From Nitrospiria bacterium (GTDB lineage Bacteria > Nitrospirota > Nitrospiria > JACQBZ01), in assembly GCA_919901335.1 (NCBI GenBank), contig CAKKOZ010000099.1, positions 1-38,358 on the forward strand: a stretch of 38,358 bases of DNA. The letters are read 5' to 3'. Under the pieces are notes generated by a model. It saw nothing but the letters and a program-made list of their open reading frames with translations, ran no database searches and was not told the origin of the DNA. Numbering within the stretch: position 1 is the stretch's first letter; each line of letters starts with the position of its first letter. The position numbers and the translations under genes are program-made. Of the stretch, positions 1-38,358 are shown one piece after another.

Positions 1-131
1 ACGGCTTTGTCAGTAGGGATCTACCCCGAGAGCAAAGCGAGCGAGAGGGGGAGGCGACTATCGTACTCCGCAAACTCTTCGAATTTGCTTCGCGCTGCGG
101 GTGAACCGCAGCTTGACCCGGCTTTGCCGGT
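1..131. other. GC-rich repeat-like stretch with no assignable gene
   Basis: No recognisable gene is visible here. One forward frame stays open from the first base to 228, but its translation is low-complexity and matches no family I know. The 3' part (about 111-126) contains the small hairpin CCGGC-TTT-GCCGG, which is also the first hairpin of the repeat family described at 132-208. The stretch may be a degenerate extra copy of that repeat. In many bacteria infA or map precedes rpmJ, so the end of such a gene may lie just outside the window. Confidence 0.4.
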
Positions 132-208
132 GAGCGAGGATCGGGCTTTGCCCGTCCGAGCGCGGGGTGTGGGGGCATCGGAGGAGCGAAGCCCGCACGG
201 GCCCCCAC
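132..208 (+). repeat. Structured intergenic repeat, copy 1 (upstream of rpmJ)
   Basis: First of four related elements of about 77-86 bp (also at 406-491, 893-975 and 17023-17107). Each begins AGCGAG, then has a short hairpin of the form N-GGC-TTT/TCT-GCC-N', then CGAGCRCGGGG. After that comes an outer stem GTGGGGGC pairing with GCCCCCAC across a variable middle. Here the small hairpin is GGGC-TTT-GCCC. The element ends 47 bp upstream of the rpmJ start. I do not recognise the family; it resembles REP or other small dispersed palindromic elements. Confidence 0.75.
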
Positions 209-255
209 AGATAATGGCGGCGACGTGAGCCCCTATAATAAATGCGGGTAAAAAA

Positions 256-369
256 ATGAAAGTGCGATCATCGGTAAAGGCGATCTGTGCAAAATGCAAG
301 GTCATTCGACGCAAGGGCGTGGTCCGCGTCATCTGCACCAATCGCCGTCACAAACAGCGCCAAGGATAG
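256..369 (+). CDS. rpmJ: 50S ribosomal protein L36
   Basis: This 37-residue protein has the usual length of bacterial L36. It is highly basic and carries the zinc-ribbon ligand set C11, C14, C27 and H32, so it is the zinc-binding form. L36 binds 23S rRNA in the large subunit. The ATG at 256 gives the canonical N-terminus MKVRSSVK. There is no strong Shine-Dalgarno sequence, only GCGGGTAAAA just upstream. The position before rpsM-rpsK-rpsD-rpoA-rplQ is the classic order of the distal spc/alpha ribosomal cluster. It is flanked on both sides by copies of the structured repeat. Confidence 0.95.
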
Positions 370-405
370 TTATAGAGAAATCAATATCGATCCCGTAGAT
401 AAGTA

Positions 406-491
406 AGCGAGGATCAGGCTTTGCCTGTCCGAGCGCGGGGTGTGGGGGCATCGGAGGACCTGCGGTTCTGTTCATCCGCACGGGCCCCCGC
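406..491 (+). repeat. Structured intergenic repeat, copy 2 (rpmJ-rpsM spacer)
   Basis: Same element as 132-208. The small hairpin here is AGGC-TTT-GCCT, a compensatory A-T change relative to the G-C pair of copy 1. The right arm ends CGCACGGGCCCCCGC, so its last pairs are weaker than in copies 1 and 4. The variable middle contains its own stem TGCGG/CCGCA. The element ends about 7 bp before the rpsM Shine-Dalgarno sequence. Confidence 0.75.
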
Positions 492-508
492 TTAGGAAAG
501 GAGGAAAC

Positions 509-892
509 GTGGCGAGAATCGCGGGTGTGGATCTTCCAAGAGAAAAGAGAGTGGTCGTGGGCTTGACCTATATTTTTGGAATCGGCCAGTCGGCTTCGAT
601 GAAGATCCTCAAAAAGGCGGGAGTGAATCAGGATAAACGGGTGAAAGATCTGAAAGAAGACGAAATCGTCGTGCTCCGGGACATCATTGAGCGGGACTAT
701 AAAGTCGAAGGCGATCTTCGTAAAGAAGTGTCCATGGGGATCAAGCGGCTGATGGACATCGGAAGCTACCGAGGCTTGCGGCACCGGAAGGGATTGCCGG
801 TTCGAGGGCAGCGGACGAAAACCAACGCGCGCACTCGAAAGGGTCCCAAACGGTCCGTCGGTATTAAACGTAAGAGCGAAGCAACGGCTTAA
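509..892 (+). CDS. rpsM: 30S ribosomal protein S13
   Basis: This 127-residue protein is S13, the small-subunit head protein that contacts the A- and P-site tRNAs and the large subunit. The N-terminus ARIAGVDLP, the internal IYGIG-like segment (IFGIGQ) and the basic C-terminal tail with [14 protein letters not shown] are family hallmarks. I chose the GTG at 509 because AAAGGAGGAAAC lies just upstream and the protein then begins at the universal S13 N-terminus. The frame also stays open upstream to 440, but that extension only translates repeat copy 2. Repeat copy 3 begins at the base after the stop codon. Confidence 0.96.
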
Positions 893-975
893 AGCGAGCG
901 ACTGGCTCTGCCGGCGCGAGCACGGGGGTGGGGGCATCGGAGGATGTCCCGATAGGACACCGCACGGGCCCCAAC
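893..975 (+). repeat. Structured intergenic repeat, copy 3 (rpsM-rpsK spacer)
   Basis: This is the third copy. It starts immediately after the rpsM stop codon and ends 17 bp before the rpsK start. The small hairpin is T-GGC-TCT-GCC-G, with a wobble pair at the base. The variable middle holds the stem TGTCC-CGAT-AGGACA, unlike the middles of the other copies. The right arm reads CACGGGCCCCAAC and is slightly degenerate. Confidence 0.72.
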
Positions 976-992
976 TAACAATGAGGTAATAC

Positions 993-1376
993 ATGGGAAA
1001 TAAAAAAGGGAAAAAACGCGAAAAGAAGATGGTCCAGATCGGGATTGCACACATCCTGGCGTCTTTTAATAATACGATTGTGACCATGACCGATATGAAC
1101 GGAAATGTTGTGGTGTGGTCCAGCGCCGGGAATCAGGGTTTCAAAGGCTCCAGGAAAAGCACCCCCTTTGCCGCGCAGCGGGCGGGCGAGGTGGCCGCCA
1201 AGAAGGCAATGGAGCACGGCATGCGGCAGGTTGACGTGTATGTCAAAGGTCCCGGATCCGGCAGGGAGTCGGCGATTCGGGCGTTGCAGGCGGCTGGATT
1301 GAAGATCAATCTGATTAAAGACGTAACGCCTGTCCCGCATAACGGATGTCGGCCGCCCAAGCGGCGACGGGTATAA
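993..1376 (+). CDS. rpsK: 30S ribosomal protein S11
   Basis: This 127-residue protein matches S11 in length and sequence. It has a lysine-rich N-terminus, the core [15 protein letters not shown] and [20 protein letters not shown] (residues about 21-62), and the basic C-terminus [14 protein letters not shown]11 sits on the platform of the small subunit beside S18 and the Shine-Dalgarno helix. A weak Shine-Dalgarno AATGAGGTAA precedes the ATG. It lies between rpsM and rpsD and is presumably co-transcribed with them. Confidence 0.97.
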
Positions 1377-1399
1377 CACCATAAGGAGGAAGACACGAC

Positions 1400-2026
1400 G
1401 TGGGACGATATATCGGATCAGTTTGTCGGTTGTGCCGGCGGGAAGGAAATAAATTGTTTCTGAAGGGAAGCCGGTGTTATACGGAGAAATGCGCCATTGA
1501 GCGACGGAACTATTCACCGGGTCAACACGGCCAGGCACGCCCCCGGATATCCGAATATCAAACCCAGCTGCGGGAGAAACAAAAGCTTAAGCGGATCTAT
1601 GGACTTCTGGAGCGCCAGTTCCGCGGGTATTTCGAGAAGGCGGCTCGTAAAAAAGGCATCACGGGAGAAAATCTTCTTCAGATGCTCGAGAGGAGACTGG
1701 ACAACATCGTGTATCGAATGGGTTTCTGTTCGTCCCGGAAGGAAGCCCGGCAGATGGTGAACCACGGACATTTCCTGGTTAATGGGCGGAAGGTGGACGT
1801 GGCTTCTTTTCTTGTCAAAAACGATGATGTGGTTGAACTCAAACCGGCCAGCCGGGAGTTGGCTCAGATCCAGACCTATCTGACGGCAGCGGAGGGGAGA
1901 GGCATTCCTCAATGGCTGGAACTGGACAAGGCTAATTTTAAGGGACGGGTTAAAGCCATTCCGACCAAGGAAGAATTGGCGATGCCGGTGAATGAGCGAT
2001 TGGTGGTGGAACTCTATTCCAGGTAA
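1400..2026 (+). CDS. rpsD: 30S ribosomal protein S4 (zinc-finger C+ form)
   Basis: This 208-residue protein is S4, a primary 16S rRNA binder that nucleates 30S assembly and in many bacteria represses its own operon. Residues 9, 12, 26 and 31 are cysteines, so this is the zinc-binding C+ form. The S4 RNA-binding domain follows at about 96-160, including [10 protein letters not shown] and the segment [13 protein letters not shown]. The start is the GTG at 1400, placed about 10 bases after ATAAGGAGGAAGAC. It is followed after 67 bp by rpoA, the usual partner gene. Confidence 0.97.
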
Positions 2027-2093
2027 GCATCTTCTTGTTCCTGGATGATTCGAAAAGCGGAAGGATTTCTGTTTTCGTCCATAAGGAGGACGT

Positions 2094-3092
2094 ATGATTA
2101 TTCGAACCAAAGACTTCCAGATTCCCAAAAAACTGGAAATGGAAACAGAAACATTAACTTCGACCTACGGAAAATTTCATGCGGAGCCGTTTGAGCGCGG
2201 TTTTGGAACAACCATCGGCAATTCCCTGAGGAGGATTTTACTTTCTTCCATCGCCGGTGCCGCCGTGACCTCCGTAAAAATTGAGGGGGTCCTGCATGAG
2301 TTTTCGACCCTTCCGGGGGTTAAAGAAGACGTCACGGATATTATCCTGAATATCAAGAACCTTCGCTTAAAACTGCACACGGACCGGCCGAAGACCGTCC
2401 GGCTTAGAAAAAAGGGGCCGGGGGAAGCTAGGGCCAAGGATATCATCCACGATGCGGATGTGGAGGTTATGAACCCGGATCTTCATATCGCAACACTGGA
2501 TAAGGAAGCAAATCTGGATATCGAAATGGTCATCCGCATCGGGAGCGGCTACATGCCGGCCGAGCGGAACAAGGAGGAGGGGATGCCGATCGGTATGATC
2601 CCCGTGGATTCCATTTTCACCCCCGTCAAGAAAGTTAATTTCACGATCGAAAACGCGCGGGTGGGACGGATCACCGATTATGATAAATTGATCATGGAGA
2701 TCTGGACGGACGGCGGCGTTAAACCGGACGATGCCTTGGCGTACGCCGCTAAGATTCTGAAGGATCATCTTGCGATTTTCATTAATTTTGATGAGACGAT
2801 CGAGCCGGCGCAGGAACAGGTTGAGGACAAGAAGACCGAGTTCAACAAACATCTTTTACGGAGCGTGCATGAGCTTGAACTCTCCGTCCGCGCGGCCAAC
2901 TGCTTGAAAAACGCGAACATCAAAACGATCGGCGATCTGGTTCAGCGGACGGAGTCCGAAATGCTTCGGACAAAAAATTTCGGGCGGAAGTCGCTCAATG
3001 AAATAAAGGAAATCTTGACTGACATGGGGCTGTCCCTGGGCATGAAGGTGGGTTCCCATACGTCCGGCGAAGGCGCCGGGAAAGAGGAGTAA
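2094..3092 (+). CDS. rpoA: DNA-directed RNA polymerase subunit alpha
   Basis: This 332-residue protein has the full alpha-subunit layout. The N-terminal assembly domain (about 1-235) includes [19 protein letters not shown] and the [14 protein letters not shown] segment. A linker leads to the C-terminal domain (about 255-320), which contacts UP elements and activators and includes [16 protein letters not shown] and the [13 protein letters not shown] helix. A strong Shine-Dalgarno ATAAGGAGGACGT precedes the ATG. It lies between rpsD and rplQ, the conserved order. Confidence 0.98.
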
Positions 3093-3099
3093 AGCCGAT

Positions 3100-3516
3100 A
3101 TGCGTCACAAAAAACGCGGACGACAACTGGGGCGGGATACGGATCACCGCCGAGCCCTTTTCCGAAATCTGGTCACCTCGCTGTTCGAACATGAACGGAT
3201 TGAGACGACCGCGGCCAAGGCCAAAGAGATTCGGGGGATCGCGGATAAAATGATTACCCTTGGAAAACAGGGAAATCTTGCGGCTCGGAGACGGGCGGCG
3301 GCCTACTTGATGAACCCGGAGACCGTCTCGAAATTGTTTGCTGAAATTGCGCCCCGGTTCAACCAACGCCCGGGAGGGTATACGCGTCTTATTCGAACGC
3401 GCGTCCGAATTGGGGATGGGGCCAAAATGGCCGTGGTGGAATTGGTCGTGCAGGGTCAACTGAATAAACCCAAGAAGACCGAGAAGCCCAGAGAGGCGCC
3501 GGAAAAGAGCCCCTGA
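3100..3516 (+). CDS. rplQ: 50S ribosomal protein L17
   Basis: This 138-residue protein begins [20 protein letters not shown], the characteristic L17 N-terminus. It continues with [18 protein letters not shown] and the [17 protein letters not shown] core. L17 lies near the exit-tunnel side of the large subunit. It starts 7 bp after the rpoA stop and ends the ribosomal cluster; a terminator-like hairpin follows at 3539-3573. The charged C-terminal tail of about 20 residues ([19 protein letters not shown]) is a lineage-specific extension. Confidence 0.96.
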
Positions 3517-3538
3517 GTTTGTTCCCCGCTTCTGTTTG

Positions 3539-3573
3539 GCGGCTCCTGATCGTCCGGGAGCCGCTGAACTTTT
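3539..3573 (+). terminator. Intrinsic terminator after rplQ
   Basis: An 8-bp stem GCGGCTCC/GGAGCCGC encloses a 10-nt loop. It is followed by a short T-rich run (TGAACTTTT). It separates the ribosomal cluster from the lptC promoter region. Confidence 0.75.
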
Positions 3574-3642
3574 CCCGTCCGATTTTTCCCATTCTCTGAC
3601 CCAGCCTATCTTCCCGCCGAGTTTCGGGTGGATCGGGTACGC

Positions 3643-3671
3643 TTTACTCAAATCATTCTGTGTGTTATAGT
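3643..3671 (+). promoter_or_regulatory. Sigma-70-type promoter for the lptC-lptA-lptB-rpoN genes
   Basis: The -35 is TTTACT (3643-3648) and the -10 is TATAGT (3666-3671), with a 17-bp spacer. The predicted transcription start is near 3678, only about 3 bases before the lptC ATG at 3681. The lptC message may therefore be nearly leaderless. Confidence 0.65.
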
Positions 3672-3680
3672 GTGTGTGCG

Positions 3681-4247
3681 ATGGATACGGTGAAATTCCC
3701 AAAGGTAATTCTGTTGACCTTGATCGGAATCCTCTTGGTGCTGTTGGTTTGGGTCTTATCGGTTGGGATCGAGCGCCATGCCGTTTTGCCTTCCTCAAGA
3801 GGACTGATCGGCAAAGCGGATATCGAAATGGACCGGTTCTCTCTAAAACAGATCCGTAATGGTTTAGTGGAATGGAATATCAAAGCCGATCGGGCGGAAC
3901 TGTTTGAAGAACGACACGAGGTTTCTCTGAGTGCCCTGCAGGCAACCTTGCGGACGGCCGAAGGGCTCCGCGTGAGTTTTTCAGGAGACCGGGGTCTTTT
4001 CAATACCGGAACGCGTGACTTCGGAATCAAACAGAACGACGGCGATTTGGATGTATCCATGAATAACGGCTACACCATCCAAGCCCCCTCCTTGACCTGG
4101 AAGGACCGGCAACGGGAAATCGTATCGGAACAACCGATCCGGATCATCGGTCAAGGACTTCGGATTCGCGGCGATCACCTGATTGTAAAACCAGAAAATC
4201 AGCAATTGACGGTCAGTGGAGATGTCCATGTTACGACGGAGCCTTAG
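3681..4247 (+). CDS. lptC: LPS export periplasmic/inner-membrane protein LptC
   Basis: This 188-residue protein has one N-terminal membrane anchor (about residues 8-30, rich in Leu/Val/Ile). A beta-rich periplasmic domain follows, typical of the LptC/YrbK family. LptC passes lipopolysaccharide from the LptB2FG extractor to the periplasmic LptA bridge. The identity rests on length, topology and location directly before lptA and lptB rather than on catalytic residues, since the family has none. I chose the ATG at 3681 over the upstream in-frame GTG because the predicted promoter overlaps that region. No Shine-Dalgarno sequence is visible. The 3' end overlaps the proposed lptA start by 20 bp. 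Confidence 0.85.
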   Translation: MDTVKFPKVILLTLIGILLVLLVWVLSVGIERHAVLPSSRGLIGKADIEMDRFSLKQIRNGLVEWNIKADRAELFEERHEVSLSALQATLRTAEGLRVSFSGDRGLFNTGTRDFGIKQNDGDLDVSMNNGYTIQAPSLTWKDRQREIVSEQPIRIIGQGLRIRGDHLIVKPENQQLTVSGDVHVTTEP

Positions 4248-4775
4248 TGGCATCCTGCTGGCCGTGGGTGTTTTTTTTTAAATTCCTCACCTCTTTATTC
4301 AACGGAGACGACTCCGCACGCCCAACCGCTTTCCATCAGCTCAAAAGCCATGACGGTAAGAAACCTTGAACAGCAGGCCATTTTTGAGGGTGATGTGGTG
4401 ATGAAGAAAGAGGGTTTGACCATCACGTCAGACCATGCCAAGGTGACGTTTGCCTCCATAGAGGCTCCGATGGAAGATAAAAAAAAGCCGCCCGCCGGGC
4501 TGTTTTCCCCGCAATCCCAGTTCGCGGATAATGAGATAACACTCATTCACGCGACCGGGAATGTTGTTCTGCGGCAAGGTGATCGGCGGGTTCATTCAAA
4601 AGAGGCTTTGTATTATCAAAAAGAAGAGAAAGTTGTCCTGCTGGGTGAGCCGGTGGCGTTGGAGAAAGACTATTGGGTGACGGGCACGAAGATGACAATT
4701 TTTTTGCGCGAGAACCGGAGTATCATTGAAGGCAGCAGAATGATCATTCACCCGAAAGATCAGGCGCCCGAATAG
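4228..4775 (+). CDS. lptA: LPS transport periplasmic protein LptA, signal peptide interrupted by a T9 frameshift
   Basis: The body of the protein is clear. From about 4272, one frame encodes a short linker and PLSISSKAM, then EGDVVMKKEGLTITSDHAKV and further OstA/LptA repeats to 4775. LptA forms the beta-jellyroll bridge for lipopolysaccharide across the periplasm. An ATG at 4228, inside the lptC end, starts a signal peptide (MLRRSLSGILLAVGVFF), but that frame stops at 4279-4281. The two parts join by a -1 shift within a run of nine T (4271-4279). One missing T, a sequencing error, or slippage on this run would explain it. The longest uninterrupted frame begins at the ATG at 4350 and would lack an export signal, which is implausible for LptA. 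Confidence 0.8.
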
Positions 4776-4802
4776 TTGGATTCCGTATTTTGAAGGAAAA
4801 CG

Positions 4803-5528
4803 ATGATCCTGAGCGCAAAACATCTTGAGAAAAGCTTCCGCCATCGGAAAGTCGTCAAGGATGTCAGCCTTGAGGTAAAGGCCGGGGAAGTGGTCGGATT
4901 ACTGGGGCCGAACGGGGCCGGAAAGACAACCGTTTTTTATATGATGGTGGGTCTGATCGCCGCGGATAGTGGAGAGATCTGCCTGGATGACCAGCGCATC
5001 ACGAATCTGCCCATGTACCGAAGGGCCCGCCGGGGAATCGGCTATCTTCCGCAGGAACCTTCTGTTTTCCGAAAGCTGACGGTGGAAGAAAATCTTCTCG
5101 CTATTCTTGAAACGCTGGATTTGTCTTCCGTGGAACGTCAAGAACGCCTTCATGCCCTCCTCAATGAATTAAACATTTCACATCTGGCCAAAAGCAGGGC
5201 TTATGCCTTATCCGGAGGGGAACGTCGGAGGGTCGAAATCACGCGATCGCTGGTGACCTCCCCTCACTTCCTTCTTTTGGATGAACCGTTTGCGGGAATT
5301 GATCCGATCGCGATTATAGACATTCAGAAGATTATCGGCCAATTAAAGAACAAGGGGATCGGGGTTCTGATTACGGATCATAATGTACAGGAAACACTTG
5401 AGATCACAGATCGTTCTTATATAATTAACGCAGGTGAAATTCTCGAATCAGGCACGTCGCATGATATCGCAAACAGCGCCAAGGCCAAAGCGATTTACTT
5501 GGGAGAAAAATTTCGGTTTCTTGGATAA
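4803..5528 (+). CDS. lptB: LPS export ABC transporter ATP-binding protein LptB
   Basis: This 241-residue ABC ATPase has Walker A GPNGAGKT at 35-42, signature LSGGE at 136-140, and Walker B LLLDEP with D160 and E161. The length matches LptB, which lacks fused membrane domains and pairs with LptF and LptG (not in this window) to extract lipopolysaccharide from the inner membrane. The order lptC-lptA-lptB-rpoN is widely conserved in Gram-negative bacteria and supports the assignment over a generic branched-chain amino-acid ABC ATPase, its nearest relative. Separated from lptA by 27 bp. Confidence 0.95.
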
Positions 5529-5571
5529 GCCACGGAATGGGGATCATGACCCGAACTGAAGACCCCGCATT

Positions 5572-6993
5572 ATGAAGACCAGCCTCGATTTGAAGCTCAC
5601 GCAGAAACTCGTCATGACACCGCAGTTGCAACAGGCCATAAAGCTGTTGCAGCTTTCTCGGTTGGAGCTCTCGCAAACGGTCTCGCAGGAGTTGCTTGAG
5701 AATCCTTTGCTTGAGGAATCCGTGACGGATCTGGAAGAGCCGGTTGATGAAAAGAAAACGCAAGACGAGGAGGAACTTCCGGATTCCAGTGAAGCCGAAT
5801 TGTCTTCCCAGTGGGAGGAATATATCGGCGACATACAACGCGAAAACAGGGAAACCGAGTATCCCTCTGCGGTGGGCGATGAGCTCCCGTCTTACGAGCA
5901 AACCCTGACCCGGCCGCAGTCCCTGTCGGAACATCTCCTGTGGCAGTTAAGCTTGTCTGTCGCGACCCCTCAAGAAGTCGAGATTGGAAAGCTCATGATC
6001 GGAAATATTGATGAGGAAGGTTATCTCCGGGTTTCGGTTGAAGAACTGGCTGCATCGGCCGAGGCCAAAATTGAGGACGTCGAACGCGCGCTGAAACTCG
6101 TCCAAGGTTTTGATCCGATGGGGGTCGGCGCAAGACATCTTCGGGAATGCTTATTGATACAACTCGATCAACTTGGCCTAAAAGGCTCCATGGCCGAGGT
6201 CATTGTCTCCAACCATCTTCAGGATATCGAAACCCGAAGGTTCCAGGGCATCGCCAAGACGTTGGGGGTTTCTCTTGACGAAGTTTTAGCCGTGGTGAAG
6301 ATCATTCAGGGGCTCGAACCCAAACCCGGTCGTCCCTTTTTTTCTGATGTGGCCCAAATGATTATGCCGGATATCTTTGTGGTGAAGACCGATGACAACT
6401 ATACCGTTGCGCTCAATGATGACGGCCTACCCAAATTGCGGATCAGTGCGTACTATCAAAAGCTGCTGTCGGAAAAATCACGGACGCCCGATACGATCCG
6501 CACCTATCTTGCAGACCGATTCCGATCCGCGGTCTGGCTGGTTCGCAGCATCGAACAGCGGAATCGGACGATTTGCAAAGTCGCAGAAAGCATCGTCAAG
6601 TTCCAGCGGGAGTTTTTTGAAAAAGGGGTCGATTACTTGAAACCCCTGGTATTGCGCCAGGTGGCGGACGACATTTCCATGCACGAATCAACCATCAGCC
6701 GTGTAACGACGAATAAGTACATGCATACCCCTCGGGGGATCTTCGACTTAAAGTATTTTTTCAACAGCAGCATTTCGAGAGGCGGTGAGTTTGGGGGTGG
6801 AGTCTCCTCCGTTTCGGTCCGGGAGCTCATCCGGCAGATGGTGTCGCAGGAAGATCCGAAAAATCCGCTCAAAGACCAGGAAATCGTTGAACGACTGAAA
6901 AGCCAGCATATTGAGATCGCGCGGAGGACGGTGGCGAAATACCGAGCGGAGTTAAAAATACCCCAGGCCGGTCATCGTCGATATGGTTCCTAA
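5572..6993 (+). CDS. rpoN: RNA polymerase sigma-54 factor
   Basis: This 473-residue protein has the three sigma-54 regions. Region I (about 1-50) is Gln/Leu-rich (LTQKLVMTPQLQQAIKLLQL). An acidic linker follows at about 58-85. The core-binding domain runs to about 310, and the C-terminal DNA-binding part contains an HTH (DISMHESTISRVTTNKY) and the RpoN box ARRTVAKYR near the C-terminus. Sigma-54 needs an AAA+ activator to open promoters. One such activator is encoded at 23600, and two sigma-54 promoters are visible at 25288 and 31278. Its 3' end overlaps rapZ. Confidence 0.97.
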   Translation: MKTSLDLKLTQKLVMTPQLQQAIKLLQLSRLELSQTVSQELLENPLLEESVTDLEEPVDEKKTQDEEELPDSSEAELSSQWEEYIGDIQRENRETEYPSAVGDELPSYEQTLTRPQSLSEHLLWQLSLSVATPQEVEIGKLMIGNIDEEGYLRVSVEELAASAEAKIEDVERALKLVQGFDPMGVGARHLRECLLIQLDQLGLKGSMAEVIVSNHLQDIETRRFQGIAKTLGVSLDEVLAVVKIIQGLEPKPGRPFFSDVAQMIMPDIFVVKTDDNYTVALNDDGLPKLRISAYYQKLLSEKSRTPDTIRTYLADRFRSAVWLVRSIEQRNRTICKVAESIVKFQREFFEKGVDYLKPLVLRQVADDISMHESTISRVTTNKYMHTPRGIFDLKYFFNSSISRGGEFGGGVSSVSVRELIRQMVSQEDPKNPLKDQEIVERLKSQHIEIARRTVAKYRAELKIPQAGHRRYGS

Positions 6994-7873
6994 AGGGTAT
7001 GCTCCAATGGATCTTCGGCTGGTAATCGTCAGCGGCCTTTCCGGTTCGGGAAAGACCCATGCATTGAAATGCTTCGAGGACCTCGGGTTCTTCTGCGTTG
7101 ACAATCTGCCGCCTCCGTTATTGCCCGTCTTTACGGATTTGTGCGTACAATCCAGTACCGGGATCAAGACGGTGGCGGTTGGAATCGATATCCGAGAACG
7201 CGATTTTTTGAGAGATTTTTTGTCGGTTTCCGAGCGGATGAAAAAGGAAGGCTGTCAGGCTGAGTTGATCTTTCTTGAGGCGAAGGATGAGGTGCTGATT
7301 CGGCGGTTTTCCGAGACCCGGCGGCCTCATCCTCTTGCCAAAAATAGACCGATTCTGGAGGGGATTCAGCAGGAAAGAGACGAGTTGGCCGGGCTAAAAC
7401 AACGGGCCGATCGAATCATTGACACGTCCAATTTTACGACCCAACAATTGAAGGACGTCGTTGTTCAGTATTATGTCGATCATGGCGAGAGCAGGAAGCC
7501 CAGCATTTCCATCATTTCGTTCGGTTATAAGAATGGGATTCCGTACGAGATCGATCTGTTGTTTGATGTGCGATTTCTTCGGAACCCGAATTCTGTGGCC
7601 GAGTTAAAACCTCTCTCGGGTGAGGATCCGGCGATCCAGGAGTATGTCTTTAAAAAAACGGAAGCGGAAAAATTTATTGAACAGGTCAAATCATTCCTGG
7701 TCTTTCTGGTTCCTTACTATGAAAAAGAAGGACGGCCCTATTTAACCATCGCGATCGGTTGTACCGGGGGGCGCCACCGATCGGTGGCGATCGCGCGTCG
7801 TCTTTACGACGACTTGAAAGCGGCCCGCTATGACGTTGTGCTCCGGCATCGTGATATCCATCGGGATCGTTGA
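6983..7873 (+). CDS. rapZ: RapZ/YvcJ-type nucleotide-binding protein
   Basis: This 296-residue protein has a P-loop GLSGSGKT (18-25), the motif DNLPPPLL after it, and the C-terminal conserved block CTGGRHRSVAIARRL. This is the RapZ (YvcJ) family. In Escherichia coli RapZ is an RNA adaptor that senses glucosamine-6-phosphate and presents the sRNA GlmZ to RNase E; elsewhere the role is less clear. Its location after rpoN is conserved in many bacteria. The ATG at 6983 overlaps the rpoN stop; an ATG at 7007 is an alternative that would give a start (MDLRLVIVSG) nearer the family norm. Confidence 0.93.
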   Translation: MVPKGYAPMDLRLVIVSGLSGSGKTHALKCFEDLGFFCVDNLPPPLLPVFTDLCVQSSTGIKTVAVGIDIRERDFLRDFLSVSERMKKEGCQAELIFLEAKDEVLIRRFSETRRPHPLAKNRPILEGIQQERDELAGLKQRADRIIDTSNFTTQQLKDVVVQYYVDHGESRKPSISIISFGYKNGIPYEIDLLFDVRFLRNPNSVAELKPLSGEDPAIQEYVFKKTEAEKFIEQVKSFLVFLVPYYEKEGRPYLTIAIGCTGGRHRSVAIARRLYDDLKAARYDVVLRHRDIHRDR

Positions 7874-8649
7874 TGACCGCGAAATCGAAAACGCCGTTGC
7901 TTTTAACATTCGATCTCGAGCACGGTTTGCTGGAAAGCCTGATGGGGTTGCTTAAAGACCGTTCCACTGATGGGCCCGTCCTTGACCGAATGGCCCGGTT
8001 TCATTACCGAAACGAAGTTCTCATGGGAATGGTGTTGAACCACCCGCACGTGATGCCGCAAACGCTTCTCTTCCTCTTCAGCACTGCGTCCGCCGATTTT
8101 AAAAAGCGAATTCAACAGTTGACCCCTCCCCCGTCGACCGTCACGGAAAAAGGATTGGTGCCGGTTAACGATCTTGACCGAGAGCAGGCCTCGAAGGAGT
8201 CTGTCGCCCAACCGGACCCTCAAGCCCTGGAGGAGCGGTCGCTGTTCCAGCGCATACAGCACATGACGGTTGCCGAAAAAGTGCAGTTCGCTCTTCGCGC
8301 CGGCAAGGACGGTCGAAGCCTTTTGCTCAAAGATTCCAACCGTCAAGTGGCTCAGGCGGTTTTGGGCAGCCCGAAAATTACGGAGGACGAGATTCTTTTG
8401 ATCGCGCAATCTCGAAACGTTTCGGATGACATCTTGCGCACCGTGGCCAAAAATAAGGAGTGGCTGAAGAACTATTCGGTTCTTTTCTCTCTTGTCAGCA
8501 ACCCGAAAACCCCTTTGGGAATTTCAGTGCCGCTGCTGTTCTCAATCAAGGTAAAAGATCTCGGCCTTCTTTCCAAAAACAGAAACATCCCGGAAGCCAT
8601 TCGGACAGGCGCCAATCGCCTCTTGCTGGCCAAACAAAAACAGTCATAG
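7873..8649 (+). CDS. Conserved protein of unknown function, helical-repeat-like
   Basis: This is a 258-residue soluble protein with no signal peptide or membrane segment. The ATG at 7873 shares a base with the rapZ stop, so translation is probably coupled. The C-terminal half (about 140-250) consists of short helical units with recurring patterns such as LLLKDSNRQVAQAVL, LIAQSRNVSDDILRTVAKN and LVSNPKTPLGISV. These look like HEAT or leucine-rich-variant repeats, and similar proteins occur in deltaproteobacteria (from memory). The N-terminal part (about 1-85) is a separate helical region, joined by a Pro/Ser-rich linker. Repeat folds of this sort usually mediate protein binding; no function can be named. 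Confidence 0.75.
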   Translation: MTAKSKTPLLLTFDLEHGLLESLMGLLKDRSTDGPVLDRMARFHYRNEVLMGMVLNHPHVMPQTLLFLFSTASADFKKRIQQLTPPPSTVTEKGLVPVNDLDREQASKESVAQPDPQALEERSLFQRIQHMTVAEKVQFALRAGKDGRSLLLKDSNRQVAQAVLGSPKITEDEILLIAQSRNVSDDILRTVAKNKEWLKNYSVLFSLVSNPKTPLGISVPLLFSIKVKDLGLLSKNRNIPEAIRTGANRLLLAKQKQS

Positions 8650-8670
8650 CCCCTGCCCCCTCCTTTAGAC

Positions 8671-8696
8671 CCCCTACCCATAGGGGATACTTTTTT
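8671..8696 (+). terminator. Intrinsic terminator after the 7873-8649 gene
   Basis: A 6-bp stem CCCCTA/TAGGGG with a CCCA loop is followed by ATAC and six T. It would end the lptC-to-7873 transcription unit before the strong promoter at 8754. Confidence 0.6.
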
Positions 8697-8753
8697 ATAG
8701 TCTACAACCCGTTGGTCTTCTGAGGAAAAATACGATGGAACGATTAAAATGGC

Positions 8754-8781
8754 TTGACAAGTTGAATATAGTAAGTATACT
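8754..8781 (+). promoter_or_regulatory. Strong sigma-70-type promoter upstream of the pil genes
   Basis: The -35 TTGACA (8754-8759) is a perfect consensus. The -10 is TATACT (8776-8781), with a 16-bp spacer. The predicted start is near 8788, giving a leader of about 50 nt before the small regulator at 8838. This is the best consensus promoter in the window and probably transcribes the regulator and pilMNOPQ. Confidence 0.78.
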
Positions 8782-8837
8782 TCCCGTCATTGGTTCAATC
8801 AATCTGAAAATTTTTGTTAGCATACAGGGCTGATCAA

Positions 8838-9044
8838 ATGACGAAGCACGTCAGAACAAAGCGGTACAAGACGCGAGACATTTGCAGGGTTTTCGATATC
8901 TCGAAGGTCACGCTCTTCCGATGGGAAAAGGAGGGACTGATCTCGAATGTCGGCCGAGACTGGCGTAATTGGCGGTTGTATTCGGAACAAAATATGAAGG
9001 AGATTCGTAAGATCATGCAAAGCAGAAACAGCCGTCATGGATAG
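8838..9044 (+). CDS. Small MerR-like DNA-binding protein
   Basis: This 68-residue basic protein consists almost only of a winged-helix MerR-type HTH: KTRDICRVFDISKVTLFRWEKEG followed by a wing segment with WRNWRLYSEQNMKEIRKIM. It has no effector or dimerisation coil of the kind found in full MerR regulators (usually above 110 residues), so it resembles the short MlrA/excisionase-like group. I chose the ATG at 8838; the frame is open for 8 more codons to 8814. It sits 30 bp before pilM and is likely co-transcribed with the pilus genes. Regulation of those genes is a reasonable guess. Confidence 0.75.
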   Translation: MTKHVRTKRYKTRDICRVFDISKVTLFRWEKEGLISNVGRDWRNWRLYSEQNMKEIRKIMQSRNSRHG

Positions 9045-9074
9045 TTTTTATTTCGAAGAATTAGGAGTTCTCTA

Positions 9075-10145
9075 ATGGGGTTCCTGTTTTCAAAGGCGCG
9101 TCCGCTCTTCGGCCTGGATATCGGTTCCAGCGCGATTAAAGTCGTCCAGCTCCGCGAAACCAAACGAGGATATTTCCTGGAGAAGTTTGGTGTTAAGCTG
9201 TTAGCACCTGAAATGATTGTGGATGGAACGGTGATGGATGCAGGGCGTGTCGTAGAGGCTCTGAAGGAATTGTTGGCCGAACAAAAGATCAAGCTTAAGG
9301 ATGTGGCGATTTCCATTTCAGGTCACTCCGTCATTGTGAAAAAGATCAACCTTCCCATGATGACCGAGGAAGAACTTGAAGAATCCATTAAATGGGAGGC
9401 TGAGCAATACATTCCATTCGATATCAATGACGTCAATATTGATTCTCATATTCTTGGGACGGGCGAAGGCCAGGACGGGCAACCCCAGATGAGTGTCCTT
9501 TTGGTCGCCGCCAAGAAAGACAAGCTCAATGAATACACATCGCTGGTGGCGGAAGCCGGCCTGACCCCTTTGGTGGTGGATGTGGACGCGTTCACCATTG
9601 AAAATATGTACGGCATTAATTACGACGTTCAGGAAAACGAAGTCGTTGTGCTGGTGAACATCGGAGCGAGCGTGATGAACATCAATATTCTAAAAAACTC
9701 GACCTCTGCCTTTACGCGCGATATCTCAATCGGAGGTAATCGGTACACCGAAACGATTCAGAAAGAACTGAATTTGAGCTATCAGGACGCAGAACAGGCC
9801 AAACGGGTGGAAAATCCCGAAGGCGTCAATCCGGAGGCTCTGGCCGCGGTCATCCATGCCGTCAATGCCGAAGTGGCCGGCGAGATCACGCGGTCGATTG
9901 AATATTTCAAGACGACTTCGATACAGGAGAATATTGATAAGGTTGTCTTATGCGGAGGCGCAGCCAAGGCCCGGGGGCTGGTATCGTTGCTGGGAGAGCG
10001 TTTTGGGGGGGCGGTCGAACTGGCCAATCCGTTCAATCGCATTGAAATCGATCCAAAGTCATTCAGCATCGAGCAAATCCGGGACGCGGCTCCGCAGGCG
10101 GCGGTGAGCGTCGGCTTGGCGATCCGGAAAATGGGTGATCGATGA
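9075..10145 (+). CDS. pilM: Type IV pilus assembly protein PilM
   Basis: This 356-residue actin-like ATPase begins LFGLDIGSSAIKVVQL (phosphate-1 loop, residues about 12-27). Later nucleotide-binding blocks include VVLVNIGASVMNINI and the near C-terminal VVLCGGAAKARGL. PilM is cytoplasmic and binds the N-terminal tail of PilN, linking the pilus motor to the alignment complex. It is the first gene of a complete pilMNOPQ run; its stop overlaps the pilN start by 4 bp. The ATG at 9075 has an AGGAG-like sequence (TTAGGAGTTCTCTA) upstream. Confidence 0.95.
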   Translation: MGFLFSKARPLFGLDIGSSAIKVVQLRETKRGYFLEKFGVKLLAPEMIVDGTVMDAGRVVEALKELLAEQKIKLKDVAISISGHSVIVKKINLPMMTEEELEESIKWEAEQYIPFDINDVNIDSHILGTGEGQDGQPQMSVLLVAAKKDKLNEYTSLVAEAGLTPLVVDVDAFTIENMYGINYDVQENEVVVLVNIGASVMNINILKNSTSAFTRDISIGGNRYTETIQKELNLSYQDAEQAKRVENPEGVNPEALAAVIHAVNAEVAGEITRSIEYFKTTSIQENIDKVVLCGGAAKARGLVSLLGERFGGAVELANPFNRIEIDPKSFSIEQIRDAAPQAAVSVGLAIRKMGDR

Positions 10146-10693
10146 TTAGAATAAATTTATTGCCGGTTCCAAAGGCACGCAAAGCCAAGAAGCAGATGGA
10201 GGTTCGACACGAGTTGATTTTGGCGGGTGTGCTGATCGGTTTTGTCATCGTGGCCTCTGTCTATTTCTGGTATTTGCTGGACTCCCGGATCGGACGACTG
10301 CAAGGTGAAAAGGCCAGAGCCAATGTTGAATTGACCTCGTTGAAAGAGAAAGTCGAGGAAGTTGAAAACTACGAAAACAACAAGAAGGTTTTGGAAGAGA
10401 AGAACCGTGTTATCGAACAACTCAAGAAGAATCAAGGGGCCCCGGTTCGTTTGCTGGGCGAAATCAGCCGGAGCGTAGACCCGCTCAAGATTTGGCTGAG
10501 CAATATCACGGAGCAGGAATCAAGAGTGGATATCGATGGCAAGGCCATTACGAATTCGGACATTGTTGAATTTATCAACCTGCTGAAGAACACGAAGTTT
10601 TTCACGGATATTCAACTGATCGAGTCGCGTCAGGCCGTAGAATTAAATGTTCCGATCTACAATTTTAAACTTCGATGCACGATGGTGATCTAA
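10142..10693 (+). CDS. pilN: Type IV pilus assembly protein PilN
   Basis: This 183-residue bitopic inner-membrane protein starts MIRINLLPVPKARKAKKQ, the conserved INLLP tail that docks into PilM. One transmembrane segment follows at about 25-47, then a coiled-coil stretch (about 52-100) and a ferredoxin-like periplasmic domain. It pairs with PilO to form the alignment complex that connects PilM to PilP and the secretin. It overlaps pilM at ATGA and abuts pilO directly. Confidence 0.94.
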   Translation: MIRINLLPVPKARKAKKQMEVRHELILAGVLIGFVIVASVYFWYLLDSRIGRLQGEKARANVELTSLKEKVEEVENYENNKKVLEEKNRVIEQLKKNQGAPVRLLGEISRSVDPLKIWLSNITEQESRVDIDGKAITNSDIVEFINLLKNTKFFTDIQLIESRQAVELNVPIYNFKLRCTMVI

Positions 10694-11353
10694 ATGAATC
10701 TTGATTTCATTAAAAATCTCCCGCCTTCCCAGAAAATGCTGGTTCTGGGTTTGATTATTATCCTGATTGTGGCGATGTCTTTCTGGTTCTTTTATATTCC
10801 TAAAAACAACCAGATTTCGGGTCTTCGGAACGATATCGCCGAATTGGACGGCGAAATCGGGATCCATCGCGCCAAGGTTGAGAAGCTGGACCAGTTGAAG
10901 AAGGAGAACGCCGATCTGGAGCGACAGCTGGCCGAGAAAAAAGAGCAGCTTCCTCCGGAGGCCGAGGTGGCCAGTCTTCTGAAGCAAGTGTCCGATTTGG
11001 GGCTTCGTGTCGGTCTGGATTTCAAGTTGTGGCGGCCTGCCTCCAAAAAGGAAGATCCCAGTGGTCTGTATACGGAGATTCCTGTGGATGTCGAAATCGG
11101 CGGCGGATATCACACGACGGCTTTGTTTTTTGACAGTGTGAGCAAGCTGTCTCGGATTGTGAATATCAAGAATATTAAAATGGGAAACCCCCATGTCGAA
11201 AAGGGGCGTTTGATCATACAGACCGGTTTCATCGCCACGGCCTTTGCAGCGGTTGAGCAGAAACCGGCTGAAGGGAAGAAAAAGCCCCCGCCGGCGAAAG
11301 GCAAAGCGGCGGCTGCCGAAGGCGCTGGGGGCGGCCATGCCGGGATTGAATAA
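10694..11353 (+). CDS. pilO: Type IV pilus assembly protein PilO
   Basis: This 219-residue protein has one N-terminal transmembrane segment (about 15-36). A coiled coil follows (about 40-85, with repeated Leu/Glu/Lys heptads), then a periplasmic ferredoxin-like domain. PilO forms heterodimers with PilN and binds PilP. The C-terminal 25 residues are a Lys/Pro/Ala/Gly-rich tail (KKPPPAKGKAAAAEG), probably disordered and unusual for the family. The start follows the pilN stop by no spacer. Confidence 0.92.
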   Translation: MNLDFIKNLPPSQKMLVLGLIIILIVAMSFWFFYIPKNNQISGLRNDIAELDGEIGIHRAKVEKLDQLKKENADLERQLAEKKEQLPPEAEVASLLKQVSDLGLRVGLDFKLWRPASKKEDPSGLYTEIPVDVEIGGGYHTTALFFDSVSKLSRIVNIKNIKMGNPHVEKGRLIIQTGFIATAFAAVEQKPAEGKKKPPPAKGKAAAAEGAGGGHAGIE

Positions 11354-11396
11354 AAGCACGATGCATCGTCCATGGGATCTAAAGCAGGGATATAAC

Positions 11397-11966
11397 ATGG
11401 TTGCAGGAAATCCAGGATGCGGTTTCTCCCGGCGGCTGACCATGGTCTGTGCGTTTGTGCTGTTTGTGGTGACGTCCTCCGGGTGTGGAGACGGAAAGCC
11501 GCCCCAGGGACCGTCCGTGGCCAGGCCGGCGGTGATCCAGGTCCCCGGGCCGGCGGTGGCGAGTGCCGTTGTGGAAATGCAAACGGAAGGCGCCGCAGCT
11601 CCGACGCCTCCTCTTTACGCCTATAATCCGGAGGGACGCCGGGATCCGTTCCGGTCGATCCTGGTTACAATCGAGACGGGCAAAACGCTGGAGAGTCTTC
11701 CTCCCTTGTTGCGGACGGAGGTCAGTGAACTTCGATTGATCGGCATCGTTTGGGGAGGTTTTGGATATTCCGCCATGGTTCAGACGCCGGATGGGAAGGG
11801 GTATACGATCCATGTCGGAACACCGATAGGGCTGAATCACGGGGAGGTTCGGAAGATTACGGAGCGGTATCTGACGGTTGAAGAAAAATATACCGATATT
11901 TTTGGAGAAAACAAGGTAAGAGAAGTCAAGCTGGATCTTCATCCCCAAAAGGAGGGGAGCGAATGA
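11397..11966 (+). CDS. pilP: Type IV pilus assembly lipoprotein PilP
   Basis: With the ATG at 11397 the protein is 189 residues. It has a hydrophobic signal and a lipobox-like VVTSSGC, giving a lipidated Cys at about residue 33. The mature part has a Pro/Ala-rich linker, then the PilP core with YNPEGRRDPFRSI and LRLIGIVWGGFGYSAMVQTPDGKGYTIHVGTPIG, typical of the beta-sandwich that binds PilQ. The frame is open upstream into pilO, but those starts add a highly basic segment unlike any signal peptide. GCAGGG precedes the chosen ATG. Overlaps pilQ by 4 bp. Confidence 0.92.
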   Translation: MVAGNPGCGFSRRLTMVCAFVLFVVTSSGCGDGKPPQGPSVARPAVIQVPGPAVASAVVEMQTEGAAAPTPPLYAYNPEGRRDPFRSILVTIETGKTLESLPPLLRTEVSELRLIGIVWGGFGYSAMVQTPDGKGYTIHVGTPIGLNHGEVRKITERYLTVEEKYTDIFGENKVREVKLDLHPQKEGSE

Positions 11967-14266
11967 AACACAAGACGTTTTTTGTTCGGCCGTTGTTTAA
12001 CGGATTTGTATCGCTGGCCGTGGTGTTTGGAATGACGGCCTGCGCGTCCATCGGTCAACAAACCAAACTGGCAGATGAACTCAATATCCTCCAGGATATT
12101 TCGGTGACCGATCAGACGGATAAAACGGAAATCGTCGTTGTGGGTCAGAAACCGCTGGTCTACACTTCCTACCAATTGACCGATCCGCCGAGACTGATCG
12201 TGGATCTGGCCGGTGCTTCGGTCGGTAAATTTAAGGATCGGCTGTCGATCCGTCAGGGGGCCGTTACGGATCTGCTGCCGATTGAAGGGGAAAAGCCCAG
12301 CCATGTGGTCCGCCTGGAAATTACGCTGTCGGAAGCCGTTCTTTCCCACGTGCACGCGGACGGCGAAAAACTGGTGATCGGCATTGACAAGCCGGACGGG
12401 GTGGCGGGCGGAGAAACAGCCGTCAATCCGGAGGTGTTGCCTCCAACCGAAGCGGCCCAGGAGATGCCGGTGCCGCCGTCCCCGGTGATCGAAGAGAGAC
12501 CCATTTTGAGCGAGCCAATGTTGCAGGCCGCGAAGACGGTTTCAACGCTGAAATTGGAGCCGAACGGAGATAGCTTTACCATCGTGATCACGGCGGACGG
12601 GATGCTGAAACCCGACGCCTTTATGGTGGATGGAAACCGGTTGGTGGTGGATCTTTCGGACGTAACGAGTCATATCCGGCCCAACACGATTCCCGTGAAA
12701 CACAAGTTTCTTAAGCGTGTTCGAGTCGGACAGCATGTTAGTCCAAAGAAGGTTCGGGTGGTCTTTGACCTGAATTCGAATGTCACGTTTGCGGTGGCCC
12801 AATCCGGAAAACAGGTCGCGGTCACCTTAAGCGCGGCCGAGACCGCGCCCCCATCGGTTCCGGCGGCCTCCGAAATAGAGACGAAGGAGGTTCAAGCGGA
12901 AAAACCGGCTGAGGCGGCGAAAGAGAAGATCATCGAGCAGAAAAAGAGGGAAGTCCCTTCGAAAGCCGCGGAAGCCGCGTCGGCCGAAACGGTCAACAAA
13001 CGAGAGGAGCCGGTCCTTCAACGGAAGTATATGGGGCGAAAACTTTCTCTTGATTTTCAGGATGCCGATATCAGTAACGTGCTTCGCTTGTTGGCCGATG
13101 TCAGCGCGTTGAACATCGTGATCGGCGATGATGTCAAAGGCAAGGTGACGCTCAAGCTGATTAATGTGCCGTGGGACCAGGCGCTGGACATTGTTTTAAA
13201 AATGAACAATCTGGGACAGGTTCGCGAGGGGAACATCATCCGCGTGGCCACGGTCGCGAATATCACCAAGCAACAGGATGATGAAGCCCGTGCGAAGGAA
13301 ACGAAGGTCCGGGCGGAGGATCTGGTCACAAAAGTAATTTATGTGAATTATGCGAAGGCGGAGGATCTGGCCGAGTCGCTGAAGAAAAATCTCAGCCCCC
13401 GGGGAGATATCACGATCGACAAGCGGACCAACACCATGATCGTGAAGGACGTCAACAAACATGTCAACGAGGTCGCCGCGCTGGTTAGAACACTGGACAC
13501 GCAGACGCCTCAAGTCCAGATCGAGGCCCGGATTGTCCAGGCGGACACCTCCTTTGCGCAGTCCTTGGGCATTCAGTGGGGTGTCGGGTTCAGCAATATT
13601 GGTTCAAACAACATTTCCAGCGTTCAAGGAATTAATTCGGGGTCGGCTTCCCAGCCCGGGTTTGGGACGTTCACGCCCGATTTTGCCGTGAATCTTCCGG
13701 GAGCCGTTGCAGGCCTCAGCGCGGTTCCCGCGGTCGGTTTCAACTTTGGAAGGTTTACGGACAATCCCATCAGCCTTGATCTCCGACTCTCGGCCGGTGA
13801 ACTCAATGGTTTGACAAAGACCATCTCGAGTCCGAAGGTGACGACGTTGGATAACGTCAAGGCCAAGATCGAGCAGGGGGAATCCATCCCGTTCCAGACG
13901 ACATCGCAAACGGGGACGCAGACCCAGTTCGTCGATGCCAACCTGACGCTCGAAGTGACGCCCCATATCACGGCGGACCAGAGCATCATCATGAAAGTCA
14001 AGGTGGCCAAGAATCAATTGGGCGCCTTTAGTGGCCCGGCGGGTCCCAGTATCAAGAAAAACGAAGCCACGACGGAGGTCCTGGTTAAGGACGGGGAGAC
14101 AACCGTGATCGGTGGGATCTTTGAGAACGTAAATACTGAAACTGAAGTGGGCATCCCATTGCTTTCGAAGATACCCATACTGGGCTGGCTCTTCAAGAGC
14201 GAGAGCAAAACGGATGCAAAGAAAGAGTTGTTGATTTTCCTCACACCCAGAATCGTGAAAGACTGA
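11963..14266 (+). CDS. pilQ: Type IV pilus secretin PilQ
   Basis: This 767-residue outer-membrane secretin has two N-terminal AMIN domains (about 50-135 and 190-290). A charged Ala/Glu/Lys linker follows (about 295-350). Next are the secretin N0/N1 domains (from about 358, LSLDFQDADISNVLRLLADVS) and the beta-barrel domain with LRLSAGELNG and the C-terminal VPLLSKIPILGWLFK-like segment. It forms the pore through which the pilus passes. Oddly, the signal region ends GMTAC with Cys at residue 27, which reads as a lipobox, so this PilQ may be lipidated. Last gene of pilMNOPQ. Confidence 0.96.
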   Translation: MKHKTFFVRPLFNGFVSLAVVFGMTACASIGQQTKLADELNILQDISVTDQTDKTEIVVVGQKPLVYTSYQLTDPPRLIVDLAGASVGKFKDRLSIRQGAVTDLLPIEGEKPSHVVRLEITLSEAVLSHVHADGEKLVIGIDKPDGVAGGETAVNPEVLPPTEAAQEMPVPPSPVIEERPILSEPMLQAAKTVSTLKLEPNGDSFTIVITADGMLKPDAFMVDGNRLVVDLSDVTSHIRPNTIPVKHKFLKRVRVGQHVSPKKVRVVFDLNSNVTFAVAQSGKQVAVTLSAAETAPPSVPAASEIETKEVQAEKPAEAAKEKIIEQKKREVPSKAAEAASAETVNKREEPVLQRKYMGRKLSLDFQDADISNVLRLLADVSALNIVIGDDVKGKVTLKLINVPWDQALDIVLKMNNLGQVREGNIIRVATVANITKQQDDEARAKETKVRAEDLVTKVIYVNYAKAEDLAESLKKNLSPRGDITIDKRTNTMIVKDVNKHVNEVAALVRTLDTQTPQVQIEARIVQADTSFAQSLGIQWGVGFSNIGSNNISSVQGINSGSASQPGFGTFTPDFAVNLPGAVAGLSAVPAVGFNFGRFTDNPISLDLRLSAGELNGLTKTISSPKVTTLDNVKAKIEQGESIPFQTTSQTGTQTQFVDANLTLEVTPHITADQSIIMKVKVAKNQLGAFSGPAGPSIKKNEATTEVLVKDGETTVIGGIFENVNTETEVGIPLLSKIPILGWLFKSESKTDAKKELLIFLTPRIVKD

Positions 14267-14281
14267 TCGGAAAGACGTTTG

Positions 14282-15445
14282 ATGCTCCGATATTTAAACG
14301 GCGGCGAGTCGCACGGGAAACGGCTTCTGGCGGTTATTGAAGGGATGCCGTCCGGCGTTCCCATAACCGAGACGGAGGTCAATCGCGACCTTGCCCGGCG
14401 GCAGAAGGGGTACGGCCGCGGCGGTCGAATGAAGATTGAGCAGGACCAGGTAGAATTCGTTTCCGGTGTCCGCAAAGGCTTCACTCTGGGAAGCCCGATC
14501 GGACTTCAGATCGAGAACAAAGACTGGAAGAATTGGCAGCAAATCATGGCGGTCGAGCCCGGCGAGCCGGTTACGCAGCGCGTGGTGACGAAACCCCGGC
14601 CGGGGCATGCCGATCTGGTCGGGGCGATAAAATATGCTCACACCGATATCCGAAATGTGCTGGAAAAGGCCAGCGCGCGGGAGACCGCGATCCGGGTTGC
14701 GGTAGGGGCCGTGGCCAAGGTGCTGCTGAGTCCGTTCGGGATCACGGTTGTAAGCCATGTCTGTGAGATCGGCGGGGTTCAAGCCGAGACGGGCCGGATG
14801 ACGGTGGACGAGATTCGGACTGCCGCGGAAGAGTCCGAGGTCCGGTGCGCGGATGCGGCGGCGGCCGAAAAGATGGTCGGAAAGATCCGCGAGGCCAAGG
14901 AAAAAGGGGACACGTTGGGAGGGGTGTTTGAAGTGATTGTGGTCAACGTTCCGGTCGGCCTGGGAAGCTACAGCCAGTGGGACCGACGGTTGGGCGCCCG
15001 CCTGGCCTTTGCCTTGATGAGCATTCAGGCCATGAAGGGGGTCGAGATCGGGATGGGGTTTGAGGCCGCGCGGCGGTTCGGGTCCGAGGTTCACGATGAA
15101 ATATTTTATGACGAGTCCGGCGGAGGCTTTTACCGGAAAACCAACAATGCAGGGGGTCTGGAGGGGGGAATCACGAACGGACAGCCCCTCGTTCTCCGCG
15201 TGGCGATGAAGCCGATTTCAACACTGTATTCTCCTATGAAAAGTGTCGATATCAAAACAAAAGAGGCCTTTGAAGCGACGGTGGAACGGTCCGACATCTG
15301 CACCGTTCCGGCGGCGGGTGTCATCGGGGAAGCGGTCGTTGCGTTTGAACTGGCCGCCGCGATGATCGAGAAATTCGGCGGCGACAGCCTGATCGAGATG
15401 CAGCGCAATTACAACGGTTACATGGACTATGTCAAAAACGTGTAA
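14282..15445 (+). CDS. aroC: Chorismate synthase
   Basis: With the ATG at 14282 the protein has 387 residues, in the usual range. It catalyses the final step of the shikimate pathway, 5-enolpyruvylshikimate-3-phosphate to chorismate, using reduced FMN. Signature blocks are present: [14 protein letters not shown] near the start, [28 protein letters not shown] with [15 protein letters not shown], and the C-terminal region [19 protein letters not shown] one codon upstream is also possible. It lies 15 bp after pilQ and overlaps the next aro gene by one base, so the aromatic genes appear to ride on the pil transcript. Confidence 0.96.
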
Positions 15446-17082
15446 TGAAAAACATTGTCTTGATCGGTTTCATGGGAACAGGGAAAAGCGAGGTCGGGAA
15501 GCGGCTGGCCGGAGATCTCGGCTGGTCGTTCGAGGACACCGATCTTTGGATTGAGGAACGGGAAGGACGGACGATTCCGGAGATCTTCAGACGATCCGGT
15601 GAGGCGCGGTTCAGAAGACGGGAGAAAGAAGTCGTGGCGGAACTGGCCAAGAGAGAATCCAGCGTGATCGCGACGGGGGGCGGGGCGGTGATGGATCCCG
15701 TGAACCTCCGCAACCTCCGCCGGAACGGAGTCCTGATCAGCCTATCGGCTTCACCCGATGCGATCATGGCCCGGACGGCCGGATCGGATCGCCCTCTATT
15801 GCAGGAGGGCCATCGTCTTCACAAAATCCAGGAATTGCTTGAGTCCCGTCGGCCGTATTATCTCCTTTCCGACCACCGAATCGACACCACGCACCGGAAC
15901 CCGCGGCAGATCGTGACGATGATTAAAAACATCGTATCCGTAACCGCGCCGATCCGTGTGGATCTGGAAGACCGGAGCTACTCGATCGAGATCGGGAGCC
16001 GGACCCTTCCAAAAATCGGCGAGCGACTCGTCTCGTTGGGTCTCAAGGGGAAAGTGGCCGTGGTTACGAATCCGCGGGTCGGCCGTCTCTACGGGCCGAC
16101 CGTCATCCGCAGCCTGCGGAAGGCCGGTTTCGATCTCGTCACGGTGACGCTGCCCGATGGGGAACGATTCAAGAACCTTGAATCGGTTTCCCGTGTTTAT
16201 GATGAACTCATCCGTAAGTCGTTTGAACGAAGCTCGACTGTTCTGGCACTGGGAGGGGGTGTCATCGGCGACCTGGCCGGCTTCGCGGCCGCCACGTTTA
16301 TGCGGGGCGTCGGATTTGTTCAGGTTCCGACTACGCTGGCGGCTCAGGTGGATGCCAGTATCGGCGGCAAGACGGGCGTGGATCATCCGAAGGGTAAAAA
16401 CCTGATCGGCGCCTTCTATCAGCCGAAATGGGTCTTCATTGATCCGGAGGTTTTGAGAACACTCAGCCGCCGTGAATTCGTTTCGGGTCTTGCCGAGGTG
16501 ATCAAGTACGGCGTGATCCGGGACGAGGAGTTTTTCTCCTATCTTGAAGACAACATGGACAAGATTTTGAAACAAGAGCCGGCGGCACTGACCCATGCCA
16601 TACGGCGATCCTGCGCCATCAAGGCCGAGGTGATTCAAAAGGACGAACGGGAGGGCGGATTGAGAAAAACCCTCAATTACGGGCATACCTTTGGGCATGC
16701 GCTTGAAACGATCACAAACTACCGGACTTATCTCCACGGAGAGGCGGTCTCGATCGGGATGGCCTTTGCTACGCACCTGTCGGTCCGGCTGGGCTTTTCG
16801 GACGCCTCAACGGCCCGGCGGCAGATCGAACTCCTCAAACGCGCGGGGCTTCCGGTCGCCTTGCCGAAAATTCGAACGGCCGATATGCTTAAAACCATGA
16901 CGCTGGACAAGAAGGTCGCCGACGGCCGCATCCATTTCGTTCTGGCCGAACGCATCGGCCGTGTCACGGTTAAACCGGTTCAAGAAAAGCAGATCGCCGG
17001 ATTGTTGAAAGCGTCAACCAAAAGCGAGCCTCCGGCTCTGCCGGGGCGAGCGCGGGGAGTGGGGGCATCGGGGGACCTTTAA
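15445..17082 (+). CDS. aroKB: Fused shikimate kinase / 3-dehydroquinate synthase
   Basis: This 545-residue protein joins two shikimate-pathway enzymes. Residues 1-165 are shikimate kinase (P-loop GFMGTGKS at 8-15, then DTDLWIEEREGRTIPEIF and ATGGGAVM). Residues about 170-525 are 3-dehydroquinate synthase, with LPDGERFKNLESV, GGGVIGDLAGFAAATFMRG, PTTLAAQVDASIGGKTGVDH and NYGHTFGHALE carrying the metal ligands. Separate genes are more common; a kinase-first fusion also makes sense with aroC next door. The last 20 residues ([20 protein letters not shown]) are encoded by repeat copy 4 and have no counterpart in the family, so the repeat has replaced the natural C-terminus or stop. Confidence 0.95.
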   Translation: MKNIVLIGFMGTGKSEVGKRLAGDLGWSFEDTDLWIEEREGRTIPEIFRRSGEARFRRREKEVVAELAKRESSVIATGGGAVMDPVNLRNLRRNGVLISLSASPDAIMARTAGSDRPLLQEGHRLHKIQELLESRRPYYLLSDHRIDTTHRNPRQIVTMIKNIVSVTAPIRVDLEDRSYSIEIGSRTLPKIGERLVSLGLKGKVAVVTNPRVGRLYGPTVIRSLRKAGFDLVTVTLPDGERFKNLESVSRVYDELIRKSFERSSTVLALGGGVIGDLAGFAAATFMRGVGFVQVPTTLAAQVDASIGGKTGVDHPKGKNLIGAFYQPKWVFIDPEVLRTLSRREFVSGLAEVIKYGVIRDEEFFSYLEDNMDKILKQEPAALTHAIRRSCAIKAEVIQKDEREGGLRKTLNYGHTFGHALETITNYRTYLHGEAVSIGMAFATHLSVRLGFSDASTARRQIELLKRAGLPVALPKIRTADMLKTMTLDKKVADGRIHFVLAERIGRVTVKPVQEKQIAGLLKASTKSEPPALPGRARGVGASGDL

Positions 17083-17107
17083 TTTTCTTGGCCGCACGGG
17101 CCCCCAC
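17023..17107 (+). repeat. Structured intergenic repeat, copy 4 (overlaps the aroKB 3' end)
   Basis: Same element as at 132, 406 and 893. The small hairpin is CGGC-TCT-GCCG, a further compensatory variant, and the outer stem GTGGGGGC/GCCCCCAC is intact. Its left half is translated as the C-terminus of AroKB. It ends 18 bp before the next start codon, just before the Shine-Dalgarno sequence, the same placement as copies 2 and 3. Confidence 0.77.
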
Positions 17108-17125
17108 ATACAAAAGGAGGACGGG

Positions 17126-17770
17126 GTGAATAAGATCAATCAGGCAAGAGCAACGCGGATCGGGCTTTCTTTGGGGGCCACGGCCGTGCTCGGAATCGCG
17201 CTGGGCTGCGGCGAGATCGGCGGTGCCGGGCAGTGTTTTGGCGTGGATGAAACCGGCGCATGCGTTACGATCGACTCGATCGTGCCAACCGACACCACGA
17301 CCGGCGCCGGTGACACCTCGGATGTTGATGCGTTCCAAACGGCGGACTGCGACAGTGATTCGACCACTGTCGATCCTGAGCCGTTCGGTAAACATTCGGC
17401 TACGGTTGCGATTTCGGTCACACTGATGCCCGGGGTCGTTTCATCCCAAAATGGGGGTCCGGCTCCGTCATTTGTGACGATCACGGACTATACGATTGAG
17501 TATGTCGCCGTCACCGCGGGAGCCCCTAACTTAAATGACGAGTCATACACGGCAGCCCAGAAGATTGATGCGGGGGCCTCGGCCACGATGACCTTGGAGT
17601 TCGTCTCGATTTCGAATAAGGCACTGTTTGGGTCCAACGCGAGCAGCTCGGATGCCCCGGCCCAATATCAGGCGAACTACACCATCACGGGAACGACCGA
17701 GTTTGTTGACCCTCTGATCCTCAAAGGGTCCACAAGTTTCAATATGGGAAATTATTCGCACTGTTCATAA
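17126..17770 (+). CDS. Putative lipoprotein of unknown function
   Basis: This 214-residue protein starts at a GTG behind a strong AAAAGGAGGACG. It has a lipoprotein signal: basic N-terminus, hydrophobic stretch and lipobox GIALGC with Cys 28. The mature part is rich in Thr, Ser, Asp and Ala with several cysteines (such as CFGVDETGACV), and looks like an all-beta extracytoplasmic domain (SATVAISVTLMPGV, FVTITDYTIEYVAVT). I recognise no family. It is followed 54 bp later by a larger lipoprotein with Ig-like domains, so the two are likely co-expressed on the cell surface or in the periplasm. Confidence 0.75.
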   Translation: MNKINQARATRIGLSLGATAVLGIALGCGEIGGAGQCFGVDETGACVTIDSIVPTDTTTGAGDTSDVDAFQTADCDSDSTTVDPEPFGKHSATVAISVTLMPGVVSSQNGGPAPSFVTITDYTIEYVAVTAGAPNLNDESYTAAQKIDAGASATMTLEFVSISNKALFGSNASSSDAPAQYQANYTITGTTEFVDPLILKGSTSFNMGNYSHCS

Positions 17771-17823
17771 AACGGCGCAAGAGGAAATACAAACGTTCAA
17801 TGCGTCCATGATAAGGAGGCGGT

Positions 17824-20202
17824 ATGAAGCGGACAGCGGTTAAATGGCTGGGCATAATCGCAATCGGGGTTGCGGCGGTGGGCTGCAGCGACAATCCGGA
17901 CGTCGCCAGTAATGCGCCGACCCCGAGCGGCAGCGGGGCCTCGGCCACCGTCGCGTCCATCACGGTGACACCGGCCGGGCCGTTTACGTTTGCAGTCGGA
18001 GGGACGCAGCAACTGAGCGCCACCGCGCTTGACGCTTCAAGCAATCCGGTGACCGGGGTTACGTTTATCTGGTCTTCCAGCAATAACGGCGTGGCCACGG
18101 TGAGCAGCACGGGGCTTGTAACCGCGATCGTCCCTGGTGGACCGGTTACCATTACCGCTTCAAGCGGGACGATTACAAGCAATGCGATCAGCGTGACCGT
18201 TTCATGTGCCGGCATACCGTCCAGCACCCCGACCCCACTTCGGGTTACCTTAAACCCTCCGAGCCCGATCAATATCAACGGCACGACCAGCATGGCCGCC
18301 ACCGTGTATGACTGCACCGGCGCCGTGGTCCCGGACGGGATCAGCGTGAGCTTTTCATCGAGTTCCACGACGTTGGGCACACTCAGTCCCGCCTCCGCAC
18401 TGACGACGGGGGGAGGCGGCACGGCGACCGCCAGCTTCACCGCAGGCAGTGTGGCCGGGACGGTCACGATTACGGCTACAGCCGGGGCCGTGTCCAATTC
18501 GGCCACGTTGAGCATCCTATCGTTGCCGGCCGGAAGCATCCAGTTCAATCAGGTGAATCCGCAGGTGATTGGTGTGAAGGGAGCGGGGCAGGTTGAAGTT
18601 TCCGAGGTTTCATTCAGCATTGAGGACACCCAGGGCAATCCGGTGTCCGACGGCAGCGTCACGGTCACGTTCCAGTTTTTAGCCGGTCTTAATCCCGGCG
18701 GCGGGGCCACGATTGATCCCCCCACCGTTGCAACCTTGGGCGGCATCGCAAAGACCTTCGTCAAGAGCGGTTATGTGGCCGGCCCAGTGCGGGTCCTGGC
18801 CTTTTTGGATACGGACAATGACTCGGCATTAGATGCGGGGGAGATCTATAGCACTTCGACGCCGCTTTCGATCGGCGGCGGGGTGCCGTCGGCCCGGTTC
18901 TTCAGCGTCTCGGCCGATGTCCACAACCTGGCCGGCTTCGGGTACGACAATGAAGTGGCGACGATTTTTGTTAATTTGGCCGACCGGTTCGGAGACTTCA
19001 ACGTTCTGGAGGGAACCTCGGTCTCGTTCTACACTGAGGCGGGTGCGATTGACCGTCAGGGCGTCACGAACGATCAGGGACAGACCTCGGTGACCTTCCG
19101 GACACAGAACCGGTGGCCCTTCGACACCGATCCGAGACAGAACCTCAATCCGATCGGAAACGAGGTGCTGCTTTACAATAACCGGAACTGTAATGACCGC
19201 GACGGCACCGAAACTTTTGAAGACTTCGATAATAACGGTGCCTATACTCTTGCTCTCTGTGAGCATTTTAGTGATTCGGACGGCGGCGGCTACAATCTGA
19301 ATGAGCCGAACCCGCGGGACGGATGGGCGAGCGTACTGGCCGTCACTCAGGGGGAGGAGACCTTCTATGACCTGGACGGTGACGGGCTGTATGATTTAGG
19401 CGAGTCGTTCGACGACACCGGTGAGCCGTTTATTGACGAAAATGACAACGGGATGTACGACGACATAGAGACCTTTACCGATGCCAACGCGAACAATTTG
19501 TACGATCCGGGTGAGGCCTTTGTAGATAAAAGTCGCGGCGAACCTTTTCTCGATCTCAATAGTGACGGAACTCGCCAATCAACGGAGCCGTTTACCGATT
19601 TGAACGGGAACTTGATCTATGACAGCAGCGGTTTTACCAATGGGGTCTATGATCGTGGTGAATTTTATGTCGATGTAAACGGCGATAGAAAATGGACGCA
19701 CGGCGACGGCGCCTGGGACTCCAACACCGCGATCTGGGTGGACCTCCGTGGAACGAATGTGACGGGCAAGAAGTCCCAGACCATGGTCTTCACCGGCCCG
19801 CCGGACTTCAGCCTCGAGACGAGCCGCATCGTGGTGGATAATGCCCATTGTTTGCCGACGGTTTCGGGGGGATGCGCTGCCTTTACCGTTCCAAATAACC
19901 AGTGCGCCACCTTTAGGATTTATGTGGCGGATTTCAACAACAATAAGCTATCGCCCGGTTCATCCATCACAGTTACGAAAGGCGGCGCCGGGCTGTTGAC
20001 CGGACCGGATCCGTTGATCCTCGGCGATGCCACCGATCCGGGGCCAACTCAGCTCACTGCCGCACTCTGCGATGAAGACCCTGCCGTGGTTGGAGCGTTG
20101 AAAAGCTCATCGCTAAAGGTGGCCATCACCTGGACGCCGCAGAATGCCGACCCGACGACCTACACCATGTCGGTCTCGGGGAGTGTGGACGCGAAGCCGT
20201 AG
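17824..20202 (+). CDS. Large Ig-like lipoprotein with Asp/Asn-rich putative Ca2+-binding repeats
   Basis: This 792-residue protein has a lipobox AAVGC (Cys 21) and a Ser/Pro/Gly linker. A BIG2-type Ig-like domain follows (about 42-130, ending VTITASSGTITSNAISVTV), then a second Ig-like domain (about 138-232), a third at about 240-340, and another at about 365-440. Residues about 510-634 form a block of irregular repeats of the type Y-D-x-G-E-x-F-x-D-x-N-x-N-G, resembling the calcium-binding loops of dockerin or thrombospondin type-3 repeats. A final beta domain follows. It probably acts as a surface or adhesion protein. A strong Shine-Dalgarno AAGGAGGCGGT precedes the ATG, and a perfect terminator follows. 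Confidence 0.82.
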   Translation: MKRTAVKWLGIIAIGVAAVGCSDNPDVASNAPTPSGSGASATVASITVTPAGPFTFAVGGTQQLSATALDASSNPVTGVTFIWSSSNNGVATVSSTGLVTAIVPGGPVTITASSGTITSNAISVTVSCAGIPSSTPTPLRVTLNPPSPININGTTSMAATVYDCTGAVVPDGISVSFSSSSTTLGTLSPASALTTGGGGTATASFTAGSVAGTVTITATAGAVSNSATLSILSLPAGSIQFNQVNPQVIGVKGAGQVEVSEVSFSIEDTQGNPVSDGSVTVTFQFLAGLNPGGGATIDPPTVATLGGIAKTFVKSGYVAGPVRVLAFLDTDNDSALDAGEIYSTSTPLSIGGGVPSARFFSVSADVHNLAGFGYDNEVATIFVNLADRFGDFNVLEGTSVSFYTEAGAIDRQGVTNDQGQTSVTFRTQNRWPFDTDPRQNLNPIGNEVLLYNNRNCNDRDGTETFEDFDNNGAYTLALCEHFSDSDGGGYNLNEPNPRDGWASVLAVTQGEETFYDLDGDGLYDLGESFDDTGEPFIDENDNGMYDDIETFTDANANNLYDPGEAFVDKSRGEPFLDLNSDGTRQSTEPFTDLNGNLIYDSSGFTNGVYDRGEFYVDVNGDRKWTHGDGAWDSNTAIWVDLRGTNVTGKKSQTMVFTGPPDFSLETSRIVVDNAHCLPTVSGGCAAFTVPNNQCATFRIYVADFNNNKLSPGSSITVTKGGAGLLTGPDPLILGDATDPGPTQLTAALCDEDPAVVGALKSSSLKVAITWTPQNADPTTYTMSVSGSVDAKP

Positions 20203-20229
20203 TCCCGGTTAGGATACGAAAACCATTTT

Positions 20230-20267
20230 AACAAGGGCAGGAATTCATCCTGCCCTTGTTATTTTTA
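20230..20267 (+). terminator. Intrinsic terminator after the Ig-like lipoprotein gene
   Basis: A perfect 13-bp stem AACAAGGGCAGGA/TCCTGCCCTTGTT with a 5-nt loop is followed by ATTTTTAA. It is the strongest terminator in the window. Confidence 0.9.
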
Positions 20268-20344
20268 AGGGTGGATGATACGTAACCGATTGATAAATTA
20301 ATGTAATACTATGTTATTATTTTGTCGGCGGTAGATCTGGGCTA

Positions 20345-20386
20345 TTGGTTTTAAGCGCGAATTGTGTTATAGTTTGGAGCGCTTAA
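20345..20386 (+). promoter_or_regulatory. Promoter with flanking inverted repeat upstream of the ANTAR regulator
   Basis: The -35 TTGGTT (20345-20350) and -10 TATAGT (20368-20373) are 17 bp apart. A perfect 8-bp inverted repeat, TTAAGCGC (20351-20358) and GCGCTTAA (20379-20386), brackets the -10 with arms in the spacer and at the predicted start near 20380. The placement suits a repressor operator, though the binding protein is unknown. Confidence 0.6.
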
Positions 20387-20411
20387 GGTTCCCCATCGTT
20401 TGAAGAATCAC

Positions 20412-21671
20412 ATGATTATAAAAGAGAAACGATTAAAGACCGGCGATGAAAAAATCGCGCAGTTAAAACGTTCGCTGGTCGAAAAATCGTGCGAGCTGGA
20501 GTTGCTTCGCCGGATCAGCGAATCCATCAGTTGTAATCTTGACCTGGATGACGTCTTGAAGCAGATTATTGATATCGTGGTCCAGGTGACGCGAGCGGAT
20601 GCCTGCCTGCTGTATCTTTACGATGATCGAAACAAGGAACTGATTCTTAAGGCGACCAAGAACCCGCATCCCAAACTGATCGGCCGCGCCCGGCTCGAAC
20701 TGGGCGAGGGGATCACCGGTTGGGTGGCGCGCGAACGTAAACTCGTGGCGATTGCAAAGAACGCGAGCGATGATCCGCGGTTCAAGGTTTTTCACAACCT
20801 TCCCGAAGACCGCTACCATGCCTTTCTTTCGGTTCCGGTGATCTCCAAGAACGAGGTGATCGGCGTGATCAACGTACAGCACAAGCGGCCGCATCATCAT
20901 TCAAACAGCGAGCTGGCGCTTCTGACCACGATCGGCCATCAGGTCGGCGGGGCGATCGAAAATGCCCGGCTTTATGAGGAAATGAAGAAAAAGGCGATGC
21001 AGATCGAGACGCTTTCTCAGGTCAGCAAGACGATTGCCTCCAACCGGTACTTGAAGGAAATTCTACAGTTGATCGTCGCGATGACGGCCGAGATGATGAA
21101 CTCGACCATCTGCTCGATCATGCTGTTAGATGAAGAAAGGCAGGAACTCGAGATCGTGGCGACCCAGAGCTTGAGCGAGGACTACCGGATGAAACCGAAC
21201 CTCAAAATCGGCCAGAGCATCAGCGGCCGGGCCGTAAAGGAAAAACGGCCGATCGCCGTTCTCGACGTGACCCGCGAGCCGGGCTACATGTACGCTGATC
21301 TGGCGCGGAAAGAAGGGCTCTGTTCGCTTCTTTCGGTCCCGATGATGATCAAGGACCGCGCCGTGGGCGTGATCAACAGTTACACCTCCCACGAGCACGC
21401 GTTTTACGACGAGGAGATCCATATCCTTCAGGCCGTGGCCAATCAGGCCGCTGTCGCGATCGAGAACACGAAACTGGTCCGCCGGTCGAACGAGATGCAG
21501 GAGGCGCTTGAAAACCGGAAGATTGTGGAGCGCGCGAAAGGCGTCCTGATGCGTGAGAAAAAGATCGCCGAGGACGAGGCCTTCCGCATCATCCAGCGGC
21601 AGAGCATGAATACGCGGAAAAGCATGAAGGAGATCGCCGAGGCCGTCATCCTGGCCTCCGAAATCAAGTAG
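20412..21671 (+). CDS. GAF-GAF-ANTAR domain RNA-binding regulator
   Basis: With the ATG at 20412 (TTG at 20400 is an alternative) the protein has 419 residues. After a short helical lead come two GAF sensor domains (about 25-175 and 195-345; blocks GEGITGWVARERK and GQSISGRAVKEKRPIAV). The C-terminal 55 residues are an ANTAR domain, with RKIVERAKGVLMREKKIAEDE and the closing MKEIAEAV helix. ANTAR proteins bind tandem hairpins in leader RNAs and prevent intrinsic termination, often at nitrogen or ethanolamine genes. The GAF domains replace the receiver or NIT sensors of better-known members. Its targets may include the attenuator-like leader at 23513. Confidence 0.92.
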   Translation: MIIKEKRLKTGDEKIAQLKRSLVEKSCELELLRRISESISCNLDLDDVLKQIIDIVVQVTRADACLLYLYDDRNKELILKATKNPHPKLIGRARLELGEGITGWVARERKLVAIAKNASDDPRFKVFHNLPEDRYHAFLSVPVISKNEVIGVINVQHKRPHHHSNSELALLTTIGHQVGGAIENARLYEEMKKKAMQIETLSQVSKTIASNRYLKEILQLIVAMTAEMMNSTICSIMLLDEERQELEIVATQSLSEDYRMKPNLKIGQSISGRAVKEKRPIAVLDVTREPGYMYADLARKEGLCSLLSVPMMIKDRAVGVINSYTSHEHAFYDEEIHILQAVANQAAVAIENTKLVRRSNEMQEALENRKIVERAKGVLMREKKIAEDEAFRIIQRQSMNTRKSMKEIAEAVILASEIK

Positions 21672-21704
21672 GGGCGGTTCGCGAACCGCCCCTTCAATTT
21701 TTAT
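21671..21704 (+). terminator. Intrinsic terminator after the ANTAR gene
   Basis: A perfect palindromic stem GGGGCGGTT-CGCG-AACCGCCCC starts in the last base of the ANTAR stop codon. TTCAATTTTT follows it. Confidence 0.85.
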
Positions 21705-21723
21705 AACCCAAAGATGGGATCGA

Positions 21724-23472
21724 ATGCGGACGCTACGGATTGCATTGGCCCAGATCAACTGCACCGTCGGTGATCTGGAAGGAAATACCGAGAAGATTTG
21801 CGAGTATATCGAAAAGGCCAAGGCGCTGGAGGCCGATCTGGTGGCCTTTCCCGAAATGGCGATTCCCGGTTATCCTCCCGAAGACCTTCTGCTGAAACCC
21901 CAGTTCGCGCAGGACAATTTACAGTTCCTCCAGAAAGTGATCAAGCAGACCAAGGGCATCACGGCCGTCGTTGGCGTGGTGGACCGGCAGGACGATATCT
22001 ACAACGGCGCTGCCCTGATCCATGACGGCGCGCTGGTCACGATCTATCACAAGATCCACCTTCCCAACTACGGCGTGTTCGACGAATACCGGTATTTTCA
22101 GGCCGGTACGGAATGTCCCGTGATCGTGCTCCGGGATGTGGCGGTCGGCGTCAACATTTGCGAGGACCTCTGGCACCCGGAAGGGCCGGCGCTCACGCAG
22201 AGCCTGGGCGGCGACGCCGAGGTGATCGTGAGCATCAATGCCTCGCCGTATCACCGCGGGAAGACGACGTTCCGAGAGCAGATGCTGGCGACGCGGGCGT
22301 GCGACAACAGCGTGATTCTGGCCTACGCGAACATGGTCGGCGGACAGGACGAGCTGATCTTTGATGGTCAGAGCGTCATTTTCGACCAAAACGGGCTTGT
22401 GATCGCCCACGCGCGTCCCTTTGAGGAGGAACTGGTCCTGGCCGATCTGAATCTCGAAGCCGTGTTCCGGACGCGTCTGCATGATACGCGCCGCCGGAAG
22501 AAGAAGCTGACCTTCACGGCCGAAAGCGCCTCCGTGAAGCGGTTTGTCCTGTCGCATCGCATCGAGCCGTCCAAGAAACGGCCGCTTCATCCCAGACCGT
22601 ATTCGCCGCTCCACCCGCTGACGGAAGTCTACCGCGCTCTGACGCTGGGCGTGAAGGATTACGTGACGAAGAACGGTTTCTCCAAGACGGTGATCGGGAT
22701 CAGCGGCGGGATTGATTCGGCCCTCACGGCCCTGATCGCGGTGGACGCGCTCGGCAAGGAAAACGTGGTGGGGGTTTTTATGCCGTCACAGTACACCTCC
22801 AACGCGAGCGAGGAGGACAGTCAGCTTCTCGCGAAGGCCCTGGGGATCAAGCTCCTCGTCATTCCCATCAAGGAGGTGTTTCAAACCTATCTCAAGATGT
22901 TCGTGAAAGAATTTAAAGGCCGGGCGGCCGATACGACGGAAGAGAACCTTCAGGCCCGGATCCGGGGAAACATACTGATGGCCCTTTCGAATAAATTCGG
23001 ATGGCTGGTCTTGACGACCGGCAATAAGAGCGAGATGAGCGTCGGATACGCGACGCTGTACGGCGACATGGCCGGCGGCTTCGCCGTGATCAAGGATGTT
23101 CCCAAGACCCTGGTGTACGAGCTGTCCAATCACCGGAACTCACAGGAGAAGCGGCCGATCATCCCGCAGCGGATTTTCAAGCGCCCGCCGACGGCCGAAT
23201 TGAAGCCGGGCCAGACGGACCAGGACACCCTTCCTCCTTATAGCATTCTGGACCCGATCGTTCTGGCCTATGTCGAGGAGGATGTGGGATACGAGGAGCT
23301 GGTCTCGATGGGGTTCGACCGGCGGACGGTCGAGAAGGTGATCCGAATGGTGGACCGCAGCGAATACAAGCGCCGCCAGGCCCCGATCGGGATCAAGATC
23401 ACCCCGCGCGCCTTCGGCAGGGACCGCCGCGTCCCGATCACGAATCAGTACAAAGAGATTCAAACAAAGTAA
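21724..23472 (+). CDS. nadE: Glutamine-dependent NAD+ synthetase
   Basis: This 582-residue two-domain enzyme makes NAD+ from deamido-NAD+, ATP and glutamine. The N-terminal nitrilase-type glutaminase (about 1-270) has the catalytic triad E44 (FPEMAIPGY), K110 (HKIHLPNYGVF) and C146 (NICEDLW). The C-terminal synthetase (about 295-560) has the PP-loop SGGIDS at 327-332 and NLQARIRGN, LTTGNKSEMSVGY and DVPKTLVY blocks. The length matches the glutamine-dependent form. It lies between two regulatory genes with its own upstream terminator, so its promoter is not obvious. Confidence 0.96.
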   Translation: MRTLRIALAQINCTVGDLEGNTEKICEYIEKAKALEADLVAFPEMAIPGYPPEDLLLKPQFAQDNLQFLQKVIKQTKGITAVVGVVDRQDDIYNGAALIHDGALVTIYHKIHLPNYGVFDEYRYFQAGTECPVIVLRDVAVGVNICEDLWHPEGPALTQSLGGDAEVIVSINASPYHRGKTTFREQMLATRACDNSVILAYANMVGGQDELIFDGQSVIFDQNGLVIAHARPFEEELVLADLNLEAVFRTRLHDTRRRKKKLTFTAESASVKRFVLSHRIEPSKKRPLHPRPYSPLHPLTEVYRALTLGVKDYVTKNGFSKTVIGISGGIDSALTALIAVDALGKENVVGVFMPSQYTSNASEEDSQLLAKALGIKLLVIPIKEVFQTYLKMFVKEFKGRAADTTEENLQARIRGNILMALSNKFGWLVLTTGNKSEMSVGYATLYGDMAGGFAVIKDVPKTLVYELSNHRNSQEKRPIIPQRIFKRPPTAELKPGQTDQDTLPPYSILDPIVLAYVEEDVGYEELVSMGFDRRTVEKVIRMVDRSEYKRRQAPIGIKITPRAFGRDRRVPITNQYKEIQTK

Positions 23473-23478
23473 AATTTC

Positions 23479-23507
23479 TTGACCGCAACCGGCGGCTGTG
23501 TTATAAG
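23479..23507 (+). promoter_or_regulatory. Sigma-70-type promoter of the sigma-54 activator gene
   Basis: The -35 TTGACC (23479-23484) and -10 TATAAG (23502-23507) are separated by 17 bp. The predicted start near 23514 gives a leader of about 86 nt before the ATG at 23600, and that leader contains a terminator. Confidence 0.72.
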
Positions 23508-23512
23508 ACTAC

Positions 23513-23542
23513 AGCACAACGATGTGTTTTGACGAGGGCGTC
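23513..23542 (+). promoter_or_regulatory. Leader hairpins, possible ANTAR antiterminator target
   Basis: Two small hairpins precede the leader terminator. The first (23513-23528) is AGCAC-AACGAT-GTGTT: 5 pairs and a six-base loop with A at position 1 and G at position 4, the pattern known for ANTAR-bound RNAs. The second (23531-23542) is GACG-AGGG-CGTC; its 3' side overlaps the 5' arm of the terminator, so the two cannot form together. Its loop lacks the A at position 1, and the first hairpin lies at the very 5' end of the transcript. The ANTAR link is therefore suggestive only. Confidence 0.4.
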
Positions 23543-23578
23543 TTCTTTCATCCAAGAGAAGACGCTTTTTTATTTTTA
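23538..23578 (+). terminator. Intrinsic terminator inside the leader of the sigma-54 activator gene
   Basis: A 9-bp stem GCGTCTTCT/AGAAGACGC with a 10-nt loop is followed by TTTTTTATTTTTAT. It lies downstream of the promoter at 23479 and upstream of the start codon at 23600, so it would act as an attenuator rather than end a gene. It could also serve as a late terminator for nadE. Confidence 0.8.
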
Positions 23579-23599
23579 TGTAAACGAGCAACGGATCGG

Positions 23600-25165
23600 A
23601 TGGATACGCAGAACACGCCCCTCAAAATTGCGGAGTTGACAGCTCTGTATGAAATCAGCCGTGCGCTTGCCTCTTCGCTGGACCTAAAGGAAACCTCGCA
23701 CAAGATCCTCGAAATTCTATCTTCCGTTCTCGACATGCGTCGAGGCACACTGACGCTGCTCGATCCCGAGACGGATGAGCTGGTGATCGAGACCGCGCAT
23801 GGCCTGACGGAAGAAGAGATCGCACGCGGCCGGTTCAAGGTCGGCGAAGGAGTGACCGGACGTGTTTTCGAGAAAGGCGAGCCGATGATCGTCCCGGACG
23901 TGGGGCGGGAGCCGCTCTTCCTGAACCGGACACGCTCCAGGGGCGATCTTACAAAAGAGCGGATCGCCTTTCTCTGCATGCCGGTAAAAATCCACGGCGA
24001 GACGATCGGGGTCTTAAGCGTGGATCGTCTGTTTAAGAACGGGTCGCCCGATTTCGATGAGGATGTCCGCGTACTGACCGTGGTCACGTCGCTGATCGGG
24101 CAGGCCGTCAAGTTCCAGCAGACCGTTTCACGCGAAAAGCGCGCACTCCTTGAACAGAACATCCAGCTCCAGAGCGAACTGAAAAACCGTTACCGGATCG
24201 GGAATATTGTCGGCCAGAGCAAGGTCATGGATGAGGCGTTCCGATCGGTTCTGCAGGTTTGCAAGTCCAAGGCGACGGTGCTGCTTCGTGGCGAATCCGG
24301 GACCGGAAAGGAGCTGATCGCGCGTGCGATTCATTACAACAGCCCCCGCGCCGAGCGGCCGTTTATCAAAATCAACTGTGCCGCGCTGCCCGAAACGCTG
24401 CTCGAGAGCGAGCTGTTCGGGCATGAGCGCGGGGCCTTTACGGGCGCGACGCAGCTTCGGAAAGGCCGCTTCGAGCTGGCGGACGGCGGGACGCTTTTCT
24501 TAGATGAGATTGGCGACATACCGCTTGCGACGCAGGTCAAACTCCTCCGGGTGCTGCAGGATCAGCGGTTTGAACGCGTCGGTGGATCGCAGACCCTGTC
24601 GGTGGATGTCCGTCTGGTGGCCGCAACCCACCGCAACCTTGAGGCCGCGATCGAGGAGGGAAGCTTCCGCGAGGACCTCTATTACCGCTTGAATGTCGTT
24701 CCGATTTTTCTTCCATCCCTGCGCGAGCGGAAGGAAGACATCCTGCTTCTGATCGAATATTTTCTGTCCCGCCGCAACAAAGAGCATCGCAAGCAGGTCC
24801 GGATCGCTCCGGACGTCTTGAATGTCATGGTCCAGTACCACTGGCCCGGCAACGTCCGCGAGCTGGAAAACTGCATCGAGCGGATCGTGATCATGGCCGA
24901 GTCTCCCGAGATCACATTTCAATCCATGCCCGCCGGAATGACGGCCTATTTTCAAGATGTCCGGGAAGTGACGCGTCCGGCCGCGACGGACAAGCCGACG
25001 CTTCGCACAACGGTGGAGCACCTGGAACGGGAGCAGATGGTCGAGGCCTTGAAGAAATGCGGCGGAATCCGGTCGCGCGCGGCCCGGATACTGGGCATTA
25101 CGCCTCGCCAGATCGGCTACAAAATGAAGAAATACAAAATTGCATCGCATCCGTCAGAGATGTAG
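23600..25165 (+). CDS. NifA-like GAF-AAA+-Fis sigma-54-dependent transcriptional activator
   Basis: With the ATG at 23600 the protein has 521 residues. The domains are a GAF sensor (about 20-170), the AAA+ sigma-54 interaction domain (about 190-430) and a C-terminal Fis-type HTH (about 475-517, [22 protein letters not shown]). The ATPase has Walker A GESGTGKE (231-238) and the sigma-54 contact loop GAFTGA (278-283). The architecture is that of NifA rather than NtrC, as there is no receiver domain. The frame is open upstream to 23522, but that segment contains the leader terminator. It lies just before the sigma-54 promoter at 25288 and is the best candidate activator of it. A leader terminator implies attenuation control. 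Confidence 0.93.
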
Positions 25166-25172
25166 ACGTTTC

Positions 25173-25184
25173 TACAAATTTGTC
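25173..25184 (+). promoter_or_regulatory. Candidate activator-binding site upstream of the nitrate/nitrite operon
   Basis: TACAAATTTGTC matches the inverted repeat GACAA-N2-TTGTC at 11 of the 12 positions (two of them unconstrained) and contains the perfect palindrome ACAAATTTGT. It ends 103 bp before the -24 element at 25288. A half-site TTTGTCG lies at 25206-25212. The same motif occurs at almost the same distance from the sigma-54 promoter at 31278. Confidence 0.5.
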
Positions 25185-25287
25185 GTCCAACCCGTCCATC
25201 GAAGTTTTGTCGTTGATCACCTTCCCTCCCATCTAATCGCTTGAATTTTAATCCTTTCCTTTTGTTATTCCATCCTGCCGGCCATTC

Positions 25288-25303
25288 TGGCATGAAGGTT
25301 GCT
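25288..25303 (+). promoter_or_regulatory. Sigma-54 promoter of the nitrate/nitrite operon
   Basis: TGGCATGAAGGTTGCT fits the -24/-12 consensus TGGCAC-N5-TTGCW, with GG at 25289-25290 and GC at 25301-25302 (10 bases between, the required spacing). The predicted start near 25314 leaves a leader of only about 14 nt, which still includes the Shine-Dalgarno GGGAG before the ATG at 25328. Confidence 0.88.
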
Positions 25304-25327
25304 CGTATATGAACGGGAGACATCCTC

Positions 25328-25966
25328 ATGCGAAGAGAAGGTATCACGCCTCCTAAGTTTGCCGATAAATTCGCCCGGATCGATTTCGAGGCCGAGCCCA
25401 TGCCGGTTCTCTGTCTCTATCCGATCCCGGCACCGGTAGAATTAGACTCCCTCCGACTTTCGATCTGCGGTCTTGAATTAAAGCCGCGCCCCATTCCCTG
25501 GTCTGAATTGGCGGATCTCCCGCGCGTACGGATACAGCGGCCCCTGATCTGCTCCATCTTCAACTGGTCGGAGGTGGTGGAATGGGAGGGGATTCGATTG
25601 GTGGAGTTCATAGACCACCTCGCGCTCGATACGCCTGCGGAGGGTTACTACGCCTTCTATTCCCGGGACGGACATTACTTTGAAACGCTTTCCCGGGATG
25701 AGGCCAGGGATCCGAGGGTAATGTTGGCCTATGGGCTCAATGGTGAACCGCTGCCCTTACAGCACGGAGGTCCGCTCCGTCTCGTGGTCCCGTTCCTTCA
25801 GGGTTATAAAAGCGTCAAATGGGTCCGGACGATTCGGGCCTTCCGACGTGATCCCATGGGTATCAAACGGCTTCGGGGCCAGAGCCGAAGCGCCCGTTTG
25901 AGTGAGGAATGGCTGAAACGGTATGGGATCGCGCTTCCTGAAGGGAAACCGGGAGATCCTCCATGA
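25328..25966 (+). CDS. Sulfite-oxidase-fold molybdopterin oxidoreductase (candidate nitrate reductase)
   Basis: This 212-residue protein has the oxidoreductase molybdopterin-binding fold of sulfite oxidase, MsrP (YedY) and eukaryotic nitrate reductase. C75 in RPLICSIFNWSEVVEWEGIRL-type context is the expected molybdenum-ligating cysteine, and GGPLRLVVPFLQGYKSVKWV (147-166) is the second family signature. It has no Tat signal or membrane segment, so it is probably cytoplasmic, unlike MsrP. It also lacks the C-terminal dimerisation domain of sulfite oxidase. It is the first gene of a sigma-54-driven operon with nitrite reductase, PII-like proteins and NarK, and overlaps the next gene by ATGA. 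From context I infer a role in nitrate reduction; a sulfite- or sulfoxide-directed enzyme is the alternative. Confidence 0.85.
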   Translation: MRREGITPPKFADKFARIDFEAEPMPVLCLYPIPAPVELDSLRLSICGLELKPRPIPWSELADLPRVRIQRPLICSIFNWSEVVEWEGIRLVEFIDHLALDTPAEGYYAFYSRDGHYFETLSRDEARDPRVMLAYGLNGEPLPLQHGGPLRLVVPFLQGYKSVKWVRTIRAFRRDPMGIKRLRGQSRSARLSEEWLKRYGIALPEGKPGDPP

Positions 25967-28900
25967 GCGCTTCTTCTCGACTGATTGTGGTCGGCAATGG
26001 AATGGCCGGGGTGGCCGCTATCGAGGAGGTCATCAAGAAGTCCTCCCCACCGGCCATTACCGTTTTCGGGGGCGAACCCCACGTCAACTATAACCGCATT
26101 CTGCTTTCGGATGTGATCGCCTGCGCCAAAACCTTCGACGAGATCTATCTCAATACCCGCCAATGGTACGAAGATCACAAGATTGGGTTGCACACCAATG
26201 TTTTCATTAGCGGCATTGATCTTGATCAAAAACGGGTGACGACAAAAGACGGTGATGCGTACGGCTACGAGCAGCTTCTCATCGCCACAGGCAGCAGCCC
26301 GTTTATCCCTCCCATCCAAGGGCTAAACAAGGCCGGCGTGTTTACCTTCCGAAACATCGAAGACACCGAAGGGATGATCCGGTGGGCCTCTCAGAATAGC
26401 CGGGCGGTGGTGATCGGCGGAGGGCTTCTGGGGCTGGAAGCGGCACGGGGCTTAACCAACCGAGGGATGGCGGTCACGGTGGTGCACCTCATGGGTCATT
26501 TGATGGAGCAGCAATTAGATGAGCGGGCCGGGGGCATCTTAAAGACCGAAATCGAGAAGATGGGCATCGCCGTGCAGTTAAGCTGCACCGTGGAGGAGGT
26601 GCTGGGGGATGGAAAGGTCGAAGCGGTCCGCCTCACAACGGGGGAGACGATCGAGACGGATTTGGTCTTAATCACGGCCGGGATACGACCGAATATGAAA
26701 TTGGCAAAGGAGGCCGGGTTGGCTGTGAACCGCGGGATCGTTGTGAATGATTACATGGAGACCGGCCATCCGGAGATCTACGCCATCGGAGAATGTATCG
26801 AGCACCGGGGGAAAACCTATGGCCTGGTCGGGCCGATCCTGGAGCAGGCCAAGGTGGCGGCCGATGCGATTGCGGGTGAGCGGGAAAAGGTCTACCAGGG
26901 TTCTGTTCTCTCCACCACCTTGAAGGTCGCCGGCATCCATCTGACCTCGATGGGGGATTTCCTGGGTCGGGAGCTCGGCTCCGAGGAGCTGGTCTATATG
27001 GATGCGGGCATGGCCACCTATAAGAAGCTGGTGATCTGGAACAAGCGGGTGGTGGGGGCCATCTTTTTAGGCGAGGCCGGCGGAAGCCAAGAGGCCCGGG
27101 AGATGATCGAGAGCAGCCGGGATATTTCGGCCCTTCGAACCCGACTCCTGACGGGTAGCGGCGATTCTGAAAAGTCAGGGGACCCGGCCGCCCTGCCGGA
27201 CACGACGCTCATCTGCAACTGCAACACCGTGACCAAGGGGGAAATCGTCTGCGCCATCCGTGAGAAGAATTGTAAGACGCGAGAAGGCATTGCGGACTGC
27301 ACGCGGGCGACCACGGGTTGCGGAAGCTGCACAACGCTGGTGGAGCAGATCCTATCGGCCATCCTCGAAGAGTCCACGGATACGGCCGTTGCGTCTCCAA
27401 AAGCAAAGGGGATTCCCACATCGACCAACAAGATCGAGGAATGGAAAAAGGAAAAAGACGGGCTGGATGTTCTCGAAGACCTATATCGGTATGCCAAGGA
27501 AGGCTGGGAGGCGATCACAGAGGCGGATGTACAGCGGCTGAAGTGGTACGGGCTGTTCCTCCGAACCCCCACGCCCGGATACTTTATGATCCGGGTCCGA
27601 ATCCCCAACGGGATTGCCCATGCCGCGCAGTTTCGTGCGTTTTCAGAGATCTCGGAAAGATTCGGGAAGGGTTTCGCCGATATCACCACCCGCCAGCAGA
27701 TCCAGCTCCGTAACATGCGGATCGAGCATGTGCCGGAAATCTTCGAGAGGCTAAAGTCGGTCGGCCTGACCAGCCTTCAAACCGGGATGGACAGCATCCG
27801 GAACGTCGTCGGCTGCCCCGTGACGGGCCTGTCTCCGACCGAGGTGATCGACACGGCGTCGGTCGTTAAAGAATTCAATGATCTTTTCATCGGGAATCGG
27901 GATTACACCAATCTGCCGCGAAAATTCAATGTCGCGATCACCGGATGTCGCGAGAACTGCACCCATGCCGACAGCCAGGATATCGCGCTGATCCCGGCCG
28001 CGAAAGAGATCGACGGGCAGACGGTCGTCGGTTTCAACGTGCTGGTCGGCGGAAAGATGGGCTCCGGCGGATTCCGGGCCGCAAGCGCTTTGGATGTTTT
28101 TGTTCGGCCGGACGAGGCGGTCGAGATCTTAAGCCGGATCACGTTGATCTACCGCGACCACGGGCCGCGCGAAAATCGGACGAAGGCCCGTATGGCCTTT
28201 TTGTTGGACGAATGGGGCATCGGACGTTTTCGAAAAGAATTGGAAAACCGTCTGGGCCGGCCTCTGCCGCGCGCGGGAAAGGACGAGCGGAATCCGAAGA
28301 AAAAGACCGACCATGTCGGCCTGTACCGGCAGAGACAGCCGGGGCTTAATTACATCGGACTGGCCGTGCCGGTCGGACGGATCACGGCGGAGCAGATGGC
28401 CGAGGCGGCCCGGCTTTCGGAGGAGTACGGAACGGGCGAGATCCGATTAACCAATGGACAGAATCTGATCCTCCCCAATATTCCGGACCGTTTGCTGGGA
28501 AAACTGATCCAGGGGGAGCCCCTATTAAAAGAACTGAAATACAATCCCTCCGAGATCATGAGAGGCCTGGTGAGCTGCACCGGCATCGAGTACTGCGGCC
28601 TGGCCGTGATCGAGACGAAAAACAGGGCGCTGGAGATTGCTCGACAATTGGAGCGGGAGGTCGCAACCGAGAAACCGGTCGGAATTCACTGGTCGGGATG
28701 TCCGGCCGGCTGCGGTAATCACTTGATCTCGGATATCGGACTATTGGGCAAGCGAGCCAGGGTGGTCCGGCCCGATGGGTCCAGTGAGGTCGTGGACGCG
28801 GTTGACATCTATCTCGGCGGCCGCGGCGGGGCCCGGGCCCAGCCGGGCATCAAGACGTTGGAGGACGTGCCGTGCGATCAATTGCCCGAGGTGTTGAAGG

Positions 28901-29004
28901 GACTGGTCCGCTACGTGGCCCGCGACAAAGCGGTCGAGGCGATGAAAGGTGAGATTGTGTCTTTGACGGTGTTTGCGAATCTTACGAACGAGGGGAAAGC
29001 GTGA
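25963..29004 (+). CDS. Fused NAD(P)H flavoprotein / BFD [2Fe-2S] / NirA-type siroheme nitrite reductase
   Basis: This 1013-residue protein probably reduces nitrite to ammonium in the cytoplasm. Residues 1-400 are a NirB-type FAD/NAD(P)H oxidoreductase (FAD motif GNGMAG at 11-16, nucleotide motif GGGLLG at 152-157, second FAD block IYAIGEC at 272-278). Residues about 413-470 form a BFD-like [2Fe-2S] domain with C418, C420, C453 and C456. Residues about 495-1013 are a complete two-repeat nitrite reductase of the ferredoxin (NirA) type. It has TTRQQIQLRN and the [4Fe-4S]-siroheme cysteines C872, C878, C913 and C917. Standard NirB is about 840 residues with a shorter reductase half, so this fusion would let a NirA enzyme draw electrons from NAD(P)H. 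No separate NirD is seen. Confidence 0.92.
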   Translation: MSASSRLIVVGNGMAGVAAIEEVIKKSSPPAITVFGGEPHVNYNRILLSDVIACAKTFDEIYLNTRQWYEDHKIGLHTNVFISGIDLDQKRVTTKDGDAYGYEQLLIATGSSPFIPPIQGLNKAGVFTFRNIEDTEGMIRWASQNSRAVVIGGGLLGLEAARGLTNRGMAVTVVHLMGHLMEQQLDERAGGILKTEIEKMGIAVQLSCTVEEVLGDGKVEAVRLTTGETIETDLVLITAGIRPNMKLAKEAGLAVNRGIVVNDYMETGHPEIYAIGECIEHRGKTYGLVGPILEQAKVAADAIAGEREKVYQGSVLSTTLKVAGIHLTSMGDFLGRELGSEELVYMDAGMATYKKLVIWNKRVVGAIFLGEAGGSQEAREMIESSRDISALRTRLLTGSGDSEKSGDPAALPDTTLICNCNTVTKGEIVCAIREKNCKTREGIADCTRATTGCGSCTTLVEQILSAILEESTDTAVASPKAKGIPTSTNKIEEWKKEKDGLDVLEDLYRYAKEGWEAITEADVQRLKWYGLFLRTPTPGYFMIRVRIPNGIAHAAQFRAFSEISERFGKGFADITTRQQIQLRNMRIEHVPEIFERLKSVGLTSLQTGMDSIRNVVGCPVTGLSPTEVIDTASVVKEFNDLFIGNRDYTNLPRKFNVAITGCRENCTHADSQDIALIPAAKEIDGQTVVGFNVLVGGKMGSGGFRAASALDVFVRPDEAVEILSRITLIYRDHGPRENRTKARMAFLLDEWGIGRFRKELENRLGRPLPRAGKDERNPKKKTDHVGLYRQRQPGLNYIGLAVPVGRITAEQMAEAARLSEEYGTGEIRLTNGQNLILPNIPDRLLGKLIQGEPLLKELKYNPSEIMRGLVSCTGIEYCGLAVIETKNRALEIARQLEREVATEKPVGIHWSGCPAGCGNHLISDIGLLGKRARVVRPDGSSEVVDAVDIYLGGRGGARAQPGIKTLEDVPCDQLPEVLKGLVRYVARDKAVEAMKGEIVSLTVFANLTNEGKA

Positions 29005-29348
29005 AGGAAATCATCGCGATCGTCCGTCCCCAGCAGGCCCAGGCGACAAAGAAGGAATTGGCGGCGGCCGGAATCCATTCTTACACCACGGTGCGTGCTT
29101 TGGGCCGCAGCCGTCAGGGCGGATTACGGTATCCCCGTAAATGGTTCCGGCGATCCGCCGACATCCGGTTTCTTCCCAAACGTCTTTTTTGGATCGTGGT
29201 GGAGGATCCGCAATACTCAACAGCGCTGGATGCGTTGATTCGTGCCAATCAAACGGGACAGATCGGAGACGGAAAGATCATCGTGCTGCCCGTGGCGGAG
29301 GGTTACACCATCCGAACCGGAGAACGGGACAGGGAATCCATTCGATGA
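29001..29348 (+). CDS. PII-like regulator, NifI2-type
   Basis: This 115-residue PII-family protein begins at a GTG overlapping the previous stop. It has the PII core MKEIIAIVRPQQ and the C-terminal signature GDGKIIVLPVAEGYTIRTGE. The T-loop region is atypical: LRYPRKWFRRSADIRFLPKR, with no GlnB-type uridylylation Tyr context. The LPKR motif and the longer T-loop resemble NifI2, which in methanogens pairs with NifI1 to inhibit nitrogenase in response to 2-oxoglutarate. Here no nitrogenase is nearby; the partner is more likely nitrite reductase or the transporter. It overlaps the next PII gene by ATGA. Confidence 0.85.
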   Translation: MKEIIAIVRPQQAQATKKELAAAGIHSYTTVRALGRSRQGGLRYPRKWFRRSADIRFLPKRLFWIVVEDPQYSTALDALIRANQTGQIGDGKIIVLPVAEGYTIRTGERDRESIR

Positions 29349-29659
29349 AATTGATCAAGGCGATATTCAGGCCGGAACGGGAGGCCGAGGTGATCAAGGC
29401 CTTGGAGAATGCGGAACTGTATGCGATGACGAAATTGGATGTACTGGGCCGCGGAAAACAGCGGGGCGTCCAGGTCGGAAAGGCGACCTACGATGAGTTG
29501 GCCAAGCTGATGTTGATGATCGTGGTTGAGGATCGGGACTGCGACCGCGCGGTGGAGGCGATCCGAAAATCGGCCTACACCGGCCATTTCGGCGATGGCA
29601 GGATCTTCATCCTTCCAGTGGAGCAGATCATCACGATCCGCACGGGAGAAGCGAAGTGA
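29345..29659 (+). CDS. PII-like regulator, NifI1-type
   Basis: This 104-residue PII-family protein begins MKLIKAIFRPEREAEVIKAL. It has the short T-loop context DVLGRGKQRGVQVGKATYDELAK and the C-terminal signature GDGRIFILPVEQIITIRTGE. Length and T-loop match NifI1. The ATG at 29345 overlaps the stop of the NifI2-like gene; the frame is open further upstream but only through that gene. The gene order (NifI2-type first) is the reverse of the nif arrangement. Together the two likely form a 2-oxoglutarate/ATP-sensing complex. Confidence 0.87.
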   Translation: MKLIKAIFRPEREAEVIKALENAELYAMTKLDVLGRGKQRGVQVGKATYDELAKLMLMIVVEDRDCDRAVEAIRKSAYTGHFGDGRIFILPVEQIITIRTGEAK

Positions 29660-30912
29660 TGAAAATCACGCAGGCGATCAAGAGCGGCCACCCCGGTTCA
29701 CTCTTCTCGGCCTTTCTCTATTTTGATATCAGTTTCATGGTCTGGGTTATCCTCGGACCGTTGGCCGTTTATATCGCCCAGGATATGGGACTGTCGACCG
29801 GGCAGAAAGGGCTGCTGGTGGCCTTCCCTATTTTAGGCGGGGCCCTTCTGAGGATTCCCATGGGGATCTTGACCGATCGGTTCGGTCCGAGACGGACGGG
29901 TTTGGCCGGGCTGATCATCACATTGGTCCCGCTGATCTATGGTTGGCTCTGGGCCGACAGCCTAGGTCATGTCATGGCGGTGGGGCTCCTGCTGGGGGTG
30001 GCCGGCGCAAGCTTTGCCGTGGCCCTTCCCCTTGCGAGTCGGTGGTATCCCCCGGAACATCAGGGTGTGGCGATGGGAATTGCGGGCGCGGGCAACAGCG
30101 GAACGGTCCTAACGATGCTTTTGGCCCCGCGTCTTGCGGAGCATGTGGGCTGGCAGGGAGTCATGGGACTGGCCATGGTCCCGATCCTCATCACCTTTGT
30201 GATCTTTTTCTTGATGGCCAGGGAAAGCCCCAACCAACCGGCTCCAAGGCCGCTTCTGGATTATCTATCCCTTTTTAAGAACGGTGACGCCTGGTGGTTT
30301 AATTTCTTTTACAGCATCACATTCGGCGGTTTTGTAGGACTGGCTTCTTTCCTTGTCATTTTCTTTCATGATCAGTACGGCCTTTCAAAGATCATGGCCG
30401 GAAATTTCGCGGCGGCCTGCGTCTTTGCCGGCAGTTTCTTCCGGCCCTTCGGGGGCTATCTGGCGGATCGATTCGGAGGGGTCCGTGTCCTCATGGTTTT
30501 GTATGTTTGGATCGGAATCATGATGCTGGGCGTGAGTCTTCTGCCGCCGCTGACCCTCGTTACCATTTTACTATTCCTTGGAATGATGGGTCTGGGAATG
30601 GGCAATGGCTCGGTCTTTCAGATCGTTCCACAGCGCTTTAGGACGGAGATGGGTGTGGTCACCGGAATGGTCGGGGCGGCCGGTGGTCTCGGGGGCTTCC
30701 TCCTTCCGACCGTCCTGGGATCATTGAAAGACCTCACAGGTTCCTTTAATATTGGATTTCTTCTTTTTGGATTAGCAGTGTTTTTCTCTTTTATAATGCT
30801 TCAATTCGTATACAAGAAATCGTGGCGTCGGACCTGGTTGGTCACAGTGAAACCGGTCGCCGGATTGTCGCCCAGCGGGCGTGTGGCGATGGAGGTGGTG
30901 TTCGGTGGGTAA
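29659..30912 (+). CDS. NarK/NasA-type nitrate/nitrite transporter
   Basis: This 417-residue major facilitator has about 12 membrane segments and the nitrate/nitrite porter signatures GAGNSGTVLTML and GAAGGLGGFLLP. The loop GILTDRFGPRRTG after segment 2 is the MFS motif. It imports nitrate (or exchanges nitrate and nitrite) at the inner membrane. The start is ATG at 29659, sharing a base with the previous stop; the GTG at 29656 is also possible. Co-transcription with nitrite reductase indicates an assimilatory transporter. Its last 8 bases overlap the next gene. Confidence 0.93.
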   Translation: MKITQAIKSGHPGSLFSAFLYFDISFMVWVILGPLAVYIAQDMGLSTGQKGLLVAFPILGGALLRIPMGILTDRFGPRRTGLAGLIITLVPLIYGWLWADSLGHVMAVGLLLGVAGASFAVALPLASRWYPPEHQGVAMGIAGAGNSGTVLTMLLAPRLAEHVGWQGVMGLAMVPILITFVIFFLMARESPNQPAPRPLLDYLSLFKNGDAWWFNFFYSITFGGFVGLASFLVIFFHDQYGLSKIMAGNFAAACVFAGSFFRPFGGYLADRFGGVRVLMVLYVWIGIMMLGVSLLPPLTLVTILLFLGMMGLGMGNGSVFQIVPQRFRTEMGVVTGMVGAAGGLGGFLLPTVLGSLKDLTGSFNIGFLLFGLAVFFSFIMLQFVYKKSWRRTWLVTVKPVAGLSPSGRVAMEVVFGG

Positions 30913-31132
30913 GGGATTAAAAGAACAGGTGGCGAAGCTTGAACGGCGTCTGATTTTGAATGCCTTGGAGGCGGCAGATTGGAAGCAGTCTCTGGCCGCA
31001 AAAGAGTTATGGATCAGTGAACGGGTGCTGCGGTATAAGATGAGGAAATACGGACTTAAATTAGAAACAAAATTGTCGCTGTCAGACAGAATTGTCGATG
31101 CAACGGTTCCTCTTAGGAAAACAGAGAGTTAG
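30905..31132 (+). CDS. Stand-alone Fis-type helix-turn-helix protein
   Basis: This 75-residue protein is nearly only a Fis-type HTH: LERRLILNALEAADWKQSLA, then AKELWISERVLRYKMRKYGL. It matches the C-terminal DNA-binding domain of NtrC-family activators but has no AAA+ domain. I chose the GTG at 30905, overlapping the narK stop; the in-frame ATG at 30881 would add 8 Trp/Arg-rich residues inside narK. A dedicated DNA-binding partner for an activator, or a small repressor, would fit. Its 3' coding region contains two copies of the GACAA-N2-TTGTC motif, so the coding DNA doubles as regulatory sequence for the promoter at 31278. Confidence 0.78.
   Translation: MGKGLKEQVAKLERRLILNALEAADWKQSLAAKELWISERVLRYKMRKYGLKLETKLSLSDRIVDATVPLRKTES
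31066..31096 (+). promoter_or_regulatory. Two tandem candidate activator-binding sites (in the Fis-type gene)
   Basis: AACAAAATTGTC (31066-31077) and GACAGAATTGTC (31085-31096) each match GACAA-N2-TTGTC with one mismatch. Their centres are 19 bp apart. They lie about 180-210 bp upstream of the -24 element at 31278, within the usual range for sigma-54 enhancers. Confidence 0.5.
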
Positions 31133-31164
31133 TAAATTATTCGGCAAGCCGACTTTGTATTCAT

Positions 31165-31176
31165 GACAAGATTGTC
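31165..31176 (+). promoter_or_regulatory. Perfect candidate activator-binding site upstream of the porin-amt-glnB operon
   Basis: GACAAGATTGTC is a perfect 5+2+5 inverted repeat. It ends 101 bp before the -24 element at 31278; the site at 25173-25184 ends 103 bp before its own -24 element. The rest of the 31133-31277 spacer is AT-rich and shows no gene. Confidence 0.6.
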
Positions 31177-31277
31177 GAAGGATCATCTCGGCCGATCTTA
31201 ATGTTGCCGTAGTCCAGAACCATTATATCTTATTAAATAAGAAGAGTTTTTAAGAGTTTATATCTCAATAAAATAAA

Positions 31278-31293
31278 TGGCATCGGTCTTGCT
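31278..31293 (+). promoter_or_regulatory. Sigma-54 promoter of the porin-amt-glnB operon
   Basis: TGGCATCGGTCTTGCT has GG at 31279-31280 and GC at 31291-31292 with the required 10-base spacing, and it shares TGGCAT and TTGCT with the promoter at 25288. The predicted start is near 31304, leaving a leader of about 118 nt before the porin start. Confidence 0.88.
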
Positions 31294-31317
31294 TCTGTAA
31301 AGACGACAGGACTTTCT

Positions 31318-31358
31318 GGATACGACGCCGTATCCCATCACTCCCCGGCAATGAAGCC
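31318..31358 (+). promoter_or_regulatory. Leader hairpins between the sigma-54 start and the porin gene
   Basis: Two hairpins follow the transcription start. The first is GGATAC-GACGCC-GTATCC (31318-31335): 6 pairs, possibly 7 with a tetraloop. The second is GGC-AATGAA-GCC (31347-31358), whose six-base loop has A at 1 and G at 4, as in ANTAR targets, but with only 3 pairs. No T-tract terminator follows, so any role in antitermination is doubtful. Confidence 0.3.
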
Positions 31359-31421
31359 CGCTGGATCAAAAGATCCCAAATTAATTCAATTAACGGATTT
31401 CACAACATGAAGGAGGAGTTC

Positions 31422-32549
31422 ATGAAAATGTCCATTCGTATTCTGACCGTTTTCTTGTTCATTAGCCTGCTTGCTCCAATAGCAGGTCTGGCGGAGGAAG
31501 TACCCTCTGAGAAAGAGGTGGGGGCCGTCTTTCCCGAGAAACAATGGTTTGAGGATGTCCATATGGCCGGGTTCGTCGACACCTATTTCAGCTATAACTT
31601 AAACAACCCGGACAGCATGAAGAACACCTATGGCGGCTTGGGAAGCAACTTCGATTTCGAGCATAACACCTTCAGCTTGAGCCTGGCGGAACTGGTGTTC
31701 CATAAGGATCCGGACCCGGTCGGATTCCGCGTGGACCTCGATTTCGGACCGACAACCGATTTCGTGCATTGCGGAGCTGTCAATTGTCCCGACACCGCCG
31801 GGGAGGCCAATTACAAAAACATACAGCAGGCTTATGTAAGCTGGGCGACTCCGCTGGGTCCGAAGCTTGAAGTCGGAAAATTCGTGACGCACATGGGCGC
31901 CGAGGTAATCGAATCGAAGGACAACTGGAACTACACGAGAAGCCTTCTATTCGCCTATGCGATCCCGTACTACCATGCCGGCACACGCGTCAACATCCCG
32001 GTGAATGATATGTTCTTCGTCAACGGCTATGCCTACAACGGCTGGAACAACGTTGTTGAAAATAACGATTCCAAAACGTTTGGCGCAACGATCGGAATCA
32101 CGCCGATCCCGCAGCTTCCGATCCTACTGAACTGGATCGGGCCGGAAGAGGCCTTCGGCGATCTTCAGGTGTATGAGGCGATCGCAACCTTGAACCTTAC
32201 CGACTCTCTTTCCTTCATGGTGGATTACAACCTTGGCGATCGCGAAAACGCAGCCGGCAAGGACGAAGGTTACTCCGGCATCGCGGCCTATGCACGATGG
32301 AAGAAAGATCCATGCGCATTGGCCGTGCGATATGAAAATCTGAAGGATGACGACGGCGTGATCTTCGGAATGACGGACAACACAATTTCGGAGCTGACCG
32401 TGACGGCCGAGCATACGATCGCGAAGAACCTGCTCACGCGGCTTGAGTATCGAATGGACAGCGCGGACGAGAAGATCTTTGAAGACGAGGACGCGCAGAT
32501 GTCGGACAGCCAGAGCCGCATCGTGCTCAGCGCCGTCTACATGTTTTAG
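31422..32549 (+). CDS. Outer-membrane beta-barrel porin (OmpL-like, Bbp2 family)
   Basis: This 375-residue protein has a signal peptide (about 1-24, ending LAPIAGLA). It is followed by alternating beta-strand sequence with GFVDTYFSYNLNNPD, typical of the putative beta-barrel porin-2 family, and a C-terminal aromatic strand ending VYMF. I chose the ATG at 31422 because AAGGAGGAG lies just before it; an ATG at 31407 would overlap that site. It is the first gene after the sigma-54 promoter and precedes amt by 32 bp. From context it may admit ammonium, nitrate or small nitrogen compounds across the outer membrane. Confidence 0.85.
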   Translation: MKMSIRILTVFLFISLLAPIAGLAEEVPSEKEVGAVFPEKQWFEDVHMAGFVDTYFSYNLNNPDSMKNTYGGLGSNFDFEHNTFSLSLAELVFHKDPDPVGFRVDLDFGPTTDFVHCGAVNCPDTAGEANYKNIQQAYVSWATPLGPKLEVGKFVTHMGAEVIESKDNWNYTRSLLFAYAIPYYHAGTRVNIPVNDMFFVNGYAYNGWNNVVENNDSKTFGATIGITPIPQLPILLNWIGPEEAFGDLQVYEAIATLNLTDSLSFMVDYNLGDRENAAGKDEGYSGIAAYARWKKDPCALAVRYENLKDDDGVIFGMTDNTISELTVTAEHTIAKNLLTRLEYRMDSADEKIFEDEDAQMSDSQSRIVLSAVYMF

Positions 32550-32581
32550 TGAAGAGGAATTTCCAAAAAGGAGAAATGATC

Positions 32582-33988
32582 ATGCGAAAACGATGGATGA
32601 CAAGCGGATTAACCGGCGTCCTGCTGCTTCTGGTTGCCTTGACCTTCTTGCCCGGGCACAGCCAGGCCCAGGGTGAGGCTGTTCCTCCTGCAACGATAGA
32701 AGCGGCAGGCGCCGAAACTGAAATGACCGCACCCGTGGCGGAGGCGGCGCCGGCCGAAGAAGCGGCTCCGGCGCCGCCCACAATCGATAGCGGTGATACG
32801 GCCTGGCTGCTGACGTCATCGGCCCTGGTTCTGGCCATGACGGTGCCCGGCCTCGCCCTCTTTTACGGCGGAATGGTCCGGCGGAAAAATGTACTGAGCA
32901 CGATGATGTACAGTTTTATTGCGCTATGCCTGATCAGCATTCAGTGGGTTCTGTGGGGTTATTCCCTGGCCTTCGGCCCGGATGTGAGCAAGATCATCGG
33001 GAACTTAAGTTATATCGGCTTAAGCGGCGTCGGACAGGAGCCTTTCGGAACCGTTCCGCATCTGGCTTTCATGGTCTTTCAGTTGGTGTTCGCCGTCATC
33101 ACGTTGGCCTTGATCACCGGGGCCTTTGCGGAACGGATGAAGTTCAGCGCCTATATCGTGGTTGGGCTGTTATGGTCCACCTTTGTTTATGATCCTCTGG
33201 CCCACTGGGTCTGGGGGGGTGGATGGCTGATGTCTCTCGGCGCGCTCGATTTCGCCGGCGGGACGGTCGTGCATATCAGTTCCGGTGTCTCGGCCCTGGT
33301 CTGCGCCGTTGTGTTGGGGAAACGGATCGGCCACGGCAAAGAACATATGCCGCCGCACAACCTTCCACTGGTATTGATCGGCGCCGGCCTGCTCTGGTTC
33401 GGCTGGTTCGGATTCAATGCCGGAAGCGCGCTGGCCGCGAACGGCCTGGCCGCGAGCGCTTTTGTCGCGACGAATACAGCCGCGGCTGCAGCGGCCCTTG
33501 CCTGGATGTTTACGGAGTGGGCTTACCGAGGGAAGCCGACGCTTCTTGGAGCGGCCAGCGGAGCGGTCGCGGGACTTGTGGCCATCACTCCGGCGGCTGG
33601 ATTTGTGGGACCGGTTTCGTCTATACTCATCGGAATCGGCGCCGGGGTGTTTTGCTATTTCGCCGTCTTCTTGAAGGGAAAACTCGGATACGACGATTCG
33701 CTGGACGTTTTTGCGGTTCATGGAATCGGCGGGACTTGGGGAGCCATCGCAACGGGGCTCTTTGCCAATCCGGCCGTGAATCCAGCCGGGAAAGGTCTGT
33801 TTTTCGGGAATCCCGGACAACTGGTGACTCAGATCATCGCGGTGGGTGCGACCTGGGTCCTGGCGATCGTTGGAACCTATATCATCTTGAAGGTGGTTGA
33901 TGCGATCGTGGGTCTGAGGGCTACGGAAGAAGCGGAACGGACCGGACTTGATCTGAGCCAACACAACGAGAGCGGGTATGTTCTTTAA
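32582..33988 (+). CDS. amt: Ammonium transporter
   Basis: This 468-residue protein has a signal peptide (about 1-28, ending GHSQAQ) and an Ala/Glu/Pro-rich linker. The 11-helix Amt core starts at about residue 66 (DTAWLLTSSALVLAMTVPGLALFYGGMVRRKN). Family blocks include DFAGGTVVHISSG, with the first pore histidine region, and DVFAVHGIGGTWGAIATGLF. It conducts ammonium across the inner membrane and is gated by PII. I chose the ATG at 32582, 8 bases after AAAAAGGAG. The amt-glnB pair is the classic arrangement and implies direct control by the next gene product. Confidence 0.96.
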   Translation: MRKRWMTSGLTGVLLLLVALTFLPGHSQAQGEAVPPATIEAAGAETEMTAPVAEAAPAEEAAPAPPTIDSGDTAWLLTSSALVLAMTVPGLALFYGGMVRRKNVLSTMMYSFIALCLISIQWVLWGYSLAFGPDVSKIIGNLSYIGLSGVGQEPFGTVPHLAFMVFQLVFAVITLALITGAFAERMKFSAYIVVGLLWSTFVYDPLAHWVWGGGWLMSLGALDFAGGTVVHISSGVSALVCAVVLGKRIGHGKEHMPPHNLPLVLIGAGLLWFGWFGFNAGSALAANGLAASAFVATNTAAAAAALAWMFTEWAYRGKPTLLGAASGAVAGLVAITPAAGFVGPVSSILIGIGAGVFCYFAVFLKGKLGYDDSLDVFAVHGIGGTWGAIATGLFANPAVNPAGKGLFFGNPGQLVTQIIAVGATWVLAIVGTYIILKVVDAIVGLRATEEAERTGLDLSQHNESGYVL

Positions 33989-34351
<363 letters not shown>

Positions 34352-34395
34352 TCGGTTTGTGATAGGATAGTCCGGAGTGTCACGATGAAATAACG

Positions 34396-37020
34396 ATGCT
34401 TAAGGACTATTTAGAAAAACGGCTGATCGAAATCCAGCGGCACCATGCGGGAGGGGCGACCGGCGAGCAGGTGATCGCCGCCCTGACGGATCTGACGGAC
34501 GAAGTGATCGAGCGGATCACTCAAGGGGTTTTGCAGGAGATCCCGTCCGGCGACCGCTGGAAGTTCGAGGATGGTTTGGCCGTCGTGGCGTTGGGGGGCT
34601 ACGGGCGGGGAGAACGATCCCCGTATTCCGACATTGATATTATGTTTCTCCACCGGCCGTCTTTCCACGGCGAGATCGAAAAGATGGCCGGAGCCATTCT
34701 GCAACACCTTTGGGACGCGGGCTTCCAAGTGGGGCACAGCACGCGGACGGTGGACGACTGCATCGCGATCGGCCGGAAGGATCTCACGGTCCGAACCTCC
34801 TTGATGGAGGCCCGCTTCTTGACCGGCAGCCGGTCTCTGTTCGACCCGTTCCGGTTGCGATATCAGCGGAAGGTGGTCCATCACCGGCCGGATCTTTTTA
34901 TTAAAGACAAGATCCGCAGCCGGGAAGACGAATATGAACAGTACGGAACAACGATCCATCTCCTCGAACCTCACATCAAGAAAAGCCGCGGCGGGTTAAG
35001 GGACCTGCACCTGCTGCGATGGCTGGCCCAGATCCGGTATCAGACGTCCTCCCTGGACCAGCTGAAGCAGCAGGGCATCCTGTCGAAGCAGGATTATCGC
35101 GCGCTGACCGAGGCCCAGGAATTTTTGTGGCGTATCCGTAACGAGCTTCACTTTTTCGCCGGTCGTTGCCAGGATTCGCTCACGTTCGACGAGCAGATCC
35201 GTCTTGCGGCGGATAGGGGATACCACGACAATCCGCATCTGCTGGGCGTCGAGCAGTTCATGCAAACGTACTACGATCATACCACGGCGATCGCCGAGAT
35301 CACCGGCCGGTATCTTGCGGGCATGACCTCCGAAAACGTCTGGCATCGCCTTCAGGACCGGTTCACCCGCCGAAGAATCGAAAACTATTACCTGTTATCC
35401 GGCGGTGCACTCTCGATTCTTCCCGAGTTCCGTGCGGAGGTGTTGGGCCGCGGCGACCGGGTGCTATCGCTGTTTCATCTGGCGCAGGAAAACAACGCCC
35501 GACTGTCGGTCGAGACGCAGCGTCTGCTTACGGACAGGATGGACCAGTGGGCGGCGGGCCATTTTTCCGATGCGGCATCCCATGCCGTGTTTCTGTTGAT
35601 TTTGTCCGGGCCGGCGGGCGTGGCCGGAACCCTTCGCGACCTGCACCGGTTCAAAATTTTAGAACAGATCCTCCCGTCCTTTAAACGGGTGAGGGGGTTG
35701 ATGCAGTTCAACCTGTATCATAAATACACGGTGGATGAGCACTGTCTTAGGGCGGTGGAAGAGGCCGAAACGATCGTGCGGCAGGACGGTCTGCCGGCCC
35801 GGATCTTTCATGAAATCCGCCGTTGCGAGGTCCTCTTTCTTGCGCTGCTGCTGCACGATCTCGGCAAGGGCCTCGGCGGGGATCACTCCGAGGAGGGCGC
35901 GGCCATTGCATTGGATACGGCCCATCGGCTGGGGCTCGATGCGGCCACGACGGAACAGCTCGTTTTCCTTGTCCGCCAGCACCTTGGGATGACACATATC
36001 GCTTTTCGCCGGGACCTTGCGGATGATACCGTTCTGGTCCAGTTTGCAAAGACGGTCGCCACGCCGGAGACGCTCAAGATGCTTTATATTCTGACAATGG
36101 CCGACGTCATGGCGGTCGGGCCGGGCACCCTCACTGCGTGGAAAAGAGATCTGCTGTCCGAACTGTTTACAAAAACGCTTGAAATTTTGACGGGCGAGGT
36201 TCTCGTCCTGGCCGAAGAAGAAAAGGTGAAGCGCATCCGGCAGATCATTCATTCCCGACTTCGAGATATCTACAAGCCGGATTGGCTGGAAGGCCAATTA
36301 TCCGCGATGACGTTGCGCTACCTCATCGCGATACCGCCGGAGCGGATCATTCTGGACCTCGAACGGGTTCATGAACTCCAACCCAAAAGTGTCAAGGTGT
36401 ACGCCGTGAATGACATCGGCCGGAACTTGACCGAGTACAGCGTCTACACGTTTGATGACATCACGCCCGGGATTTTTTATAAAATCACCTCCGTTCTGGC
36501 GGCCAAGGGTCTTCAGATTCTAAACGCGACCATCACCACCTGGTCGAATAACGTCGTCGTGGATACCTTCCAAGTGCAAGACCCTGATTATTCCGGTCCG
36601 CCGGCCCCCTATCGTCTTAACGATGTTCAGGACACGATTGCCCTCGTTTTACTGGGCCAGAGGGAGATGGAGCATCCGGCGCATGCCGATGCCAGGATCC
36701 GGACGGCTTCTCCCCTTTTTCCACGGACGGCCCCGGTTCAGATCGAGCTCGACAACAGCACGTCCGAAAAATATACGATCATTGAGGTGTTCGCTCCCGA
36801 TCGCACCGGGTTGTTGTCCGTGATCACCCAGTCCATCTTTGTGCTCGGCCTGTCCGTTCAGGCGGCCAAGGTGGCGACCCATCTGGATCAGATCGTGGAT
36901 ATCTTCCACGTGGTGGATCGGGCTGGACAAAAGATAGCGGACCCTGATAGAATCCGGCATCTTAAAGCGACCTTGACGCAGGATATCGGCCAGTTTCTGG
37001 AAACCTTCCAGGTTCAATGA
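34396..37020 (+). CDS. glnD: PII uridylyltransferase/uridylyl-removing enzyme
   Basis: This 874-residue enzyme has the full GlnD layout. The nucleotidyltransferase domain has GGYGRGERSPYSDIDIMFL (67-85, catalytic D79 and D81). A GlnD linker domain is followed by the HD hydrolase domain (H487-D488 in LHDLGKGLGGDHSEEG). Two C-terminal ACT domains sense glutamine (about 685-760 and 795-874; the second begins IIEVFAPDRTGLLSVIT). It uridylylates PII when glutamine is low and reverses this when glutamine is high. It lies 44 bp after glnB and 62 bp before glnA. No clear Shine-Dalgarno sequence precedes the ATG. Confidence 0.97.
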   Translation: MLKDYLEKRLIEIQRHHAGGATGEQVIAALTDLTDEVIERITQGVLQEIPSGDRWKFEDGLAVVALGGYGRGERSPYSDIDIMFLHRPSFHGEIEKMAGAILQHLWDAGFQVGHSTRTVDDCIAIGRKDLTVRTSLMEARFLTGSRSLFDPFRLRYQRKVVHHRPDLFIKDKIRSREDEYEQYGTTIHLLEPHIKKSRGGLRDLHLLRWLAQIRYQTSSLDQLKQQGILSKQDYRALTEAQEFLWRIRNELHFFAGRCQDSLTFDEQIRLAADRGYHDNPHLLGVEQFMQTYYDHTTAIAEITGRYLAGMTSENVWHRLQDRFTRRRIENYYLLSGGALSILPEFRAEVLGRGDRVLSLFHLAQENNARLSVETQRLLTDRMDQWAAGHFSDAASHAVFLLILSGPAGVAGTLRDLHRFKILEQILPSFKRVRGLMQFNLYHKYTVDEHCLRAVEEAETIVRQDGLPARIFHEIRRCEVLFLALLLHDLGKGLGGDHSEEGAAIALDTAHRLGLDAATTEQLVFLVRQHLGMTHIAFRRDLADDTVLVQFAKTVATPETLKMLYILTMADVMAVGPGTLTAWKRDLLSELFTKTLEILTGEVLVLAEEEKVKRIRQIIHSRLRDIYKPDWLEGQLSAMTLRYLIAIPPERIILDLERVHELQPKSVKVYAVNDIGRNLTEYSVYTFDDITPGIFYKITSVLAAKGLQILNATITTWSNNVVVDTFQVQDPDYSGPPAPYRLNDVQDTIALVLLGQREMEHPAHADARIRTASPLFPRTAPVQIELDNSTSEKYTIIEVFAPDRTGLLSVITQSIFVLGLSVQAAKVATHLDQIVDIFHVVDRAGQKIADPDRIRHLKATLTQDIGQFLETFQVQ

Positions 37021-37082
37021 CGATCCCGGTAAAAGGGTGAAGCGATCCTTGAAACCATGATCACTTACAGGAGGAAATTTTC

Positions 37083-38358
37083 ATGAATGTAAAAGAAGTT
37101 TTGGAATTTGCAAAAAAGAATAAAGTTGAGGTGGTTGATTTGAAGTTCGTGGATTTTCCCGGGACCTGGCAGCATTTTACCATTCCGGTGGAGGAGATGA
37201 CCGAGGCTCTTTTTAAAGAGGGTTCCGGTTTTGACGGCTCGTCCATTCGCGGCTGGCAGGCGATCAATAACAGCGACATGCTGGTCATCCCCGATCCGAG
37301 CACGGCCATCCTCGATCCGTTCTGTCAGGCGACAACCCTGAGCATGGTCTGTGACATTTTAGATCCGATCACCCAGGAATCCTACAGCCGCGATCCCCGG
37401 CATATCGCCAAGAAAGCCGAGTCCTATCTCTTGAAAAGCAAGATCGGCGATGTGGCCTACTTTGGTCCGGAAGCGGAGTTCTTTATCTTCGACGGGGCGC
37501 GGTTCGATCAAACTACGAACAGCGGCTATTACTTTATCGAGTCGGAAGAGGGCATCTGGAACGCCGGAAAAGAGGGCGGTAATCTGGGATATAAACCCCG
37601 TCATAAAGAGGGGTATTTCCCGGTTGCCCCAACGGACAGCCAGCAGGATATCCGGACCGAGATGATTATCGAGATGAAGAAGGCCGGCATTCAGGTCGAG
37701 AAACAGCACCACGAGGTCGCGACCGCCGGTCAGGCCGAGATCGACGTCCGCTTTAATTCGCTCGTCCGGATGGCCGATACGATGATGCTGTACAAGTATA
37801 TCGTGAAAAACGTGGCGAAGCGGCACGGGAAGACGGCGACCTTCATGCCGAAGCCGCTGTTCGGCGACAACGGAACCGGGATGCATACCCATCAATCCAT
37901 CTGGAAAGAGGGAAAGCCGCTCTTTGCCGGAAAGGAATATGCCGGGATGAGCAAGATGTGTCTGCATTACATCGGCGGCATCTTGAAGCATGCCCCGGCG
38001 CTTGCGGCCTTCACCAACCCGACCACGAATTCCTACAAGCGCCTCACGCCGGGCTTTGAGGCCCCGGTCTTTTTGGCGTATTCCAGCCGGAACCGTTCGG
38101 CCTCGGTGCGGATCCCGATGTACTCCGCCAATCCCAAGGCAAAGCGGATCGAGGTCCGGTTTCCGGACCCGGCCTGCAACCCGTACCTGGGCTTTGCGGC
38201 GATGTTGATGGCCGGCCTTGACGGCGTTGAAAATAAGATTGATCCAGGACGTCCCATGGACAAAGATCTTTACGATCTGGAGCCCGAAGAGGCCGCCAAG
38301 ATTCCGACCATGCCGGGGAGTCTGGATGATGCCCTGGACAATCTGGAAAAAGACCATG
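37083..38358 (+). CDS. glnA: Glutamine synthetase type I, truncated by the window end
   Basis: The reading frame starts at the ATG at 37083 behind ACAGGAGGAAATTTTC and runs off the window after 425 codons; the full family length is about 470. It makes glutamine from glutamate, ammonium and [14 protein letters not shown] (about 47-57), PEAEFFIF (about 128-135), [12 protein letters not shown] and [13 protein letters not shown] are all present. Tyr397 in [13 protein letters not shown] matches the adenylylation site of the Escherichia coli enzyme, so this is a GSI-beta form likely controlled by adenylylation. It completes an amt-glnB-glnD-glnA set. Confidence 0.97.

Follow-up and report, generated by a model that had tools for sequence, protein, structure and literature searches.

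The window, i.e., the whole stretch of 38,358 nucleotides analysed here from a nitrogen-metabolising Nitrospirota bacterium, encodes on its forward strand a GAF-GAF-ANTAR protein of 419 amino acids (20412-21671; an alternative TTG start at 20400 is possible) and a sigma-54 activator of 521 amino acids with a GAF-AAA+-Fis architecture (23600-25165; Pfam Sigma54_activat 8.6e-75, GAF 4e-17, HTH_8 9.2e-15), with nadE between the two. Just 5' of the ANTAR gene, positions 17824-20202 encode a putative secreted protein of 792 amino acids, in which Asp-rich motifs resembling calcium-binding ones (DLDGDGLYDLGE, DENDNGMYDD) recur. A sequence-only reading had proposed an attenuator-like leader for the activator, comprising a terminator behind a promoter, a hairpin overlapping the 5' arm of the terminator and a preceding hairpin with the loop AACGAT, and had pointed to the ANTAR gene one gene upstream; all these elements were recovered at the positions it gave. 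The sigma-70 promoter (23479-23507, forward strand) starts 7 bp past the nadE stop codon (23472) and consists of a -35 element TTGACC (23479-23484), a 17-nt spacer and a -10 element TATAAG (23502-23507). The transcript is predicted to start at about the 5' edge of the first hairpin, P1 (23513-23528, AGCAC[AACGAT]GTGTT), which was defined by sequence and alignment, has 5 bp including one G-U and presents both A1 and G4 in its hexaloop (23518-23523). A linker of 2 nt (23529-23530; 4 nt with both stems taken as 3 bp) leads to the putative antiterminator hairpin P2 (23531-23542, GAC[GAGGGC]GTC) with 3 bp, G4 and a G at loop position 1. The intrinsic terminator (23538-23578) is formed by the stem 23538-23548/23555-23565 and the T-run TTTTTTATTTTTA, and lies on the same strand ahead of the activator ATG (23600). 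Since the 3' arm of P2 (23540-23542) sits within the 5' arm of the terminator, the two structures are mutually exclusive. An Rfam search of the leader gave no matching family, only chance matches below threshold.

The terminator folded at -15.8 kcal/mol compared with -3.4 kcal/mol for shuffled sequences (z -6.8), the complete leader had a z of -4.9, and all 200 shuffles folded worse than the terminator and the complete leader, respectively. P1 and P2 by themselves exhibited no unusual stability (z -1.2), and minimum free energy folding of the window placed 4-nt loops in both hairpins by an additional A-U or G-C pair within the hexaloop. Thus, the case for P1 and P2 has to be made from conservation and covariation rather than from energy.

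Promoter, P1, P2 and terminator were retained in all seven genomes of the family, the genome of the window (G000) and six relatives (G001-G006), with TTGAC and TATAA invariant in the alignment of the seven homologous leaders. The gene 5' of the leader is not retained: an ABC-type ATPase gene is found there in G001-G003 and other genes in G004-G006, while nadE ends some 2-3 kb upstream of the leader in G002 and G003. A terminator belonging simply to nadE, the outcome that would have contradicted the sequence-only reading, was therefore ruled out. In the six relatives a P-II gene comes behind the leader, and roughly 20 bp separate it from the activator gene. The P-II orthologue is present in G002-G006, reduced to a fragment of 39 residues in G001, which belongs to the same genus as the window's genome, and absent from the latter. 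There, the T-run of the leader is joined directly to ATGTAAACG (23579-23587, forward strand), which by junction alignment with L033 corresponds to the final sense codon plus the stop codon of the P-II gene in the relatives. From this scar we conclude that the P-II gene was deleted in the window and that the ancestral target was an operon of P-II and activator. The window thus represents a natural variant free of P-II, in which the leader outlasted the gene formerly behind it, and this survival suggests that the activator is the gene worth controlling.

Leaders beyond this family were sought with a scanner requiring two hexaloop hairpins and an overlapping terminator, which gave 2-3 hits by chance in 412 kb of shuffled sequence, and with a covariance model trained on 12 leaders. 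The scanner detected a leader with a different terminator sequence immediately 5' of the sigma-54 activator in family f9, one ahead of a glnA-activator pair in G008 and one ahead of a molybdopterin-nirB operon in G012. The model search, which the sequence-only reading had suggested as a check, extended the set to untrained leaders ahead of activators in G031 and G023, to a leader in G035 (L188; E 0.034) preceding the gene of a molybdopterin oxidoreductase interpreted as an assimilatory nitrate reductase, and to family f14, where the leader lies between the ANTAR gene and nadE on the same strand, approximately 80-110 nt past the ANTAR coding end. The design of P1 and P2 is shared by these families, the terminator sequences are unrelated or partly different. 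As judged from these sequences, the same switch recurs class-wide ahead of nitrogen-control genes: P-II and activator, glnA and activator (L039), the putative nitrate reductase (L188) and molybdopterin/nirB genes (L040). In f8, f9 and f11 the activators that follow the leader measure 326-337 amino acids and consist of AAA+ and Fis-type HTH domains, with no sensor domain present. Among 80 relatives of the activator gene in a public genome collection, a leader was present in one, and this one (L104) is G002 itself. No convincing leader was detected near the ANTAR gene in eight genomes of f2 and f12 (G007, G014, G030, G032, G037, G041, G043, G053; in G030 also by eye), and weak model matches in f2 (L212-L214) had no visible terminator. 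Some arrangements are less regular. Upstream of the activator in f8 (L022-L026), P2 (GGACGATGACGTCC or near) and the terminator are conserved, P1 is poorly formed or, in L023-L025, would have to enclose some 9 nt in its loop, beginning with ANCG. In f14 (L204-L208; genomes G058-G061 and G065) the leader looks doubled, with a second P2-like hairpin GGACGATGACGTCC and its own terminator-like hairpin after the first terminator and before nadE; the leader of G012 (L040) also looks tandem.

The assembled 24 leaders presented paired bases in 100 % of the P2 cells and 93 % of the P1 cells. Changes on both sides were observed in five of the eight base pairs of P1 and P2, and four of the five P1 pairs had compensatory changes. 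None of 500 shuffles reached the observed pairing or covariation, and sliding the partner by 1-3 columns lowered every measure. Hexaloops were compatible with all 24 leaders, and some of the loops are unable to close further (ATTGGC, AACGAG, AAAGCA). Position 4 was a G in all 48 loops and the closing pair a C:G in all 48 stems, although model and scanner in part select for both features. Position 1 was always a purine, with A in 15 of 24 P1 loops, A in five of 24 P2 loops and G in the remaining 19. Every G at position 1 was followed by an A at position 2 (28/28), a pattern that may reflect relaxed or shifted recognition by the ANTAR proteins of this class of Nitrospirota. In the window, P1 carries A1/G4 and P2 G1/G4, so that the strict A1/G4 rule of 2012 (PMC3369931) is missed at one of four residues; in the Enterococcus faecalis system an A1 to U exchange in the P2 loop impaired EutV induction (PMC3369931). 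A later definition permits hexaloops with one point variation and linkers of 2-25 nt (PMC8164766), and the window leader lies within it with one deviating residue and a linker of 2-4 nt. Both hairpins have at least 3 bp, and the terminator overlaps the 3' arm of P2 as in ANTAR-target leader RNA. Linkers in E. faecalis measure 5-12 nt and a linker of 3 nt failed; the 4-nt linker of the window is shorter than this range, and the 24 leaders span 3-10 nt.

The proposed antiterminator protein has two GAF domains and a C-terminal ANTAR domain (PF03861; 1.8e-20, 72.9 bits against a curated cut-off of 27.3). Its residues R369, R374, K376 and F391 align with R340, K345, K347 and W362 of NasR (PMC7496416): the RNA-contacting R340, K347 and the aromatic residue 362 are kept and K345 is replaced by R. 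NasR R366 and N373 are conserved neither in the window protein nor in Rv1626. It is the only ANTAR protein of the genome, which likewise yielded a single covariance-model match. Within the class, 189 of 270 genomes encode an ANTAR protein, nearly always in one copy (two matches in two genomes). Model matches at E<=0.01 were obtained in 23 of the 270 genomes searched, all of them encoding ANTAR, a co-occurrence with a hypergeometric P of 1.8e-4 that ignores kinship. The remaining 166 of the 189 ANTAR genomes had no match at E<=0.01, thus the model is narrow or targets differ. In G025 (L184, L028) both GAF domains are retained but the protein stops before the ANTAR domain, and the activator of this genome is leaderless; domain and leader were apparently lost together.

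The leader is highly likely to be a transcription attenuator under ANTAR control that acts on the sigma-54 activator. This reading draws on its anatomy and conservation, on covariation, on its genomic linkage to and joint occurrence with a single ANTAR protein, and on the sigma-54 promoter matches described below. The leader in the window would very probably stop transcription early unless bound by the only ANTAR protein of the genome. RNA polymerase would start near 23513 and by default stop at 23566-23578 as the terminator hairpin forms. An active GAF-GAF-ANTAR dimer, responding to a probably nitrogen-related signal, would hold P1 and P2; with 23540-23542 occupied in P2, the terminator could not form fully and transcription would read through into the activator gene. 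This picture agrees with the mechanism and the targets published for ANTAR proteins (PMC3369931, PMC7496416).

The activator in turn may open the sigma-54 promoters of a nitrite-reductase operon and a porin-amtB-glnK cluster. Two exact sigma-54 promoter matches were found in the window at an expectation of 0.17, both on the forward strand. The first, TGGCATGAAGGTTGC (25288-25302), precedes an operon for a molybdopterin protein and a NirB-type nitrite reductase (from 25328) and is kept at the same position in relatives; it lies just 25 bp from the start codon, and no ANTAR leader was found at this operon of the window. The second, TGGCATCGGTCTTGC (31278-31292), lies 5' of the porin-amtB-glnK genes. 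The sequence-only reading had suggested a cascade from ANTAR protein to sigma-54 activator to nitrate operon. Its leader step is supported by conservation and linkage, and for the second step the promoter sequences are the evidence at hand. The structural operons of G012 and G035, read by eye, have an apparent sigma-54-like promoter (CGGCACGTTGATTGC and AGGCATATGGATTGC, respectively) in addition to an ANTAR leader. In G035 (L188, about 1400-1720, minus strand) the promoter AGGCATATGGATTGC is followed by the ANTAR-type leader and the molybdopterin oxidoreductase gene, an arrangement that may constitute a feed-forward loop. We put forward tentatively that across the class the role of a sensor domain is taken over by ANTAR antitermination on the mRNA of the activator itself, with feed-forward loops in some genomes. 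If true, the activity of a bare AAA+-Fis activator may depend only on the ANTAR protein letting its message be completed, and a structural nitrogen operon that has a sigma-54 promoter as well as a second ANTAR leader would close such a loop.

Alternative explanations have to be seen against these observations. ANTAR proteins in mycobacteria were reported to control translation (PMC8164766), and the protein may bind the leader and act mainly on translation or mRNA stability; equally, control in the window may have been decaying since the loss of P-II, as no other leader of the family is so irregular, with its G-U pair in P1 and its 4-nt linker, and the ribosome-binding region of P-II went with the deletion. 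We consider this unlikely, because the P2-overlapping terminator is intact, the conserved promoter elements remain and some 58 nt lie between P2 and the start of the activator. An attenuator governed by another factor, i.e., a ribosome on a leader peptide, a metabolite riboswitch or a different RNA-binding protein, is very improbable. The layout of terminator and antiterminator by itself names no ligand, and P1 contains an ATG (23522), however frame and spacing past this ATG vary among relatives, and a leader peptide starting there was rejected for its non-conserved frame. The lack of an Rfam match, the ANTAR signature of dual hexaloops, invariant G4 and C:G closing pairs, and the linkage of the leader to ANTAR, together with which it is apparently lost, also speak against a different factor. 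The notion of a mere nadE terminator, with the activator expressed from elsewhere or by read-through, finds some appeal in the 66 bp separating the terminator from nadE in the window and is scarcely credible in view of the strong promoter in between, the same promoter-leader-terminator arrangement behind other genes in six relatives, and the conserved, covarying P1 and P2.

An ANTAR-controlled attenuator in this position would extend a well-studied RNA switch to the Nitrospirota. The phylum is absent from the phyla listed in a commentary (PMC3369936), and no Nitrospirota case was found in the papers on ANTAR leaders examined, a scope that does not extend to the hit lists supplementing the 2012 work. 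As each genome has a single ANTAR protein, there is no ambiguity about the presumed partner, and the cascade becomes testable as a whole. The EutV-controlled eut leaders of E. faecalis (Ramesh et al. 2012, PMC3369931) share with the window leader two small hairpins, read in the window with six-base loops, G4 in both loops, the AC/GU closing pairs in P1 and a terminator overlapping P2. They differ from the window in the G at position 1 of its P2 loop, in the regulator, a phosphorylated receiver in EutV and a one-component GAF-GAF-ANTAR protein here, and in the target, here the gene of a transcription activator. NasR and the nasF leader of Klebsiella oxytoca have in common with the window ANTAR antitermination in nitrogen metabolism and the residues R340, K347 and aromatic 362; NasR senses nitrate via a NIT domain and controls its structural operon directly, whereas control in the window would be exerted on the sigma-54 activator (PMC7496416, PMC3369936). 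The 2012 predictions place ANTAR leaders 5' of genes for P-II, ammonium transporters, nitrite reductase and glutamine synthetase, the same gene classes as behind the leaders of the Nitrospirota set. The proposed target stands at another level of control, being a sigma-54 activator for nitrogen genes instead of a single metabolic operon. In the nitrogen-fixation cascade of Geobacter sulfurreducens, GnfM/GnfR, the sigma-54 activator reportedly acts above the ANTAR protein; in both systems the two types of regulator would belong to one nitrogen cascade, with the order reversed in the window.
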